Positions 1 to 64,000 of a stretch of 64,000 bases of DNA are shown here, piece after piece. The notes beneath the pieces are model-generated. The model had not been told where the DNA came from. It did not search any database and worked only from the letters and a program-made list of their open reading frames with translations. The stretch is from assembly GCF_000422245.1 (NCBI RefSeq), contig NZ_ATHI01000032.1:1-64000 (forward strand), in the 5' to 3' direction. This DNA comes from Alkalidesulfovibrio alkalitolerans DSM 16529 (GTDB taxonomy: Bacteria; Desulfobacterota; Desulfovibrionia; Desulfovibrionales; Desulfovibrionaceae). Each line of letters begins with the position of its first letter. Position 1 is the first letter of the stretch. The translations under genes and the position numbers were made by a program.

Positions 1-84
1 CCGTCCCGGCGCTCTTGCCCGCCTGCAAGGCGGATATGCGAATTTGCCCGTGGCGGAAGCGCAGGCTCCCTCGGGTCGAGCTGG

Positions 85-573
85 TCAGGAGGAATTCCGT
101 TTGGCCCTGGGGTCGTCCAAAAGGCAGACCGCAAGGCCGTTGCAATGCTGGTCGAAGATGGTGCCTTCCTTGGCGTGTTTGGCCAGATCAGCGAAAGTGA
201 TGGTGTTGAGCTTCTCGAACATGGCTGTGCTGGCCTCCATCCAGACCAGTCGGGTGATGCAATTACCGGCAAGGTTGCAATGCGGATTGTTGGTTCCGCA
301 TTCCGCCAGGAGGCTGTCGCCCTCGAGCAACTTGATCACTTCGCCCACGCTGATCTGGTCGAGCGGCTTGGCGATGGTGTGGCCACCTTTTTTGCCACGA
401 CGGCTTTTGAGAAAGCCGCCTTTGCGCAATATTTGGGCTATGCGCTCCAGATACTTGACGGAGATGTCCTGCCGCTGGGCAGTGTCCTGGATGCGGACGG
501 GGCCGTCCTGACAATTCAGGGCGATATCCAGCAGGAGTCGAGTCCCATAGCGGCTCTTCGTCGATAGTCTCAT
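85..573 (-). CDS. Rrf2-family transcriptional regulator
   Basis: 162-aa protein whose N-terminus (MRLSTKSRYGTRLLLDIAL) is the typical Rrf2 winged-helix start. A wing segment around residues 45-65 (KGGFLKSRRGKKGG) is also typical. Three cysteines at about residues 95-108 (ECGTNNPHC...GNC) match the position of the Fe-S ligands of IscR/NsrR-type members, so an Fe-S or redox-sensing role is inferred; the target genes are not known. The ATG at 573 is preceded by GAGGTCGTC, and longer in-frame starts would add a non-conserved extension. The gene stands alone, divergent from the UbiD-like gene, and no partner such as iscS lies next to it. Confidence 0.9.
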   Translation of the reverse strand: MRLSTKSRYGTRLLLDIALNCQDGPVRIQDTAQRQDISVKYLERIAQILRKGGFLKSRRGKKGGHTIAKPLDQISVGEVIKLLEGDSLLAECGTNNPHCNLAGNCITRLVWMEASTAMFEKLNTITFADLAKHAKEGTIFDQHCNGLAVCLLDDPRAKRNSS

Positions 574-910
574 GACGACCTCATGGCAAAATGTCCACGC
601 GTCACGGCGGTCGCGCCGCGGACGCGCATGGTCATGGAGGCCTGTCGCGAAGGCGCTCGCATGGAGGTATGCGATGCGGAAGGTGGCGGCTGTCGCCAGG
701 GAACGCAAGCTGCCTATACCAAGTTCGCGTGGAAATCAATATCTGCTGGGTAGGAAATTGGAAAAGATGGCGCTACGTCGATGATCCCTTGCCAACCCCG
801 AGTTCGCGCGGGCCATCGGGTTGACCGCGTGACCCGTGCCTTGCTAGGCAGGGCGTTGTGTCATGATCCAGTTTTCCGTTTTGCGCTTCCGGTAATGAAA
901 AGGAGACCTC
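574..910. other. Intergenic region between divergent genes
   Basis: About 340 bases between the Rrf2 gene (leftward) and the ubiD-like gene (rightward). It should hold both promoters, but I see no convincing -35/-10 pair and no protein-coding frame with family character. Confidence 0.4.
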
Positions 911-2755
911 ATGGGGTACGTGAATCTGTCCGAATGTCTGCGCGAGCTCGAAGCGACACGCCGCCTCGTGCGCCTGCGCGAGCCGGTCGACGCGAATATT
1001 GAGGCTGGAGTCATCCAGCGCCGGGCATACCGCAAGGGTGGACCAGCGATTCTCTTCGAGAACGTCAAGGGTTGCACCTTCCCCATGGTTGGCAACCTCT
1101 TTGGCACCTCCGAGCGCATCCGCTACATCTTCCGCGACACCCTGCGTTCTCTTGAAGCCCTCATGAGCCTGAAAGCCGACCCGGCCGCGCTTTTGAAAAA
1201 GCCCTTGCGCTTCAGTGGTGTTCCCCTGGCGCTGTTGCATACCATGCCCAAGACCGTGTCCACGGGGCCGATCATGGCCCGCACCACGCGTCTCTCGGAG
1301 CTGCCGCAACTACGCTCCTGGCCCATGGACGGCGGGGCCTACGTGACGTTGCCGCAGGTCTACACCGAGGACCCCGATGCGCCGGGATATGCGCGCTCGA
1401 ACCTCGGCATGTACCGCGTGCAGCTTTCAGGCGAGACCTTTGCCCCAGACCGCGAGGTGGGCCTGCACTACCAAATTCATCGCGGTATTGGTCCGCACCA
1501 CGCGGCCGCCATCCGGCGCGGGGAGCGGCTGCCGGTCAACGTCTTCGTGGGCGGTCCCCCGGCCATGACCCTGGCTGCCGTCATGCCCCTGCCTGAGGGC
1601 ATGCCCGAAATATTCTTCGCGGGAGTGCTGGGCGGACGGCGAGTGCGCATGGTGCGGCCCGAAGGCGGCCTGCCTGTCCTGGCCGAGGCGGACTTCTGCA
1701 TCCAGGGCTACATCGAGCCGCACGCGGTCAAGCCCGAGGGGCCGTTCGGCGACCATCTGGGCTACTATTCCCTGGCCCACGACTTCCCCGTTATGACCGT
1801 GACCCGCGTGCTGCATCGCGAAAACGCCGTGTGGCCGTTCACCACTGTCGGCCGCCCGCCGCAGGAGGACACGGTCTTCGGGGAATTCATTCACGATCTC
1901 ACCGGGGCGCTGGTGCCCACGGTTTTTTCGGGTGTGCGGGAAGTGCACGCCGTGGATGCGGCCGGAGTGCATCCGCTGCTTCTGGCTGTGGGCAGCGAGC
2001 GCTACGTGCCCTATGCCGCCGAGCGTCAGCCACAGGAGTTGCTGACATCGGCCTGCGCGCTGCTGGGGACCACGCAGACCTCGCTCTCCAAGTACGTCAT
2101 CATCGCGGCGGCCGAGGATTCCGGACTCCTCTCAGCCCACAAGATCCCGCATTTCCTGGCCCATGTGCTGGAGCGCATCGACCTCTCCCGCGATCTGCAC
2201 TTTCTCACGCGCACGACCATGGATACCCTGGATTATTCAGGCATCAGCCTGAATCAGGGATCCAAGGTCATCATCGCGGCCGCAGGAGCGCCCCGGCGCG
2301 AGCTTTCCTCCGAGCTTCCCCGGGACTTCGCGTTGCCCGAGCCCTTTGGCGAAGCGCGCGTCTTTTCGGCAGGAATCGTGATCGTCCAGGGCCCGCCGCA
2401 CGGCGCAGGGCGCGATAGGCACGACCCGAGGCTGCAATCCCTGGCCAAGGCATTGGGCGAGACGAGCGGCATGGAAGGGCTGCCTCTGGTGGTGGTCTGC
2501 GACGATGCGGCCTTCACTGCGGCTGACTGGGACAACTTCCTGTGGGTTACGTTCACCCGCTCGGACCCTGCCACCGACATCTACGGTGGCAAGTCGTTCA
2601 CCCATTGCAAGCACTGGGGGTGCGCCGGACCCTTGGTCATCGACGCCCGGCTGAAGACCTACCACGCGCCGCCGCTCGACCCCGATCCCGTGGTCGAGGC
2701 GCGCGTGGACGCCCTGGCCGCGCCGGGCGGGGCGCTTCACGGGGTCATCGACTAG
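911..2755 (+). CDS. UbiD-family decarboxylase
   Basis: 614-aa protein with UbiD-family sequence throughout: an N-terminal domain (GGPAILFENVKG), the middle segment with EGPFGDHLGYYS near residues 275-290, and a C-terminal TDIYGGKSF/HWGCAGPLVIDAR segment. UbiD enzymes use prenylated FMN to (de)carboxylate aromatic or unsaturated acids. In menaquinone-only bacteria such as sulfate reducers, members are thought to act in quinone (including futalosine-pathway) biosynthesis; the substrate here is inferred. It has a good ribosome site (AAGGAGACCTC-ATG). The 3' end overlaps the convergent hydrolase gene by 11 bases. No ubiX-type prenyltransferase is adjacent. Confidence 0.9.
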   Translation: MGYVNLSECLRELEATRRLVRLREPVDANIEAGVIQRRAYRKGGPAILFENVKGCTFPMVGNLFGTSERIRYIFRDTLRSLEALMSLKADPAALLKKPLRFSGVPLALLHTMPKTVSTGPIMARTTRLSELPQLRSWPMDGGAYVTLPQVYTEDPDAPGYARSNLGMYRVQLSGETFAPDREVGLHYQIHRGIGPHHAAAIRRGERLPVNVFVGGPPAMTLAAVMPLPEGMPEIFFAGVLGGRRVRMVRPEGGLPVLAEADFCIQGYIEPHAVKPEGPFGDHLGYYSLAHDFPVMTVTRVLHRENAVWPFTTVGRPPQEDTVFGEFIHDLTGALVPTVFSGVREVHAVDAAGVHPLLLAVGSERYVPYAAERQPQELLTSACALLGTTQTSLSKYVIIAAAEDSGLLSAHKIPHFLAHVLERIDLSRDLHFLTRTTMDTLDYSGISLNQGSKVIIAAAGAPRRELSSELPRDFALPEPFGEARVFSAGIVIVQGPPHGAGRDRHDPRLQSLAKALGETSGMEGLPLVVVCDDAAFTAADWDNFLWVTFTRSDPATDIYGGKSFTHCKHWGCAGPLVIDARLKTYHAPPLDPDPVVEARVDALAAPGGALHGVID

Positions 2756-3623
2756 GAGCGCTTCGTCCGGCCAGGGACGACTGCACGAAGTCGATGGCCA
2801 TGCGGGCCACGCCCGGATGGTAGAGGAACTGAACGTGGCCGCAGGTCGGCGTCTCGACGTCCTGAAAGCCCGAGCCTGCCGGAGGTCTGCTGTTGTCCAC
2901 TGGCAGGACCATGGCGTCCACGTTGGAGCGCAGGGAGAGCGCGGGCACCGGCGCAGCGGGCGTGAAGGCCTGCAGCGCCAGCATGACCTCCGAGGTCGGG
3001 TGCAGGTCGTCCACCAGACGGCCGAAGCCCAGCGCCCCGAGGCTGCTTCCTCTGTGCGGCGCGCCCACGGTGACGCAGGCCGCGACCCGCTTTGCGATGT
3101 CCTCCTCGGCCAACAGCCGCCGGGCGATCACGCCGCCAAGGCTGTGTCCCACCAGAATGATGGGGCGGTCTGGATTTTCTTTCATGATCGCGCGCACCTG
3201 GGCGGCCACGCCGCGCATCGCGGGCATGAAGTCCTGGTGCAGGCTTTCGTAGCGCGGGCAGTACTGCCGGGGCAGGCCCGCCTGTCTGAACCACCGGCGC
3301 CACAAGAGCCAGACGGCTGGATTGTTGTACAGTCCGTGGATGAAGACCACGCATGGCCCGGAGGCGTCCTTGTCCGGCCTGGCCAGCGAGGGCAGGCGGC
3401 CGAGCGGAAGGGTGAGCAGCAGGAAGAACTGGCAGGCGGCAGAGATGGCGACACGCCCCAGGAAAAAGCGCCAGAGGCCTTCGCGGGCAAGGCGCCTGAG
3501 CCTTTCCTCGTGCGGCGTGCCGAAGGATTCGTACCACAGGAGAGCGTGGATGATCACAGCCACGGCCGTGGAGACGAGGGCGAGCAGGGCCACGTAGGCG
3601 AGAAGGGCATATATGATGAACAC
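2745..3623 (-). CDS. Membrane-anchored alpha/beta hydrolase
   Basis: 292-aa protein with an N-terminal hydrophobic segment (about residues 2-27), a second hydrophobic stretch near residue 60, then an alpha/beta-hydrolase domain. The domain has FIHGLYNNPAVW (oxyanion-loop region) and the nucleophile elbow VGHSLGGVIARR with Ser as nucleophile; a late His in the segment GHVQFLYHPG is a candidate for the triad. This resembles PGAP1/lipase-like serine esterases held at the inner membrane; the substrate is unknown. The GTG at 3623 has GGGAGG at ideal distance. A longer GTG start at 3653 lacks such a site. It is convergent with ubiD, overlapping by 11 bases. Confidence 0.8.
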   Translation of the reverse strand: MFIIYALLAYVALLALVSTAVAVIIHALLWYESFGTPHEERLRRLAREGLWRFFLGRVAISAACQFFLLLTLPLGRLPSLARPDKDASGPCVVFIHGLYNNPAVWLLWRRWFRQAGLPRQYCPRYESLHQDFMPAMRGVAAQVRAIMKENPDRPIILVGHSLGGVIARRLLAEEDIAKRVAACVTVGAPHRGSSLGALGFGRLVDDLHPTSEVMLALQAFTPAAPVPALSLRSNVDAMVLPVDNSRPPAGSGFQDVETPTCGHVQFLYHPGVARMAIDFVQSSLAGRSAPSR

Positions 3624-3737
3624 GGGAACCTCCCTGGCGGTCTTGGATGCCACCTTGTCAGGTCTCGGGCTCCTATACTAGATTGTCGGGTCGGCACAAG
3701 GCATGTCTGCGCCATGATCCGGCACGGGGAGGCAAGA

Positions 3738-4088
3738 GTGGGCAGGGACGATCTTTCGGAAACGACGGCCGAGCGGTTCTTCGAAGTCGAGATGCGTGTT
3801 GGGCGCGTTGTGACTGCCGAGCCGCTTGCCAAGGCAAAAACGCCTGCCTACAGGCTGCGCATAGATTTCGGTGAGCATGGCCTGCGTCATAGTAGCGCGC
3901 AGATTACGGACCTCTATGCCCCCGACGAACTCGTCGGACGTTTGGTCGTGGCCGTCACCAATCTGCCGCCCCGCCGCATCGCGGGATTCGTGAGCGAGGT
4001 TCTGGTCCTGGGCGTGCCCGACGAGCAGGGCAGGGTGACGCTGCTCGAACCCGAGCGCGACGTTCCCGTGGGCGGACGGGTGCATTGA
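3738..4088 (+). CDS. csaA: CsaA-like tRNA-binding domain protein
   Basis: About 116 aa, the full length of the CsaA/YgjH family of stand-alone EMAP-II-like tRNA-binding OB folds. Diagnostic strings are FFEVEMRVGRVVTAEP, SSAQITDLYAPDELVGR and IAGFVSEVLVLGVPDEQG. Such proteins bind tRNA as dimers and have been linked to export-related chaperone activity in Bacillus. I prefer the GTG at 3738 because GGGGAGG lies 5 bases upstream; an ATG at 3714 would add 8 residues. It is followed 40 bases later by the DUF1786 gene on the same strand. Confidence 0.88.
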   Translation: MGRDDLSETTAERFFEVEMRVGRVVTAEPLAKAKTPAYRLRIDFGEHGLRHSSAQITDLYAPDELVGRLVVAVTNLPPRRIAGFVSEVLVLGVPDEQGRVTLLEPERDVPVGGRVH

Positions 4089-4128
4089 AGCATTTGTCCT
4101 GTCTTTCCCCTTGCAAGAAGGAAAATGC

Positions 4129-5172
4129 ATGATCTATCCCGCCGAACGCATCCTGCTTTTGGACATCGGCAGCGGCACCCAGGACGTGCTCTACGCCCTG
4201 GCCGACCAGAACCCCTCTAACTGGCCCAAATTCGTGCTGCCCGCCCCGGCCCGGCGCGTGGACGCCCGTATCCGGGAACTGACCCGGCAAGGGCGCGACA
4301 TTCACCTGTGCGGCACGAACATGGGCGGCGGCTTCGTGCGGGCACTGAAGGACCACCTTGCGACCGGGTTCGCGGCCTCCGCCCATCCCGACGCGGCCTT
4401 CGCCCTGGCCGACGACCTTGGCCTCGTCACGACCATGGGCGTGCGGCTGAGCGAGACGGCCCCGCGCGGCCACGCGCCGGTCCAACTCGCGGATTACGAT
4501 CCGGGATTTTGGGAGGCGTTCCTCGGCGCGGCCGGGTTGCCATTGCCCGAGATGGTCGCGGCCTGCGCCCAGGACCACGGCTTTCATCCCGGCAAGAGCA
4601 ACCGCGAGGGCCGCTTCGCCCTGTGGCGGCGCTTTCTGACCGAGGCGAACGGCCGGATCGAGGCCCTGGTCTATGCCGCGCCGCCCGAGGAACTGACGCG
4701 CCTGGCCGTTTTGCAGCGCGCCATCGGCGGCGGTCCGGTGGCGGATTCCGGCCCGGCCGCGGTGCTCGGCGTGCTCAGCGTGCCGCGCATCGAGGAGCTT
4801 TCGCGCGAGCAGGGCATTTGCGTTGTCAACGTGGGCAACTCGCACACCATCGCCTTCCTGGTCCTCGATGGCCGGGTGTACGGCGTGTACGAGCAGCACA
4901 CCGGCCTCCTCGACGGCCGCGCCCTGTGGGACGATCTGGCGCGCTTCAAGGCCTGCCGCCTCAGCTTTGCGGAGGTTTTCGAGGCCAAGGGGCACGGCTG
5001 CATGACGCTCGATGCGCCGTCGCGGGCGGCCGGTTTCGCGCCCACCTTCGTCATCGGCCCGCGCCGCGATCTCCTGCGGGGATTCGAGGCCGAATTCCCC
5101 CATCCCGGCGGTGATATGATGGTCGCGGGCTGCCTGGGACTTCTCAAGGGCATCGCGGGGCATGGCGGCTGA
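4129..5172 (+). CDS. DUF1786 protein (ASKHA-like ATPase fold)
   Basis: 347-aa protein starting MIYPAERILLLDIGSGTQD, an actin/hexokinase-type phosphate-1 loop (DIGSGTQD), with a second such loop, VVNVGNSHTIAFLV, near residues 236-250. This pattern matches DUF1786, whose members have sometimes been labelled pyruvate-formate-lyase activating proteins although they lack a radical-SAM cluster; the real role is unknown. The ATG at 4129 follows AAGAAGGAAA. The last 11 bases overlap the start of the kinase-like gene, so the two are almost certainly co-translated. Confidence 0.75.
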   Translation: MIYPAERILLLDIGSGTQDVLYALADQNPSNWPKFVLPAPARRVDARIRELTRQGRDIHLCGTNMGGGFVRALKDHLATGFAASAHPDAAFALADDLGLVTTMGVRLSETAPRGHAPVQLADYDPGFWEAFLGAAGLPLPEMVAACAQDHGFHPGKSNREGRFALWRRFLTEANGRIEALVYAAPPEELTRLAVLQRAIGGGPVADSGPAAVLGVLSVPRIEELSREQGICVVNVGNSHTIAFLVLDGRVYGVYEQHTGLLDGRALWDDLARFKACRLSFAEVFEAKGHGCMTLDAPSRAAGFAPTFVIGPRRDLLRGFEAEFPHPGGDMMVAGCLGLLKGIAGHGG

Positions 5173-6166
5173 GGCGTCGCTTCCGGACAGGCGCGAGGCG
5201 GTCTTCGTCTTCGTGCGCGAATCGGGCTGGGCGGACGTGTCCTCGCCTGCGGATGTCACTTTTCTGGCCGCCGGGGAATACAACGAGAACTGGTTTGTCC
5301 GCGCGCCGCATGGCGATCTGGTGCTGCGCATCAATCACGGCAGCCAGTTGGGGCTTGGCGAGCGGCAGATCGTTTACGAATTCAATGTGCTGCAGGCCCT
5401 TGCTCAAAGCGGGGTCACGCCCCGGCCGCATGTCGTGGAGCCAGCGCCGCGGGGCCTTCCCGGCGGTGTCCTGCTCATGGAATATCTGCCCGGCCGTGCC
5501 TTCGATTATGCGACTGACAGCGATCTTGCGGCCCGTATCTTCGCCCGCGTCCATGAGGTCGCGCCAAATCCGGAGCTTGTGCGCCAGCCCGATCCCGTCG
5601 CCGCCATTGCCGACGAAAGCCTTTCGCTCATCGAGCGTTATCCGGAACATCCGTTGCGCGAAAAGCGGACGGCGCTTTTGGGCCTGCACGCGCGCGTCCT
5701 GCGGCTGGCCGAAGAGGCCCGCGAACTGTTTGCGCGCGATGCCCAGGTGCTGGTCAACACCGAGGTCAACTCCGGTAATTTTATCGTCGGGGAAGGGGAG
5801 CGGCAGGGCCGCGCTTGGCTCGTGGACTGGGAAAAGGCAGTGCTTTCAACGCGTTGTCAGGATCTTGGGCATTTCCTGGTGCGCACCACCACGCGCTGGA
5901 AGACGGACTACACGTTCGGCCCGGACGAGCGTTTGCGTTTTCTGACGACCTATTTGGTGGAATCGGGACTTGAAGAGCCACTTGAAGAATTGGACGCCAA
6001 GGTGGCGCTCATGGAACGGACCATTCTCTTGCGCGCCTTGTCCTGGTGCTACATGGCCTGGCACGAGTATACGCGGCCAGGTAGCCGCGCATTGCGCAAC
6101 CCATCGACCTTCGCTCGCATCGAGGACTATCTGAGGGACATCGACGGCCTCGCCGCCGCCATATAG
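5162..6166 (+). CDS. APH/choline-kinase-fold phosphotransferase with altered catalytic loop
   Basis: 334-aa protein of the aminoglycoside phosphotransferase/choline kinase fold. The N-lobe has GEYNENWFV (nucleotide loop) and DLVLRINHGS with a basic residue in the place of the ATP-binding Lys (LRIN). The linker LLMEYLPGRAF is typical. The catalytic loop, usually HGDxxxxN, reads NTEVNSGN here: the Asn is kept but His becomes Asn and Asp becomes Glu. The metal-binding DWE (LVDWEKAV) is intact. It may therefore use an unusual mechanism or be a divergent subfamily; the substrate is unknown. It overlaps the DUF1786 gene by 11 bases, suggesting a joint function. Confidence 0.78.
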   Translation: MAAEASLPDRREAVFVFVRESGWADVSSPADVTFLAAGEYNENWFVRAPHGDLVLRINHGSQLGLGERQIVYEFNVLQALAQSGVTPRPHVVEPAPRGLPGGVLLMEYLPGRAFDYATDSDLAARIFARVHEVAPNPELVRQPDPVAAIADESLSLIERYPEHPLREKRTALLGLHARVLRLAEEARELFARDAQVLVNTEVNSGNFIVGEGERQGRAWLVDWEKAVLSTRCQDLGHFLVRTTTRWKTDYTFGPDERLRFLTTYLVESGLEEPLEELDAKVALMERTILLRALSWCYMAWHEYTRPGSRALRNPSTFARIEDYLRDIDGLAAAI

Positions 6167-6223
6167 CCGATTTTGGATCGTGCAGGGCGGTACGGGAGGA
6201 GGACGGCGAAATGGGCAAAAGAA

Positions 6224-6251
6224 AAAGGCCAGTGATTGCTCACTGGCCTTT
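6224..6251 (-). terminator. Terminator of the tRNA-Val/tRNA-Asp unit
   Basis: A perfect 12-base-pair stem (AAAGGCCAGTGA / TCACTGGCCTTT) with a 4-base loop. On the minus strand it is followed by a T-rich tract, as expected for a factor-independent terminator just after the tRNA pair. Confidence 0.88.
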
Positions 6252-6261
6252 GTTCTCTTGA

Positions 6262-6338
6262 TGGCGAAGCGGACGGGACTTGAACCCGCGACCTCCGGCG
6301 TGACAGGCCGGCGTTCTGACCAACTGAACTACCGCTCC
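6262..6338 (-). tRNA. tRNA-Asp (anticodon GTC)
   Basis: 77 nt on the minus strand, with the 3' CCA encoded. The acceptor arms GGAGCGG and CCGCTTC pair (one G-U), the D arm TAGTTCAGTTGGT and T arm GGGTTCAAGTCCC are standard, and the anticodon loop is CTGTCAC with GTC. It lies just downstream of tRNA-Val, separated by 17 bases, so both are probably cut from one transcript. Confidence 0.96.
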
Positions 6339-6355
6339 GAATTTCAAGGCACGGG

Positions 6356-6431
6356 TGGTAGGCGGAACAGGGCTCGAACCTGCGACCCTCGGCTTGTAAG
6401 GCCGATGCTCTCCCAACTGAGCTATCCGCCC
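6356..6431 (-). tRNA. tRNA-Val (anticodon TAC)
   Basis: 76 nt on the minus strand with encoded CCA. The acceptor arms GGGCGGA/TCCGCCT pair, with a D arm (TAGCTCAGTTGGGAGAGC), anticodon loop CTTACAA (TAC) and T arm (CAGGTTCGAGCCCTG). First gene of a two-tRNA unit ending at the terminator at 6224-6251. Confidence 0.96.
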
Positions 6432-6512
6432 GTGCAACGGGAAGTCGGTGTTTATCTATTCCGATCTGGGATGTCAACGGGATTTGTCGTGGGATCGACA
6501 AAAAATCTCCGC

Positions 6513-6812
6513 TCAAGATCCCAGGTCGCGCTTGCGCACATCTCTCCGCCAGGGATTGTCTGGCGAGCAGCAACCTTCGCCAGCGTAGAGTTCAGCCTTG
6601 AAAGTCGCCCCTCGCTCGGGATTGAGCATCAGCAGGCAGACGTAGCGACCAGCGGCGGCATCCCACGAAAGCTCGGGGCAGCGTGGTTTGTAGCCGTGCA
6701 GTCTGTGCGAGACTTCGCACTGGTCGCCAAGACAGCAGCGGCCGCAGCCGACGCACGGTTCCGACACCCTCACCGCAGCACCGATCTCGATGCGAATGCT
6801 TTGGACACGCAT
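6513..6812 (-). CDS. Small YkgJ-like cysteine-cluster protein
   Basis: 99-aa protein with CVGCGRCCLGDQC near residues 20-32, the CxxCxxCC pattern of the YkgJ/zinc-or-iron chelating family. Further cysteines follow (RCPEL, GEGCC). Family members are presumed metal or Fe-S binding, with no firm reaction known. The ATG at 6812 has GGGAG 5 bases upstream. A second member of this family with a different body lies at 44070-44435. It is encoded alone upstream of the tRNA pair on the same strand. Confidence 0.68.
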   Translation of the reverse strand: MRVQSIRIEIGAAVRVSEPCVGCGRCCLGDQCEVSHRLHGYKPRCPELSWDAAAGRYVCLLMLNPERGATFKAELYAGEGCCSPDNPWRRDVRKRDLGS

Positions 6813-7159
6813 ATCTCCCACGATCTGGATTTGGAGGCAGCCACGCGGAGTCGGCACTGCGTCCTGAAACCGCACATGCAGCATCCGCCCCTTTGCGGCA
6901 GATGTCCAGACTTTCCGCCTGTCGTCCCGGAACTCTTCGTGGCGGCGGCTCAGTTTCGTCGAGTGGCCGTTGCGCGGGGTCGCTGCCCATAGCGTGTCGA
7001 TAAACGTGCGCGCTCGTCCGCCGGGCTTTTGGGAATAGGAAGTTCTTGCCAGGCGCAGCGGCGTTTGATACTTCCTTCACATTGGCTGATCGATCAATCA
7101 ATCAGTCTGGCGCTCCGTCCGCACACGGTGGGAGCAACGTGAATAAGAAGGAGAACACA
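6813..7159. other. Intergenic region with ATCA-rich repeat
   Basis: About 350 bases between divergent genes. At 7086-7104 there is TGATCGATCAATCAATCAG, a short run of ATCA units that also forms an imperfect CTGAT...ATCAG inverted repeat; it could be an operator for the downstream gene at 7160. I found no clear sigma-70 promoter. Confidence 0.35.
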
Positions 7160-7717
7160 ATGCGTTTGGAATTCGATACCCGTGGATTGTGTTGCGATTT
7201 GGCCCTACACCCAGTTTCCGGGCTGGTGGCCAAGAAGATGCAGAAGCTCGGCAAGGCCGTGTACCGCCACAAATACGCCAATTGGTGGCGCAAGGGGAAC
7301 ACGACTACCTGCGGCATGCGCGTTGATCCCGAACTCCTCGTGCGCGTGCGCCTCGACGGCGCGCCGCAGGAGTTCGACCAGTCCGGGCTGACCCGCGAGG
7401 TCTTTGAGGTTCGCCGCCGCATGTACCTGGAGAGCAATGCCAACTACGCTTGCGTGCTCGGCTACGACAACGAGCCCTGCGGTTGCGTCTGGCGTTGGAA
7501 CGACATCTCCGATTTCGATCCGGCCCGGTTCACCTTCCAGGTGCAGCGCTGGGATAGCATCATGGGCGAGAAGGACTACTTCATCCTCGACAATGTGCTC
7601 TACGACGGCCATTTCGCCGATGAGCACGCATGGTGTGATTCCAAGGGCTTCGATCTCATCCGCCCCATCGTCATCAACCTGGGCGCCGTGCGCCGCGAGA
7701 TGGCCAGGGCGGTCTAG
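7160..7717 (+). CDS. Conserved-looking hypothetical protein
   Basis: 185 aa, not recognised. The protein is rich in Trp, Tyr and Cys, with no signal peptide or membrane segment, and has strings such as LCCDLALHP, YANWWRKGNTTTCG and GEKDYFILDNVLYDGHF. It has normal codon use and an excellent ribosome site (AAGGAGAACACA-ATG), so it is very probably real. The start at 7160 is preferred over an in-frame ATG 38 codons earlier that lacks a ribosome site. The ABC-transporter genes begin 150 bases downstream, but nothing ties it to transport. Confidence 0.7.
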   Translation: MRLEFDTRGLCCDLALHPVSGLVAKKMQKLGKAVYRHKYANWWRKGNTTTCGMRVDPELLVRVRLDGAPQEFDQSGLTREVFEVRRRMYLESNANYACVLGYDNEPCGCVWRWNDISDFDPARFTFQVQRWDSIMGEKDYFILDNVLYDGHFADEHAWCDSKGFDLIRPIVINLGAVRREMARAV

Positions 7718-7867
7718 CAGGCAGCCCCGGAAGCATCGCCTGTTGCATGACGCGATGGCCGGTCCTGGCGCTTGCCGGGGCCGGCCATTCGTTTTGGGCG
7801 CACGATTTCCCACAGGCCATCGAGACCGCCAATATCTTCCCGATCGGTTGTCTCCGCTGCACGATGC

Positions 7868-8584
7868 ATGTATCACGTCGATGTGGCAGCCTGTCTCGCT
7901 CCTACCGTCGCGCAAGGCGATGCACCCGCGCCTCTCTCTTCCGGGCATGGCGTGCTTTCGCTTCGCGGCCTGCATCTGGCCCTGGGCGAGACGGTGCTCG
8001 TCCAGGATCTGAACCTCGACGTGCCGCCGGGCGTCATCGTCACGGTCAAGGGCCGCAGCGGAGCGGGGAAGTCGAGCCTGTTGTCGTTCCTGTGCGGGGC
8101 GCTGCCCCGGACGTTCACGGCCTCGGGCCGCATCATCCTCGACGGTCGCGACATCTCTGGGCTGCCGCCCGAACGCCGGGCCCTGGGCATCCTCTTTCAG
8201 GACGACCTGCTTTTTCCGCACATGAGTGTGGGCGGGAATCTGCTGTTCGGCATTCCCCGGCGGGGGCTGTCCCAGGACGAGCGTATCGCGCTGGCCGAAC
8301 AGGCCCTGGTCGAGTGCGGGCTTGCTGGCTTTTTCCGGCGCGAACCAGGCACGCTCTCCGGCGGGCAACGAGCCCGCGTGGCATTGATGCGGACGCTCCT
8401 TGCCAAACCCCGTGCATTGTTATTGGACGAGCCGTTCGCGAGTCTGGACGTCGAGACGCGGAAGGAGTTCCGCCAGTTCGTTTTCGATCATGCCAGGGCG
8501 GCTGGGCTGCCGACCCTGCTGGTCACCCACGACCAGTCCGACGCCGAGGCCGCCCATGGCCCCGTCGTTTCCCTCGATACCTGA
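7868..8584 (+). CDS. ynjD: YnjD-type ABC transporter ATP-binding protein
   Basis: 238-aa ABC ATPase: Walker A GRSGAGKSS (near residue 60), Q-loop ILFQDDLLFPH, signature LSGGQRARVAL, Walker B ALLLDEPFASLD and switch VTHDQ. Its ALGILFQDDLLFPHMSV region and small size match YnjD, and the next two genes are YnjB- and YnjC-like. E. coli YnjBCD is an importer of unknown substrate; here the order is D-B-C. The ATG at 7868 removes a poorly conserved extension, but no strong ribosome site marks it, so the start is uncertain. It energises the fused permease encoded at 9808-11532. Confidence 0.85.
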   Translation: MYHVDVAACLAPTVAQGDAPAPLSSGHGVLSLRGLHLALGETVLVQDLNLDVPPGVIVTVKGRSGAGKSSLLSFLCGALPRTFTASGRIILDGRDISGLPPERRALGILFQDDLLFPHMSVGGNLLFGIPRRGLSQDERIALAEQALVECGLAGFFRREPGTLSGGQRARVALMRTLLAKPRALLLDEPFASLDVETRKEFRQFVFDHARAAGLPTLLVTHDQSDAEAAHGPVVSLDT

Positions 8585-8600
8585 TTCAAAGGAGTGATCC

Positions 8601-9806
8601 ATGTTTCGCCTGTCGATTTCTTTCATGGCCGTGCTTGTGCTCCTGGCCGGTTCGGTTTCAGCACGTGCGTCGGCGGACGACTGGAACGCTGTTCTCGCCA
8701 CGGCGCGCGGCCAGACCGTCTACTGGAACGCCTGGGCAGGGTCCGAGGCGGCCAACGACTACATAGCCTGGGTGGCTGCTGAGGTTTCGCGTCGCCATGG
8801 CATTACCTTGCGCCACGTCAAGGTCACGAACCTGGCAGAATCCGTGGCCCGCGTCTTGGCCGAAAAAAATGCGGGTAGGACATCGGGCGGCTCCGTGGAC
8901 CTGCTGTGGATCAACGGCGAAAATTTTCTGGCCATGAAGGAGAACGGCCTTTTGTACGGCCCCTTCGCCGACCGGCTGCCCAACGCCGCGCTCGTGGACT
9001 ACGACGGCAAGCCCACGGTTCTTCTCGATTTCACGGTACCGGTGGAGGGCTTGGAATCGCCCTGGGGCATGGCTCAGATCGTGTTCCTGCACGATGCCGC
9101 CAGATTGCCCGATCCGCCGCGCGACATGCGGGCTCTTCTTTCCTGGGCCGCGGCCAATCCCGGCCGTTTCACACACCCGCAGGTGCGCAACTTCATGGGT
9201 TCGACGTTCCTCAAGCAGGCGCTCATCGAACTGGTCGATGACGCCGGGGTCCTCCAACTTCCGGCCACCCCCGCAAACTTTCAGATCGTGACTGCGCCGC
9301 TGTGGGCCTGGTACGAACAACTCAAACCGAACCTGTGGCGTAGTGGCAGGCAGTTTCCCGAGAACGCCTCGGTGCAGCACCAGCTTCTGGCCGACGGCGA
9401 AGTGGACATGAGCATCTCGTTCCACCCGGCCGAGGCCTCGAATCTGATCCAGTCGGGCCAGCTTCCGCCGAGCGTGCGCACCTTCGTCCTTGCGGGCGGG
9501 ACCATCGGCAACACCCATTTCGTGGCCATCCCCTTCAACTCCTCGGCCAGGGAAGCGGCCATGGTCGTGGCAGACTTCCTGCTTTCGCCCGAGGCCCAGG
9601 CCAGGAAGCAGGATCCGCGCGTGTGGGGAGACATGACCGTGCTCGACCTAAACAGGCTGACGGCTGGAGACCGTGCCCTGTTCGACGCCTTGCCGCGGGG
9701 ACCGGCCACGCTCGCCCCGGATGAACTGGACCGCCCCCTGCCCGAGCCGCACCCGTCGTGGATGAACATGATCGTCGAGGAGTGGGGCAGGCGGTACGGC
9801 GGCTAA
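8601..9806 (+). CDS. ynjB: YnjB-type ABC transporter substrate-binding protein
   Basis: 401-aa periplasmic protein with a Sec signal peptide (MFRLSISFMAVLVLLAGSVS, probable cleavage after ARA/ASA near residue 26) and the YnjB signature VYWNAWAGSEAANDYIAWV immediately after. Other family strings are DLLWINGENFLAMKENGLLYGPF and ESPWGMAQ. It is distantly related to iron/thiamine-type binding proteins; the ligand has not been established for the family. The gene starts 16 bases after ynjD, with AAAGGAG upstream, and ends 1 base before the permease start. Confidence 0.9.
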   Translation: MFRLSISFMAVLVLLAGSVSARASADDWNAVLATARGQTVYWNAWAGSEAANDYIAWVAAEVSRRHGITLRHVKVTNLAESVARVLAEKNAGRTSGGSVDLLWINGENFLAMKENGLLYGPFADRLPNAALVDYDGKPTVLLDFTVPVEGLESPWGMAQIVFLHDAARLPDPPRDMRALLSWAAANPGRFTHPQVRNFMGSTFLKQALIELVDDAGVLQLPATPANFQIVTAPLWAWYEQLKPNLWRSGRQFPENASVQHQLLADGEVDMSISFHPAEASNLIQSGQLPPSVRTFVLAGGTIGNTHFVAIPFNSSAREAAMVVADFLLSPEAQARKQDPRVWGDMTVLDLNRLTAGDRALFDALPRGPATLAPDELDRPLPEPHPSWMNMIVEEWGRRYGG

Positions 9807-9807
9807 C

Positions 9808-11532
9808 ATGCTGCGTTTCTTCCCCTGGCTCGCGGTGTCGGCGTTCCTGCTGCCCGTGGCGGCGGGGCTCGCCGGAACCGTTCTGCCTGCCGTGGGCTGG
9901 TTTCCAGCCCTGGGGCGGACGTCCCTCGATCTTTCTGCCCTCCGGCATCTTCTTGAGATGCCTGGGCTTTCCGCTGCCGTGGCCGTCTCCCTGGCGGTCG
10001 GATTCGGCTCCACTGTCCTGGCCTTGGCCGTGACGGTGGCGCTGTGCGCAGCAGCCCACGGGACTCCGTTCTTTTCGCGGCTGAAGGGACTGCTCGCGCC
10101 CATGCTGGCCGCGCCGCACGCGGCCGTGGCCATCGGCCTGGCCTTTGTGATCGCTCCGAGCGGTTGGCTCATGCGCCTGGTATCGCCCTGGCTCACGGGC
10201 TTCACGCAGCCGCCGGATTTGCGCATCATCCAAGACCCTTACGGGCTGGCCATGATCGCGGGACTGCTGCTCAAGGCGGTTCCCTACCTCCTGTTCATGA
10301 CCATCGGCGCGCTTGGACAGACCCAGACAATCCGTTTCCTGGCCGTGGCCCGTTCCCTTGGGTACGGAGGGGCGGCCGCCTGGTGCAAGGTGATCCTGCC
10401 CCAGGTCTATCCCCAGATCCGTTTGCCCGTGTACGCCCTGCTCGCCTTTTCCCTGTCCGTGGTGGACGTGGGCCTGATCCTCGGGCCATCCACGCCGCCG
10501 CCTTTGGCCGTCTACGTCTATCGTCTCTTCCTGGACCGCGATCCGGCTATGATCCTGCCTGGGACGGCCGGGGCGCTTGTGCAACTGGCCGTGGTCGTCG
10601 GTGCGCTCGGCGTCTGGCGGCTTGGAGAGATCACGGCGGCCCGCCTCGCGCGCGACTGGCTCGTATCGGGCGGCCGGGGGCGCGGGGGCAGGGGAGGGGC
10701 CGTGGCCGTGTTCGGCGTGGCCGGAGCCGTCTGGGGCGTCTTCGGCCTGGGGCTTTCGGCGCTCGTTCTGTGGTCCGTGGCCAGATCGTGGTGGTTTCCC
10801 GAGGCACTGCCCTCGCAATGGAGCCTCGACGCCTGGCGGCGCGCCCTGCCCGAATTGGCCTGGCCGTTGTGGAACACGATCGTCGTGGGCGTGTCGGCCA
10901 TGGCCGCATCGCTCCTTCTGGCCGTGGGCTGCTTGGAGAACGAGGCCCGGCGCGGGGTGAGGGCCGCCAGATACACTCCGTGGCTGCTGTATGCGCCGCT
11001 TCTGGTGCCGCAGATCGCCTTCATGTACGGGCTACAGACTCTTTTGGTGCATCTGGGGCTGGACGGGACGCTCTTCGCGGTGATTCTGGCCCACATGCTG
11101 TTTGTCTTCCCGTACGTCTTCCTGTCGCTCGCCGATCCGTGGCGAGCCTTGGACGAGCGCTACGTCCGCTCTGCCCTGGGCCTTGGGGCCTCGCCCATGC
11201 GCGCCTTTTGGACCGTCAAGCTGCCGCTTCTGTTGCGGCCCGTGGCCTTTGCCGCAGCCGTGGGGTTCGCCGTGAGCGTCTCGCAATATCTGCCCACGAT
11301 CTTTGCCGGGGCAGGGCGCATACCCACGCTGACAACCGAGGCCGTGACCCTGGCCGCGGGCGGCGATCGCCGCGTGGCGGCGGTCTTCGCCCTGACCCAG
11401 GCGGCGTTGCCGTTCGTCGTCTATGCCCTGGCGCTACAGATGCCGGGCGCACTTCGCATACGGCCTACCGGGGGAGCGAGAAACATGGGCGCAACGAGGC
11501 GGATATTGCCCCAATCTTCACGATCCTCCTAA
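9808..11532 (+). CDS. ynjC: YnjC-type ABC transporter permease, two fused membrane domains
   Basis: 574-aa membrane protein with two copies of a binding-protein-dependent permease domain, each with about six membrane segments. The two coupling EAA-type loops are recognisable: ARSLGYGGAAAWCKVILPQ near residues 180-198 and ALGLGASPMRAFWTVKLPL near 455-475. Being a single fused chain, one molecule could span both permease positions above a YnjD dimer. The start codon lies 1 base after the ynjB stop, so translation is coupled. The thiosulfate sulfurtransferase (ynjE) found beside this set in E. coli is absent here. Confidence 0.88.
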   Translation: MLRFFPWLAVSAFLLPVAAGLAGTVLPAVGWFPALGRTSLDLSALRHLLEMPGLSAAVAVSLAVGFGSTVLALAVTVALCAAAHGTPFFSRLKGLLAPMLAAPHAAVAIGLAFVIAPSGWLMRLVSPWLTGFTQPPDLRIIQDPYGLAMIAGLLLKAVPYLLFMTIGALGQTQTIRFLAVARSLGYGGAAAWCKVILPQVYPQIRLPVYALLAFSLSVVDVGLILGPSTPPPLAVYVYRLFLDRDPAMILPGTAGALVQLAVVVGALGVWRLGEITAARLARDWLVSGGRGRGGRGGAVAVFGVAGAVWGVFGLGLSALVLWSVARSWWFPEALPSQWSLDAWRRALPELAWPLWNTIVVGVSAMAASLLLAVGCLENEARRGVRAARYTPWLLYAPLLVPQIAFMYGLQTLLVHLGLDGTLFAVILAHMLFVFPYVFLSLADPWRALDERYVRSALGLGASPMRAFWTVKLPLLLRPVAFAAAVGFAVSVSQYLPTIFAGAGRIPTLTTEAVTLAAGGDRRVAAVFALTQAALPFVVYALALQMPGALRIRPTGGARNMGATRRILPQSSRSS

Positions 11533-11953
11533 GCCACGCTTTCCGGCGTTTTATCCTTGTTTCGCGTGGAGATTTTCCGTGAGAGACTTCACGCGGGACC
11601 TCTTCTCTGGCGGAATCACGCAAGGATTTGCCCCTTTTTTCACTCGACCCCGGATCGCGAAGGCTGCGGTCGCCGATCATCTTGGCTTTCGATTTTTATC
11701 GCTAGCATTATTTACCTTCGGGTTGTAAGGCGAGCGGTAATCGATTGCGCTCGGAAGGGCGCGAAAATACGCGCTCTACGGGCATTCGTTAGGTCTAATG
11801 AAAGTGTGGAGCGCACGGGAGATTTGGGTTACGGCCAGTTGACATAATGCCTTGTTCAATTTATCACATGACCTCGTTTATCGTGGGAGAAGAGTAACTG
11901 ACGGATTAGAGACTAGGCACCGCAACAAGACCCCAACCCGGGAAGGTACGACA
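11533..11953. other. Intergenic region ahead of the CBS-DASS genes
   Basis: About 420 bases, noticeably more AT-rich than its neighbours in the right half. It contains a good sigma-70 promoter (listed separately) about 90 bases before the CBS gene. The left half (11533-11800) shows no gene that I can support. Confidence 0.5.
11839..11867 (+). promoter_or_regulatory. Sigma-70 type promoter for the CBS-DASS operon
   Basis: TTGACA at 11839 (perfect -35), 17-base spacer, TATCAC at 11862 as -10. The first bases (CCAGTTGACA) are repeated at the promoter ahead of the beta-helix gene (14203), hinting at shared control. Confidence 0.65.
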
Positions 11954-12505
11954 ATGGATTCCGCCAGCGTTAGGAATTTGATGATTCCGATTTCGGAATA
12001 CGTCGCCGTAAAAGAGACCGACACGTTGTATGAGTGTTTTCTGGCCTTCGAGAAGTACAAACAGGAAAGAGGGGACAAGAGGGCTCACCGCGACGCTCTC
12101 GTGTTCTCGGAAAAAGGTGAGATAGTCGGCGTGTTGACCATGCTCGACATTTTTCTCGCCCTCGAACCCACCTACAAGAAGATTCTACAGCAAAAGAGCT
12201 CTCATACCGCGCTCTTGAGCGAGTATGTCTCAAACATGTACCGCGAGTACGATCTGTGGCCTGAATCCCTGGACAAGGTCTGTTCCAGGGCTGCATCGCT
12301 GAAGGTCGGCGATGTCATCGGCCCTTTGGCCGACCACAAGTACGTGGATGCCGACGACAGCCTGGACAAGGCGTTGCACCGCTACGTCCTGGGCATCCGC
12401 CAGCCGTTGCTGGTCCGGTCGGGAGGCAAGATCGTCGGTGTTGTGCGCTACGGAGACCTCTTTGAAGAGGTTCGCAGGCGGATGCTGGCCTGCGTGATGG
12501 ACTAG
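11954..12505 (+). CDS. Two-CBS-domain protein
   Basis: 183-aa protein made of two CBS motifs: first around residues 5-65 (MIPISEYVAVKETDTLYECF, then GEIVGVLTMLDIFLA), second around 120-180 (VGDVIGPLADHKYVDADDS, then GKIVGVVRYGDLFEEV). CBS pairs bind adenine nucleotides and act as energy or ligand sensors; no enzymatic domain is attached. The ATG at 11954 is preceded by GGAAGG. It sits 57 bases upstream of a DASS transporter on the same strand, so it may sense nucleotides to control that transporter; this is inference from context. Confidence 0.85.
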   Translation: MDSASVRNLMIPISEYVAVKETDTLYECFLAFEKYKQERGDKRAHRDALVFSEKGEIVGVLTMLDIFLALEPTYKKILQQKSSHTALLSEYVSNMYREYDLWPESLDKVCSRAASLKVGDVIGPLADHKYVDADDSLDKALHRYVLGIRQPLLVRSGGKIVGVVRYGDLFEEVRRRMLACVMD

Positions 12506-12562
12506 CCGTCCGCCCGTGGCGATTTTTCGAGACACTCTCGCAGATTCAGGAGAAAGAATACA

Positions 12563-14041
12563 ATGAGCGCCGCTGAAGTTGTACAGAACAAGCCCATCAA
12601 CTGGTCCAAGCTGTTTTTCATGTTCCTGGGCCCGGCCCTGTTCTTCACCGTCTATTATTCCCCTCCATGGCCCGACGCCATCGACCCGCTGGGCGTCAGC
12701 TTCGCCTTGAGCCCCGAGGCCAAGGGAGCGCTTGCCGTGTTCCTGTGGGCGGGCATCTGGTGGGTCTTCGAGGTCGTGCCCATCGGCGTCACCTCGCTGC
12801 TCATCGGCACGTTGCAGGCCCTGTTCTTCATCAGGCCCGCACGCGAGGCGTTTCGAGCCTTTATGGACCCTTCGGTGCTGTTCATCTTCGGCTCCATCGT
12901 CATCGGCATCGTCTTCACCAAGACCGGCCTGACCAGGCGGCTGGCCTACAAGATGCTGAAGATCGTGGGCGAACGCACGAGCATGATCTACCTGGGTTGC
13001 TTCTTCGTCACGGCCTTCCTGACCCTGTTCATGGCCCACACGGCCGTGGCCGCCACGGTCTATCCTCTGCTCCTGGCCATCTACAGCCTTTACGGCGAGG
13101 GCGACAAGGTCACCAAGTTCGGCAAGGGCCTGTTCATCGGCATGGCCTACGTGGCGGGCGCGGGCTCGATCATCTGTCTGCTCGGCGCGGCGCGCGGCAT
13201 GGTCGCCCTGGGCTTTTACAAAGAATTGATGGATACGGACATCACCTTCTTCGAGTACTTTTACTACAATCTGCCTTTGGGCGCACTCATGGTCGTCATC
13301 TTGTGGGCTTTCATGATGGTCTTCTTCAAGCCCGAAAAGGCCACCATTCCCGGTCTGCGCAAGAAGGTGGACGAGCTCGACAAGAACATGGGCCCCGTGA
13401 CCCGCAACGAGATCCTCGCCGGAGCGATCGTGCTCGGCGTCATCGCCTTCATGTCGCTGCAGTCCTTCATCCCGGCCTTGGCCGACTACAACAAAGCCGC
13501 GGTTCTGCTGGTCTCCACGATCACCTTCTTCATCATCAAGATTCTGGATATCAACGATCTGGAAGCCATTCCCTGGAACATCATCCTGCTCTTCGCGGGC
13601 GCCATGTCCATCGGCTTCTGCCTCTGGGAGACCGGCGCGGCCCAGTGGCTGGCCGTGAACTGGCTGACCATCTTCCAGGAAGCCCATTGGTTCGTCTTCG
13701 TCATGGGTATGACCTTCTTCGTGCTGATCATGACCAACTTCATCATGAACGTGGCAGCCATCGCCATATCGCTGCCCGTGGCCCTGGTCGTCGCCCCCTA
13801 CCTCGGCGTGTCCGGCGAGGTCATCCTCTTCGCGTCCCTTGCCGCGGCGGGCATGCCCTTCCTGCTGCTCGTGGGTGCTGCGCCCAACGCCATCGCCTAT
13901 GATTCCAAACAGTTCACCTCGGGCGAGTTCTTCAAGTACGGAACCATCGCCTCGGCGATCCTGATGGCCATGATCGGCCTGTTCGTCATGGTCGTCTGGC
14001 CCATCATGGGCATGCAGGTCACGTTGCCCGCAGCGGGTTGA
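12563..14041 (+). CDS. DASS/SLC13-type anion transporter
   Basis: 492-aa multi-pass inner membrane protein, the usual length for divalent anion:sodium symporters. Two related loops expected to carry the SNT-type sodium/substrate motifs are seen in altered form: FMAHTAVAATVYPLLLAI (near residue 157) and MTNFIMNVAAIAISLPVAL (near 390). The C-terminal segment GMPFLLLVGAAPNAIAYDSKQF is also characteristic. The substrate could be sulfate, a C4-dicarboxylate or citrate; in a sulfate reducer either type is plausible and the sequence does not decide. It is probably co-transcribed with the CBS protein. Confidence 0.85.
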   Translation: MSAAEVVQNKPINWSKLFFMFLGPALFFTVYYSPPWPDAIDPLGVSFALSPEAKGALAVFLWAGIWWVFEVVPIGVTSLLIGTLQALFFIRPAREAFRAFMDPSVLFIFGSIVIGIVFTKTGLTRRLAYKMLKIVGERTSMIYLGCFFVTAFLTLFMAHTAVAATVYPLLLAIYSLYGEGDKVTKFGKGLFIGMAYVAGAGSIICLLGAARGMVALGFYKELMDTDITFFEYFYYNLPLGALMVVILWAFMMVFFKPEKATIPGLRKKVDELDKNMGPVTRNEILAGAIVLGVIAFMSLQSFIPALADYNKAAVLLVSTITFFIIKILDINDLEAIPWNIILLFAGAMSIGFCLWETGAAQWLAVNWLTIFQEAHWFVFVMGMTFFVLIMTNFIMNVAAIAISLPVALVVAPYLGVSGEVILFASLAAAGMPFLLLVGAAPNAIAYDSKQFTSGEFFKYGTIASAILMAMIGLFVMVVWPIMGMQVTLPAAG

Positions 14042-14049
14042 CCTGTAGC

Positions 14050-14090
14050 GCCGTGGGAACGCAAGGCCAAACGCTTTGTGTTCCCACGGC
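14050..14090 (+). terminator. Inverted repeat after the DASS transporter
   Basis: An 11-base perfect inverted repeat (GCCGTGGGAAC ... GTTCCCACGGC) with a 19-base loop, 8 bases after the transporter stop. There is no T run, so it may stabilise the mRNA end rather than terminate by itself. Confidence 0.5.
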
Positions 14091-14202
14091 ATACTGGCAT
14101 GAAAGGATCACCCAGCAGGACCGGCCAAACAAGGCGCTCGCCATCTAGAAAGATAGATTCTAGGGCGGAAAACTGTTTTGTTTTCAGTATATTGCCGACC
14201 AG

Positions 14203-14230
14203 TTGACAGTCCGGTCCCGATAGTTAATGG
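14203..14230 (+). promoter_or_regulatory. Sigma-70 type promoter for the beta-helix gene
   Basis: TTGACA at 14203, 16-base spacer, TAATGG at 14225. The promoter carries the same CCAGTTGACA string as the one at 11839. Confidence 0.6.
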
Positions 14231-14310
14231 TTTGATCATTGAACAAACGGGCTAGAATGCGCCATAGGGGCGCGCTACTTCCCGTTCAACCCGTCTATAA
14301 GGATACCATT

Positions 14311-15741
14311 ATGCGAGAGATAGAAAAGCTCCTTGAGCACATCATCACCCGCGTAAGCATCAATTTGCGCAAGCCGTATTTCGATGTCGCGCCATATGTT
14401 CGCAACCTCGTTCCCGTGGACAGCCATGCGCTGTACTATGCGTTCTACGCCCTGACGCCAAACCACCCTCTGTATTTCAGTTTCAAGCATTCCAGCCTTG
14501 CGGGAACGTATTTTCTCGGTAAATGCGAGGTCGATCACAGCATTCTCTATAAGAGCGACATTCGTGGTGACGAATTGAAGGCGAAGGGAAGCACTTTGGA
14601 GTTCGACGGCATCAAGGTCACGCTGTACGATGACGAAATCATTCGCATCAAAGACAGCATGCTGGTCAAGACCCTGGTGCACGCCAATTCACACAACCCC
14701 GAGAGCCTTGAGATATTCCGCATCATCAACACCGTGGCGCTGCATTACTCGAACATTCATGGAACGACCATGGAAGGCTGCCTGCTCATGCCGTTCGCCA
14801 CGGTCGATCTGTCCATGTGCCACGACTGCGTCTTCGGCGAGTTCTCCTATGTCCAGGCCGGGGATCTGAGCCACGAAAAAATCGAGAAAGGGCGCATCTG
14901 GGTGCGCGCCGAGGGCGCCTTTGAGTTCAACTATCGCTTCCCTGACGGCGTGGTGGACAAGTACATCAGCCTCACTCCCGGCTCTAAGCCTAAGGGCGAA
15001 CTGATCGACTTCTGCGAGAGCCGCAAGGAAGACTTTATCCCCATCTACAGCTCGGTCATCCCCGAGCTGGGGGTGGAAGTTCCAGAGAGCGCGTTCGTCA
15101 GCCCTTATGCCGTGGTTAAGGGCAATTGTAAGGTGGGCAACAACGTGCTCGTCTCGCAGCGGGCCTACATCGAGTCGTCGAGCCTCGGCGATGGCGCCAA
15201 CGCCCAGGAAAGCTGCTACATCGTCAATTCGACCTACGACGGCATGAACGTCACCGCACACGGCGGCAAGGTCATCAACGCCCATCTCGGCCGCAAGGTC
15301 TTCACCGGCTTCAACTCCTTTGTGCGCGGCAAGGCGGATGCCAAGATTACAGTGGGCAAGGAATGCATCATCATGCCCCACACCATCATCGATGCCGTCG
15401 AGCCCATCACCATCCCCGAGCGCAACCTTGTGTGGGGGTACATCACCAAGCAAGCCGACCTTGAGGCCAACTCCCTCTCGCTGGACGAGGTGGCTAAGAT
15501 CAAGGGGCAGTTCCGGCTGGGCAACATGAGCTTCGACGGCCTCGGAAGCGCCTTCGTCAAAGCCTTCCAGAACCGCATCGAACACATCCTCGAAGTCAAT
15601 GGCGCCTACTGCGATTGCGACGACACGAAGGGCCACGCCCAGGAGACCCAGGCCATCTCCTACAACATCCTGCAACCGTATCCCGAAGGCGCGCTGAAAG
15701 GGCTTTGCCCGACCGTGACCATCTCGCCTCTCGTTCCGTAG
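14311..15741 (+). CDS. Left-handed beta-helix (hexapeptide repeat) transferase-like protein
   Basis: 476-aa protein. Residues about 1-230 form a region I do not recognise; residues about 255-400 show hexapeptide turns typical of a left-handed beta-helix (VSPYAVVKGNCKVGNNVLVSQ, YIESSSLGDGANAQ, ITVGKECIIMPHTIIDAV). Acyl- and nucleotidyl-transferases with this fold trimerise, but no catalytic His pattern is obvious, so activity is uncertain. The ATG at 14311 has AAGGA upstream; the protein is soluble. It has its own promoter and terminator. Neighbouring CBS and DASS genes may belong to the same physiological unit. Confidence 0.72.
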   Translation: MREIEKLLEHIITRVSINLRKPYFDVAPYVRNLVPVDSHALYYAFYALTPNHPLYFSFKHSSLAGTYFLGKCEVDHSILYKSDIRGDELKAKGSTLEFDGIKVTLYDDEIIRIKDSMLVKTLVHANSHNPESLEIFRIINTVALHYSNIHGTTMEGCLLMPFATVDLSMCHDCVFGEFSYVQAGDLSHEKIEKGRIWVRAEGAFEFNYRFPDGVVDKYISLTPGSKPKGELIDFCESRKEDFIPIYSSVIPELGVEVPESAFVSPYAVVKGNCKVGNNVLVSQRAYIESSSLGDGANAQESCYIVNSTYDGMNVTAHGGKVINAHLGRKVFTGFNSFVRGKADAKITVGKECIIMPHTIIDAVEPITIPERNLVWGYITKQADLEANSLSLDEVAKIKGQFRLGNMSFDGLGSAFVKAFQNRIEHILEVNGAYCDCDDTKGHAQETQAISYNILQPYPEGALKGLCPTVTISPLVP

Positions 15742-15761
15742 GGAATCGGCGCATCGCATGG

Positions 15762-15794
15762 AAAGGCCCTTGGAGTTCGTCTCCGGGGGCCTTT
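15762..15794 (+). terminator. Terminator after the beta-helix gene
   Basis: AAAGGCCC-TTGGAG pairs with CTCC-GGGGGCCTTTT around a short TTCGT loop, followed by a T run. It separates this gene from the rpsU promoter. Confidence 0.85.
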
Positions 15795-15825
15795 TGTCTT
15801 GTCCGGCCGTTTTTCGGGAAATCGC

Positions 15826-15854
15826 TTGCCTTGTGGAAGGGGGTGGGGTATGCA
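15826..15854 (+). promoter_or_regulatory. Promoter of the rpsU-dnaG-rpoD run
   Basis: TTGCCT at 15826, 17-base spacer, TATGCA at 15849, ending 46 bases before the rpsU start. Position and spacing fit a sigma-70 promoter driving the macromolecular-synthesis genes. Confidence 0.6.
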
Positions 15855-15900
15855 AACCACTTCCTTTCGGGGAGCATATTACGAAGAGGAGGTGATTCCT

Positions 15901-16101
15901 TTGCCCGGAGTCATTCTCGACGACAGCGACAATTTCGATATTTCGCTGCGCCGTTTCAAGAAGCAGATCGAAAAGGCCGGCGTGCTGTCCGAGCTCAAGA
16001 AGCGCCAGCACTACGAAAAGCCCAGCGTGCAGCGCAAGAAGAAGAAGGCCGCCGCACGCAAGCGCCTGCTCAAGAAAATGCGCAAGATGAACATGTCCTG
16101 A
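15901..16101 (+). CDS. rpsU: 30S ribosomal protein S21
   Basis: 66 aa, the normal length of S21, with the usual basic tail ([19 protein letters not shown]). I place the start at the TTG at 15901, because AGGAGGTGAT, a near-perfect Shine-Dalgarno, ends 5 bases upstream and the protein then begins [19 protein letters not shown] as in relatives. The earlier in-frame starts overlap the ribosome site. S21 helps initiation on the small subunit. It heads the classic order S21-YqeY-(MutS2)-DnaG-RpoD. Confidence 0.95.
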
Positions 16102-16114
16102 TGGTGGACCTGTC

Positions 16115-16558
16115 ATGAGCCTGCAAAAGACCATCGAATCCGACTACATCAAGGCCTACAAGGCCAAGGAAGAAGTCAAGGTGGCCGCCTTGAGAATGCT
16201 CAAGGCGGCCCTTAAGAACCGGCAGGTGGAACTGTTGCGCGAGCTGACCGACGGCGACGTCATCGAGATCGTCGGCCGCCAGGCCAAGCAGCGCAAGGAA
16301 TCCATCGAGCAGTTCGATGCCGCTGGCAGGATGGATCTGTCGTCGCGCGAGCGCGAGGAACTGATCATCCTGGAGGCCTACCTGCCCGCCCAGATGTCGG
16401 ACGAGGAACTGGCCGCCGCCATCGAGGCGGCCGTGGCCGAAGTCCAGGCGTCCTCCATGAAGGACATGGGCGCGGTCATGAAGGCTCTCATGGCGGCGCA
16501 CAAGGGACGTTTCGACGGCGCCAAGGCCAGCGCCGCCGTGCGCGCCCGGTTGTCCTGA
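16115..16558 (+). CDS. yqeY: GatB/YqeY-domain protein
   Basis: 147-aa protein matching the YqeY family end to end (helical body, then a GatB-tail domain with AYLPAQMSDEELAAAI and MGAVMKALMAAHKGRFDGA). The tail domain of GatB binds tRNA; the stand-alone YqeY is thought to contact tRNA or protein, with no known enzyme activity. It sits between rpsU and mutS2, an arrangement widely conserved next to dnaG/rpoD. It starts 13 bases after rpsU. Confidence 0.93.
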   Translation: MSLQKTIESDYIKAYKAKEEVKVAALRMLKAALKNRQVELLRELTDGDVIEIVGRQAKQRKESIEQFDAAGRMDLSSREREELIILEAYLPAQMSDEELAAAIEAAVAEVQASSMKDMGAVMKALMAAHKGRFDGAKASAAVRARLS

Positions 16559-16585
16559 TCGCGGCCTTGGGCCGCATTGTCCCCC

Positions 16586-18883
16586 ATGGAACGCCGCACC
16601 TTCCAGCTTCTGGAATTTCCCAAGATTTTGTCCGCGCTGGCGGATTTTGCCGTGACCGAAGCCGGTCGCGGCCTTTGCCTTGCCGCCGGGCCGTTGCCGG
16701 GGGCCCAGGCACGGGAGGAAGCCCACGACCTTCTGGTCCAGGCCCTGGCCTGGCAGGGCGAGTCGGGCTATACGCTGCCAGCGTCTCCCGACCTTGGGGG
16801 GCTCTTCGCCTATCTGGGTTCGCCCCTTGCGGTGCTCGATCTCGATGCCCTGGCCGCCGTGCGTGACGTGCTCGCCGCAGCCAGGAGTCTCCGTCAGGCG
16901 CTGGCGGAGTACGCTCGTCGCCCTTGGGAGCGTCTGCACGGTCTCGTGGCCGGGGCGGCTTTTCCGGAAACGCTCGCGGCAGGCATAAAGCGCTGCCTGG
17001 ACACTGACGGCCGGCTCAGGGATGAAAGCTCTCCCGAGCTTTTTTCCGTGCGCGCGGAGATTCGCTCGATCAATCAGACCTGCACCAAGCGGGTCAAGGA
17101 TTTCCTCCAGAAGGAGGGGCTTGCGCCCTATCTTCAGGAGGACTACATGACCATCTCCTCCGATCGCTTCGTGGTGCCGCTCAAGACCAGTTTTAAGAAC
17201 CGTTTTCCAGGCATCATCCACGACTATTCCCAGACCGGCGAGACCTGCTACTTCGAGCCGCTGTTTCTGGTGGACGTGAACAACCGCCTGCAGGAACTGA
17301 AGCAGGAGGAACGCGAAGAAGAGCGAAAGGTTCTCGCGTTGCTCACCTCGTATGCGCGCCAGGACATCGAGGCGCTCAAGGCCACGGCCGGGCTCCTGGC
17401 CGAGGTCGATTTTCTGCTGGCCAAGGTGGCTTTGTGCCGCGCGCTCGACGGCGTGCCGCTCCTGCCCGCCGAGGGACGACCGCTTAAGCTCATGGAGGCG
17501 CGTCATCCGCTGCTCGTCCTGGCGGGCGAAAAGACCGCGTCCCAGGATATCTCCCTGCTCGACGACCAGTTGGCCCTGATCGTCAGCGGCGGTAACGCTG
17601 GCGGCAAGACCGTCTGCCTGAAAACGCTCGGCCTGTGTTCGCTCATGGCCCTCTCGGGATTGCCCGTGCCTGCCGTCGAAGGCTCCAGCCTACCGTGTTT
17701 CCAAAGGATTTTTGCCTTTCTCGGCGACGAGCAGAGCCTCGAGGAGCACCTCTCCACTTTCACCGCCCAGATCAAATCGCTCGCGCGCGCCTGGCCCGAG
17801 GTGGACGCGGACACCCTGGTCATCCTCGACGAATTCGGCGCAGGCACCGACCCGGCGCAGGGAGCGGCCCTGGCCCAGGCCGTGGTGGACTCCATCATGG
17901 AGCGCGGTGCGATCTGCGCCTGCGCCACGCACTTTCCCGGACTCAAGGCCTACGGCCTGACCAATCCGCGCGTGCGCTCCGCCTCCGTGCTCTTCGATCC
18001 GGCGACCAAGAAGCCGCTTTTCAAGCTGGCCTACGATCAGGTCGGGGCCTCCATCGCCTTGGACGTGGCGCGCGAGCACGGTTTGCCCGCCGAGATACTG
18101 ACGCGGGCCGAGCAGAACCTGCTTTTGGATGGCGGCGATTCATCCAAGGTACTCAACCGCCTGAACGAGTTGGCCGTGGAGCGCGAACGCGAACTCGACT
18201 CCCTCAAGCGCGAGCAGCGCAAGCTCGACGAGAAGCGCAAGCGTTTGGAAGAGCGATACAAGGCGGAGAGCGCCAAGGTGCTGGAACGGCTCCAGGCGGC
18301 CTCGCAGGAGATCGTGCGCGCCTGGCGCGAGGGTAAGATCGAACGCAAGAAGGCCCTGGCCGACCTGGCGAAGGCCCGCGAAAGCCTGCAAAAGCCCGCG
18401 GCGTCCGAGCGTCCTCCCGAGGACGTCCTGTCCCTGGACAACCTTGCCATCGGAGAGCAGGTGCGTTATCTGCCATGGGATAAGTCGGGCGTGGTTCAGG
18501 CCATCGATATTAAACGTCGTCAGGTCAAGCTGGACATCGGCGGCGTTTCGCTCTGGGTGGAGATCGGCGATTGCGCCCGTTCGACCGCCCCGCGAGAGTC
18601 CGTCAAGCAATCGAAGGTTCTGGTGCGCGCCGAGGCGGGCGAACAGCTTGCCCTGGATCTTCGCGGGCTACGGGCCGAGGAGGCCCTGGCCTCCCTGGCC
18701 CGGTTTTGCGATCAGGCGCTGCTTCGCGGCGCGTTGCGTGCGGATGTCATTCACGGCAAGGGAAGCGGCGCGCTCAGGCGCGAGGTGCACATGTTCCTGA
18801 AGGGTTTTCCTGCCGTGGCCCGGTTCGCGCTTGCCTCCGAGGAGGAGGGCGGCGACGGAAAAACGATCATCGAGTTCTCCTGA
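16586..18883 (+). CDS. mutS2: MutS2 family ATPase/endonuclease
   Basis: 765 aa with a MutS-type clamp and ATPase core: Walker A GGNAGGKT near residue 335, Walker B LVILDEFGAGTDP near 410-425, and signature ATHFPGLKAYGL. A charged coiled coil follows (about 515-610), then a C-terminal Smr nuclease domain (LDLRGLRAEEALASL, VIHGKGSGALRREV). MutS2 suppresses recombination and, as RqcU, rescues collided ribosomes in Bacillus. It lacks the mismatch-recognition N-domain of MutS. The ATG at 16586 follows no clear ribosome site; a TTG three codons earlier is an alternative. Confidence 0.93.
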   Translation: MERRTFQLLEFPKILSALADFAVTEAGRGLCLAAGPLPGAQAREEAHDLLVQALAWQGESGYTLPASPDLGGLFAYLGSPLAVLDLDALAAVRDVLAAARSLRQALAEYARRPWERLHGLVAGAAFPETLAAGIKRCLDTDGRLRDESSPELFSVRAEIRSINQTCTKRVKDFLQKEGLAPYLQEDYMTISSDRFVVPLKTSFKNRFPGIIHDYSQTGETCYFEPLFLVDVNNRLQELKQEEREEERKVLALLTSYARQDIEALKATAGLLAEVDFLLAKVALCRALDGVPLLPAEGRPLKLMEARHPLLVLAGEKTASQDISLLDDQLALIVSGGNAGGKTVCLKTLGLCSLMALSGLPVPAVEGSSLPCFQRIFAFLGDEQSLEEHLSTFTAQIKSLARAWPEVDADTLVILDEFGAGTDPAQGAALAQAVVDSIMERGAICACATHFPGLKAYGLTNPRVRSASVLFDPATKKPLFKLAYDQVGASIALDVAREHGLPAEILTRAEQNLLLDGGDSSKVLNRLNELAVERERELDSLKREQRKLDEKRKRLEERYKAESAKVLERLQAASQEIVRAWREGKIERKKALADLAKARESLQKPAASERPPEDVLSLDNLAIGEQVRYLPWDKSGVVQAIDIKRRQVKLDIGGVSLWVEIGDCARSTAPRESVKQSKVLVRAEAGEQLALDLRGLRAEEALASLARFCDQALLRGALRADVIHGKGSGALRREVHMFLKGFPAVARFALASEEEGGDGKTIIEFS

Positions 18884-18950
18884 CCCCTTGTCAAGCGGCG
18901 GCGAGGACTTAGGTATTGCCCACCGCGACGGCGGAAGGCGGCAGAAAGGC

Positions 18951-20745
18951 ATGGGCTACGATTCCGGAGTCATCCAGGAGCTCAAGTCGCGTCTCGACCT
19001 CGTGGAGGTTGTCAGGCGCTATGTCGAGCTTCGTCCAGCCGCCGGAGGCAGATGGATGGGGCCGTGCCCCTTCCATCAGGAAACCAAGGGATCCTTTTCC
19101 GTGAATCAGGATCTCGGGTTTTACTATTGCTTTGGCTGCCAAGCTACCGGCGATGTGATCGACTTCTACGGCCGCATCAACGGCCTTGAGTTTCGTGACG
19201 CCGTCGAGGCGCTGGCCGCCGAGGCGGGAGTGCGTCTGAAGGCCCTGGCGCCGGACCCCAAGGCGGACGAGAGGCGAAAGCTCAAGAACGTCTGCATTGA
19301 GATGCACCGCGTGGCCCAGGACTATTTCCGGTCCACGCTCAACCGCGCCTCGGGCAGGACCGTGCGCGACTATCTTTCCCGGCGTTCGGCCACGCCCGAG
19401 GTAGTGGAGCGCTTCGGCCTTGGCGCGTCCCTGAACGAGTGGGAGGCGCTGAAGAGCCACCTTTCGGCCAAGGGCTTTTCCGAGGCCGACGGAGTGGCCG
19501 CCGGTCTGTATTCGAAGAACGATGCAGGCCGTGTCTATGACCGTTTTCGCGGTCGGCTGATCTTTCCCATCCAGGATCTCGCGGGCAAGGTGATCGCCTT
19601 CGGCGGCCGGGTAGTGGACCCCAAGGACACCGAATCCGCCAAGTATCTGAACAGCTCCGATTCGCCCATCTACAAGAAGGGCGAGCACCTGTACGGCCTG
19701 TTCCAGGCGCGGCCCAGCATGGCTCGCTCGCGCCGGGCGCTGCTCACCGAAGGCTACATGGACGTGCTCTCGCTGCACCAGTTCGGCTTCGCCGATGCGG
19801 TGGGCGTGCTCGGCACGGCGCTGACGCCAGAACAGGTCAGGCGGCTGGCGGGGTTCTGCAAGCGGGTGGATCTGGTTTTCGACGGCGACGCGCCGGGCCG
19901 CAAGGCTGCGTTGAAGAGCGCGGAGATGATCCTCGGCCAGGGATTGGCCTGTTCGGTGGTGCTTCTGCCCGACGGGCAGGACGTGGACGACTTGCTCAAG
20001 GCCCGCGGCCGCGAGGGGTTCGCCGCCTGCCTGGACGAGGCCAGGGACGGGCTCGATTTCTGTCTGACCGAGGTGCGCGCTACCGGTTCGGCGCGCGAGG
20101 TCATGGAGTGGGCGCGCGCCTTTTTGAGCGGCCTGCGCGAGCGCGATTGGCTGGCCTGGTACCTGCCGCGCGTGGCCGAAGGGCTCGGCCTCGACGAGGC
20201 GACGCTGCGGCGGGGCTTCATGACCATGGTCAAGGGCGGTGGGAAAGCGGGCGCGGCGGATGCAGCGGACGCAGCGGGAAACGCGTCCCGAAGCCATGGT
20301 TTCGGCGCGCGCCATGGGGGCGTGGGTGCCGAGAGCAGCGCCGCCGACAGGCAGCTTCTGGCGTTCGTGGTGCTGCATCCCGAATGTTGGCGGGAATTTC
20401 GCGATAACGAATATGACTTGGTTCTCGAATCCGACTGGGGACGCTCTTTTTGGGAGAAAATCCGCGATAATGGGGAAGGTGGCTACGATACGCTCCTTCA
20501 TCTCCTCGACGAGGACGAAAAGCGGTTTTTCGGGGAAAAGAGCGGCTTGCCCCAACACAAGGGCGAGGCTTTCGCCAAGGCCTGGGAAGAAATGACGCGG
20601 GGACTTGCGGCCGTCATCTGCGGCCGTCGGCGTCGCCACCTTCAGGAGGCGCTGCGCGAAGCTGCGCGGCGCAACGATCACGAGGAAGTGCTCAGGCTGA
20701 CCACGGCGCTCAACGACGCCATGACAGACATGTGCGGGAGGCTTA

Positions 20746-20759
<14 letters not shown>
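18951..20759 (+). CDS. dnaG: DNA primase DnaG
   Basis: 602-aa primase. The N-terminal zinc ribbon has CPFH...CFGC (residues about 38-65), followed by the RNA polymerase core with the EGYMD and DGDAPG Toprim motifs (about 270-320). A helicase-binding C-terminal domain (about 460-600) is less conserved. It makes the RNA primers for replication. The ATG at 18951 is preceded by AAAGG. The end overlaps rpoD by 14 bases, so the two are co-translated. A low-complexity Gly/Ala linker ([15 protein letters not shown]) separates core and C-terminal domain. Confidence 0.95.
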
Positions 20760-22526
<1,767 letters not shown>

Positions 22527-22527
<1 letters not shown>

Positions 22528-23228
22528 TGCGCAACGGATTCAATTCCCGAACGTTCATGCAAAAGGCGGCCATGTGCCGCCTTTTTGCGTTTTTCTGGCT
22601 GGCGCTGTGCCTCGTCCTCCCTATCCCGTCCGGTGCGGCCGGGCCCGAAACCGTCCGGGCGCGGTTCATCATCGACGGCGATACCTTCACGACCACGGAC
22701 GGCCGTACGGTGCGCCTCGCGGCCATCGACGCGCCCGAGATCGGCCGCGACGGCAGGCCGGACGAACACTACGCCGCGCAGGCCCGTGAAAGGCTGCGCG
22801 CGCTGGTTTTCGGCAAGGAAGTGGAACTCGTGTCGGACGGTTCCGGACGCGACCGCCACGGCCGCATTCTGGCCCACGTCATCCTCCCTGAAGGGGGCAC
22901 GGCCCAGGAAGCATTGGTGCGGGAAGGCTTCGCCATCGTCTATCCCCATGACGACAACGATCCATCCCGGCTCGGGCTACTGATCGCGATGCAGCGCCAA
23001 GCAATTCTCGAAGGGAAGGGCATGTGGCCCCGCGTGCTCGTCTCGCCCTTCGCCGAGATGTCATTTTTGGGCAATCAGGCGAGCAAGCGTTTCGGCCCTG
23101 TGGATTGCGTTGTGACCAGACGCATATCAGGAGGGCGGCGTGTCGATTTTCCGGGCCTTCGGGAAGCGTTTTGGGAGGGCTTCGCCCCCTATCGCGAATG
23201 CCGTTCGCCGTTCGCCCTGCAAAATTGA
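22527..23228 (+). CDS. Secreted thermonuclease-family nuclease
   Basis: Staphylococcal-nuclease fold: IIDGDTF, VRLAAIDAPE and GSGRDRHGRILAHV hold the expected metal-binding Asp and the two catalytic Arg residues. A hydrophobic N-terminal segment (CRLFAFFWLALCLVLPIPSG) is a probable signal peptide, so it should act outside the cytoplasm. The coordinates use the ATG that overlaps the rpoD stop (233 aa). ATGs at 22557 and 22572 are alternatives; the last lies in the loop of the rpoD terminator hairpin and has AAAGG upstream. The C-terminal 50 residues are not part of the SNase core. Confidence 0.82.
22561..22586 (+). terminator. rpoD terminator, inside the next reading frame
   Basis: AAAAGGCGGC-catgt-GCCGCCTTTT: 10 paired bases, 5-base loop, T run. 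It follows rpoD but lies within, or at the start of, the nuclease reading frame. Confidence 0.88.
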
Positions 23229-23499
23229 ATGATATTAAGGGGTTCTGGTGTACAAAATTGTAAACGTTCACAAAAATGTTATCGACATTCTGTGAAAATC
23301 GCCGCGAATCCTTGATTTACTTGACTTATCAGTTCTTGACAGCCGTGCGTGAGTGTGGTTTTTACGACGGACTTTTCCTTGACGCCACGCAAGGAAGTTT
23401 TACAATGTTCGTCCCTCATTTCTCGACCGGCGTCGTGGCCTGGAGCAATCGCCCGGCGCATGCGGGGATGACCCAAACCCTCACGCGAGGTGGTCCGCC

Positions 23500-25023
23500 T
23501 TGGCATTCACACCCATCACCAAGACCTTTCACGAGTTCCACGTGGACCGCGACCGCGAGGCCTGCATCGATTGCCAGGTCTGCGTGCGCCAATGCTCGTA
23601 TGGTGTGCACACTTTCGACGAGAACCGCCAGAAGGTCGTCCACGACAACACAAAATGCGTCGGCTGCCATCGCTGCGCCGCGCTGTGCCCGACCCAGTGT
23701 CTGACCATCCGTCGTAAGCCCTCGGAATTCCGCGAACACCACCTGTGGAAGCCGCACTTCATCAAGAACATCTACCGTCAGGCTGAGACTGGCGGCGTGC
23801 TCTTGGGCGGCATGGGCTGCGTCACGGACATCCCCATCTATTTCGATAACATGCTCCTCGATGCGAGCCAGGTGACCAACCCTTCCATCGATCCCCTGCG
23901 CGAACCCATGGAGCTCAAGACCTTCCTTGGCGCCAAGCCCGAGCGGATCGAACTCGAGGACACGCCTGAGGGCCCCTCGCTGAAGACGACGATCGCCCCG
24001 CAGATCGAGTTGAACTATCCTCTCATGTTTGCGGCCATGAGCCTTGGCGCAATCAACTTCAACCTGCACGTGGGTATGGCCCGCGCGGCCACCGAGCTCG
24101 GCATCGCCTGGAACACGGGCGAGGGCGGACTGCACAAGGACCTCTATCAGTACGGCAAGAACACCATCGTGCAGGTGGCCTCGGGGCGGTTCGGCGTTCA
24201 TCGCGACTACCTGAACGCGGGCTGCGGCATCGAGATCAAGATCGGTCAGGGCGCCAAGCCCGGCATCGGCGGCCATCTTCCCGGCGAGAAGATCGACGAG
24301 CGCGTCTCGCAGACCCGCATGGTGCCGCTGGGCTCCGATGCCATCTCGCCCGCGCCGCACCACGACATCTATTCCATCGAAGACCTCCTGCAGCTCATCT
24401 ACGCCCTCAAGGAAGCCACCGCCTACACCAAGCCCGTGGCCGTGAAGATCGCGGCCGTGCATCACGCCCCGGCCATCGCCTCGGGCATCGTGCGCGCGGG
24501 CGCGGACATCGTGTGCATCGACGGCATGCGCGGCGGCACGGGCGCGGCTCCGGTCATGTTCCGTGACTACGTGGGCATCCCCATCGAACTGGCCCTGGCC
24601 TCCGTGGACCAGCGCCTGCGCGAGGAGGGCATCCGCAACCGGGCTTCCATCGTGGTCTCGGGCGGGGTGCGCTGCTCGGCCGACGTGGTCAAGGCCATCG
24701 CGCTGGGCGCGGACGCCGTGTACATCGGCACGGCCGCCCTCATGGCCGTGGGCTGCACCATGTGCGGCCGTTGCTACACCGGCAAGTGTCCCTGGGGCAT
24801 CGCCACCAACGATCCCAACCTAGCCAAGCGCCAGAACCCGGACATCGCGGCCCGCAAGCTGGCCAATTTGGTCAGGGCCTGGGGGCACGAGATCCAGGAG
24901 ATGCTCGGCGCCATGGGGCTCAACTCCATCGAGAGCCTGCGCGGTAACCGCGACAAGTTGCGCGCCGTGGGCCTGAACCAGGTGGAGCTCGACATTCTGG
25001 GCCTCAAGCACGCCGGGAGGTAG
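23500..25023 (+). CDS. Glutamate synthase FMN-domain subunit with N-terminal ferredoxin domain
   Basis: 507 aa. Residues about 15-75 form a 2x[4Fe-4S] ferredoxin domain (CIDCQVCVRQC, CVGCHRCAALCP). The rest is the FMN-binding synthase barrel of GltB (MSLGAINFNLHVGMARAA, NTGEGG, KPGIGGHLPG, DGMRGGTGAAP, IVVSGGVRCSADVVKAIALGADAVYIGTAALMAVGC). This is the archaeal-type, split form of glutamate synthase, which condenses ammonia from glutamine with 2-oxoglutarate. The start is TTG at 23500 with GAGGTGG upstream; no ATG fits. It is first of four co-directional subunit genes with 5-44 base gaps or overlap. Confidence 0.92.
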   Translation: MAFTPITKTFHEFHVDRDREACIDCQVCVRQCSYGVHTFDENRQKVVHDNTKCVGCHRCAALCPTQCLTIRRKPSEFREHHLWKPHFIKNIYRQAETGGVLLGGMGCVTDIPIYFDNMLLDASQVTNPSIDPLREPMELKTFLGAKPERIELEDTPEGPSLKTTIAPQIELNYPLMFAAMSLGAINFNLHVGMARAATELGIAWNTGEGGLHKDLYQYGKNTIVQVASGRFGVHRDYLNAGCGIEIKIGQGAKPGIGGHLPGEKIDERVSQTRMVPLGSDAISPAPHHDIYSIEDLLQLIYALKEATAYTKPVAVKIAAVHHAPAIASGIVRAGADIVCIDGMRGGTGAAPVMFRDYVGIPIELALASVDQRLREEGIRNRASIVVSGGVRCSADVVKAIALGADAVYIGTAALMAVGCTMCGRCYTGKCPWGIATNDPNLAKRQNPDIAARKLANLVRAWGHEIQEMLGAMGLNSIESLRGNRDKLRAVGLNQVELDILGLKHAGR

Positions 25024-25028
25024 CCGAG

Positions 25029-25469
25029 ATGCGCGTCAAGCCCGTCAAGGAACACTGCATCGGCTGCCATCTGTGCGAGATGGCCTGCCTGACCGCGCAT
25101 AGCCGCTCCAAGGACCTGATCATCGCCTGGACCCAGGAGCGCGCCGAGGGGCTGACCCCGTGCAAGACGGTCTTTCACCGCGGACCAAACGCCGTGGCCT
25201 TGTCCTGTCAGCACTGCGAGGAACCCAAGTGCGTGCGGGCCTGCATCTCCGGCGCCTTGGCCAAGGACCACGACACGGGCCGGGTCGATTATTTCGAGGA
25301 TCGCTGCGTCGGCTGCTGGTCGTGCATCATGGCCTGTCCATTCGGTTCCATCGGCCGCCGCCCGGACGTGGGCAAGATCTACAAGTGCGACCTGTGCAAG
25401 GAGCGGGGTTCCCCCGCCTGCGTCGAGGTCTGCCCCAACGCGGCCCTGGTCATCGAGATCGACGAGTAG
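25029..25469 (+). CDS. Ferredoxin-type electron-transfer subunit (glutamate synthase locus)
   Basis: 146-aa protein of the HycB/DmsB-like class with several Cys clusters: CIGCHLCEMAC (near residue 12), CQHCEEPKCVRAC, CVGCWSCIMACPFG, and CDLCKERGSPACVEVCP, enough for up to four [4Fe-4S] clusters. Its place between FMN and amidotransferase genes, 5 bases after the former, suggests it passes electrons to the synthase, replacing the NADPH subunit GltD. The electron donor is not identifiable from the window. Confidence 0.88.
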   Translation: MRVKPVKEHCIGCHLCEMACLTAHSRSKDLIIAWTQERAEGLTPCKTVFHRGPNAVALSCQHCEEPKCVRACISGALAKDHDTGRVDYFEDRCVGCWSCIMACPFGSIGRRPDVGKIYKCDLCKERGSPACVEVCPNAALVIEIDE

Positions 25470-25513
25470 AGCAGGGCGGTCGCCGACCGATCCCTTTTCC
25501 CAAGGAGAGCATC

Positions 25514-26635
25514 TTGAACACTGTCCGCCGACACAGCTTCGATTACGAGAAGGACATCTCCGGCTGCGGCGTTTTCGGCGTCATCGACACGAAGGGCGTG
25601 CGCATCCCCGGCTCGGTGGCCATCGCCGGAATGGCCAGCATGCACGACCGTGGCAACGGCCTCGGCGGTGGTTTCGCCGCCTACGGCATCTACCCCGAAA
25701 TGGCCGACTACTACGCCTTCCACGTCATGGGCTATCGGGACGAGCGGCTGGCCGAGGTCGAGGCTATCCTCAAGTCGCACTTCAATGTCAAGGCGGCCGA
25801 GCCCATCCCCACCAACCTCAAGGCCAACGTGTCCATGCCGCCCAAGGTCTGGCGCTATTTCCTCGAACCCAGGAACGACCGCCCGCAGTGGCGTGAACTG
25901 GAAGAGGAGGACTACGTCGTCAAGGTGGTCATGTACGTGAACACCACGCTCGGCGCGGCGCAAAACGTCGAGGACAAGGCCTTCATCTTCTCCAGCGGCA
26001 AGAACATGGGAGCGTTCAAAGGCGTGGGCTTTCCCGAGGACATCGCCGAGTTCTACCGTCTCGACGAGTATTCCGGGCATCTTTGGACCGGCCACAACCG
26101 CTTCCCCACCAACACGCCCGGCTGGTGGGGCGGCGCGCATCCGTTCACGCTGCTCGACTGGTCCATCGTCCACAACGGCGAAATATCGTCTTACGGCATC
26201 AACAAGCGCTATCTCGAAGAGCACGGCTACGTCTGCACGCTGATGACGGACACCGAAGTCGTGGCCTACCTGATCGATCTCTTGATCCGCAAGCATGGCC
26301 TGTCCAAGCGCATGGCGGCCTGGGTCTTCGCGCCTCCCTTCTGGGACGAGATCGAGCGTCTGGACGAACGCGAGAAGAAGCTCTTCACCGGGCTGCGCAT
26401 GGTCTACGGCTCGGCCTGCCTCAACGGCCCCTTCGCCATCCTGGTCGGCAACAAGAACGGCCTTTTCGGACTCAACGACCGCGTCAAGCTTAGGCCGCTG
26501 GTGGTGGCCGAGGAGGGCAGCCGCGTCTACATGTCCAGCGAGGAGAGCGCCATCCGCGAAGTTTGCGGCACGCTCGATAAGATATGGGCGCCCAAGGCAG
26601 GTGAACCCGTCATCGTGGAAATGGAGGGCAAGTGA
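25514..26635 (+). CDS. Glutamate synthase amidotransferase-domain subunit
   Basis: 373-aa class II glutamine amidotransferase. The nucleophile is expected at Cys of SGCGVFGVID (residue 16), which implies removal of a short propeptide. Other motifs are HNRFPTNTPGWWGGAHPF and WSIVHNGEISSYG. It hydrolyses glutamine and channels ammonia to the synthase. The start is TTG at 25514, with AAGGAG 7 bases upstream; earlier in-frame codons run back into the ferredoxin gene. Its stop overlaps the following ATG (TGATG). Confidence 0.9.
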   Translation: MNTVRRHSFDYEKDISGCGVFGVIDTKGVRIPGSVAIAGMASMHDRGNGLGGGFAAYGIYPEMADYYAFHVMGYRDERLAEVEAILKSHFNVKAAEPIPTNLKANVSMPPKVWRYFLEPRNDRPQWRELEEEDYVVKVVMYVNTTLGAAQNVEDKAFIFSSGKNMGAFKGVGFPEDIAEFYRLDEYSGHLWTGHNRFPTNTPGWWGGAHPFTLLDWSIVHNGEISSYGINKRYLEEHGYVCTLMTDTEVVAYLIDLLIRKHGLSKRMAAWVFAPPFWDEIERLDEREKKLFTGLRMVYGSACLNGPFAILVGNKNGLFGLNDRVKLRPLVVAEEGSRVYMSSEESAIREVCGTLDKIWAPKAGEPVIVEMEGK

Positions 26636-27390
26636 TGGCAGGCAAGTCGCTCACCATTGACGCCATGGGCGTGTACTACAGGGAGCTCAACGAACGCATC
26701 CGCGCGGCCGTGACCGAGGGTGTTACGAGTTTCACCCTGACCGGGATCAAGGGGCAGCGTTATATCGCCACCGGTCTGGCCGGGGACCTTTCCTTCACGA
26801 TCCACGGAACACCGGGGCAAGACATGGGCGCCTTCATGCGCGGCCCACGCATCCGTGTGGAGGGCAACGCCCAGGATGGGCTTGGCAACACTATGGACGA
26901 TGGGTATGTAGTCGTGAACGGCTTGGCCGGAGACGTGCTCGGCTACGGAATGCGCGGCGGACATATTTTCGTGCGCAACGACGTGGGCTACCGGGTGGGC
27001 ATTCACATGAAAGCCTACATGGAGAAGCAGCCCGTCATCGTCATCGGCGGCAAGGCCGGGGACTTTCTCGGCGAGTACATGGCCGGCGGGGCCATCATTT
27101 TGCTTGGCATGTTCTCCGACAAGACGTATGCACCCATCTGCGGCCGTTCCCTGGGAACGGGCATGCACGGCGGCGTGATCTACGTGCGCGGGGAGGTTCC
27201 CGAGGAGCAGCTCGGGCCCAAGCTCAAGTGCGTGCCCTGCGAGGACGCGGACATGGAAATCATCAAGTGCAACGTCGCGGCCTTCGCGCGTGAGTTCGAC
27301 GTCGGCGTCGAACCCATCCTGGCCGAGCGTTTCCACAAGGTGAGTCCGTTCTCGCACAGGCCTTACGGCAACATGTATTGTCCCTGCTAA
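26635..27390 (+). CDS. Glutamate synthase GXGXG-domain subunit
   Basis: 251-aa protein with the right-handed beta-helix of Gly repeats that forms the C-terminal domain of GltB (GDLSFTIHGTPGQDMGAFM, QDGLGNTMDDG, GDVLGYGMRGGHIFVRNDVGYRVG, GKAGDFLGEYMAGGAIILLG). The domain is structural, joining the amidotransferase and FMN domains. GGAGG precedes the ATG at 26635; the previous gene stop overlaps it. This completes a full GltB split over three chains plus the ferredoxin. Confidence 0.9.
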   Translation: MAGKSLTIDAMGVYYRELNERIRAAVTEGVTSFTLTGIKGQRYIATGLAGDLSFTIHGTPGQDMGAFMRGPRIRVEGNAQDGLGNTMDDGYVVVNGLAGDVLGYGMRGGHIFVRNDVGYRVGIHMKAYMEKQPVIVIGGKAGDFLGEYMAGGAIILLGMFSDKTYAPICGRSLGTGMHGGVIYVRGEVPEEQLGPKLKCVPCEDADMEIIKCNVAAFAREFDVGVEPILAERFHKVSPFSHRPYGNMYCPC

Positions 27391-27409
27391 CCCGAACGAG
27401 GAGCCTCAC

Positions 27410-27751
27410 ATGTTTTTCGACAGCATCGCGTACGCCATGGGCGCTCCGGCCGGAGGAGCGGAAGGAGGGGGTGGAGCCCTCATGTCCTTCATGCCCCTCA
27501 TTCTCATGTTCGCCATCTTTTATTTTCTGCTTATTCGTCCACAGCAGAAAAAGGCAAAGATGCACCGCGAGTTTCTCGCCAGCCTGAAGAAGGGCGACTA
27601 TGTGCTCACCGGAGGTGGCATCTACGGCCGGATTACAGAGACCGACGGCGATGTCCTTTCGGTCGAAATCGGCGAAGGGTTGACCATCAAGATCAACCGC
27701 AACTTCGTTTCCGGTCCGGCCGACATCGGCGAGATCAAGGGCAAGAAATAG
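27410..27751 (+). CDS. yajC: Sec translocon accessory protein YajC
   Basis: 113 aa with one membrane helix (FMPLILMFAIFYFLLIRPQQKK, about residues 27-47) and the YajC soluble part GDYVLTGGGIYGRI. YajC associates with SecDF to aid protein export. GAGG lies upstream of the ATG. secD and secF follow, giving the usual yajC-secD-secF order; no tgt or queA gene is upstream here. Confidence 0.94.
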   Translation: MFFDSIAYAMGAPAGGAEGGGGALMSFMPLILMFAIFYFLLIRPQQKKAKMHREFLASLKKGDYVLTGGGIYGRITETDGDVLSVEIGEGLTIKINRNFVSGPADIGEIKGKK

Positions 27752-27859
27752 CCCATTTCGCGTGGAAGCTCAGTGAGCGAGCGCCGGGACCCCTCCCGGC
27801 GCTTGCCTTTGCTATTGCCTGCTGCTACACGGCTTCCACTTCGCACCAAAGGAGCGGAC

Positions 27860-29461
27860 ATGAAATTGCGATTGGGCCTGCGTATCGGCCTTATCCTCGT
27901 GGTCACGTTGCTCGGGCTGGCGTATATGCTGCCCTCATTCCCTTCCGTTCGCGACTCCGCTCTCGGCTCCATGCTTCCCGAGAAACAGATTAATCTGGGA
28001 TTGGACCTTAAGGGTGGTATCCACTTGACGTTAGAGGCCGACGTGGACACCGCGTTGACCAACCAGTTGGCCCAATTCGGCAACGAGATCAGAGACATCG
28101 CTCGGGATGAGAAGATCGCGCTGCTCCGGCCCTCCACTCGTCCGGGCCAACGCTTGGCGTTCACCCTGCTTCGGGCCGACCAGCAAGGGGAGATGGACGC
28201 CCTTCTAAGCAAGTCGTTCAGGAATCTCGTCGTGCAAAACCGCGCTCGCACTGCGGACGATCGCGTCGAGTACCTCCTCGCCTTCACGCCCGAATATCGA
28301 GACTACCTAGCCGAAATGACCGTCGAACAGGCCGTGACCACCATTCGCAACCGCATCGATCAGTTCGGCGTGGCCGAACCTGACATCCGCAAGCAGTCGG
28401 GCGGCCGCATCCAGGTGCAGTTGCCCGGTCTCGACGAGCCCGAGCGCGCCATCGCCATCATCGGCCAGACCGCGCATCTCGAATTTCGCCTCGTCGACGA
28501 CAACGTAGATATCGAACGCGCCTCTGGCGGCATGCTTCCCCCGGGCCGCGAACTCATGACCATGCGGGTGACCAACCCCGACGGCTCCTTCCTCGAACGT
28601 CCCGTGGTGGTCCATTCCGAAGCCGCCCTGACAGGCGAGTACATAGTGGACGCGGGCACGGCCTTCGACACCTGGAACCAGCCGTACGTGTCCATGACCT
28701 TCGATACCCGCGGCGCGCGTCTCTTCGAGCGGATCACGGGCGAGAACGTCGGCCGCAAGCTGGCCATCGTGCTCGATGGGTCTGTTTATTCCGCCCCGGT
28801 CATCCAGGACAGGATCGCTGGCGGTCGAGCCCAGATCACCGGTTCCTTCACCGTCAACCAAGCCCACGACTTGGCTCTTGTGCTGCGCGCGGGCGCGTTG
28901 CCCGCCCCGGTCACCGTGCTCGAGCAGCGCACGGTCGGCCCCTCCCTGGGGCAGGAATCCATCGACGCGGGCGTCAACGCGGCACTCATCGGCTTCGGCC
29001 TGGTCGTCGTCTTCATGGTCGTTTACTACGGCATGGCGGGCGTCATCGCCAACGTCGTGTTGATGCTGAACATCGTGCTCATCATGGCCGGTCTTGCCGC
29101 CTTCGGGGCCACACTGACCCTTCCGGGCATCGCGGGCATCATTTTGACCATCGGTATGGCCGTGGACGCCAACGTGCTCATTTTCGAGCGCATTCGGGAA
29201 GACCTGCGAAACGGCTTGACGCCCCGGGCAGCCATCGACGAGGGCTACCAGCGGGCGACCATGACCATTCTCGACGCCAACATCACCACGGTCATCGCCG
29301 CTTTGGTGCTGTATGAGTTCGGCACCGGCCCCGTGCGCGGCTTTGCCGTGACCCTGACCTTGGGCATCCTCGCCTCCATGTTCACGGCTATTTTCGTCTC
29401 GCGCGTTCTGTTCGACGTCATGACCGAGCGCAGGAACGCTCCCGCCAAGCTGAGCATCTAG
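27860..29461 (+). CDS. secD: Protein translocase subunit SecD
   Basis: 533 aa with one N-terminal membrane segment, a large periplasmic domain, and five C-terminal membrane segments. Hallmarks are LGLDLKGGIHLTLEAD, IRNRIDQFGVAEP and GMAVDANVLIFERIREDLRNG (near residues 430-450). It uses the proton-motive force with SecF to pull preproteins out of SecYEG. The ATG at 27860 follows AAAGGAG; an upstream in-frame start would add 29 unconserved residues. It is 12 bases before secF. Confidence 0.95.
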   Translation: MKLRLGLRIGLILVVTLLGLAYMLPSFPSVRDSALGSMLPEKQINLGLDLKGGIHLTLEADVDTALTNQLAQFGNEIRDIARDEKIALLRPSTRPGQRLAFTLLRADQQGEMDALLSKSFRNLVVQNRARTADDRVEYLLAFTPEYRDYLAEMTVEQAVTTIRNRIDQFGVAEPDIRKQSGGRIQVQLPGLDEPERAIAIIGQTAHLEFRLVDDNVDIERASGGMLPPGRELMTMRVTNPDGSFLERPVVVHSEAALTGEYIVDAGTAFDTWNQPYVSMTFDTRGARLFERITGENVGRKLAIVLDGSVYSAPVIQDRIAGGRAQITGSFTVNQAHDLALVLRAGALPAPVTVLEQRTVGPSLGQESIDAGVNAALIGFGLVVVFMVVYYGMAGVIANVVLMLNIVLIMAGLAAFGATLTLPGIAGIILTIGMAVDANVLIFERIREDLRNGLTPRAAIDEGYQRATMTILDANITTVIAALVLYEFGTGPVRGFAVTLTLGILASMFTAIFVSRVLFDVMTERRNAPAKLSI

Positions 29462-29473
29462 GGAGGACGCAGC

Positions 29474-30571
29474 ATGGGACTCACGATCATCAAACCAGGC
29501 ACCTCGCTGGATTTCATCGGAAAGCGCCGCTTTGCGTTCATTTTCTCGGCGGTCCTGATTCTCTTCTCATTGATCTCCCTGGCCATCGACGGCGGGCCCC
29601 GCTACGGCATCGATTTTGCGGGCGGCATGATCGTTCAGGTCAAATTCGACAAAGAGATCGACCTGAGCACGCTCAATGACGCCGTGGCCGCCACTGGGCT
29701 GCCCGGCGCTACGGTTCAGCGGTTCGGCATGGAGGGGGATCGCGAGTATCTCGTGCGCATGACCGGCTCGGAAACCGCCTCCGGCGATGTTCGCGAGGCC
29801 CTGAGCGCCGCCTTCGGGGCCAACATTCCCGACGTCCCCTATGAAATCCAGCGACTGGAAAGCGTCGGTCCCAAGGTCGGAGCGGATCTGCGCTCCCAGG
29901 CCATGGAGGCGCTCTTCTACGCCACGCTGCTCATCGCCATCTATATTTCCGGCCGTTTCGAGCAGCGTTGGTTCGCCGCCGGATTCATGGCTCTGGGACT
30001 TGCGGGCGGCATCTACGTCCTCAAGCTGGTTGGCGCGCCCATGGGCGCGATGATCCTGGGAGCGCTGGTCATCACCCTGGTGCTGTGCTGGAAGCTTCGT
30101 CTGAACTTCGCGCTTGGCGCCATCATTTCGCTCATGCACGACATCGTGATGGTCGTGGGCATCTTCGCGCTTCTGAACAAGGAGTTCGATCTCACGGTCA
30201 TCGCGGCCGTTTTGACGATCATAGGTTATTCCCTGAACGACACGATCATCGTCTACGACCGCATCCGCGAGAACATCCGCGCCAAGAGCGCGCCCACCCT
30301 GGGCGAGATGCTGAACGCGAGCATCAACCAGACCCTTTCGCGCACGATCCTGACCTCGGGAACTACGCTTCTGGTCATCGCCTGCCTCTTTCTTTTCGGA
30401 GGCGGCGTGATCCACGACTTCTCACTGGCTTTGCTCATCGGCATCTTCTTCGGCACCTACTCCTCGATCTTCATCGCCAGTCCCGTCTTGCTGGCCTTCG
30501 GTCTGGAGTCCTTCGAACGTAAGGAAAAGCCGCAGCCGCGTTTTCGGCCGAACCCCGAGGGCGACGTTTAG
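29474..30571 (+). CDS. secF: Protein translocase subunit SecF
   Basis: 365 aa with DFIGKRR at the N-terminus, the SecF string GPRYGIDFAGGMIVQVKF, and conserved membrane segments carrying AAVLTIIGYSLNDTIIVYDRIREN and ASINQTLSRTILTSGTTLL. Works as a heterodimer with SecD. GGGAGG lies just ahead of the ATG. Terminator at 30603-30636. Confidence 0.95.
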   Translation: MGLTIIKPGTSLDFIGKRRFAFIFSAVLILFSLISLAIDGGPRYGIDFAGGMIVQVKFDKEIDLSTLNDAVAATGLPGATVQRFGMEGDREYLVRMTGSETASGDVREALSAAFGANIPDVPYEIQRLESVGPKVGADLRSQAMEALFYATLLIAIYISGRFEQRWFAAGFMALGLAGGIYVLKLVGAPMGAMILGALVITLVLCWKLRLNFALGAIISLMHDIVMVVGIFALLNKEFDLTVIAAVLTIIGYSLNDTIIVYDRIRENIRAKSAPTLGEMLNASINQTLSRTILTSGTTLLVIACLFLFGGGVIHDFSLALLIGIFFGTYSSIFIASPVLLAFGLESFERKEKPQPRFRPNPEGDV

Positions 30572-30602
30572 CAGGCTTGCAACCAGACGACATGGATCGC
30601 TT

Positions 30603-30636
30603 AAAGGCGGGGAAGGCGCATGCCTCCCCGCCTTTT
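30603..30636 (+). terminator. Terminator after secF
   Basis: AAAGGCGGGG-A-AGGC pairs with GCCT-CCCCGCCTTTT around a GCAT loop; T run follows. Located 31 bases after the secF stop. Confidence 0.87.
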
Positions 30637-30755
30637 CGTTTGCAGCGCAGGAGCGACAGGGCTGCGGTGCCCAATTCATGAGTGATGAATGCGCGCCTGT
30701 GCGAAAAAAGTTTCACAGCGGTGGAGGAAGGGGGGAAGCTTGGCGGCCCGCGGGA

Positions 30756-31391
30756 TCAGGATTCGTGTGCGACGACCAGCCCGGCTAGGCAGATGCCCAA
30801 AACTTCGGAGAGCTCGGCGTTTTCCTCGCGTTCCCAGGTCATCTCGTCGAAGATCGAACACAGGAGCGTCACGGCCGTGAAGGCCGCATCCATCTGGCCG
30901 ACCGCGATGGCGATTCGGGCCTGGGGGGCGAGCATTTTTGCGCAGGAGAGGAGCATGCCAGCCTGGGATTTATCCCGCGCCTGGGTCACGGCCGTTTCCA
31001 TGTCTCGGGGGGCGAGTTGGTCGGCTTCGGCGTTCAGCCAGACCGAGACGAGCGGAGAAGGGGTGGGAGTGCACAACCGTGTGTGCAGTCCGGCATACGT
31101 TTCGCCGAAAACGATGCGGTCCAGGTCCAGGCCGATGTCCACGGTCATCCAGCCTTCGCTGATGGAGCCTGTAGGGCGCTTGAGCGCCCAGCCGGTCAGC
31201 GATTCGGAGACGCGCGAGCGTAGGTTCTCGGAGAGCAGGATCAATCGTGCCCCGCAGTCCAGGGCTTGGGCGGCCCGCAAACTCTGCCCCCGCCGCGTGA
31301 GTTCTCCGGCAAAGGCGAAGATCACCTCCAGCCGGTGAGGCAGGCTGGCAATGGTTTTGGACAGGGAGAGGGCCGTCAGGAACATTGTCAT
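30756..31391 (-). CDS. Hypothetical protein downstream of nadB
   Basis: 211 aa, not recognised. Soluble, no signal peptide, mixed alpha/beta character, with strings such as LEVIFAFAGELTRRGQSLR and FTAVTLLCSIFDEMTWERE. The ATG at 31391 overlaps the nadB stop (ATGA), and GGGTGG precedes it, so it is translated as the fourth gene of the nad operon. That tight link suggests a role connected with NAD synthesis or its regulation, but nothing in the sequence proves it. Confidence 0.7.
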   Translation of the reverse strand: MTMFLTALSLSKTIASLPHRLEVIFAFAGELTRRGQSLRAAQALDCGARLILLSENLRSRVSESLTGWALKRPTGSISEGWMTVDIGLDLDRIVFGETYAGLHTRLCTPTPSPLVSVWLNAEADQLAPRDMETAVTQARDKSQAGMLLSCAKMLAPQARIAIAVGQMDAAFTAVTLLCSIFDEMTWEREENAELSEVLGICLAGLVVAHES

Positions 31392-32968
31392 TCCACCCGA
31401 TAGTGGCAGCCCAGGCTCTTTACGTTGCGCAAGGCGGCAGTGGTGATGATGTAGGATGTCTGGCAACCGTGGAAAAGGTCCACGATAGCCTTGGAGACGG
31501 GGGTTTCGCGATAGAATTTCTGGACCTGGTGATACTGGTTGTTGATGTCGGTGACCGCACGTTTGAGCCGAGCCGTGGAGCGGGCGATGCCGACGTAATT
31601 CCACATAGTGTGTCGCAGTGCGGCCCAGTCCTGCGCGATGAGCGCGGGGTCCTCGTTGCGGTTGTTGCCGGGACTGTCCCAGTCGGGGATGGAATCCGCC
31701 AGCTTGGGAGGCATGCGCTTGGTGTGCGAGAGCGCGCGGGCGATTTCCTGGCCGCATTCGCGCCCCCACAGGACGCCTTCGAGCAATGAGGTGCTGGCCA
31801 GCCGGTTTGCTCCGTGCACGCCCGTGCAGGCGCATTCGCCCACCGCGTAAAGTCGCTTGAGCGTGGTACGGCCGCGTTCGTCCGTGAGCACCCCGCCGCA
31901 GGAGTAGTGGGCGGCAGGAACCACAGGGATTGGCTGGCGCGTCATGTCGATGCCGATTTCGAGACAGCGGGCGTGGATGGTCGGAAAACGCTTGGTCATG
32001 TCCATGTTCACGTAATTCGCCGCGTCGAGATAAACGCACGGGTGCCCAGTGCGCAGCATTTCATCCATGATCGCCCGGGTGACGATGTCGCGCGGGGCCA
32101 GGTCCGCCCTGGAGTCGTAACGGGGCATGAAGGCCTCGCCGTCCGCGTTGACGAGCCTCGCACCCTCGCCGCGCACGGCTTCGGAGATGAGGAAGCGGCG
32201 TTTGGCCTTCTGGAAAAGCGCCGTGGGGTGGAATTGGATGAACTCGCTGTTCATGGTCCAGGCCCCGGCGCGGTAGGCCATGGCCAGACCCGAGCCAATT
32301 GACTCTTCGGTATTCGTGGTGTGCAGATATATCTGCCCCGCGCCGCCCGTGGCCAGCACGGTCATGTCAGCCAGCAAGGTCTCCACCTGCCCGCTGGCCG
32401 CGTCGAGCACATAGGCCCCGGCGCACCGATTTTCGAGCGAGTAGCGGTAGTCGAGATGGCGGCAGTGGTGGTGCGTGGTCACGAGGTCGATGGCCGTGCG
32501 GCCGGTGAGCACGGTTATGTTGGGCGAGGCTTGGATCGCGGCGGCAAGGGATTCCATGATCGCCTTGCCCGTGAAGTCGGCGCAATGCAGGATGCGCTGC
32601 CGCGAATGGCCGCCTTCGCGCGTCAGGGCCAGTTCGCCGTCAGGTGTGCGGTGAAAAGGCACCGGGGCGCGGTGAAGCAGGACATCTTCGACGGCGGCGG
32701 GACCCCTTTTGGCCATGAAGCGGACGGCCCGTGCGTTGTTGTGCCGCCATCCGGCGGTCATCACGTCGCGGATCAGGGCCTGCTCGTCGCCCTCGCCGTT
32801 TTTGTAGACGATGCCGCCTTGGGCAAGGGCGGTGTTGTTGTCGATAACGCTGTTCGCAGCCGTGAGCAGGACCACTTCGACGCCGAGATCGGCCAGGGTC
32901 AGGGCGCATGTCGCCCCGGCGATGCCGGCGCCGATGACCAGCACCGAGAAGGTGCGGCGGCTGCTCAC
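31388..32968 (-). CDS. nadB: L-aspartate oxidase
   Basis: 526-aa flavoprotein: FAD-binding VIGAGIAGATCALTLADLG at the N-terminus, NNTALAQGGIVYKNGEGDE, GGAGQIYLHTTNT, HPTALF, ISEAVRGEGARLVN, and CGGVLTDERGRTTL. It oxidises aspartate to iminoaspartate, the substrate of NadA. The start is GTG at 32968, overlapping the nadA stop (GTGA), with GGAGG upstream. The succinate-dehydrogenase-like family could confuse it with FrdA, but length, motifs and operon make NadB clear. Confidence 0.95.
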   Translation of the reverse strand: MSSRRTFSVLVIGAGIAGATCALTLADLGVEVVLLTAANSVIDNNTALAQGGIVYKNGEGDEQALIRDVMTAGWRHNNARAVRFMAKRGPAAVEDVLLHRAPVPFHRTPDGELALTREGGHSRQRILHCADFTGKAIMESLAAAIQASPNITVLTGRTAIDLVTTHHHCRHLDYRYSLENRCAGAYVLDAASGQVETLLADMTVLATGGAGQIYLHTTNTEESIGSGLAMAYRAGAWTMNSEFIQFHPTALFQKAKRRFLISEAVRGEGARLVNADGEAFMPRYDSRADLAPRDIVTRAIMDEMLRTGHPCVYLDAANYVNMDMTKRFPTIHARCLEIGIDMTRQPIPVVPAAHYSCGGVLTDERGRTTLKRLYAVGECACTGVHGANRLASTSLLEGVLWGRECGQEIARALSHTKRMPPKLADSIPDWDSPGNNRNEDPALIAQDWAALRHTMWNYVGIARSTARLKRAVTDINNQYHQVQKFYRETPVSKAIVDLFHGCQTSYIITTAALRNVKSLGCHYRVE

Positions 32969-34011
32969 GCTCCGGCCTCCAGCATGCGATCCACCGCCAG
33001 TTTGGCGAGCTTGGCCTGATCTTCGGGCACACTGACCTTGCAGGAGGTCAAAAGTTTCTCCAGGCAGAAGGCGAGCTTTTCCTCGGTGATCTTCCCCATG
33101 TTTTCGCAGGCGCTTTCGATCAGCGGCACGATACGCTTGCCGGGCGCGTGGAGAGCGGCCAAGCGTTTGACGAGGTTGATCTCGGTGCCGACGAAGATGG
33201 TCGAACCCTGCGGGGCCTGTTCGCAAAACTCGATGATGCGCCGTGTGGAGCCTGCTGCGTCGCACATGCGGACCACCTCGGGGCGGCATTCGGGGTGGAC
33301 CACGACCAGGCAGCCGGGATGATCGCGCCGCGCGGCCTCGACATGCTCGGGCCGCATGCGGTGGTGGATGGCGCACATGCCGGGCCAGACGAAGAGTCTG
33401 ACATTGGCGGCCGCTTTCATGTCCACGTTGCGGCCGTCGCCGCGTACGTCGAGCAACAGACGCTCGTTTTCGGGAAGCCTGAGCCTGTCGGCGACGTTCA
33501 TGGCCAGGTTCTTGTCCGGCAGGAAGCAGACAGCGTCACCTTGTTCGAGCGCCCAGCGCGTCATGGCCTCGGCGTTGGCCGAGGTGCAGACCGCGCCGCC
33601 GAGTTCACCCACCACAGCCTTCACGGCGGCCGAGGAGTTGACGTAGGTCAGCGGTACGACGCGCTTTCCGGTTGAGGCGAGATGGGCCAGCAGGGCGCGC
33701 ACCCGCGAGGCCGGGGCCATGGCGGCCATTATGCAGTCGGCGTCGAGGTCGGGAATGCGGACTTTCTGGAAATGCCGCGCCAGGATCGCGGCGGTTTCGG
33801 CCATGAAATAGACGCCGCAGAACATGATGAACTCGGTCTTCAGGTCTGGAATGCGCCGTGCGAGTTCCAGGGAGTCGCCGACCACGTCCGCGTGCCGCAC
33901 CACGTTGTCGTTTTGGTAGTGATGGGCCATGATGGTCAGCCGCGACCCCAGCACGTCCCGCACCTGGGCGATCCGCTGGGCCGCGCTGAGTTCAGTCTCC
34001 ATGTCGCTCAT
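32965..34011 (-). CDS. nadA: Quinolinate synthase
   Basis: 348-aa [4Fe-4S] enzyme joining iminoaspartate and dihydroxyacetone phosphate to quinolinate. The three cluster cysteines are visible in MFCGVYFMAETA, VCTSANAEA and HPECRPEV, along with YVNSSAAVKA and WPGMCAIHHRM. The ATG at 34011 has AGGAG upstream, and its first bases overlap the nadC stop (ATGA). Confidence 0.95.
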   Translation of the reverse strand: MSDMETELSAAQRIAQVRDVLGSRLTIMAHHYQNDNVVRHADVVGDSLELARRIPDLKTEFIMFCGVYFMAETAAILARHFQKVRIPDLDADCIMAAMAPASRVRALLAHLASTGKRVVPLTYVNSSAAVKAVVGELGGAVCTSANAEAMTRWALEQGDAVCFLPDKNLAMNVADRLRLPENERLLLDVRGDGRNVDMKAAANVRLFVWPGMCAIHHRMRPEHVEAARRDHPGCLVVVHPECRPEVVRMCDAAGSTRRIIEFCEQAPQGSTIFVGTEINLVKRLAALHAPGKRIVPLIESACENMGKITEEKLAFCLEKLLTSCKVSVPEDQAKLAKLAVDRMLEAGA

Positions 34012-34907
34012 CGATAGCGCTCCTGTTTGCTCTCGCGCACCACGCGCATGCTTATGTCTGAAGCCGGAGCCGAATGGGTGAGGCGTCCCACGGAGATGAA
34101 GTCCGCGCCGAGCCCGCCGAGGACTCCGATGTTGTCGAGGGAGACTCCGCCGCTTATCTCCGTGCGCACGCCTGGGGGCGTCACGGCAAGGGCGGTTGAA
34201 ATGGTCTGGGGGTCCATGTTGTCGAGGAGCACCTGATCGGCTCCGGCCGCAACGGCCTCTCGCACCTCGTCTGGGGTGCGGCATTCCACGATCACGGGCG
34301 GACAGGGGGAATACGCCTTGCGCAGGGTGGCCACGGCCTCGCGGATGCTCCCGGCTCGATCGAGGTGGGTGTCTTTGAGCATCAGCATCTCGGAAAGATC
34401 CAGGCGATGATTCAGCGCGCCGCCCACGCGCACGGCGTACTTTTCGGCGTGGCGCAGACCCGGCGTGGTCTTCCGGGTGTCCAGAAGCCGGGTGGGGGAT
34501 TCGCCGAGTGCATCCACGTAGCGCCGGGTGAGGCTGGCGATGCCGCTCAAGTGGCACAGGAAGTTGAGCATCACCCGTTCCGCTTTGAGAAGCGGCGCGG
34601 CTGGACCTTCGATCAATGCCAGACGCTGCCCCGGGCGTGCGACATCGCCGTCGTTGGCTTCCAGACGCACGCGGAAGTCGTTGTCGCAGGCGTTGCCCAG
34701 GACATCGAGTACCAGGGGAAGGATCGGCAGGCCCGCGATGATCAGGCGTTCCTTGGCGACGATTTCGGCTGCGAGCAATTCGCCCGAGACGAAGAGCGCC
34801 TTGCTGGTCAGGTCCGGGCCATCCTCGTCCAGGGCGGCCGTGATGGAGCGCAAGAGAAAGGCGCGTGCGCGCCCTTGGAAGAAAGCGTCGAAAAGGGATT
34901 GTGACAT
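34008..34907 (-). CDS. nadC: Nicotinate-nucleotide pyrophosphorylase (carboxylating)
   Basis: 299 aa with LNFLCHLSGIASLT, TRKTTPGLRHAEKYAVRVGGALNHRLDL, MLKDTHL, VECRTPDEV and VLLDNMDP, all NadC marks. Converts quinolinate and PRPP to nicotinate mononucleotide. The start at 34907 (MSQSLFDAFF) is favoured over an in-frame ATG 27 codons earlier. First gene of nadC-nadA-nadB-unknown, driven by the promoter at 34956-34984. Confidence 0.94.
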   Translation of the reverse strand: MSQSLFDAFFQGRARAFLLRSITAALDEDGPDLTSKALFVSGELLAAEIVAKERLIIAGLPILPLVLDVLGNACDNDFRVRLEANDGDVARPGQRLALIEGPAAPLLKAERVMLNFLCHLSGIASLTRRYVDALGESPTRLLDTRKTTPGLRHAEKYAVRVGGALNHRLDLSEMLMLKDTHLDRAGSIREAVATLRKAYSPCPPVIVECRTPDEVREAVAAGADQVLLDNMDPQTISTALAVTPPGVRTEISGGVSLDNIGVLGGLGADFISVGRLTHSAPASDISMRVVRESKQERYR

Positions 34908-34955
34908 GCGCCTGTCAGTATCTTGGCTTTGTCCCCCACAAAACATGGGGCAGAA

Positions 34956-34984
34956 AAAATAGCCCAGGCATTGGAGCGCGTCAA
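34956..34984 (-). promoter_or_regulatory. Promoter of the nadCAB operon
   Basis: On the minus strand TTGACG (34984-34979), 17-base spacer, TATTTT (34961-34956), about 50 bases before nadC. No NrtR or NiaR operator is recognisable by eye. Confidence 0.6.
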
Positions 34985-35016
34985 GCAACCATGGGCGCTT
35001 TGACTGCCCTGAGGAG

Positions 35017-36384
35017 ATGGGATACCACGCCGCAATGCAGGAAAGTGAACATCAGGATTCCCAAGAGCAGCGCGACCTCACGCCTCCTTCCTCCGAAGGC
35101 GCGGCGCGCGCCATCGAGGAAGAGCATCCGGCGGACATCGCCTTGCGCCTTGAAGAGCTTGAATTCGAGGACCAGCTGCGCATCATCCGGTCCATGGCCC
35201 CTGGGGACGCGGCCGATTCCGTGGCCGAGATGGAGCGCCACGAGCGAGTCGAGCTTCTTGAGCGTCTGGACCCACGTCATGCGGCCGCGCTTGTGTCCGA
35301 GATGTCGCCCGACGATGCGGCGGACATCCTGGAAGAGCTTAAGGACGAGCACGCCTTGAACATCCTCGGCCGCGTGCCCAAGGAGGACGCAGCCGAGATC
35401 CGCAACCTCATGACATACGACCCGGACACCGCGGGTGGCGTCATGAACACCGAGATCGTCATCCTGGACGAGCGCCTGACCGCGGATCAGGCCATCCAGG
35501 TCATTCGCACCGAGATCAAGGACAAGGAAGTTCCGTACTACGCCTACCTGGTGGACGCCCAGGAGCGGCTTACGGGCGTTTTGTCCATGCGCGACCTGCT
35601 CTTGGCCCCGGCCGGGGAAATGCTCATGGACATGGCCAAGAACCAGGTGTTGGTCTCCGTGACTTTTGACGTGGATAGAGAGGAGGTGGCCCACCTCATC
35701 TCGAAGTACAGCTTTTTGGGCATTCCCGTGGTTGATTACGAGGACAGGCTGCTTGGCGTTGTCACTTACGACGACGTCATCGACATCATCCACGAGGAAG
35801 CCACTGAAGACATGCAGAAGATGGTGGGCGCGGGCTCGGACGAAACCGTGGACAGCCCATGGACCTATTCCATCCGAAAGCGCCTTCCCTGGCTCTTCGT
35901 CAACATGCTCAACTCCGCCGTGGCCGCCTATGTGGTGCATCTTTTCGAGGGCTCGATCGCCGAGATGGCCATTCTGGCGGTGCTCATGCCCATGGTGGCC
36001 AACCAGGCAGGCAATACCGGACAGCAAGCGCTGGCGGTCATGATCCGGCAAATGGCCGTGGACAAACTCGACCGCAAGAAATGCTGGTACGCGGTCTTCC
36101 GTGAGATCAAGATCGGGCTAGTGAACGGTATCTTCGTCTCGTTGATCGCGCTTGCGGCGGTCTTCCTGCTGACGGGTAAGGGCCTGCTCGCTTGTGTCAT
36201 GGCCACGGCGCTTCTGCTCGACATGCTCGTCGGTTCGCTGGCGGGGGCGGGGATTCCGTTGATCCTCAAGAAGTTAGGCCGGGATCCTGCCCAGGCGTCG
36301 AGCATTTTCCTGACGACGCTCACGGACTCGCTGGGTTTCTTTTTCTTTCTGGGGCTGGCCCAGGTCTTCCTCATCGCGCGCTGA
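35017..36384 (+). CDS. mgtE: MgtE-type magnesium transporter
   Basis: 455 aa in standard MgtE order: N-domain helical repeats (MSPDDAADILEEL, MTYDPDTAGGVMNTEI), two CBS domains (about 140-265), a plug helix, then five membrane segments with MPMVANQAGNTGQQALAVMIRQMA, the ion-pore helix. The cytosolic domain gates Mg2+ flow in response to Mg2+/ATP. The ATG at 35017 has GAGGAG too close; an ATG at 35035 is a possible start. Confidence 0.93.
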   Translation: MGYHAAMQESEHQDSQEQRDLTPPSSEGAARAIEEEHPADIALRLEELEFEDQLRIIRSMAPGDAADSVAEMERHERVELLERLDPRHAAALVSEMSPDDAADILEELKDEHALNILGRVPKEDAAEIRNLMTYDPDTAGGVMNTEIVILDERLTADQAIQVIRTEIKDKEVPYYAYLVDAQERLTGVLSMRDLLLAPAGEMLMDMAKNQVLVSVTFDVDREEVAHLISKYSFLGIPVVDYEDRLLGVVTYDDVIDIIHEEATEDMQKMVGAGSDETVDSPWTYSIRKRLPWLFVNMLNSAVAAYVVHLFEGSIAEMAILAVLMPMVANQAGNTGQQALAVMIRQMAVDKLDRKKCWYAVFREIKIGLVNGIFVSLIALAAVFLLTGKGLLACVMATALLLDMLVGSLAGAGIPLILKKLGRDPAQASSIFLTTLTDSLGFFFFLGLAQVFLIAR

Positions 36385-36457
36385 CGCGTGTGAATCCCTG
36401 CCGCTGCGGCTGACCGTGTGACGCCTTCGGATGACGGCGCACGACGTGACGGCGGCG

Positions 36458-37198
36458 CTACTCCAGGCCGAGCTGGGCCATGAGGTCGTCCACGTCGGCC
36501 TGGCTGCTTTCGTTTTGCGGTCCCTTGAGCGTGGACACGCGCTGCCTGGCTTCGGCGTCGAGCTGCACCATGTCCTTTTCGGGATTCTGCTCCTTGGCTT
36601 TGATCTTCAGTCCCGTGCTGACGAAGAGGTCAAAGGTGATGCTTTCGATCTGCTTCACGGCCGCGATGACCCGCTTGATGCGCTGCCCGGTCAGATCCTG
36701 GAAGGAGAGGGCGGTCATGATGGTCATCAGGTCCTGTCCCAGTACTTCGTTGGCTGCAGCCACCTCGGCCAGAGCGTCGGGGCGGGGCTCGCCGTCCAAA
36801 AGTCCGGCGAGCTTCTCGGCCATGGCGGCCTGCGTCTCCATCTGCCGCTCCACGATGTCCATGATCTGGACCGTGGCCTCTTCCGTGGTTGTCAGGATCT
36901 GGTCGAGCTGATCCGAGGTCTCGTGCAGCAGCTCGCCCGTGCGCTCGCGTGTGGCCTGGACAGGAGCCGCTGCGCCATCCTGGCGCGTGGCGGTGTTGAT
37001 CTCCTTGTAGATGCGCTTCAGTCCGTCCTGTAGATCGGTGGAGAGATGGCGGAAGAATTCGCCTTCGAGGAGCATGCGAGAGATGTTTTTCTGGATCTCT
37101 TTCTCCACGGAAAGCGCCACGGAGTGGCGCAGGTCGGCGGCGATGCGGTCGGAAACCTTGTCCAGAAGGGTAGCGATGAATTTTTCGTTGGCGTCCAT
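36458..37198 (-). CDS. cheZ: Chemotaxis phosphatase CheZ
   Basis: 246 aa, mostly helical. The catalytic helix ALSFQDLTGQRIKRVI (about residues 155-175) holds the conserved Gln that attacks CheY-phosphate, and the extreme C-terminus VDDLMAQLGLE matches the CheY-binding peptide. CheZ dephosphorylates CheY-P to reset flagellar switching. It lies 18 bases after the PilZ gene, so they are co-transcribed. No ribosome site is obvious before the ATG, which suggests coupling to the PilZ gene. Confidence 0.9.
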   Translation of the reverse strand: MDANEKFIATLLDKVSDRIAADLRHSVALSVEKEIQKNISRMLLEGEFFRHLSTDLQDGLKRIYKEINTATRQDGAAAPVQATRERTGELLHETSDQLDQILTTTEEATVQIMDIVERQMETQAAMAEKLAGLLDGEPRPDALAEVAAANEVLGQDLMTIMTALSFQDLTGQRIKRVIAAVKQIESITFDLFVSTGLKIKAKEQNPEKDMVQLDAEARQRVSTLKGPQNESSQADVDDLMAQLGLE

Positions 37199-37216
37199 GG
37201 CGTGCGGGGATGGAGG

Positions 37217-37747
37217 TTAGCGGTCGGCCCATTTTTGTTCGCGGATGCGGGCGCGTTGTTCCTTGAACACGAACTGGACGATCTGCTCCAGGTCGGGGTC
37301 GCGGACGCGAGTGAATTCCATGGCCCATACAGGATCTTTCCCGCCCCGCTCCAGGCGCACCACCTTGGCGATGGCGCTGGCCATGCGTAGCGGAAAGGCA
37401 CTCAGGACGAGCACGATCTCGACGTGGTCGCCGGGCGAGAAGCGTTCGCGGGCGTGGCATTTGACCCCAGCCCCGCTGATCTCGGAGACCGACCCTTGGA
37501 TGGGATAGTCGTCCTGGATCATCTTGCGGGAACTGAGGCTGATGAGAATGTCCAGCTTGCGGTTGAGGTCCAGGAGAAAGTCCGTGACTCCTTCGGGGAG
37601 ATTGGACTTCTTCAGCGCGTCGCTGGTGTCGGTGTCGCAGCCGGGACAGTCGAAGCCCGTGGCGAATCCCGAATCTTCGGGCACACGCCGCATATAGACC
37701 CTGACGCCGGTCTCGACGCGGGAAAAGGTCCTCTTCTCGTCTCCCAT
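37217..37747 (-). CDS. PilZ-domain protein
   Basis: 176 aa. The c-di-GMP-binding RxxxR element is near residue 6 (KRTFSRVE); the second element appears near residue 95 as EISGAG, with Glu in place of the usual Asp/Asn of D/NxSxxG. A conserved C-P-G-C-like pair (DCPGCDTD) is unusual. Binding of c-di-GMP is therefore likely but not assured. AGGAGG precedes the ATG. Its place upstream of cheZ suggests a link between c-di-GMP and the chemotaxis/flagellar switch; fliM lies 6 kb away. Confidence 0.8.
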   Translation of the reverse strand: MGDEKRTFSRVETGVRVYMRRVPEDSGFATGFDCPGCDTDTSDALKKSNLPEGVTDFLLDLNRKLDILISLSSRKMIQDDYPIQGSVSEISGAGVKCHARERFSPGDHVEIVLVLSAFPLRMASAIAKVVRLERGGKDPVWAMEFTRVRDPDLEQIVQFVFKEQRARIREQKWADR

Positions 37748-37766
37748 GCGCGCCTCCTGGGCGCTC

Positions 37767-38201
37767 CTACTGGAGTGCCCCGTTTTCCATGTCCACTTCC
37801 ATGGCCCGCACCGGGCAGACCTTGACGCACAAGCCGCAGCCCGAGCATTTCTCCGCATCGAAGACCACGGTGCGGCTTTGGGGATCGACCGCCAAGGCCT
37901 TGGTCGTGCACAGGGCGGTACACATGCCGCAATGCAGGCAAGACTCCTCGTCCCGCGATATCTTTTGGGCCACGGGCGTGACTTTGATGCCTTGGTTGTG
38001 CAGATAATCCGTGCCCTTGCGGTATCCCTCCTCGGTCCCCATGATTTCGAGGGTCATGAATCCTTCCTGACGAGGGGTGATCTGGGCCTTGAGGATATTA
38101 AAAACCAGATCGAAATTGCGCGCCAGATTACAGACCACCGGCTGGCTCGATTGGCCGGGAGGAAAAGTCAGATAGACGATTTTGCGATAGGTTGCGTTCA
38201 T
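37767..38201 (-). CDS. NIL-domain plus 2x[4Fe-4S] ferredoxin protein
   Basis: 144 aa. The N-terminal half is a NIL (ACT-like, ligand-binding) domain (RKIVYLTFPPGQSSQPVVCNLARNF); the C-terminal half is a ferredoxin domain with CLHCGMCTALC and CSGCGLCVKVCP. Such fusions occur in anaerobes, often near methionine or homocysteine-synthesis genes; here no such gene is adjacent and the role is unknown. An ATG 5 codons upstream (38216) is an alternative start. Confidence 0.82.
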   Translation of the reverse strand: MNATYRKIVYLTFPPGQSSQPVVCNLARNFDLVFNILKAQITPRQEGFMTLEIMGTEEGYRKGTDYLHNQGIKVTPVAQKISRDEESCLHCGMCTALCTTKALAVDPQSRTVVFDAEKCSGCGLCVKVCPVRAMEVDMENGALQ

Positions 38202-38250
38202 GTCGTTGCGTTCCATGCAGGGGGCGTGCCGGAGGGTTTGGGCTCGGCGG

Positions 38251-39096
38251 CTACCTGTTCTCTTCGATGATGCCTTTGGCCCTACGGGCTTCGGCAGAAT
38301 TGGGGAATTGCTTGATGAGGTCGTCAAGCACGAGCTTGCCAGCCTTCTGGTTGCCAAGTCGGTAGAAAGACATGCCTTGCTTGAGCAACGCGGAGGGGTA
38401 TTTGCTGCTTTTGGGATGCTTGGCGATGACCTCTTCGTACGCCAGCACAGCCCGTGAGTAGTCCTGCATCTGGTAGAATGCCTCGCCCTGCCAGAACAGC
38501 GCGTTGGCGACCAGGGAATGTTTGGGATAGGCCGTGACGAATTCAGCCCACAGTGATTGGGCGCGCGCGTATTCGCGGCTTTTGAACTGATCCAAGGCCT
38601 TGTCGTAGAGCGTCTTGGCCTGTGCCTCGGGAGAGGTGTCCAGGGGTTTTTGCGGTTCGTCCACGGCCGCGCCATCAGACGCGGTTTTGGGCGTCGAAGC
38701 GGCGTCGAGTCCCTCGATATCCAGGGCAAGCTGGGTGGAGAGCGCAAGGCGGATGGCATCCACCTCTTCACGGAGTTGGGTGATGGCGGCCTGGGTGTCC
38801 CTGGGGCCGCCATGATGGGTGATGGTCTGCACGTCGCCCTGGATGGCCGAAAGGCGCGATTTCAATTCCTCGATTTCGGCATGCATGTTGGCCTGGCTCG
38901 TGCGCACCTCGGACAGCGCCGCAAGCTGGCTGTCCATTTCATCGAGCTTGTCGCGCATTTCGTCGATACGCCTGCCTTGCATGTATACTTGGGATTGAAG
39001 GGTTTGGACTTCTGATTTGCTGACCACGCAGCCGGGGGCCGCGAGCAGCAGGATACAAAGTCCAAGGCCTATCGGCCCGCGTGTGCAAGTCGTCAT
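38251..39096 (-). CDS. ybgF: YbgF/CpoB-like TPR lipoprotein
   Basis: 281 aa. The signal peptide ends in a lipobox (LLLAAPGC, Cys about 23), followed by a coiled coil (residues about 30-110: SQVYMQGRRIDEMRDKLDEM) and three TPR-type repeats (ALFWQGEAFYQMQDYSRAVLAYEEV, ALLKQGMSFYRLGNQKAG). This is the architecture of YbgF/CpoB, a periplasmic partner of Tol-Pal and peptidoglycan synthases. No tolA/tolB/pal lies beside it. GGAGG precedes the ATG. Confidence 0.85.
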   Translation of the reverse strand: MTTCTRGPIGLGLCILLLAAPGCVVSKSEVQTLQSQVYMQGRRIDEMRDKLDEMDSQLAALSEVRTSQANMHAEIEELKSRLSAIQGDVQTITHHGGPRDTQAAITQLREEVDAIRLALSTQLALDIEGLDAASTPKTASDGAAVDEPQKPLDTSPEAQAKTLYDKALDQFKSREYARAQSLWAEFVTAYPKHSLVANALFWQGEAFYQMQDYSRAVLAYEEVIAKHPKSSKYPSALLKQGMSFYRLGNQKAGKLVLDDLIKQFPNSAEARRAKGIIEENR

Positions 39097-39299
39097 GCGT
39101 TTTTCCTCCCGCGCTTCCGGCCGATTGCAATGTAGGCCAGAACGCCAAGAAAGGGGATGATGGTGACGAGTTGGATCCACAACATCTTTTCGTTGGTGGA
39201 TGCGAACTCCCGGGCAAAGGCGTCGCGCAGCGACCACCAGGTCATGGCCACGAAGACGCCGACCACGCCGATGATGCCGTACCATGCCTGCATGGGCAT
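39093..39299 (-). CDS. PLDc_N-type small membrane protein
   Basis: 68 aa with two membrane helices (AWYGIIGVVGVFVAMTWW and WIQLVTIIPFLGVLAYIA) separated by a short charged loop, and a basic tail (GRKRGRKNA). Matches the phospholipase-D nuclease N-terminal motif family, which occurs as stand-alone small proteins of unknown role. The start has CGGAG upstream; an ATG 7 codons earlier (39320) is possible. The end overlaps the YbgF start by 4 bases (ATGA). Confidence 0.7.
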   Translation of the reverse strand: MPMQAWYGIIGVVGVFVAMTWWSLRDAFAREFASTNEKMLWIQLVTIIPFLGVLAYIAIGRKRGRKNA

Positions 39300-39456
39300 G
39301 GTGACTCCGAGAATAGTCATGCGGTTTCCGTCTGTTTGATCGTTCGGCCGGCTCGAATGTATCCGGTCTGCCGAAAGGGGGTAATGCCTTTTGCCATCGA
39401 GGGCAAGTGGCAAGGACGTCCTGGGCGGTGTGGAGAAACGGCGGTCGGGCGGATGA

Positions 39457-39948
39457 TCAGGAATCCTTTCGCCGCCGTCCGTCTGTCAGGACGTGCCAGA
39501 CCAGACCTGCCGCGCCCACGCAGATGGCCGCATCGGCGACATTGAAGGCAGGCCAGTGCCAGTCGCCGACGTACAGGTCGACGAAATCCACGACGAAGCC
39601 GAAGCGCAGCCGGTCGATCAGGTTGCCCATGGCCCCGCCGAGCACGAGCCCGAGCGAGGCGACATAGACGCGTTCGTCGTCCCGCGCGGTGTAAAGCATC
39701 CAAAGTATGAGGCCGGCGGCAAGGATCGACACTGCCCCGAAGACCATGCTCGGCCAGGCGAGGTCCGGACGGTTCAGGAAACCGAAGGCCGCGCCCCGAT
39801 TGGCCACGTTGACCAGATCGAAGAAACCCGGGATCACGGTGATCCGCTCCCAGGGTTGAATGTTCTCCAGGACCAGCGCCTTGGTGATCTGGTCGAGGAC
39901 CAGAACGCCCAGGGCAAGGAGGCCGGCGGTCTTGAAGCGTTTGCGCAT
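39457..39948 (-). CDS. lspA: Lipoprotein signal peptidase
   Basis: 163 aa with four membrane helices and the two catalytic aspartates in ANRGAAFGFL / GNLIDRLRFGFVVDFVDLYVG (usual N-x-G-x-x-F and NxxDR...VDF). Cleaves prolipoproteins after lipidation, such as the YbgF-like product downstream. It starts 4 bases after the ileS stop, the common ileS-lspA pair. Confidence 0.94.
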   Translation of the reverse strand: MRKRFKTAGLLALGVLVLDQITKALVLENIQPWERITVIPGFFDLVNVANRGAAFGFLNRPDLAWPSMVFGAVSILAAGLILWMLYTARDDERVYVASLGLVLGGAMGNLIDRLRFGFVVDFVDLYVGDWHWPAFNVADAAICVGAAGLVWHVLTDGRRRKDS

Positions 39949-39952
39949 GGCT

Positions 39953-42775
39953 CTAGCCAGGGGCTCCGGAGCCGACCACGGCAGAGCAGCGCGGGCAGAT
40001 GCGCGGGTGATCCGCGATGGTGCCCAGTTCGGGGCTGTAGACCCAGCAGCGTTCGCATTTTTCGCCCTCGGCCTTGCGCACGACCACGGATACGCCCTCA
40101 GGGGCCTCGGCGCTGGCGCTCGCGTCCTCGGGCGCGGGGGCGTCGGTGACCCCGGCCTCGGAGACGATGAGGAACTCCCGCAGATCAAGGCCCGAGGACT
40201 TCACCCCGGCGACGGTCTTGGCCGGGGCATGGATGGTCACGGCGGTGTCCAAGGAGTGGCCGATCTCACCGGCCTTGCGCAGCGGCTCGATGGCCCGGTT
40301 GACCTCCTCGCGCAGGGCGATGAAGCTCTCGAAGGCCGCTCGTTCGGCCGTGTCGAGCCGCTCCTCGGGCAGGAAGTCGAAGCGCTGTTCGAAGACCGTG
40401 ACGCCCCGCGGCTTGATGGCCTCGGGCAGGTGCTGGAAGACCTCCTCGGCCGTGAAGGAGAGGATGGGGGCCATGTTCGTGGTCAGGGACATGAGCGCCT
40501 TCCAGAGCACGGTCTGGGCCGAGCGCCGCGCGAGCGAATCCTGGCCGGCGGTGTAGAGGCGGTCCTTGACGATGTCCAGGTAGAAGGCGGAGAGATCCGA
40601 CACGCACAGGTCGAGGAGCGTGTGGAAGACCTTGTGGAACTGGAACGACTCATAGGCCTCGCGCACGCGCTCGTGGCTCGCGCGCAGGTTGTCCAGGGCG
40701 TAGCGGTCCAGGGGCTGCATCTGGGCGAAAGGCACGGCCTTCTCGGGTGAGAAGTCGGCCAGGTTGCCGAGCAGGAAGCGGCAGGTGTTGCGGATGCGGC
40801 GATAGCCGTCCACCAGGCGCGAGAGGATGTCGTCGGAGATGCGCACGTCGTCCTGATAGTTGACCGCCGAGACCCACATGCGCAGGATTTCCGCCCCGTT
40901 CTTGTCGATGATCTCCTGCGGGGCGATGACGTTGCCAAGCGATTTGGACATCTTGCGGCCGTCGCCGTCCACGACGTAGCCGTGGGTGAGCACGGCCTTG
41001 TAGGGGGCTGCGCCACGCGTGCCTACGCTGGCCAGGAGGGAACTGTGGAACCAGCCGCGATGCTGGTCCGTGCCTTCGAGGTATAGATCGGCCGGGAAAC
41101 GGCACTCGGGGCGCTGCTCGACCACGGCGGCGAAGGACGTGCCCGAGTCGAACCAGACGTCGAGGATGTCGTCCTCCTTGGTCCACTCCTTGCCGCCGCA
41201 CTCGGGGCAGGCGAGGTCCGCGGGCGCGACCTCCTCCACGGGCGCCTCGAACCAGTAGTCGCAGCCGCGCTCGTGCGTGGCGAAACGGTCCACCACGGAG
41301 AAGACCCAGTCCGGGTCCATGTAGGCATGATCACAGCCCTTGCACAACAGGGCTACGATGGGCACGCCCCAGGTGCGCTGGCGCGAGATGCACCAGTCGG
41401 GCCTGTTCTCGATCATTGAATGGATGCGCTCGCGGCCCCAGGCCGGAATCCAGCGCACTTCATTCATGATGGAGTCAAGCGCGGCCTTACGCAGGCCGGT
41501 CTTATCCATGGAGACGAACCACTGCGTGGTGGCCCGGAAGATGACGGGCTTTTTGCACCGCCAGCAGTGCGGGTAGGAGTGGGCCACGCTCTTTTGGGCC
41601 AGCAAAAGGCCCCGAGCCTTGAGCGTCTCGATGACCTTGGGGTTGGCCTCGAAGACGGTCAGCCCGGCGAATTCCGGCACGCTTTGCAGGAAGCGGCCTT
41701 GGTCGTCCAGGGGAGAGATGACGTCGAGACCGTAGCGCATGCCGGTCTCGTAGTCCTCGCGGCCGTGGCCGGGCGCGGTGTGCACCAGGCCCGAGCCCTG
41801 TTCCAGGGTCACGTAGTCGGCGATGACGACGGGCGAGGTGCGGTCGATAAAGGGATGGCGGGCCGTGAGCCCCTCCAGGGCCGCGCCCGTGGCCTCGCCC
41901 ACGATCTCGTACTCCTTCCAGCCGAAGATCGCGGCGCAGGTTTCGAGCAATCCCTTGGCCAGCAGGTGGTCGGCCCCGTCCGCGCGCACGAGGACGTATT
42001 CGAGGTCGGGATGCACGGCCACGGCCACGTTGCCGGGCAGGGTCCAGGGGGTAGTGGTCCAAATGACCGCATGGGCCTTGGAGACGTCCGCGCCGGGAAA
42101 GATTTCGGCGAGCTTCCCGTCATTCAGGGGGAAGCGCACGAAGATGGAGGGCGAGGTGTGGTCGCCGTATTCGACCTCGGCTTCGGCCAGGGCGGTCTCG
42201 CAGTCCAGGCACCAGTAGATGGGCTTCTTGCCGCGCACCACCGCGCCGCTTTGGATGAAGCGCCCCAGTTCGCGCGCCGTGGCCGCCTCGTAGGCCGGGT
42301 CCATGGTCATGTAGGGCTTGTCCCACACGCCGAACACGCCCAGGCGCTTGAACTCCTTGCGCTGCACGTCGAGCCACTTGCGGGCGTAGTCGCGGCAGAT
42401 GCGGCGCACCGTGAGCGTGGGCACGTCGGTCTTGCCCTTTTCCTTCAGTTCCTGAGCCACCTTGTGTTCGATGGGCAGACCGTGGCAGTCCCAGCCGGGC
42501 ACGTATTCGGCCTTGAGCCCCATCATGTTGCGCGACTTGACGATGATGTCCTTGAGCACCTTGTTCATGGCCGTGCCCATGTGGATGTGCCCGTTGGCGT
42601 AAGGAGGGCCGTCGTGCAGCACGTAGCGCTCCTTGCCTTCGTTGGCCGCTACCATGTGGGCGTAGATGTCGTTCTTTTCCCAGAAGGCGAGCATTTTTGG
42701 CTCGTTCTGTTTGAGGTCGGCCTTCATGGGAAAGGTGGTCTTGGGCAGGCACAAGGTGGTCTTGTAGTCGCTCAT
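39953..42775 (-). CDS. ileS: Isoleucyl-tRNA synthetase
   Basis: 940 aa. HIGH-type signature [11 protein letters not shown] (residue ~57-67), KMSKSLGN (near 600), editing domain ([10 protein letters not shown]), and C-terminal zinc ribbon with CERCW / CPRC. Bacterial, short-type enzyme. GGAGG lies before the ATG at 42775. No T-box is seen upstream, as expected outside Gram-positives. Confidence 0.96.
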
Positions 42776-43044
42776 GGGGTGGGGAACGCCTCCGTGTGAA
42801 CGGCAATCCGGCCTCCCGGACCGCCGTGAATAATTGAAAACGTAACTATTGGAGGAAGGTCACGGGGAAGTCAAGGCGCAAGGCCTTGGCAGCCGGGGAG
42901 AAGGGGCCTTGCGAGTCGATTGAGATCGTGGATGGAACGATTCTTGATAGAAATCCTGGGCGACGGCAGTGGTGCGCCCTTTTCGCCGCCGTCGGATCGT
43001 GCTAGGAACACCAAATGGCGGCAATTGTCGCCTGGAGCGCGTGA

Positions 43045-44022
43045 ATGGGCAAAATTCTCCAGCAAGACGAAGTCGACGCCCTGCTTCGGGGGCTTACCGG
43101 CGGTGAGGTCGAAACTGAGTCCGACGTCCCGGAAGAAGATTCCGGGGTCGTCTCCTTTGATCTTTCCAACCAGGACCGTATCATCCGTGGCCGCATGCCG
43201 GTCATGGAGATCGTCAACGACCGCTTTGCCCGCCTGTTCACGAACTCCATGGTCACGGCCATGCGCAAGCGCGTGGACGTGAACCCCATCTCGCTGGACA
43301 TGTCCAAGTTCGGCGACTTCATGCGCTCGCTGCCTGTGCCCACGAGCATCAACATCTTCAAGATGGACCCGCTACGTGGCAACGGCTTGCTTATCGTGGA
43401 CTCGCGACTCGTCTTCTCCCTGGTGGAGAACTTTCTGGGCGGGTCCGGGGGGCAGCCCAAGGTCGAGGGCCGCGACTTCACGGCCATCGAGCAGGGTCTC
43501 ATCGACCGCGTGGTCAAAATATGCCTCTCGAACATGGAAGAGGCCTGGAACCCTGTGCACGAAGTGCACATCGAGTTGATCCGTTCCGAGGTCAACCCGC
43601 AGTTCGCGGCCATAGTTCCGCCTTCGGACGTGGTCATGGTCATCACTTACGAGGTGGAGCTCGAAAACGCCATCGGCTCGCTCATCTGCTGCCTGCCTTA
43701 CGCCATGCTCGAACCCATCCGCTCCAAGCTGCACGCCTCCTTCCAATCCGAGCGACTGGAAGTTGACCATGCCTGGCACAATCGTTTCCGCGAACAATTG
43801 ATGCAGATCTATGTGGAGATGGTTGTCCGGCTCGGCATGACGTCCATCACGGGCCGTCAGCTTTTGAACTTGGAGGAGGGCGACATCCTGCTCTTGGATA
43901 CGGACGACGACGACACGCTCGAAGCCGAGGTGGAGGGCATCAAGAAGTTCTATGTCACTCCGGGCAAGGTCAAGAGCAACGCTGCCATACAGATCGTGCG
44001 CGAGGAAGAGCCGAAATTCTGA
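43045..44022 (+). CDS. fliM: Flagellar motor switch protein FliM
   Basis: 325 aa. N-terminal CheY-binding peptide region is GKILQQDEVDALLRGLTGG (typical LSQxEIDALL form), followed by the CheC-like middle domain (FTNSMVTAMRKRVDVN, LVFSLVENFLGG) and the C-terminal SpoA domain (VEMVVRLGMTSITGRQLLNLEEGDI). FliM in the C-ring receives CheY-P and sets rotation direction. No fliN or other flagellar gene is adjacent; cheZ is nearby. Confidence 0.95.
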   Translation: MGKILQQDEVDALLRGLTGGEVETESDVPEEDSGVVSFDLSNQDRIIRGRMPVMEIVNDRFARLFTNSMVTAMRKRVDVNPISLDMSKFGDFMRSLPVPTSINIFKMDPLRGNGLLIVDSRLVFSLVENFLGGSGGQPKVEGRDFTAIEQGLIDRVVKICLSNMEEAWNPVHEVHIELIRSEVNPQFAAIVPPSDVVMVITYEVELENAIGSLICCLPYAMLEPIRSKLHASFQSERLEVDHAWHNRFREQLMQIYVEMVVRLGMTSITGRQLLNLEEGDILLLDTDDDDTLEAEVEGIKKFYVTPGKVKSNAAIQIVREEEPKF

Positions 44023-44069
44023 CGCGCGACCGGCTTTTGCCGGGCTAGTATCAGCCGTCTTTTTGTCGC

Positions 44070-44435
44070 TTAGATCCAAAATCCCGGACACCCTACGGAG
44101 TCCGCATGTTCCCGCGTGGTCGGGAAGTCGCGGCAGTAGTCCGGCCGCAGATCGCGGATGTCGCAGCCAGCCAGCCCGTCCACGCGGCTGAACCAGGGGC
44201 AGCCGTCCTCGCACCAGAGCCCGGTCGCTGGGTCTATCCAAATGCGGTAGCCGACCAGACGGGAGCGTCCCTCGCCGTCCTCTTCGAGCAACGGTTGCGA
44301 GTAGCGCATTATATCCCAGCGTCCGGCCGTGATCCATCGACGCACGTCGTCTCGGCTGGCCGTGTTGCGAAACGAGTCGTCGAGACCCGTGCAGCAGTGC
44401 CCGCATCGTTTGCAGCGAAAATCGTGCGGCGGCAT
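44070..44435 (-). CDS. YkgJ-family cysteine-cluster protein
   Basis: 121 aa with CKRCGHCCTGLDDSF near the N-terminus (CxxCxxCC), then C-terminal C...C (DGCPWFSRVDGLAGC, DYCRDFP). Standard YkgJ/zinc-or-iron-chelating family member of unknown function. GGGGAGG precedes the ATG at 44435. It is convergent with fliM. Confidence 0.85.
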   Translation of the reverse strand: MPPHDFRCKRCGHCCTGLDDSFRNTASRDDVRRWITAGRWDIMRYSQPLLEEDGEGRSRLVGYRIWIDPATGLWCEDGCPWFSRVDGLAGCDIRDLRPDYCRDFPTTREHADSVGCPGFWI

Positions 44436-44616
44436 GTCGCCTCCCCGGATCGTCTCCGGCGCGCCGGTCCGGTATGAATTGGCGCAAGATCGGGACGAAT
44501 CCGCATATCTTTCATCGCAGGACGAGTGGAGAAAGGCAAGGGGAGGCAACGCAGCAGACAGTGCCCTGGGGGGCGGTCTGAACAACGTTTCGGGCAAACG
44601 TGCTTTTCAGGACGGG

Positions 44617-45033
44617 CTAAAAACAGCCGTTCATCTTTTCGAGCGCGGCGATCAGTTGGGCGCGCTCTTCGGGTGTGAGGCTCGCGGTGATCTCCTCGGT
44701 CAGACGCATGTGTAGCGTGTCATGTTCCTCAAATGATTTCAGGCCCTTGGCTGTCAGTTCCACGAGCCAGGAGCGGCGATCGCGTTCGTGCGGCACCCGC
44801 CGGGCCAGGCCGCGCGATTCGAGCCGATCCACCTGCATGGTCAGGGTACCGGTGGTCACGCCCATCTTTTCGGCCAGTTCCTTCATGCGCATGGGGCCAT
44901 GCGCGCCCAGGATTTCGATGGTGTGCATCTGGGGCAGGGTCAGCCCCTTGCCGCGCACCACGCAGTGTTCCCAGGAGGAAAGCTTCTCGTAGAACTCCAC
45001 GATGGCGTGGGTCAGGCGGGGCAGGTCGCTCAT
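44617..45033 (-). CDS. MarR-family transcriptional regulator
   Basis: 138-aa winged-helix repressor: LPQMHTIEILGAHGPMRMKELAEKMGVTTGTLTMQVDRLESRGLARR contains the recognition helix, followed by the wing DRRSWLVELTAKG. Family members bind palindromes and respond to small ligands or metals. The ATG overlaps the stop of the P-type ATPase (ATGA), so it probably controls its own operon, possibly through the palindrome at 47047-47057. Confidence 0.9.
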   Translation of the reverse strand: MSDLPRLTHAIVEFYEKLSSWEHCVVRGKGLTLPQMHTIEILGAHGPMRMKELAEKMGVTTGTLTMQVDRLESRGLARRVPHERDRRSWLVELTAKGLKSFEEHDTLHMRLTEEITASLTPEERAQLIAALEKMNGCF

Positions 45034-46970
45034 GCATCGCTCCTAGCGCAGGCCGCGCTTTCAGGCAAGGGCCGTGAGCGGGTTACGCCCTGATCGCGGG
45101 CAAAGGCGAGCGAGGCCGCCGAGAGGACCACGATCACCGAGCCGATGTTGTGGGCCAGCGACGCCTGTAGCGGGCTGAGAAAACCCGCGCCCCCGCCCCA
45201 CATGGCAAGGGCGTTGAAGGCGATGCCCAGGCCCGCGTTGATCTTCATGAGCGCCAGGGCCCGGCGCGAGAGCCGGATGAGGAAGGGCAGGGTGGAGATG
45301 TCGTCGCGCACCAGGGCGATGTCCGCGCTTTCGAGCGCCACGTGCGCGCCAAGTCCGCCCATGGCCACGCCCACGTCCGCCCGCGCCAGGGCAGGGGCGT
45401 CGTTCACCCCGTCGCCCACGAACATGACCCTGCGGCCCTGTTCGCGCGTATCCGAGAGAACCGAGAGCTTGCCTTCGGGCGTGAGACCGGCGTGGACTTC
45501 CTCTATGCCGACGTGTGCGGCCACTGCCTGGGCGGCCCGCTCGTGGTCGCCCGAGAGCATGGTCAGGCGCGAGATGCCTTCGTCGCGCAGGGCCGAAAGC
45601 GCAGCCGGGGCTTCGGCGCGCGGCGTGTCGCGCACGCTGAGGATGCCTACAGGCGTGCCGTCGCGCAGCACCACGAGCGGTGTCGCGCCGCGTTCGCGAA
45701 TGCTGTCGAGCGTGTGACGCAACGACGCGGGCAGCGCCGATTCGTCGCCCGTGATGGCAGCGCCGCCGACCTCGATCCGGGAGCCGTCGAGGAGTCCCCG
45801 CACGCCCGCACCCGTTTCCTGGACGACGTCGCGGGCACGCTGCACGGCTACTCCCCGTTCGCGCGCGGCGTCCATGACGGCCACGGCCAGAGGATGTCCG
45901 CAGTCGGCCTCCACGCAGGCTGCAAGGGCCAAAACGTCCGCTTCGCCGAAGCCCTCGGCGGGGATGATCTCCTCGACCTTGGGGCGGCCCTCGGTCAGGG
46001 TTCCGGTCTTGTCGAAGAACACGGCATCCACCGAGGCCGCGGCTTCCAGGTGGCGGCCGCCCTTGACCAGCACGCCCGCGCGCGAAAGCCTGCCCACGGC
46101 GGCCACGGTGGCCGTGGGCGCGGCCATGATCAACGCGCAGGGACAGCCCGCGATGAGCACGGCCACGGCCCGGTTCGCCTCGCCCGAGAGCGCCCAGGCC
46201 AAGGCGGCGATGAAGAGCACCAGCGGCGTGAACCAGACCACGAAACGGTCGATGAAGCGGGTGGCTTGCGGCTTGTGCGCCTCGGCCTCCTCCACCAGGC
46301 GCACCACGCGGCCGAGCATGGTTTCCTCGCCCACTTTGCGCGCTTCGACCACCAGCACGCCGTTGTGGTTGAGCGTGCCCGCGAAGACCTCGTCGCCCGC
46401 GCACTTGTCCACGGGCAGGGACTCGCCCGTGATGGACGACTCGTCGAGCGCGCCGCGTCCCGAAAGGATTACTCCGTCCACGGGTACGCGGTCGCCCGGC
46501 CTGACCCGGAGCCTGTCGCCAGGCCGCACGGCCTCCATGGGCACCTCGTCCTCGTCCTCGCCGGAAAGCCTGCGGGCCTTCTCCGGGGCCACGGCCACGA
46601 GATCGCGGATGGAGCGCCGGGCCGAGTCGCTGACCATGCCTTCCACGATGGCCCCGAGCTTCATGATGAAGGCAACGCCCGCGGCGGTCAGGAATTCGCC
46701 CTGGATCAGGCAGGCCACGAGCGCCAAGCTGACCAGTTCGTCCACGTTGATGCGCCGTTCGAGCAGCCCTTCGGCCGCGCCTTTGATGATGGGCAGGCCG
46801 TTGATGGCGAAGGAGACGAGGGCCAGCCACACGGTCGCCGGGGCGAGGGAGGCCGAATATTCCGATCCGAGCGAGGCCAGGGCCAAAAGCCCGCCGAGCA
46901 GGCACAGCGCCAGGTCGCGCCGGGGCAAGAGATCGCGGTATTCTCCGAGCGAAGCGAAACGGCCGATCAT
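45030..46970 (-). CDS. Metal-transporting P1B-type ATPase
   Basis: 646-aa heavy-metal ATPase: CPC membrane motif (IAGCPCALIM, near residue 275), phosphorylation loop DKTGTLTEG (~320), HP motif CGHPLAV (~365), GDGVNDAPAL (~545), actuator TGESLPV. It lacks any N-terminal CxxC metal-binding domain. The last membrane segment carries HNIGSVIVVLSAASL, lacking the Asp of ZntA/CadA and nearer to the HNxxS pattern I recall in CtpC-type (Mn-linked) pumps, so the metal is not settled. Co-translated with the MarR regulator. Confidence 0.9.
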   Translation of the reverse strand: MIGRFASLGEYRDLLPRRDLALCLLGGLLALASLGSEYSASLAPATVWLALVSFAINGLPIIKGAAEGLLERRINVDELVSLALVACLIQGEFLTAAGVAFIMKLGAIVEGMVSDSARRSIRDLVAVAPEKARRLSGEDEDEVPMEAVRPGDRLRVRPGDRVPVDGVILSGRGALDESSITGESLPVDKCAGDEVFAGTLNHNGVLVVEARKVGEETMLGRVVRLVEEAEAHKPQATRFIDRFVVWFTPLVLFIAALAWALSGEANRAVAVLIAGCPCALIMAAPTATVAAVGRLSRAGVLVKGGRHLEAAASVDAVFFDKTGTLTEGRPKVEEIIPAEGFGEADVLALAACVEADCGHPLAVAVMDAARERGVAVQRARDVVQETGAGVRGLLDGSRIEVGGAAITGDESALPASLRHTLDSIRERGATPLVVLRDGTPVGILSVRDTPRAEAPAALSALRDEGISRLTMLSGDHERAAQAVAAHVGIEEVHAGLTPEGKLSVLSDTREQGRRVMFVGDGVNDAPALARADVGVAMGGLGAHVALESADIALVRDDISTLPFLIRLSRRALALMKINAGLGIAFNALAMWGGGAGFLSPLQASLAHNIGSVIVVLSAASLAFARDQGVTRSRPLPESAACARSDA

Positions 46971-47353
46971 TTCCGACTCCTTTGCGGCGTGCCGGGACTC
47001 ATTTCCGATTCACACGCCGTTCACGGAGGGAATAGGGAAATAAAGATTGATAGTCAAGATAGTCATATGGTAAAATTCTCGCCACACAATATTCTTTATG
47101 TGCGAGCATTATATCTGACGAGTGTTTCAGGGAGTTTTCGCAAGCGTCGGACTTGATTGCACACGTTGTCGGTCTGGCGTCTCCCTGGGGGACGGGATCG
47201 CATGCCTTGTGCGTGTTTCATTGGCAGATTGCGGACCCGTATGGCAGAGGACTTTGAACCGGTGGCGGACAAGGCGGGCCGAACGTGTTAGACGGGACGG
47301 CGAATGCGGCTTCGCGGTCAGCAAGCCCGTGTCGCTGGCCTGGGAGAAACGGC
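46971..47353. other. Intergenic region upstream of the metal ATPase
   Basis: About 380 bases between divergent genes. It holds the ATPase promoter with palindrome (separate entry). The stretch 47080-47350 has no gene that I can support. Confidence 0.5.
47029..47057 (-). promoter_or_regulatory. Promoter with palindrome ahead of the metal ATPase operon
   Basis: Minus strand TTGACT (47057-47052), 17-base spacer, TATTCC (47034-47029). The -35 is part of the palindrome TTGA-TAG-TCAA (47047-47057), and AGATAGTCA follows as a partial direct repeat. A good candidate for the MarR operator. Confidence 0.5.
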
Positions 47354-47635
47354 ATGGATGCAGAGAGGGAGGACGCGATCATGGAGCAGGAGCCGTTTGC
47401 GGTTTTCGGCGAATTCACGTTTTTCAAGTCCGTGGCCGGAGACGACGATCCGCGTCCGGTGATCGAGATTCGCCACCGCGGGAAGCCCTTCATGGACCTG
47501 AGGGCCGAACCGGCGCGCAAGCTCTTCCCGGTCAAGGCGTCGGATGCGCGCATGCGACAGTTCTGCCGCAAGTTCGCCGAGAACGAGGCCTTCCGGAACG
47601 CCGTCCTGGTCAAGGACGCCTTTTCCTGCTGCTGA
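47354..47635 (+). CDS. Small hypothetical protein
   Basis: 93 aa, not recognised. Soluble and charged, ending in two cysteines (KDAFSCC), with FAVFGEFTFFKSVAGDDDPRP in the middle. Ribosome sites occur before both the ATG at 47354 (GGGAG) and the one at 47381 (GGAGG, shorter by 9 residues). Confidence 0.55.
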   Translation: MDAEREDAIMEQEPFAVFGEFTFFKSVAGDDDPRPVIEIRHRGKPFMDLRAEPARKLFPVKASDARMRQFCRKFAENEAFRNAVLVKDAFSCC

Positions 47636-47787
47636 CGCGAGGGTTTCCGGGCCGAGAGTGAACAGAGAGCTTGGTCACACGGCAGGAAGCCAGGAGGAAA
47701 AACGGGCGACCGAAGGGGTTTACAGCCTGTGCCGGGCGCGGCTACAACGCGGGCCTTCCATCAACCGGAACCTTGGAGCCCGCCCGC

Positions 47788-48555
47788 ATGTTCAGCCACG
47801 CTCTCGTCCGCGTTCCCTGCGAAAATTTCGCCTCGGGCCTTACGACGTCGAGCCGCCTCGGCGCACCCGACCATGGCCTGATGCTGCGCCAGCACGACGC
47901 ATACGTCGAGGCGTTGCGCGGTCTTGGCCTGACGGTCATCACCCTGCCGCCCGAGGACGCTTTTCCCGACGCCCATTTCGTGGAAGACGTGGCCGTAGTC
48001 ACGCCCGAGGTGGCCGTCATCACCAACCCCGGCGCTCCCGCGCGCAACGGCGAGCAGACCAGCGTCGCGCCGGTCCTTGGGCGCTACAAGCCGCTGGCGC
48101 GCATCGAGTCCCCAGGCTTCATGGACGGCGGAGACGTGCTGCTCGTTGACCGGCGTTTCTTCGTCGGTCTCTCCGAGCGGACCAACGCCGAGGGAGTCCG
48201 CCAGTTCGCGGAAATAGTTGGAGCCCACGGCTATACGGTTGACGCCGTGCCCGTGGAGAAGGGGCTGCACTTCAAGTCCGGCGTGAACCACGTGGGCGGG
48301 AAAACGCTTCTGGTGACGCCGGATTTTGCGGGTCTGGACGTGCTGGCCGGGTACGACCTGCTGGTGACCCCGCAAGGGGAGGAATACGCCGCCAACACGC
48401 TGCTCGTGAACGACGCCTTGATCACGCCGACGGGATTTCCGGGCGTACGCGCCTTGATAGACGGCCTGGGGCTAAGGGTGATCGAACTGGACATGAGCGA
48501 GACGCAGAAGATGGACGGCGGGTTGACCTGCCTGTCCCTGCGCTTCGCCGTGTAG
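47788..48555 (+). CDS. Dimethylarginine dimethylaminohydrolase (DDAH)-like
   Basis: 255-aa amidinotransferase-superfamily enzyme with FVEDVAVV, FMDGGDVLLVD, the catalytic His in LHFKSGVNHVGG, and the nucleophile Cys in MDGGLTCLSLRF (residue ~249). DDAH hydrolyses methylated arginine to citrulline; bacterial members may act on arginine analogues. TTGGAG lies upstream of the ATG at 47788. It is the last host gene before the element. Confidence 0.87.
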   Translation: MFSHALVRVPCENFASGLTTSSRLGAPDHGLMLRQHDAYVEALRGLGLTVITLPPEDAFPDAHFVEDVAVVTPEVAVITNPGAPARNGEQTSVAPVLGRYKPLARIESPGFMDGGDVLLVDRRFFVGLSERTNAEGVRQFAEIVGAHGYTVDAVPVEKGLHFKSGVNHVGGKTLLVTPDFAGLDVLAGYDLLVTPQGEEYAANTLLVNDALITPTGFPGVRALIDGLGLRVIELDMSETQKMDGGLTCLSLRFAV

Positions 48556-48687
48556 CAGGCTGCGCCAAGCGCCATCTGCCGCGTTTTTTGAGCAGGCTGC
48601 GTATGCGAACCGTCTGCCAGCAGTTGTTCAACATTCTTGTAGGCTTGCCGCAGCAGTCGCCTACAGAAGGCGATGCGCGCTAACGAA

Positions 48688-48715
48688 AAAAGGCGGAGAG
48701 CAATCTCCGCCTTTT
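48688..48715. terminator. Bidirectional terminator near the element border
   Basis: Perfect 12-base stem AAAAGGCGGAGA / TCTCCGCCTTTT with GCAA loop. It follows the DDAH gene and, read leftward, could have been the original ssrA terminator before the element inserted, since it lies just outside the border repeat at 48736. Confidence 0.85.
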
Positions 48716-48735
48716 GGCGTTTCATGAAAGAAATT

Positions 48736-48759
48736 TGGTGGGGCGGCGTCAATCGCACC
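48736..48759. repeat. Far attachment-site copy (diverged ssrA 3' end)
   Basis: Read on the minus strand: GGTGCGATTGACGCCGCC then CCACCA, against GGTTCAATTCCCGCCGCC-T-CCACCA of ssrA. One base is missing and five differ. The core GCCGCC(T)CCACCA is shared. Confidence 0.65.
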
Positions 48760-48810
48760 ATGCGCCTATCATTTCGATATAGATGACAAATGATGATTGG
48801 CGATTTCGCA

Positions 48811-48836
48811 TGTTGCCCCCAAAGTTGCCCCCAGGT
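48811..48836. repeat. Left copy of paired GTTGCCCC repeat
   Basis: GTTGCCCCCAAAGTTGCCCC lies about 55 bases inside the left border. A near-identical pair (GTTGCCCCAAAAGTTGCCCC) lies inside the right border, in the same orientation. Possible arm-type integrase binding sites. Confidence 0.55.
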
Positions 48837-48941
48837 TGAACGGGTAGGGCTCTATGGAACGCCCCTCGCACGATGATTTTTGCTGCGCGGCTGGCCCGGT
48901 CGTGGTAGTATTTTCTACGCCCTGAAATGGAGGTGGCGCGC

Positions 48942-49160
48942 ATGACGCTCGACAAGGCCATCGTGAAGTCGTTCCCGACCGGGTACATCCTCCACGACAA
49001 GTCCGGATTCAACCGGTTCACGCTCAAGGCCCCGGCCTGGCTGATAATCGAGCATTGGGGCCAGACCGATGACGGGCTTGAATGGTTCGTGGCCGTGACC
49101 GGCGTGCAACACAAGTCCATGTCGGACGGCATCGAGGAACTTCAACGCCTGCGGGGGTAG
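48942..49160 (+). CDS. Element-encoded small hypothetical protein
   Basis: 72 aa, not recognised. Soluble, with strings KSFPTGYILHDKSGFNRF and WGQTDDGLEWFVAV, suggesting a small beta domain. The ATG at 48942 is preceded by GGAGGTGG at good spacing. It reads opposite to the rest of the element and sits next to the far border, where cargo genes are often found. Confidence 0.6.
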   Translation: MTLDKAIVKSFPTGYILHDKSGFNRFTLKAPAWLIIEHWGQTDDGLEWFVAVTGVQHKSMSDGIEELQRLRG

Positions 49161-49164
49161 GAAA

Positions 49165-49407
49165 GTGGCCGACGAGAAGAAAATGGATGACCTTGACCGC
49201 ATGATTGAAGCCAACATGGCGCGCATGACGCCAACCCGCTTGGCAAAGATCGCCTGGGCCAAGGCCAACGCGCATCTGTTCACCGACACCATGCCGCCCA
49301 TGCCGCCGGATTCGGCCGAGGTGAAGGCCGCGCAGGAGACGGTGCGGCGGATTATGTCGGGCGAGCCTGCGCGGGATGGGCCGGACGGGAAAGAGCCGGG
49401 CGATTGA
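49165..49407 (+). CDS. Element-encoded small hypothetical protein
   Basis: 80 aa, not recognised; highly charged helical N-terminus (KKMDDLDRMIEANMARM) and a disordered Pro/Gly-rich tail. The start is GTG at 49165, 4 bases after the stop of the previous gene, so it forms a two-gene unit with it. Confidence 0.5.
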   Translation: MADEKKMDDLDRMIEANMARMTPTRLAKIAWAKANAHLFTDTMPPMPPDSAEVKAAQETVRRIMSGEPARDGPDGKEPGD

Positions 49408-49777
49408 CCGGAGGTTGCAGGCGCGATAGGATGAAAACTGGGAGATTCCGGCCCTTGGAAGTGGGGGCCGGGTGGGAGTCCGAAGTTTACATATCGCTAG
49501 TTATGGTGCGCATATCCCGGAAGTGGGAGTATGGCCCCGCTCTCGGGCCTATTTTCCCCTCGAAGTGGTAGCTGAACCGCATCCGGCAGCCAGACCCCGA
49601 CCGAAACGACCTCGCCCCGAAGCCCTGGCTGCCCGTCTGACGCATTTTCAGGCCTCGGCCCGACAAAGGGCGTGGGCGAGCCTGGGAAGACGCAGCAGAG
49701 GGCCGTTTCTGCGCGAAAAAGGGCGGCCCCTTTCGAGAGCCGCCCCGGAACCGTCCAGAACAGGACAGCGGGGAGGG
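49408..49777. other. Non-coding stretch between convergent element genes
   Basis: About 370 bases. It contains a 7-base inverted repeat (CCGGCCC...GGGCCGG, 49449-49472), three loosely spaced GAAGTGG strings (49458, 49520, 49564), and the terminator at 49716-49745. No supported gene. Confidence 0.5.
49716..49745 (-). terminator. Terminator of the element's leftward operon
   Basis: GGGCGGC...GCCGCCC (7 bp, 11-base loop) with five T's after it on the minus strand. It lies 33 bases beyond the last leftward gene. Confidence 0.75.
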
Positions 49778-50485
49778 CTAGAGTCCCTTGGACACTCGAT
49801 GGACCGGATCGAACCGCGCCGGGGCAGTCTGACGCGCGATGGCCTCCAACGGAGCCAACGCCTTGCGAGCACGGGTGAAGTTGTGATTCATGACGTTGGC
49901 CAGCGCGCGGAGGTCGTCGGCCGTGGCGGCGCTCGTGGGGTCGATCCGAGCGGCGAGGCGACGTTCAACGGACTGGCGCAGGCTCTCGGAGGCCAGCCCG
50001 AGGCAGCGCGGGGCGCGGATAATGGCGTTCAGAAGCTCGAAATCGCCCTGGGCCAGGGCCTCGCTCAGGCGGTTTTCGCGGAAGGCGGGATCTTGCTCGG
50101 CGAACCAGCGTCGAATTTCCCCGGCGCGGACTTCATCGGCCGCTTTGTCGCCGGTGCTCGCGGCGGTCGCGGCACGGGACGCAGCGGCGTTGAGGGCGTT
50201 GGCCATGTTGCCCGAGCGGTCGGAGATGTTCTTCGTGAATTCCGCCTCGGCCGCATCGAGAAACGCGGCCTTCTCGGCGTAAAGCTCCGTCTTCCTTGCA
50301 TTTTTTCCTTCATCGGAAAGATTTTTGTCGTTGTCGATGGCCGCGAGGCGTTGTTCGAGGTCGGCCGCGTCAGCGTGCAGGCGGGCAACGTGGGCTTCAA
50401 GTTCGTGCTCCAAGGCCTCGCCGTTGATGGGCGAGAACGCAGTCTCGGTGATGAAAAGCGTGTCGCGTTCGTTCAGGACTTTCAT
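49778..50485 (-). CDS. Coiled-coil hypothetical protein (scaffold-like)
   Basis: 235 aa, not recognised. Strongly helical: residues about 20-95 look like a coiled coil (EHELEAHVARLHADAADLEQ), followed by an Ala-rich part and a C-terminal helical domain. Size and composition recall phage scaffold or capsid-accessory proteins, but there is no family match. GGAGACC precedes the ATG. Last gene of the leftward element operon. Confidence 0.6.
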   Translation of the reverse strand: MKVLNERDTLFITETAFSPINGEALEHELEAHVARLHADAADLEQRLAAIDNDKNLSDEGKNARKTELYAEKAAFLDAAEAEFTKNISDRSGNMANALNAAASRAATAASTGDKAADEVRAGEIRRWFAEQDPAFRENRLSEALAQGDFELLNAIIRAPRCLGLASESLRQSVERRLAARIDPTSAATADDLRALANVMNHNFTRARKALAPLEAIARQTAPARFDPVHRVSKGL

Positions 50486-50497
50486 GGTGGGTCTCCG

Positions 50498-50743
50498 TTA
50501 TGCGGCGTCCGGCGCGTCGCCGGGGTTGAGGTTTGCGGGCTGGCCAATGATGAGCGGCGAGGTCGTCGAGCGTTCAACGCGGCCGACGAACTGACGCTCG
50601 GTTTCGCCGGGGTCGCGGGTGAATGTCTCGCCTCGGCAGGACTCGGCCCCGGCTAGGTCGTCGCCGTTAACGATCCACAAGGGCTGATGACGCCGGGCAC
50701 GGTTGGCTGCTTCGAGGCGCTGAACACGGTTGAGCAGGTTCAT
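50498..50743 (-). CDS. Element-encoded small hypothetical protein
   Basis: 81 aa, not recognised. It begins with a leucine-rich short helix (MNLLNRVQRLEAANRARR) and then a compact domain (LWIVNGDDLAGAESCRGETFTRDPGETERQF). The N-terminus resembles that of the two genes upstream (RIVDLERAVESR; ARLARLEEQ), hinting at a shared short helical module. Its start overlaps the stop of the gene at 50740-50982. Confidence 0.55.
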   Translation of the reverse strand: MNLLNRVQRLEAANRARRHQPLWIVNGDDLAGAESCRGETFTRDPGETERQFVGRVERSTTSPLIIGQPANLNPGDAPDAA

Positions 50744-50982
50744 GCTGCCTCCGGGCCTGGGGCCGGTTCAGGGCGTCGGCGGCACGCGGTTTGAACCACG
50801 ACGTGCAGGCCGGACGGGCTCGGGTTCGCGTCGCGGGCCTCGGACTCGCTGGCGTAGGCCTGACCGCCCACGCTGGCCGTGCCGTCGAGGTGGCGGATTA
50901 TGACGACGGTAGGCTGCACCGGCCTGCGGGACTCTACCGCGCGCTCCAAGTCAACAATGCGCCGGGTGAGAATGCGTCTCAT
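50740..50982 (-). CDS. Element-encoded small hypothetical protein
   Basis: 80 aa, not recognised. A helical start (MRRILTRRIVDLERAVESR) is followed by TVVIIRHLDGTASVGGQAYASESEA, similar in layout to the next product (helix, then a short beta region ending in an acidic/Glu-containing tail). Overlaps both neighbours by 4 bases, so it is tightly co-translated. Confidence 0.55.
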   Translation of the reverse strand: MRRILTRRIVDLERAVESRRPVQPTVVIIRHLDGTASVGGQAYASESEARDANPSPSGLHVVVQTACRRRPEPAPGPEAA

Positions 50983-51236
50983 GGGTTCTCCCTTGCTTGT
51001 TCTTCGAGTCGAGCGAGGCGGGCTTCAATGTCGCCGTCCTTGATGCAACCCGAAAGCAGGTTGAGCAGATAGCCGAGTTTGGTTGCCAAACCGGCGTCCA
51101 CCTTCCCCTCCCTGGTTTCATGGACCAGGCTGGCGAGGTAGCGTCTCACGTCCTCCAGGCTCTTCAGTCGCGGGCGGCGCGGGGGGTGTCCGGCGGGATT
51201 CCCGCGCGGGGCCTTGGTTCCGGTGGGTTTTTTCAT
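50979..51236 (-). CDS. Element-encoded small helical protein
   Basis: 85 aa, not recognised. Basic, Pro-rich N-terminus (TGTKAPRGNPAGHPPRRP) then helices (SLEDVRRYLASLVHETREGKVD, DIEARLARLEEQ). This layout resembles small phage-encoded DNA-binding or terminase-small-subunit-like proteins, but there is no motif to prove it. AAGGAG precedes the ATG at 51236. It starts 16 bases after the primase stop. Confidence 0.55.
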   Translation of the reverse strand: MKKPTGTKAPRGNPAGHPPRRPRLKSLEDVRRYLASLVHETREGKVDAGLATKLGYLLNLLSGCIKDGDIEARLARLEEQARENP

Positions 51237-51252
51237 GACAAAAACTCCTTGC

Positions 51253-52473
51253 TCATGCCGCTTCTCGAAGACAGGCCGCGCAGAAATTCGAGCCCCCGCG
51301 CCGCACTCGAAAAAGCGCGCTTCCGCAGGGGCACAGGTCGGGGCAAAGCCATTTGGACCTTGGCCGCAGGCGGGGCGCTGGCTGCGTTTTTTCCTTCGGC
51401 GCGGGGGTTGTGTCGGGCTTGGCCTCGAAAACGTCTCCTGCTTCATCCTGGCGCGAAGTTTCGATCAATCCGGCCTTGATCCATGCTCGAACAAGGGCAG
51501 GTGTTCCGGCGAGGTCGCCCACGTCTTTGCCCTGCGGCACCGGCCAGGGGCGGGCCTGGGGAAGGTTCTCGGCCCACCATGGCCATGCGGCCCGGCCTGC
51601 ATCGTCGAAGTCCAGGGCCACGAGGACCAGCGGCGCGGCGCGAAGGTAGGCGGTCATATCGGCGTCGGGCTTTCCGGTCGCGGTCCCGAGGGCGAGAGTC
51701 CCGGCGAGGTCGCAGGCCTCCTGCCAGACAAGCACGGCGTCAAGCTCGGACTCGACCACGACCACGGGCAGGCCGGTGGAGCCGAGAGCCAGGCCGGGCG
51801 CACTTCCCGCGACGGCGACATACTTCGGCCGCTCGTCTTCGGGCGTCCAGGCGGCCCGGCGGACCTTCAGGGCAACGAGGCCGGACTTGCGGCGGCTCGG
51901 GAGGGTCATCCCGGCAGGAAGCCAGACTTTGCGGGGCTTGCCCGTCTTGGGGTTGATCTCCGGCGGCAGCCCCCAGGCTTCGCGATCCTCGAACCGGTCG
52001 GCGGGGTTCCAGCCGATGGTCAGGCGGCGCACTGTCTCGGCTGTCAGGCCACGGCTTGTGGCGTAGGCCAAGCCCTCGGAACCGGGCGGCAGGTGGGCGG
52101 CGCACTCGGCGGCGAAACGGGCGGCACGGTCCTGCCAGGTGGAGGGCGGCACGGTCGCGGGCTTCGGTTCCCAGGTCCGGCGGACAGGCGGGACATGTCC
52201 GGCTTGTCCCGTCCGTGTCCGTGGCTCGACGCGTAGCGCGGTGCAGGCCTGGGCGTAGGAAAGGCCGTCGCGCTCCCGCAGGAAGGCGATGCCGTCACCG
52301 GCCTTACCGCAGCCTCGGCAGAAGAACCGCCCTCCAGCATCGCCGCTCGGGTGGTCCGGCCAGATGCGGAACCGGTCGCGTCCTCCGCAGAATGGGCAAG
52401 GGCCTGCCCACTCGCCGTTCGAGGTTCCGGCGACGTGTTTCAGCCCGGCAGGGATCATATCCAGCAAGTTCAT
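51253..52473 (-). CDS. Element primase (zinc finger plus Toprim)
   Basis: 406 aa. N-terminal zinc ribbon (CPFCGGRDRFRI ... FFCRGCGKAGD, residues ~26-57), then a Toprim domain with VVVVESELDAVL (~245) and LVLVALDFDDAG (~285), and a C-terminal Cys-rich patch (LCPDLCPCGS, FCAACLREAA) that could bind another zinc. This is the phage/plasmid (P4 alpha-like, DnaG-type) primase class. The start overlaps the ATPase stop (ATGA), so the two form a replication pair. It has no helicase domain of its own; that role falls to the upstream gene. Confidence 0.85.
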   Translation of the reverse strand: MNLLDMIPAGLKHVAGTSNGEWAGPCPFCGGRDRFRIWPDHPSGDAGGRFFCRGCGKAGDGIAFLRERDGLSYAQACTALRVEPRTRTGQAGHVPPVRRTWEPKPATVPPSTWQDRAARFAAECAAHLPPGSEGLAYATSRGLTAETVRRLTIGWNPADRFEDREAWGLPPEINPKTGKPRKVWLPAGMTLPSRRKSGLVALKVRRAAWTPEDERPKYVAVAGSAPGLALGSTGLPVVVVESELDAVLVWQEACDLAGTLALGTATGKPDADMTAYLRAAPLVLVALDFDDAGRAAWPWWAENLPQARPWPVPQGKDVGDLAGTPALVRAWIKAGLIETSRQDEAGDVFEAKPDTTPAPKEKTQPAPRLRPRSKWLCPDLCPCGSALFRVRRGGSNFCAACLREAA

Positions 52474-53777
52474 GCGTCGGACTCCCCTGGGCGGGACAAC
52501 CGGGACACCCCTTTAGGGGTGTGTCCCGTTATGTCCCGCTCGGGACATGGGGACAGGTGCGGGACATGTCCCGCTTTGTCCCGCTGTCCCGCAGGCCAGT
52601 AGCGGTCAGATTCCGTCTCGACATGCCCGGATTCGAGGAGGCCAGCCACAGCCCGGCCGAAAGCCTTCCGCTTGGCGCTTTGGTCGTCTGACGGGGTGAT
52701 CCCGTTGCGGTAGGCGGCCTCCCGCCAAATCTCGATGTGCGCCCAGCCATCGACCTCGCAGCACGTCCGCAGGGCGTCCATGGCCCTGGACTTCGCCCCC
52801 GTCAGGCCCTTGGGCCTCTTGCCGGGAGCCTCGACGCGCCGAAGGACCACGGATGTGATTTCGCGCCCCGTTTCGGGGTCGGCCCAGGAGCAGCCCACGT
52901 CCTCGGGCTCGAATGCGAGGTCGGGCGGCTCGGGGTGGTCCTTGCTCTTTGTGCAGTGCAAGACGCGCGTTTCGTCCCGCGCTTCAAGACGAAATTCCCA
53001 ATCGAGGGCAGCCCGCAGGGCGGACGATCCGCGCGAACGATCCTTGTCAGCCAAGCCGGAGTGGTGGACCAGCAGCACGGCACAGCCGAGGCGGGCCTTG
53101 AGTTGGTCGATGGCCGCGATGAAGCGGGACATGTCCGAGGTGCTATTTTCGTCACCGGGGCCGAAGCACCGCGCCAAAGTGTCAATTACCACCAAGGCGG
53201 GCGCGCCGTGTTGCTCGGCCAGGGCGGCTACGGCCAGGGTCACGGCCTCGGCTGATACTGCGTCGAGGAACTGGACGGTCTGCGCGGCCACAAAGAATGG
53301 CAACCGATCGTCAACCTTGTCGTGCTCGATCAGCCAGGCCCGGATGCGCTTGGACAGCCCCGAGAGGCCTTCTCCGGCGATGTAGAAGACCGGGCCGGGC
53401 CGGGGCACTTCGTTGCCGTGCCAAGCCATGCCCGAGGCGATGCACAAGCCCAGGTCAATGGCGGCGAAGGACTTCATGCTTCCGCTCGGGCCAAAAAGGC
53501 AGCCCAAATTCCCCGCCTCAAGAAACCCGCGAACGAGCCATTGAGGCGGCCGGGGCTCGCGCAACATTTCGTCCAGGCCCACGAAGCGGAACGTAGGGAC
53601 CGCAGCCGGGCCGGGTTGTTCCTGGGGCTTCTCGGCAGCGCGGAACGTCTCGGCCCGCGCCTCGACTTGACGTCGGATTTCGTCCAGGTCGATGACCGGC
53701 GGCGGTCCTTCTGCGGGCGGGGCCTCTTCGCGCGGCGCGATCTCCGCGTACTCGGCCCAGGTATCGGCGGCGCTCAT
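52470..53777 (-). CDS. RepA-like hexameric replicative ATPase
   Basis: 435 aa, RecA-fold ATPase. Walker A GCLFGPSGSMKSFAAIDLGL (~residue 103), Walker B LVVIDTLARCFGPGDENSTSD (~195), and sensor segment CAVLLVHHSGLADKDRSRGSSAL (~225-245), as in plasmid RSF1010 RepA and phage-satellite helicases. A winged-helix-like part near 330-390 is possible. Its C-terminal ~30 codons are the site of the dense TGTCCC array. It follows AlpA by 1 base. Confidence 0.85.
   Translation of the reverse strand: MSAADTWAEYAEIAPREEAPPAEGPPPVIDLDEIRRQVEARAETFRAAEKPQEQPGPAAVPTFRFVGLDEMLREPRPPQWLVRGFLEAGNLGCLFGPSGSMKSFAAIDLGLCIASGMAWHGNEVPRPGPVFYIAGEGLSGLSKRIRAWLIEHDKVDDRLPFFVAAQTVQFLDAVSAEAVTLAVAALAEQHGAPALVVIDTLARCFGPGDENSTSDMSRFIAAIDQLKARLGCAVLLVHHSGLADKDRSRGSSALRAALDWEFRLEARDETRVLHCTKSKDHPEPPDLAFEPEDVGCSWADPETGREITSVVLRRVEAPGKRPKGLTGAKSRAMDALRTCCEVDGWAHIEIWREAAYRNGITPSDDQSAKRKAFGRAVAGLLESGHVETESDRYWPAGQRDKAGHVPHLSPCPERDITGHTPKGVSRLSRPGESDA
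52493..52590. repeat. TGTCCC/GGGACA array, candidate replication origin
   Basis: Ten copies of the hexamer TGTCCC or its complement within 98 bases, starting at 52493, 52502, 52522, 52532, 52542, 52550, 52561, 52567, 52577 and 52585. Includes a near-perfect inverted repeat at 52502-52527 and the 12-base palindrome GGGACATGTCCC at 52561-52572. It straddles the 3' end of the ATPase gene just before the primase end of the junction. Confidence 0.6.
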
Positions 53778-53778
53778 A

Positions 53779-53985
53779 TTAGGCGGCCTGTTGACCGGCT
53801 TCTTCGATGAATCGGCGCACGTCGTCCTCGCGCCAAGCCGTCGTGCGCGGGCCGATCTTGACCGGAGCAGGGAAGCGGTTCTGCTTCACCCACAGCCAGA
53901 TGGTGGACTTGCCGACCGGGACGCGGGCCAAAACTTCCGGCAGGCGGAGAAGGCGGGCGGGGCTGGGATGATTCGTCGTGTCCAT
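53779..53985 (-). CDS. AlpA-family regulator/excisionase
   Basis: 68 aa, the length and pattern of AlpA: LLRLPEVLARVPVGKSTIWLWVKQNRFPAPVKIGPRTTAWREDDVRRFIEE is a MerR/Xis-like winged helix. In P4-like and related elements such proteins activate the integrase promoter or assist excision. It lies between the replication pair and the integrase region, in the typical position. Confidence 0.88.
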   Translation of the reverse strand: MDTTNHPSPARLLRLPEVLARVPVGKSTIWLWVKQNRFPAPVKIGPRTTAWREDDVRRFIEEAGQQAA

Positions 53986-54064
53986 GCTTGGACCTCCTTG
54001 GTTGAGGCAAGCATGGCTGGACCAGCACTGATGTTAAAGCCAAAGAAATACGGATTTGATTACA

Positions 54065-54457
54065 CTACTCTTTCAGCACCTCCCGCGCAATTTTGGCATG
54101 TTCTTCGGCGACACCTGGGAAACACTGTAGGGCCTTGCGGAGGGTGCTATCAGATGCGCCCAGAGCGCGGCAAACTTGGTCCCGTGCGTCGTCCTCGTTA
54201 ATCGGCCCTCCCGGCGTCCCGATGGTGGCGCGGGCCATGCCCAGGGCCACACACAAGAGGCGATCCCGCCAAGCCGTTTCCCACGGCGCGGCACGGCGGC
54301 CTCTTTTGTCCCTGCGGTCCGGATCGAGCTTGTCCGCCAGTATGGCGCAGATGTTGGGGGGTAATGGGCTTTTCCGCTCGCGTAGCGCCTCGGCCACCTC
54401 TGCCCATCTTCGCAGGTGAATTTTGGCCTCAAGGTCAGCGTCAGCCAGATCAACCAT
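54065..54457 (-). CDS. Element-encoded hypothetical protein
   Basis: 130 aa, not recognised, predicted mostly helical (LADADLEAKIHLRRWAEVAEALRERK; AHAKIAREVLKE-like C-terminal end EEHAKIAREVL). A helix-turn-helix is possible near residues 90-115 (DARDQVCRALGASDSTLRKAL), which would suit a regulator. GGGAGG precedes the ATG at 54457. The stop is 79 bases upstream of alpA. Confidence 0.55.
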   Translation of the reverse strand: MVDLADADLEAKIHLRRWAEVAEALRERKSPLPPNICAILADKLDPDRRDKRGRRAAPWETAWRDRLLCVALGMARATIGTPGGPINEDDARDQVCRALGASDSTLRKALQCFPGVAEEHAKIAREVLKE

Positions 54458-54561
54458 TTCAAGCCCTCCCGTGGCTTGCCTCCCATGAATCCCGCGCCCG
54501 CCGGTGGGAGTGCCGGTTTTCGCCGCAGGGGATCAGCCCACGGCTAGGGCGCGGGAAAGCT

Positions 54562-55779
54562 CTATCCTGCCTGCTCCCGGTGCAATGGAATGACCTTGCC
54601 CCCGGCCTTGAGCTCGTCCAGAAAATCCGCCCAGGCCTGCATCATGCGGCGGCGCTCGGGCAGGTGCTCCGCGAAGTTGTACGCGGCCCGCACGCTGTTG
54701 CGCTCGGCGTGGGCCATCTGGCGTTCGATGGCGTCCTTGTGCCAGCCCGCTTCGTTGAGCGCGGAGCAGGCCAGGGAACGGAAGCCATGGCCGGTCATCT
54801 CGTCCGAGGTGTAGCCCATGCGCCGCAGCGCGGCCGTAACGGCGTTTTCGGACATGGGCCGTGCCTTGCTTCTCGCGCTCGGGAAGACGTATCGGCCCGC
54901 CCCGGTAAGGGGCTGTATCTCGCGCAGGACGGCCACCGCTTGGCGCGAGAGGGGAACGATGTGCTTCTCTCTCGCCTTCATCTTCAGGGACGGGATGCGC
55001 CACTCTGCGGCCTCGAAGTCGATCTCCGACCATTCGGCATGGCGAAGCTCGCCGGGCCGCACGAAGACCAGCGGCGCGAGCTTGAGAGCGCAGCGCGTGA
55101 CGTGGTGGCCCGAATAGCTGTCGAGGGAGCGGAGCAGGGCGGCTATGTCCTTGGGGTCGGTAAGGCTGGCGTGATGCTTCTTGTTGGGCGGGGGCAGTGC
55201 CCCGCGCAGGTCGCCGGAGGGGTCGCGGTCTGCCCGGCCGGTGGCCACGGCATAGCGAAAGACTTGCCCGCAGTTTTGCAAGGCCCTGTGCGCCGTTTCC
55301 AGGGCTCCCCTGGCCTCGATCCGCCGCAGGGTTTCCAGAAGCTCGGGGGCCATGATCTCGCGGATGGGCCGGGAGCCGATCCAGGGGAACACGTCTTTTT
55401 CGAGGCGGCGCAGGATGCGGCCGGAATGGGAAACGACCCAGGAGGGGGAAAACTTGGCGTGCCACTCGCGGGCCACGGCCTCGAAGGTGTTGGTCTGCTC
55501 GACGCTCTCGGACTTCTCGGCCTTGCGGACAGCGGCGGGGTCGATGCCCTGGGCAATCAGCTTGCGTGCCACGTCGCGCTTTTCGCGGGCCTCGGCAAGG
55601 GGCACTTCGGGATAGACACCAAGAGAGAGTCGTTTTTCCCTGCCCTCGAAGCGGTACTTGAAGCGCCACCACTTGCCACCGGCGGGGGAAATTTCCAGAT
55701 ACAGGCCCCGCTCATCGAACAGGCGGCGGGCCTTGGGGCCGGGCTTGGCGCTCTTGCAGGCGGTGTTGGTCAGGGGCAT
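54562..55779 (-). CDS. Tyrosine integrase, P4 type
   Basis: 405 aa. N-terminal arm-binding DUF4102 domain (MPLTNTACKSAKPGPKARRL..., KYRFEGREKRLSLGVYPEV), core-binding SAM-like domain (~100-190), then the catalytic domain with FVRPGELRHAEW (Arg), TGHGFRSLACSALNE (HxxR) and AAYNFAEHL (nucleophile Tyr near residue 380). Residues present support an active enzyme. The ATG at 55779 has GGGAGGTGA. Reads away from ssrA, whose 3' end it targets. Confidence 0.93.
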   Translation of the reverse strand: MPLTNTACKSAKPGPKARRLFDERGLYLEISPAGGKWWRFKYRFEGREKRLSLGVYPEVPLAEAREKRDVARKLIAQGIDPAAVRKAEKSESVEQTNTFEAVAREWHAKFSPSWVVSHSGRILRRLEKDVFPWIGSRPIREIMAPELLETLRRIEARGALETAHRALQNCGQVFRYAVATGRADRDPSGDLRGALPPPNKKHHASLTDPKDIAALLRSLDSYSGHHVTRCALKLAPLVFVRPGELRHAEWSEIDFEAAEWRIPSLKMKAREKHIVPLSRQAVAVLREIQPLTGAGRYVFPSARSKARPMSENAVTAALRRMGYTSDEMTGHGFRSLACSALNEAGWHKDAIERQMAHAERNSVRAAYNFAEHLPERRRMMQAWADFLDELKAGGKVIPLHREQAG

Positions 55780-55783
55780 GGCG

Positions 55784-56224
55784 TCACCTCCCCAGAAGTT
55801 TGCCCAAGAGGCTGTGAAGGGTTGCCGCTTCATCGGGCGTCACGCGCAGGGCCGCGCCGTCTTTCCGTATGACAATGCTCCCATCGGCCAAGAGCACGGC
55901 GGCGGCTATGGCGGACTCGTCTAGCGGGCCTTCCCCGGTGGCCGCGCCCGCGTCCCTCCGTTTGGTGGACGGGTCAAGGCCCAGACCCAACAATGCGCGA
56001 GCCTCGTCGCGGCGTGACCTCGCCTCCTGCAAGCTGACCTCGGGATACCATCCAAGGGAGATTTGCTTCTCCCGTCCCTGAAATCTGTACTTGAGCCGCC
56101 AGACCATGCGCCCAGATGGCAGGTTCATGCAGAACAGGCCGCCGCCGTCGAAGAACTTTCCGGGCAGCGAATCCAGATTTGCCTTGGCTACCAACGCTTC
56201 CGAGAGCTTTTGGGGAACACTCAT
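55784..56224 (-). CDS. Stand-alone integrase arm-binding (DUF4102-like) protein
   Basis: 146 aa. Residues ~1-85 match the DUF4102 arm-binding domain of P4 integrases (KANLDSLPGKFFDGGGLFCMNL, LKYRFQGREKQISLGWYPEVSLQEAR) but no catalytic domain follows. Instead there is a distinct C-terminal ~60-residue part (DGSIVIRKDGAALRVTPDEAATLHSLLGKL). It ends 4 bases before the integrase start, so both are made together. The N-domain is similar, not identical, to that of the full integrase (~55-60% in the shared core by eye). Confidence 0.8.
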   Translation of the reverse strand: MSVPQKLSEALVAKANLDSLPGKFFDGGGLFCMNLPSGRMVWRLKYRFQGREKQISLGWYPEVSLQEARSRRDEARALLGLGLDPSTKRRDAGAATGEGPLDESAIAAAVLLADGSIVIRKDGAALRVTPDEAATLHSLLGKLLGR

Positions 56225-56239
56225 TTGCTCGGTTCTCCT

Positions 56240-56266
56240 GTTGCCCCAAAAGTTGCCCCAATCTGC
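56240..56266. repeat. Right copy of paired GTTGCCCC repeat
   Basis: GTTGCCCCAAAAGTTGCCCC about 110 bases inside the right border, same orientation as the copy at 48811. Probably an integrase arm-site pair or regulatory site. Confidence 0.55.
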
Positions 56267-56314
56267 GCCCGGATGTCAATAGACCAGTCTGGACTTTGAC
56301 GGACTGTCACCAAC

Positions 56315-56336
56315 AAAAAACCCCGGATTTCCGGGG
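56315..56336 (-). terminator. Terminator downstream of ssrA
   Basis: CCCCGG-attt-CCGGGG (minus-strand orientation reads CCCCGG/CCGGGG, 6 bp) followed by six T's on the minus strand. It lies on the element side of the border, so the element apparently brought a substitute ssrA terminator. Confidence 0.8.
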
Positions 56337-56373
56337 TCTTTTGGCCTTATCTGTACTTCTTTGGATTTTCTGA

Positions 56374-56733
56374 TGGTGGAGGCGGCGGGAATTGAACCCG
56401 CGTCCGAGAACGCTCGGCACGGAGCATCTACAGGTTTAGAATGAGTTTCGTCGTCATTTTCCGGATTGCCCCCACTCACGGCAGCCGGAAAACCAAGACC
56501 GTCTGTTTTCTCGCATCGTCGGCAACGGACCGACCAACGACGCCAGCCAGATAAGTTTTCGCCGTCACGGTTTATCTGACGTCCACCGCTTCGACGTGAC
56601 CGTTATTTAGGCGGCCAGAGCGTAATCGTAGTCGTTCTTGGCAACTATTGGTTGTGCCGCTTTTTACGAGGCCAGCGGCGCCTCGACCTGCAACTCCGAC
56701 CTCGACTATCCCCGTCGAAACCGGTGCGCCCCC
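56374..56733 (-). ncRNA. ssrA: tmRNA (transfer-messenger RNA)
   Basis: 360 nt on the minus strand. The tRNA-like ends pair: 5' GGGGGCG with 3' CGCCTCC, and the 3' end GGTTCAATTCCCGCC...CCACCA gives the T arm. The tag frame (resume codon GCC) reads AKNDYDYALAA-stop, preceded by ATAGTT. It rescues stalled ribosomes and tags nascent chains for degradation. Its last 25 bases form the attachment site of the adjacent element, which restores an intact 3' end. Confidence 0.96.
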
Positions 56734-56769
56734 ACATGGACGCGTACGCGTTCAAAGAGCAGTCCAAAT

Positions 56770-56797
56770 ACTATAATGCGCTTCTCGGTCCTGGCAA
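56770..56797 (-). promoter_or_regulatory. ssrA promoter
   Basis: Minus strand TTGCCA (56797-56792), 16-base spacer, TATAGT (56775-56770). Ends 36 bases before the mature 5' end of tmRNA. Confidence 0.65.
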
Positions 56798-56819
56798 GGC
56801 GTCCAAGGCCCGAAGTCCC

Positions 56820-56849
56820 AAAAAAGACGGGCCGGTTTCCCGGCCCGTC
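56820..56849 (-). terminator. Terminator after tRNA-Met
   Basis: Perfect 10-bp stem GACGGGCCGG/CCGGCCCGTC with a 4-base loop; six T's follow on the minus strand. Confidence 0.9.
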
Positions 56850-56861
56850 GTATCGTTCTCG

Positions 56862-56938
56862 TGGTAGCTAGGGAGGGACTTGAACCCCCGACACTGCGGG
56901 TATGAACCGCATGCTCTAACCAACTGAGCTACCTAGCC
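56862..56938 (-). tRNA. tRNA-Met (anticodon CAT, elongator)
   Basis: 77 nt with encoded CCA. The acceptor arms GGCTAGG/CCTAGCT pair, anticodon loop TTCATAC with CAT, and T arm GGGGGTTCAAGTCCCTC. The 5' G-U closing pair and A73 fit elongator Met rather than initiator (no C1-A72 mismatch); a lysidine-modified Ile form cannot be excluded by eye. Confidence 0.93.
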
Positions 56939-57002
56939 ACGCGTGGGAGAGGCTTCATAGCTCCTAACGCATCGCTTGGCAAGGGGATCGAGGCAGAAAA
57001 TT

Positions 57003-57809
57003 TCAACTGGCCCACGCCGGCCAGAAGAACAGCACGAACGGAGCCAGGGCCAGCCGGTACCAGGCGAAGGGGCGAAGCGTGAAGCGCTGCAACAGTGCGA
57101 TGAAGGTCTTCACCGCGGCCCAGGCGGCCAGAAAGGAGACTACGAACCCCACGGCCAGGAACAGAAGGTCGTCGGACGTGTACAGGCTCCAGGTGCTCAG
57201 CAGCTTGTAGCCCGTGGCCGCGCACATGATGGGCACCGCCGCGATGAACGAGTACTCGGCGGCTACGGTGCGGCCCGCGCCGCAAAACATGCCGCCCATG
57301 ATGGTTGCGGCCGAGCGCGAGAAACCGGGCCACAGCGCCAGACATTGGAAAAGCCCCACCCCGAGGGCGAGGCCCGGCGTCATCTCGTCGATGGAACGCA
57401 CGCGGGGCGCCTTGTTGCGTGACTCCATGAAGAGGATGAGCAGGGCTCCCACGGCCAGGGCTATGGCCACTGTGCGCGGGTTGAAGAGTGCCTGCTCGAT
57501 GAAGTCGTTGGCGATGAGTCCCAGAGCAGAGGCGGGCAGCGAGGTGATGATTAAGAGCTTGATGCCGTAAAGGCCCGAGAACCTGCGCCCTTCCTCGGGA
57601 CGGATCAGCCCCAGGAAGCGGTCGCGGTAGATGACCACCACGGCCAGGATGGCGCCGAGTTGGATGATGACGTTGAAGGCGTCGATCTTTTGTCCGGAGA
57701 GGCCGAGAAGGGAACTGGTCAGGATCAGATGGCCGGTGCTGGAGACGGGCAGGAACTCGGTGAGTCCTTCCACCACGCCCAGCACCGCAGCCGAGGCGAG
57801 AGACGACAT
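57003..57809 (-). CDS. uppP: Undecaprenyl-diphosphatase
   Basis: 268 aa, eight-helix BacA/UppP family. Motifs are GVVEGLTEFLPVSSTGHLI (residues ~12-30; E and PVSST active-site part) and PGFSRSAATIMGG (~165-178). Recycles the lipid carrier for peptidoglycan and LPS synthesis and confers bacitracin resistance. AAAGGGG precedes the ATG at 57809; an earlier in-frame start would add 31 residues. Confidence 0.95.
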   Translation of the reverse strand: MSSLASAAVLGVVEGLTEFLPVSSTGHLILTSSLLGLSGQKIDAFNVIIQLGAILAVVVIYRDRFLGLIRPEEGRRFSGLYGIKLLIITSLPASALGLIANDFIEQALFNPRTVAIALAVGALLILFMESRNKAPRVRSIDEMTPGLALGVGLFQCLALWPGFSRSAATIMGGMFCGAGRTVAAEYSFIAAVPIMCAATGYKLLSTWSLYTSDDLLFLAVGFVVSFLAAWAAVKTFIALLQRFTLRPFAWYRLALAPFVLFFWPAWAS

Positions 57810-57923
57810 GAAAACCCCTTTGCGGTCGTTTGCGTTCGCCTTGGCGTGTGTTGCGGACCGGACCCAGGTGGTGTACCTGTGGCCCCGGAGCGAGGAGATC
57901 ACGTCGCTCCAGGAGGACTACCC

Positions 57924-58121
57924 ATGGCGACCATCATTCCAGCATCCGAACTACACCGTAAGGCGATAGACTGGATATCGTGCGGCCTGCGTGATGGCAA
58001 GCCGCTTCGCAAACTCATTGACGAGGCCGCGATGCGATTTAATCTTGGTCCATTGGATGCTCAGTTCCTCGAACGCTTTTACAAAAACGACCTGCGCAAG
58101 CAGAAAGATGTCGCCGGCTGA
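57924..58121 (+). CDS. Small conserved-looking protein
   Basis: 65 aa, not recognised: ELHRKAIDWISCGLRDGKPLRKLIDEAAMRFNLGPLDAQFLERFYKND, all helical and charged. AGGAGG at ideal spacing before the ATG. It ends 6 bases before lptF, so it is in its operon; relation to LPS export is only positional. Confidence 0.6.
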   Translation: MATIIPASELHRKAIDWISCGLRDGKPLRKLIDEAAMRFNLGPLDAQFLERFYKNDLRKQKDVAG

Positions 58122-58127
58122 CGGTAC

Positions 58128-59309
58128 GTGTTCGGATTCAGACAGATACATCGGCAGATCTTCAAGGAGCTTGCCGTTTCCTTCCTCTTGTGCCTTGGAG
58201 CGCTGCTCGGCCTGATCCTCATCGGCCGCATGCTCCAACTCAAGGAGCTTTTCCTGTCGCAGAACCTCGGTCTCGTGGAGATCGTGGAACTGTTTGTCTA
58301 TCTCACGCCCTTTTTCCTGCTCCTGCTCCTGCCCATCTCCTGCATGCTCGCGGTTTTTCTCACCTTTCTGCGCATGAGCACGGACAACGAACTACTCGCG
58401 CTCAAGGCCGGAGGCGTGAGCCTGAATCAATTGCTGGCCGCGCCGTTGCTTTTTTGCGCCCTCGTGACCCTGGGCAACGTCGGGGTTTCGTTCTGGGGTG
58501 TTTCCTGGGGCATGGACAACTTCAAGGCCACGGTTCTTGAACACGCCAGCTCGCGCACCAAACTCGTGCTCCAGCCGGGCGTTTTCAACAAGGAATTTCC
58601 GGGACTCACGCTCTTCGCTCAGCAGGTCGAGCCGGGCGGGGCGAACCTCGGCAACGTCTTCGTGCGCGACGAGACCAAACCCTCAGTGCCCGCAACCATC
58701 GTGGCCCCGCGCGGCAAGGTGGCCACGGACACGGAGCAGGGACAGATCATTTTTCTGCTGAACGATGGCCACATTTACCGGCAAAGCGACGGTAAGCTCG
58801 ATGTGCTCGGCTTTGACAGCTACGCTGTACGGCTCGACCTCACGCGGCTCATGGGCGGCTTCAGGCTCGGTTCGGACCGGCCAAAGGAGATGTCGCTTAA
58901 CAAACTGCGCGAACTCGAAAACGATCCAGCCACTGCGGAGTTGTGGGACGGAGTGTTCCTCAAGAAGCTTAAGGTGGAAATCCAAAAGCGCTACGCCTTG
59001 CCCGCGGCCTGCATGGTCCTGGGCATGTTCGCACTACCTTTCGCCTTTTCTTTTCAGGGGCTCAAGCAGCATCTGGGGCTGGTTCTGGCCTTGGGGTGTT
59101 TCCTGGTCTACTACACCATGCTTTCCATCGGCTTCTCCCTGGGAGAGACGGACACGCTCGATCCCAGGATCGGCCTGTGGATACCTAACGCCTTGTTTGC
59201 GTTTATGGCCGTGGCGGGCATCAACATGGCAGGCAAGGAACGTTTTCCGCACATTTTCGAACGACTCTCTCACATCCGCTTCAGGCGCAAGGCGGCCTCG
59301 ACATGCTGA
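58128..59309 (+). CDS. lptF: LPS export permease LptF
   Basis: 393 aa, YjgP/YjgQ family: N-terminal membrane helices (LALSFLLCLGALLGLILI), conserved loop FLTFLRMSTDNELLALKAGGVSLNQLLAAP, periplasmic beta-jellyroll, C-terminal membrane helices. With LptG it forms the LptB2FG extractor that moves LPS out of the inner membrane. The start is GTG at 58128, with no strong ribosome site. Overlaps lptG by 7 bases. Confidence 0.92.
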   Translation: MFGFRQIHRQIFKELAVSFLLCLGALLGLILIGRMLQLKELFLSQNLGLVEIVELFVYLTPFFLLLLLPISCMLAVFLTFLRMSTDNELLALKAGGVSLNQLLAAPLLFCALVTLGNVGVSFWGVSWGMDNFKATVLEHASSRTKLVLQPGVFNKEFPGLTLFAQQVEPGGANLGNVFVRDETKPSVPATIVAPRGKVATDTEQGQIIFLLNDGHIYRQSDGKLDVLGFDSYAVRLDLTRLMGGFRLGSDRPKEMSLNKLRELENDPATAELWDGVFLKKLKVEIQKRYALPAACMVLGMFALPFAFSFQGLKQHLGLVLALGCFLVYYTMLSIGFSLGETDTLDPRIGLWIPNALFAFMAVAGINMAGKERFPHIFERLSHIRFRRKAASTC

Positions 59310-60379
59310 CCACGCTCGGCCGCTATCTTTTGCGCAACAACCTGTTCCTCATGATCGTTTGCATGGGGCTTGGCGTATTCATCTATCTTTTGTCGGACAT
59401 GTTCGACAGGCTCGATCAGTTCATCAACGCGGGGCTGGGAATCGACATCATCCTGCTCTATTTCGGTGCCAAGGTGCCGCTCATCATTTCTCAGATCATG
59501 CCCGCGGTCTTTCTCATCGCCATGGTTGTGCAGCTTTCGGTGATGGAGCGCAGCCGCGAGCTTCTGGCCTTGCAGACGGGCGGTGTCTCTTACGGCCGTC
59601 TGGCCGTCTTCTTCGTGATTTACGCCATTGTCTGGTCTGGCATTCAACTGGGATTCTCACAGCATTTCGGAGTCCTGGGAGAAAGGACATCGAGCCGCAT
59701 CTGGGCCGAGGACGTGCGCGAGCGGCAGGTCGATCGCGAAACGATTCACGACATCTGGTTTCGCGACGACCGCTTCATCGTCTTCTTTCGCGAGGCCGAC
59801 GTGGGCCGTGGAGAGGGCACGCGCATCAACATCTGGCAGTTGTCCGAGGATCACCAAAGCCTCGTCTGGACGATCACGGCACCGCGTTTCAGCGCTGGAC
59901 GCGCTGGCTGGACGCTCTATGACGCCCAGTCGGTCTCCTCGGCGCGTTTCGAAACCAGACATACCCCGACCCTGCATCTGCACATCGAGCAGGACTTGCA
60001 GGCGTTCGCCGTGGTCGGTCCGGCCGCAAAACCCACGGAACTGCCGGTCTGGCAGCTCGGCTCGGCCATCGAGAGCCTGCGCAGGACCGGCTCCAACGTG
60101 GAGGCGCTGCGCACCGCCTATTGGGAGAAGTGGGCCTATGCCTTCTCGATTCTCTCCATGGCGCTTTTGGCCATGGCAGTGAGCAGCTACCGAGCCAACA
60201 TCTACGTCAACATCACTGTTTCGCTGGTCGCCACCTTCGCCTTCTACGGGCTGATGGTCATGGGCGCCACCATGGGCGCGACGGGCATGGTTTCGCCCAT
60301 CGTCGGCGCGTGGGCAGGTAACGTGATCGTCTCGCTGGCCTCTGTTTCACGGCTTGTCTGGGTCACGTCGAAACACTAG
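59303..60379 (+). CDS. lptG: LPS export permease LptG
   Basis: 358 aa of the same family: LGRYLLRNNLFLMIVCMGLGVFIYLL, MVVQLSVMERSRELLALQTGGVSYGRL, large periplasmic part, final helices ending in VSLASVSRLVW. Paired with LptF. The ATG is inside the end of lptF (overlap 7 bases), so translation is coupled. Confidence 0.92.
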   Translation: MLTTLGRYLLRNNLFLMIVCMGLGVFIYLLSDMFDRLDQFINAGLGIDIILLYFGAKVPLIISQIMPAVFLIAMVVQLSVMERSRELLALQTGGVSYGRLAVFFVIYAIVWSGIQLGFSQHFGVLGERTSSRIWAEDVRERQVDRETIHDIWFRDDRFIVFFREADVGRGEGTRINIWQLSEDHQSLVWTITAPRFSAGRAGWTLYDAQSVSSARFETRHTPTLHLHIEQDLQAFAVVGPAAKPTELPVWQLGSAIESLRRTGSNVEALRTAYWEKWAYAFSILSMALLAMAVSSYRANIYVNITVSLVATFAFYGLMVMGATMGATGMVSPIVGAWAGNVIVSLASVSRLVWVTSKH

Positions 60380-60428
60380 CCTCGCCCAGACCCAGGCCTG
60401 GGATTCCGGCCACGCAATCCGAAGGAAA

Positions 60429-61052
60429 TCAATCCTGGGCGGAAGTATCGGAGGATGGCGCGGCGTTTCCGAGGGCGGCCTTGTCCAGGGCGTGCCACAA
60501 TCCGGCAAGGCCCTTGCCCGTGGCCGAGGAGAAGAGCAGGGGAGGGGCGGGAGTGCGCATCAGGTCGCGCCACTGCGCTTGGCGGCGTGAGAGGTCGCGC
60601 TGCGTGCACTTGTCCGCCTTGGTCAGCACGGCCAGGGCCGGGGTTCCCGCCTGCCTGAGCCAGGACACCATGTCGATGTCCAGGTGCTGCGGGTCGAGGC
60701 GACTGTCCAGGAGCACGGCCACGGCTCGAAGGCCCGAGGCCTTGCGCAGATAGGCCTCGATCAGTTCGCCCCACTTGGCGCGTTCGGCCTTGGAGATGCG
60801 CGCGTAGCCGTAGCCGGGCAGGTCCACGAGGTGATACCCGGCCGGATGCACGCGGTAGAAGTTGATGCTGCGCGTCTTGCCAGGCGTGGAGCTCGTCTTG
60901 GCGAGCTTCTTCGATCCCGCGAGCCGGTTCACGAGCGAGGACTTGCCCACGTTGCTGCGTCCGGCAAGGGCGATCTGCGGCGCGTCGAGCGGCGCGGTGG
61001 CAAGCTGCTCGGGCGTGTAGATGGTGGCGATGAGTTCCAGGCTCGGCTGCAT
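60429..61052 (-). CDS. engB: Ribosome-biogenesis GTPase EngB/YsxC
   Basis: 207 aa. G1 GRSNVGKSSL, G3 DLPGYGYAR, G4 TKADKC, G5 SSATGKG; the TSSTPGKTRSINFY switch is typical. Needed for 50S subunit assembly. C-terminal tail is Ser/Ala-rich. No clear ribosome site precedes the ATG. Confidence 0.94.
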   Translation of the reverse strand: MQPSLELIATIYTPEQLATAPLDAPQIALAGRSNVGKSSLVNRLAGSKKLAKTSSTPGKTRSINFYRVHPAGYHLVDLPGYGYARISKAERAKWGELIEAYLRKASGLRAVAVLLDSRLDPQHLDIDMVSWLRQAGTPALAVLTKADKCTQRDLSRRQAQWRDLMRTPAPPLLFSSATGKGLAGLWHALDKAALGNAAPSSDTSAQD

Positions 61053-61161
61053 CTTGAATATTCGGGTAAGGGTTGGTACATGGCCAGTGGCGCGCGGCCG
61101 GATTTGAACTTGTGGTGTTTTTCCGCGCTTCAGTCAAGCCAGGACGGCAGGACGTTTCCCC

Positions 61162-61623
61162 GTGACGACATACGACATTCGCATCGTGAACGGCCCCAAT
61201 CTCGGCCATCTGGGCGTTCGGCAGCCCGAGATCTACGGCAGCCAAGGCATGCAGGCCCTGCCGGAACTCGTGGCGAAGCTGCTCGGACCGCACTCTGCCG
61301 ATGTCCGAATGACAGTCTTCCAGAGCAACGGCGAGGGAGCCCTCATCGATTATCTGGAAAAGGCCAGGGAGGAGGGCGCGCACGGGATCGTGCTCAACGC
61401 CGGGGCCTACACCCATACGAGTCTGGCCCTGGCCGACTGTCTGGCCTGGATCGGGCTGCCCTGTGTCGAGGTCCATCTTTCCAACGTCCTGGCCCGTATC
61501 GACGAGCCTTTGCGGCAGAAGAGCCACATCGGTAAGCACTGCATCGGCGTGATCTCCGGGTTCGGCCTGACGAGCTATGCCCTGGGCGTGCAGGCACTTT
61601 TGCTCCATATCGAGAAAACCTAA
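61162..61623 (+). CDS. aroQ: 3-dehydroquinate dehydratase, type II
   Basis: 153 aa, the usual size. Motifs are NGPNLGHLGVRQPEIYG (with catalytic Arg and Tyr), QSNGEGALIDYL, NAGAYTHTSLALADCL, VEVHLSNVLAR (catalytic His), and VISGFGLTSYALGVQAL. Third step of the shikimate pathway. Start is GTG at 61162. Confidence 0.95.
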   Translation: MTTYDIRIVNGPNLGHLGVRQPEIYGSQGMQALPELVAKLLGPHSADVRMTVFQSNGEGALIDYLEKAREEGAHGIVLNAGAYTHTSLALADCLAWIGLPCVEVHLSNVLARIDEPLRQKSHIGKHCIGVISGFGLTSYALGVQALLLHIEKT

Positions 61624-61647
61624 GATTAATCCAGTATCGGAGGATAC

Positions 61648-62205
61648 ATGTATTCAACCACCGACTTTCGTCGCGGCCTGAAGATCGAGATGGACGGCAT
61701 TCCCTACGAGATCGTGGAGTCGCAGCACTACAAGCCCGGCAAGGGCGGGGCCATCGTCCGCACCAAGCTGCGCAACGTTCTCAACGGCCGCGTCGTGGAC
61801 CACACCTTCCGTTCCGGCGAGAAAGTGGCCAAGCCCGACCTCGTGACCCAGGACATGCAGTTTCTCTACCGCGAGGGAACGGACTTGGTCTTCATGGACA
61901 TGTCCTCCTATGAGCAGATCCACGTGGCGGGCGACGTGCTCTCCGAAAAATCCGGCTATCTCACCGACGGCATGGAGATCCAGGTGCTGCTCTACAACGG
62001 CCAGGTCATCGACCTGAACCTGCCGCCGAGCCTGGTCTTCGAAATCGTCCAGACCGAACCCGGCGTGCAGGGCGACCGCGTGGGCAACACCACTAAGGCC
62101 GCAACCCTCAATACGGGCATCGTGGTCCAGGTGCCTTTGTTCATCAACGAAGGCGAACAGATCAAGGTCGACACCCGCAGCGGCGAATACATCAGCCGGG
62201 CGTAG
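61648..62205 (+). CDS. efp: Translation elongation factor P
   Basis: 185 aa, three-domain EF-P: the loop [17 protein letters not shown] carries the tip Lys (in KPGKGGA) that would be modified, plus the C-terminal [12 protein letters not shown] and [23 protein letters not shown]. Relieves stalling at polyproline. GGAGG precedes the ATG. Confidence 0.97.
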
Positions 62206-62217
62206 GAGGGTAGGGCT

Positions 62218-64000
62218 ACGCAGGGACGCACTTTCCTGCGCGAACTGCTGGCCCTGGCCGCCCTTTTCGTGGCGGCCTTCCTGGGGCTCGCCCTGGCCAG
62301 CTACTCGCACCTGGACCCGAGCATCAACCGCGTCGTTAGCCAAGGGCATGAGCTTGGCAACATGGCGGGGCTCGTCGGAGCCTACGCCTCAGGTTTGCTC
62401 GTGGACTTTTTCGGCGTGGCCGCGTGGTTTTGGCCGCTTCTTTTCCTTTACTTCGCGGCCGCCAGCCTCACGGAACGGGTCTCCCTCGCCTGGTGGCGCT
62501 GGGTGGGCATCGTTCTCGTGACCGTGAGCGTCATGACCTGGGCCGAGTCGGCCACGTTCAAGGCCTCCCTGGCCCTTGGCGGCGTGGTCGGGGGTGGTCT
62601 GTTCGGCACGCTGCTGTTCGGCGTTTCGCAGACGCTTTTGCGCCCCTTGGGTGCTGGACTCGTCTGGCTTTTCCTTTTTCTTTTCGGCCTGCAACTGGCC
62701 ATCGGGGTGTCCTGGTCGAACGCCTTGCGAAGGCTGCGCGACAATATGCAAGGCGCGGCTCAAAGCCCCAAGGAGCGAAGCGTGCGCAAGGGGCGAAAGC
62801 CCCTCGCGTCAGACGACGACGAGACCATCGACGTCGCGCCCGTGGGCGGCAGGCGCGTGACAGGCATCCCGCCGCCTCCGGAGGCCGACACCCCAGTGGT
62901 ATTCGATGCGCCCGGGCTTTTGGGCCGCACGGCGCGCGAGGTTTCGCGCGTTCCATCGGGCGAGGGCGGTTCTTCCCGTGGTGGCGACGACCTTTTTTCC
63001 TTCCCTTCGCTGTTCGGGCGCGAACGCGACGAGGAGAAGATGGAGGAGCCAAGTTTTGCCTTCGAGAACGAGGAAGCACCCTCTATTGAATCCGTTGCAG
63101 ACGATTTTGCCTTCGAAGACTTCGTTGAAGAGCCCAGGGAGGCTTCCGACGCGTCCGCGCCTGCGGCCGTCAAGGCGAAGTCCAGGCCTTCGAAGTCACG
63201 CCCGGCCAGGACTCCTGCGCTTCCGCGCATCGACCTGCTGAGCCCGGTCGTGCAGACGCGTTCCCCCTTGGACAAGGAACGCCTGAAGGCCATGGCGCTC
63301 GATCTGGTGAGCTGCCTGTCCGACTTCGGAGTCAAGGGCGATGTCACGGCCATCAAGCCCGGCCCCGTGGTGACCATGTTCGAGGTCAAGCCCGCGCCCG
63401 GCACCAAGATCAGCCGCATCGCGGGGCTGGCCGACGATCTGGCCCTGGCCATGAAGGCCCTGGCCGTGCGCATCGACGCCATTCCCGGTTCGGACGCCGT
63501 GGGCGTGGAAATCCCCAACGAGACGCGCGAGGGAGTGGCCCTGCGCGAGATATTCGAGTCCGAGGCCTTCAAGGGCGCGCCCTCCAAGCTCGCCCTGGCC
63601 CTGGGCAAGGACATCCAGGGCCGGGCCTACGTGGCCGACCTCGCGCGCATGCCCCACCTGCTCGTGGCGGGCGCCACGGGCGCGGGCAAGTCCGTGAGCC
63701 TGAACACGATCCTGCTCTCCCTTCTCTACAAGGCCACGCCCGACGAGGTGAAGCTCCTGCTCGTGGACCCCAAGCGCATCGAGCTTTCCGTCTATGCCGA
63801 CCTGCCGCATCTGGTGCATCCGGTGGTCACAGAGATGCCCCTGGCCAAAAGCGCCCTGGAGTGGGCCGTGGCCGAGATGGACCGCCGGTATCAGGCCATG
63901 GCTCTTCTGGGCGTGCGGAACATCGAGAGCTACAACCAGAAACTCCCCCAGGCGGACATCGAAGCCAAGCCCCAACTGGCCGAACTCGCTCCCATTCCAT
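62218..64000 (+). CDS. ftsK: DNA translocase FtsK (3' end beyond the window)
   Basis: Partial. N-terminal membrane part (FLRELLALAALFVAAFLGLALASYS... then several helices to about residue 175), a charged linker, and the RecA-like motor with Walker A GATGAGKSVSLNTILLSLL (~residue 485) and LLLVDPKRIELSVY (Walker B area). It coordinates division with chromosome-dimer resolution. In-frame with the first helix no ATG/GTG/TTG follows the upstream stop until GTG at 62269, which would cut the first helix; ACG at 62218 sits 8 bases after AGGAGG and is the best-placed start. See findings. Confidence 0.9.

Follow-up and report, generated by a model that had tools for sequence, protein, structure and literature searches.

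A 7.7-kb element at the tmRNA gene of Alkalidesulfovibrio alkalitolerans, likely a phage satellite

The window analysed here (64,000 nucleotides of Alkalidesulfovibrio alkalitolerans DSM 16529) contains an element of 7.7 kb that adjoins an intact tmRNA gene (tag AKNDYDYALAA; ARAGORN and Rfam, 196.3 bits) and has a coding density of 0.87 by the gene caller (Table 1). Ten of its 12 called genes are co-directional, the two small far-end genes being opposed. A preliminary description had named an integrase, AlpA, a RepA-like ATPase and a Toprim primase; Pfam recognised all four, although Toprim_2 itself stayed below the Pfam cut-off in the primase (E=0.0063), a protein that matches the PHROG DNA primase at 4.3e-26. 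The integrase aligns to NCBIfam PRK09692 over positions 8-400 of 413, below the model cut-off. The same description's seven small unknown genes and its lack of capsid genes both held: no small gene reached a curated cut-off in the libraries used for it (Pfam and PHROGs for five, with NCBIfam added for three of these; NCBIfam and Pfam alone for the two at the far end), and no element protein matched a capsid, portal, tail or large terminase in Pfam, PHROGs and NCBIfam scans. The 80-aa far-end protein had no NCBIfam, Pfam or PADLOC match, and among 199 family genomes the 72-aa protein and the C-terminal part of the arm-domain-only protein each matched in one, their own. The arm-domain-only gene and the int-alpA RNA are additions to the first list of features; the RNA was also found in two of seven relatives scanned (L029 and L033).

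Table 1. Features of the element and its target, by position in the window.
Feature	Position	Strand	Basis or remark
Left end, attL-like diverged 24-nt copy of tmRNA 3' end	48736-48759	-	sequence match
Left tandem motif, 12-bp period	48812-48831	.	one of two GTTGCCCCNAAAGTTGCCCC matches in 64 kb
72-aa protein	48942-49160	+	coding by codon score
80-aa protein, far end	49165-49407	+	coding by codon score
235-aa helical protein, distal gene of recurring module	49778-50485	-	profile and HHalign
81-aa RVQRLE protein 2	50498-50743	-	such pairs recur in relatives
80-aa RVQRLE protein 1	50740-50982	-	such pairs recur in relatives
85-aa TerS-like protein	50979-51236	-	resembles C-terminal part of DUF5681/PHROG 9747 proteins
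Primase: Zn_Ribbon_Prim, DnaG-type zinc finger, Toprim-like	51253-52473	-	Pfam 3.5e-10 and 9.5e-6
RepA-like ATPase (AAA_25)	52470-53777	-	Pfam 4.5e-43
AlpA-family regulator/excisionase	53779-53985	-	Phage_AlpA 6.3e-11 (Pfam)
130-aa protein	54065-54457	-	HTH_23 E=0.08, below cut-off (Pfam)
int-alpA RNA RF02996	54479-54555	-	39.3 bits, cut-off 35.8
Tyrosine integrase, arm, middle and catalytic domains	54562-55779	-	three Pfam domains
Arm-DNA-binding-domain-only protein, just upstream of int	55784-56224	-	Arm-DNA-bind_3 2.3e-20 (Pfam)
Right tandem motif, just upstream of arm-domain gene	56240-56259	.	second GTTGCCCCNAAAGTTGCCCC match
Hairpin and T-run downstream of tmRNA, inside element	56313-56337	-	by eye, unscored
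tmRNA gene, target	56374-56733	-	ARAGORN, Rfam; right-end core 56374-56398

The intact tmRNA gene on the right and the diverged copy of its 3' end on the left, both reported earlier, are present. The left copy agrees with the last 25 nt of the tmRNA gene at 20 of 25 positions (4 mismatches, 1 gap), and this score was equalled in 62 of 200 cases when the downstream 9.4 kb were shuffled, and tied by another place once the query was longer and the range wider. In 305-306-nt zones at the left end 3 of 500 shuffles equalled it, these zones having been picked post hoc with the match already known. Because a chance score of this size is common over 9.4 kb and a tie exists elsewhere, we dropped the left-end repeat as sole proof of a border; taken alone it is weak evidence.

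A tandem motif marks the putative ends better than the left copy does. The pattern GTTGCCCCNAAAGTTGCCCC, which was built from the two window copies themselves, matches the window exactly twice (at 48812 and 56240) even with 2 mismatches allowed, and in none of 100 dinucleotide shuffles; a looser form adds one match within the element, at 51328. The 55.9 kb of the window outside the element hold no motif, and the background was 0.1 per 64 kb in 20 mononucleotide-shuffled windows. The 390,745 bases of 27 loci likewise gave zero motifs, a set that is no independent control since loci with known matches were removed post hoc. In a survey of 29 sources, ten loci including the window had a strong integrase-class match (E below 1e-60): five of these carry a motif pair near each end, two a single pair (L033, L202) and three none (L031, L037, L199). 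One pair was also seen in L030. A core repeat marks the ends independently in only three of the five two-pair loci (the window, L029 and L035). In L027 the far end is defined by the motif pair itself, and in L194 a perfect 20-nt core copy at 2475-2494 lies 2.1 kb outside the motif pair at 4620, so that the two disagree. Core repeats were clear in L035, L029 and L049 (0/200 shuffles each) and were searched for and not found in L027, L031, L033 and L037. From their position and recurrence, the tandem motifs are probably arm-type sites of the integrase.

Beside ssrA the element is absent from two congeners, but neither yielded a base-exact empty site. The locus reads, as proposed, as mobile DNA inserted at the 3' end of ssrA in what is probably a sulfate-reducing host. 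The decay of the left core points to an old and possibly immobile copy; it may be dead, or at least no longer excising.

Such decay would also fit a once complete prophage reduced to its integration and replication genes by the loss of the structural ones, an explanation that we consider unlikely given what is seen in relatives. Related elements lie in further Desulfovibrionaceae at tmRNA, tRNA-Ser and tRNA-Leu genes. For example, an element of genome G028 at tRNA-Ser repeats the gene order of the window element (integrase, AlpA, ATPase, primase, TerS-like gene, two RVQRLE genes, distal protein), and a G337 element at a tRNA gene has the same distal module with a different replication gene. 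A second G028 element, in another genus, measures 6,676 bp, is flanked by perfect 49-nt repeats and by our reading holds no structural gene. Like units in other genera and at other RNA genes indicate that the module is transferred whole, and independent decay is unlikely to leave the same genes, so that this recurrence, with the alike distal gene order, counts against a prophage remnant, as do the perfect ends of that one relative and the coding density given above.

The distal module was traced gene by gene. The 85-aa protein had no direct match to any TerS model in Pfam and PHROGs, and its predicted two-helix fold gave no structural match at E<=0.001 and no useful PDB match. Its family aligns with long DUF5681-type forms (HHalign 96.8%, E=3e-10), which match PHROG 9747 and gp1 of DDSR119; in three annotated phages the gene of gp1 and its relatives has a large terminase gene directly downstream. 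A PHROG 9747 scan of four genomes gave no match, but as its control matched nowhere either, this result carries no weight. In a sister element (G167; primase 64% identical) a Terminase_2 TerS follows the primase (E=8e-17). RVQRLE-type gene pairs occur also in L027, L049, L050, L193 and L194. For the 235-aa protein, a profile of five relatives with the window copy left out retrieved it among the window's called proteins (E=3.6e-7), and HHalign against relatives gave 56% (E=1.1e-4); its model is all helix at low confidence (pLDDT 62), and a match to NCBIfam PspA was far below cut-off. The DUF5681 and RVQRLE genes are no proof of a satellite, since L205, by its genes an ordinary piece of prophage that includes tail genes, has the two side by side; this, and their place beside virion-like genes in L198, speaks for a prophage origin. 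The TerS-like gene and the Terminase_2 TerS of the sister element nevertheless strengthen the satellite reading, and together with the missing structural genes they bear out the earlier suggestion of an element dependent on another: a helper is probably needed.

The large terminase itself, surveyed with PHROG 2 only, gave 34 matches in 19 of 20 genomes, none of them inside an element by eye. The nearest match on the same contig is about 210 kb off, the sole match in G167 is on a different contig from the element, and the element copies in G143, G181, G241 and G002 are close to the ends of their contigs, so that a missing match there says little.

Which kind of satellite this might be was judged from known groups. 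P4 integrates adjoining an RNA gene, and with P4-like satellites the element shares an integrase, AlpA, a replication primase and an RNA-gene site. The preliminary description had called it P4-like, but no Pfam match to psu, delta, epsilon or P4 alpha (PF03288) was found among the 12 element proteins, so we do not regard it as such; Gram-negative PICIs are the better match in layout and in their one-way transcription. The sid gene of P4-like satellites has no Pfam model, and PMC8628076 finds it by a custom profile. Gram-negative PICIs, as given in PMC6092414, combine a conserved order of integrase, replication module and transcriptional regulator with one-way transcription, an att site and a size of 12-15 kb; they lack structural genes, and some have terS. 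PICIs average 9.5 kb in PMC10803314. Their att sites are, by criterion, never used by prophages. As in EcCICFT073, the genes for integrase, AlpA and replication all point the same way, an att site is present and structural genes are missing; the element shows the PICI gene order and transcription and, at 7.7 kb, falls short of the PICI size. It differs in its separate RepA-like ATPase and DnaG-like primase, its partial TerS-like protein, its extra arm-domain protein and its Desulfovibrionaceae host. Phage-dependent induction and packaging are further criteria of PICIs. The minimalist PICMIs of Vibrionaceae share its very small size, integrase, AlpA, primase and small gene beside int, but their definition requires a DUF3987 or DUF5906 primase and insertion at fis (PMC10803314), and the Zn-ribbon/DnaG-like primase and ssrA site place the element outside that definition. 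A DUF3987 protein is encoded by the related ssrA element of G015. On balance, a phage satellite working like a Gram-negative PICI is the reading we favour and think likely.

Two other accounts fared less well. Integrases, excision factors and replication genes occur in integrative mobilisable elements too, and the locus could in principle be one, moved by the conjugation of another element. We hold this to be very improbable: no relaxase or mobilisation domain appeared among the element-protein matches in Pfam, PHROGs and NCBIfam, the primase found no match at E<=1e-5 among 72,556 plasmid records, and a TerS-like gene would be unexpected there. Just as improbable is a now non-mobile genomic island carrying mainly defence or toxin-antitoxin cargo. 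The G015 element would fit it, with DarT, a macro-domain protein and a HicAB-like pair identified by eye, yet a PADLOC scan of 10 of the 12 element proteins matched the primase alone, to reverse-transcriptase (DRT) models that have a DnaG-like part (3.2e-9), lending little to this view, and cargo is compatible with a satellite lifestyle.

For a satellite, the following course can be proposed. The integrase would use the ssrA 3' end as attB together with arm-type sites at both ends, and the inserted element would restore the tmRNA gene and bring a terminator-like hairpin. By analogy with PICI and PICMI work, a helper phage may induce AlpA, which with the integrase would drive excision, and the domains of the RepA-like ATPase and the primase suggest that they replicate the excised DNA. 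The short TerS-like protein, which corresponds to the C-terminal part of DUF5681-type small terminases, might bind the helper's large terminase, whereby satellite DNA would be packaged or helper packaging disturbed; more speculatively, head assembly of the helper may be the target of the distal helical protein and of the small proteins encoded in tandem. It is conceivable, if rather doubtful, that the element represents a distinct Desulfovibrionales satellite lineage, in which a truncated TerS keeping its C-terminal part, two RVQRLE proteins and the distal helical protein capture the helper large terminase or reshape its heads, this conserved core being combined with ever different integrase and replication modules.

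The best-described satellites are those of Enterobacterales, Vibrionaceae and Gram-positive cocci, and a recurring family in sulfate reducers would widen the kind to an environmentally important group. The kind is already known; new here are the replication pair, the truncated TerS-like protein, the tandem small genes and the distal helical protein. That the family was previously undescribed in this group is plausible, no title or abstract opening among the papers listed describing it, in a search that did not take in the main satellite survey. It would offer bounded copies with good ends (G028, G015, G080), may point to a small protein module at the position where PICIs keep terS, and may account for some genes now counted as Desulfovibrio prophage remnants.

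The element's own genome has three large-terminase matches; in about 20 kb around each of them no module profile matched, a point against the satellite reading, and two blastp matches of relatives (E=0.003) to small coiled-coil-like proteins near these terminases were taken as chance. Among viral contigs, primase relatives were found at 55 loci. Exact terminal repeats were absent from 18 short sequences (16 of these viral loci and two phage records), and thus no circular or packaged form was seen. Two short "Bacteriophage sp." records were rejected by eye as packaged satellites, one reading as bacterial genes and the other as a prophage fragment; the latter has tail genes plus DUF5681 and RVQRLE-type genes.

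The element lies between genes for a P-type ATPase, a small protein and an arginine-deiminase/DDAH-like protein on its left and tRNA-Met, bacA and two lptF/lptG-type genes on its right. Its coding density is 0.87 (gene starts from a codon-score gene caller) and its GC content 65.4%, vs 63.2% for the window.

Features of the ssrA element and its target gene in the window, mostly ordered from the tmRNA side
Feature	Position	Strand	Remark
Whole element	48736-56398		7,663 bp
Intact tmRNA gene	56374-56733	-	
Arm-DNA-binding protein gene	55784-56224	-	tmRNA 3' side
Tyrosine integrase gene (int)	54562-55779	-	
int-alpA RNA	54479-54555	-	
130-aa unknown, AlpA, AAA_25 RepA-like ATPase, Zn-ribbon/Toprim-like primase		-	in this order after the int-alpA RNA
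85-aa protein, two ~80-aa proteins		-	in this order after the primase
235-aa protein	49778-50485	-	after the two ~80-aa proteins
Two small genes		+	far end of the element
Left core repeat	48736-48759		matches the last 25 nt of the tmRNA gene at 20 positions, one gap

The diverged copy of the tmRNA 3' end claimed for the left side in the preliminary description is real, and on its own it is not convincing as a border. Its score was equaled in 62 of 200 shuffles over 9.4 kb, and another place tied with it when the query was longer and the range wider; shuffles of the surrounding 305-306-nt zones, picked after the match had been seen, reached it in 3 of 500 cases. A better mark of the ends is a tandem motif with a 12-bp period, GTTGCCCCNAAAGTTGCCCC, first noticed as a repeat pair, which has exactly two copies in the 64 kb, just inside each element end, and none in 100 dinucleotide shuffles. 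Its general form, GGGGYA-N6-GGGGYA, has one extra match within the element (51328). Among 10 loci that match this integrase class strongly it occurs near both ends in five, near one end in two and at neither in three, suggesting putative integrase arm-type sites. In three of the five two-ended loci (the window, L029 and L035) the ends are also marked by a core repeat, independently of the motif; in L027 the far end is defined by the motif itself, and in L194 core repeat and motif disagree. Core repeats were not found in L027, L031, L033 and L037. In L194 the tRNA 3' end is repeated perfectly over 20 nt at 2475-2494, 2.1 kb outside the motif pair at 4620; perhaps two elements lie there in tandem. 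Read by eye, a hairpin and T-run follow the target RNA gene within the element, and comparable ones are readable in L027, L029 and L194.

Two congeners gave no primase match, nor any match to element genes in the 19 kb surrounding ssrA. G043 retains tRNA-Met, bacA and lptFG on one side of ssrA, and downstream of ssrA in G071 are the P-type ATPase gene and the small gene of the left flank. The proposed comparison of ssrA 3' regions found no copy of the element beside ssrA in either, but neither is a base-exact empty site, because other genes intervene.

A search of Desulfovibrionaceae genomes, as had also been suggested, found primase relatives in 78 of 199, spread over 27 of 44 genera (E<=1e-10). 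As single queries, the 235-aa protein and one far-end protein matched only their own genome among the 199. Related elements occupy the tmRNA gene in G015 (9.6 kb; core 27/30 nt), tRNA-Leu in G080 (8.5 kb), tRNA-Ser in G028 (~6.6 kb, ends from the motif alone) and a tRNA gene in G337 (ends uncertain). Eight genes, in identical order, are common to the tRNA-Ser element and the window element; the latter's arm-domain gene, 130-aa gene and far-end genes are missing from the former. G028 also harbors a second element, bounded by perfect 49-nt repeats that lie 6,676 bp from each other, with a different integrase and replication gene.

The genes after the primase form a recurring distal module. In the window, L027 and L049 (both from G028), L050 (G143), L193 (G340; distal protein assigned only from position and a 21%-identity alignment) and L194 (G337), a protein of the 85-aa type is followed by two of the 'RVQRLE' kind and then by a helical distal protein. 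The module adjoins varied replication genes (AAA_25 ATPase and primase, Prim-Pol, HTH_36 protein or DnaB_C-like protein). A profile built from the distal proteins of the other five loci recovered the 235-aa protein at E=3.6e-7 (runner-up among the window's called proteins, 0.43), HHalign gave 56% (E=1.1e-4), and distal profile matches occur in 4 of 199 family genomes. Across the order, the 85-aa profile had matches in 30 of 348 genomes (E<=1e-4), of which 12 reached E<=1e-17; weaker matches are mostly longer frames, several DUF5681-like.

Several alignments link the 85-aa family to terminase small subunits, a ground for reading the element as a probable phage satellite. The family aligns to longer DUF5681-type proteins over their C-terminal part (96.8%, E=3e-10); these come after replication genes in other elements, DUF5681 itself being shown for one. 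Two of the long forms hit PHROG 9747 (1.2e-6 and 2.7e-4), whose function is annotated as unknown. A further alignment of the family (95.5%, E=1.4e-8) is to gp1 of Pseudomonas phage DDSR119, a PHROG 9747 member whose gene stands immediately before that for the large terminase. In the DDSR119 record (L206 1-2055) the small- and large-terminase labels appear swapped. Relatives of gp1 likewise stand immediately before an annotated large terminase in Vibrio phages 1.042.O and vB_VaM_H2, two of six phage regions opened. Of the other four, phiV208 and SF3 carry unannotated genes at that place, the one in phiV208 being equal in length to H2's; the gene in P400 comes last in its record, and in vB_SflM_004 a DUF5681-region match lies elsewhere in the genome. 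In the sister element of G167 a Terminase_2 TerS (E=8e-17) occupies the position that follows the primase. Three results speak against the satellite reading: the 85-aa protein itself matched no TerS model, its predicted fold had no match in a structure search, and DUF5681/RVQRLE-type genes are also present in a prophage-like fragment (L205).

A search for PHROG-2 large terminases in 20 genomes gave 34 matches, spread over 19 of them; the nearest on the same contig as an element is ~210 kb away. None lay inside an element when coordinates were compared by eye, a result for the PHROG-2 family limited by contig ends near the G143, G181, G241 and G002 copies. The element's own genome has three; by eye, Mu-like genes adjoin one of them and portal-like genes another. 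No distal-module profile matched in ~20 kb around each; two blastp matches of relatives (E=0.003) we take as chance, and these regions are possible helpers, nothing more.

The preliminary description spoke of P4-like replication genes, a label that was not borne out: in the tests made the element falls outside both P4-like satellites and PICMI. The predicted satellite would work most like Gram-negative PICIs, sharing their gene layout, direction and absence of structural genes, but its size lies outside their stated criterion. Among the titles and abstract beginnings listed for satellites, PICIs or ssrA islands with Desulfovibrio, or satellites in Desulfovibrionaceae, none describes this family, although earlier detection by software is possible. 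In the passages searched, PMC12946183 mentions Desulfovibrio solely for a gene transfer agent. According to a sulfate-reducer prophage study, 17 Desulfovibrio prophages left unclassified could represent remnants, satellites or isolated genes (PMC8146710).

Beyond the site, gene set and recurring modules, which we observe, we infer the mechanism from published satellite work. Inactivation of alpA strongly reduced EcCICFT073 induction and transfer (PMC6092414), and PICMI115 excision requires alpA and int together with a small gene that overlaps int (PMC10803314). The gene directly upstream of int encodes an arm-DNA-binding domain only and is a possible regulator of integration. Since this gene ends 4 nt ahead of int and starts right next to the right motif pair, the protein may regulate the int operon or rival the integrase for the motif sites. 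The TerS-like 85-aa protein, which lacks the N-terminal region present in the long forms, could act at the large terminase of the helper, either as an adapter or as a competitor.

Some relatives carry large proteins after DUF5681 or primase genes (L198 1063-6106, L033 10027-17564, L201 6271-7971), one of 2176 aa. The one in L198, 663 aa long and encoded on a contig of 7.7 kb, matches PHROGs for endolysin, tape measure and tail-injection transglycosylase, and the 332-, 358- and 566-aa proteins have no PHROG match; these loci are possibly satellites carrying ejection proteins. In the G167 element a Fic/DOC gene stands between the integrase gene and a small HTH-like one (L028 6564-7610), and the G015 ssrA element encodes DarT with a macro-domain protein (DarTG-like; L035 11033-13468) and, by eye, a HicAB-like pair.
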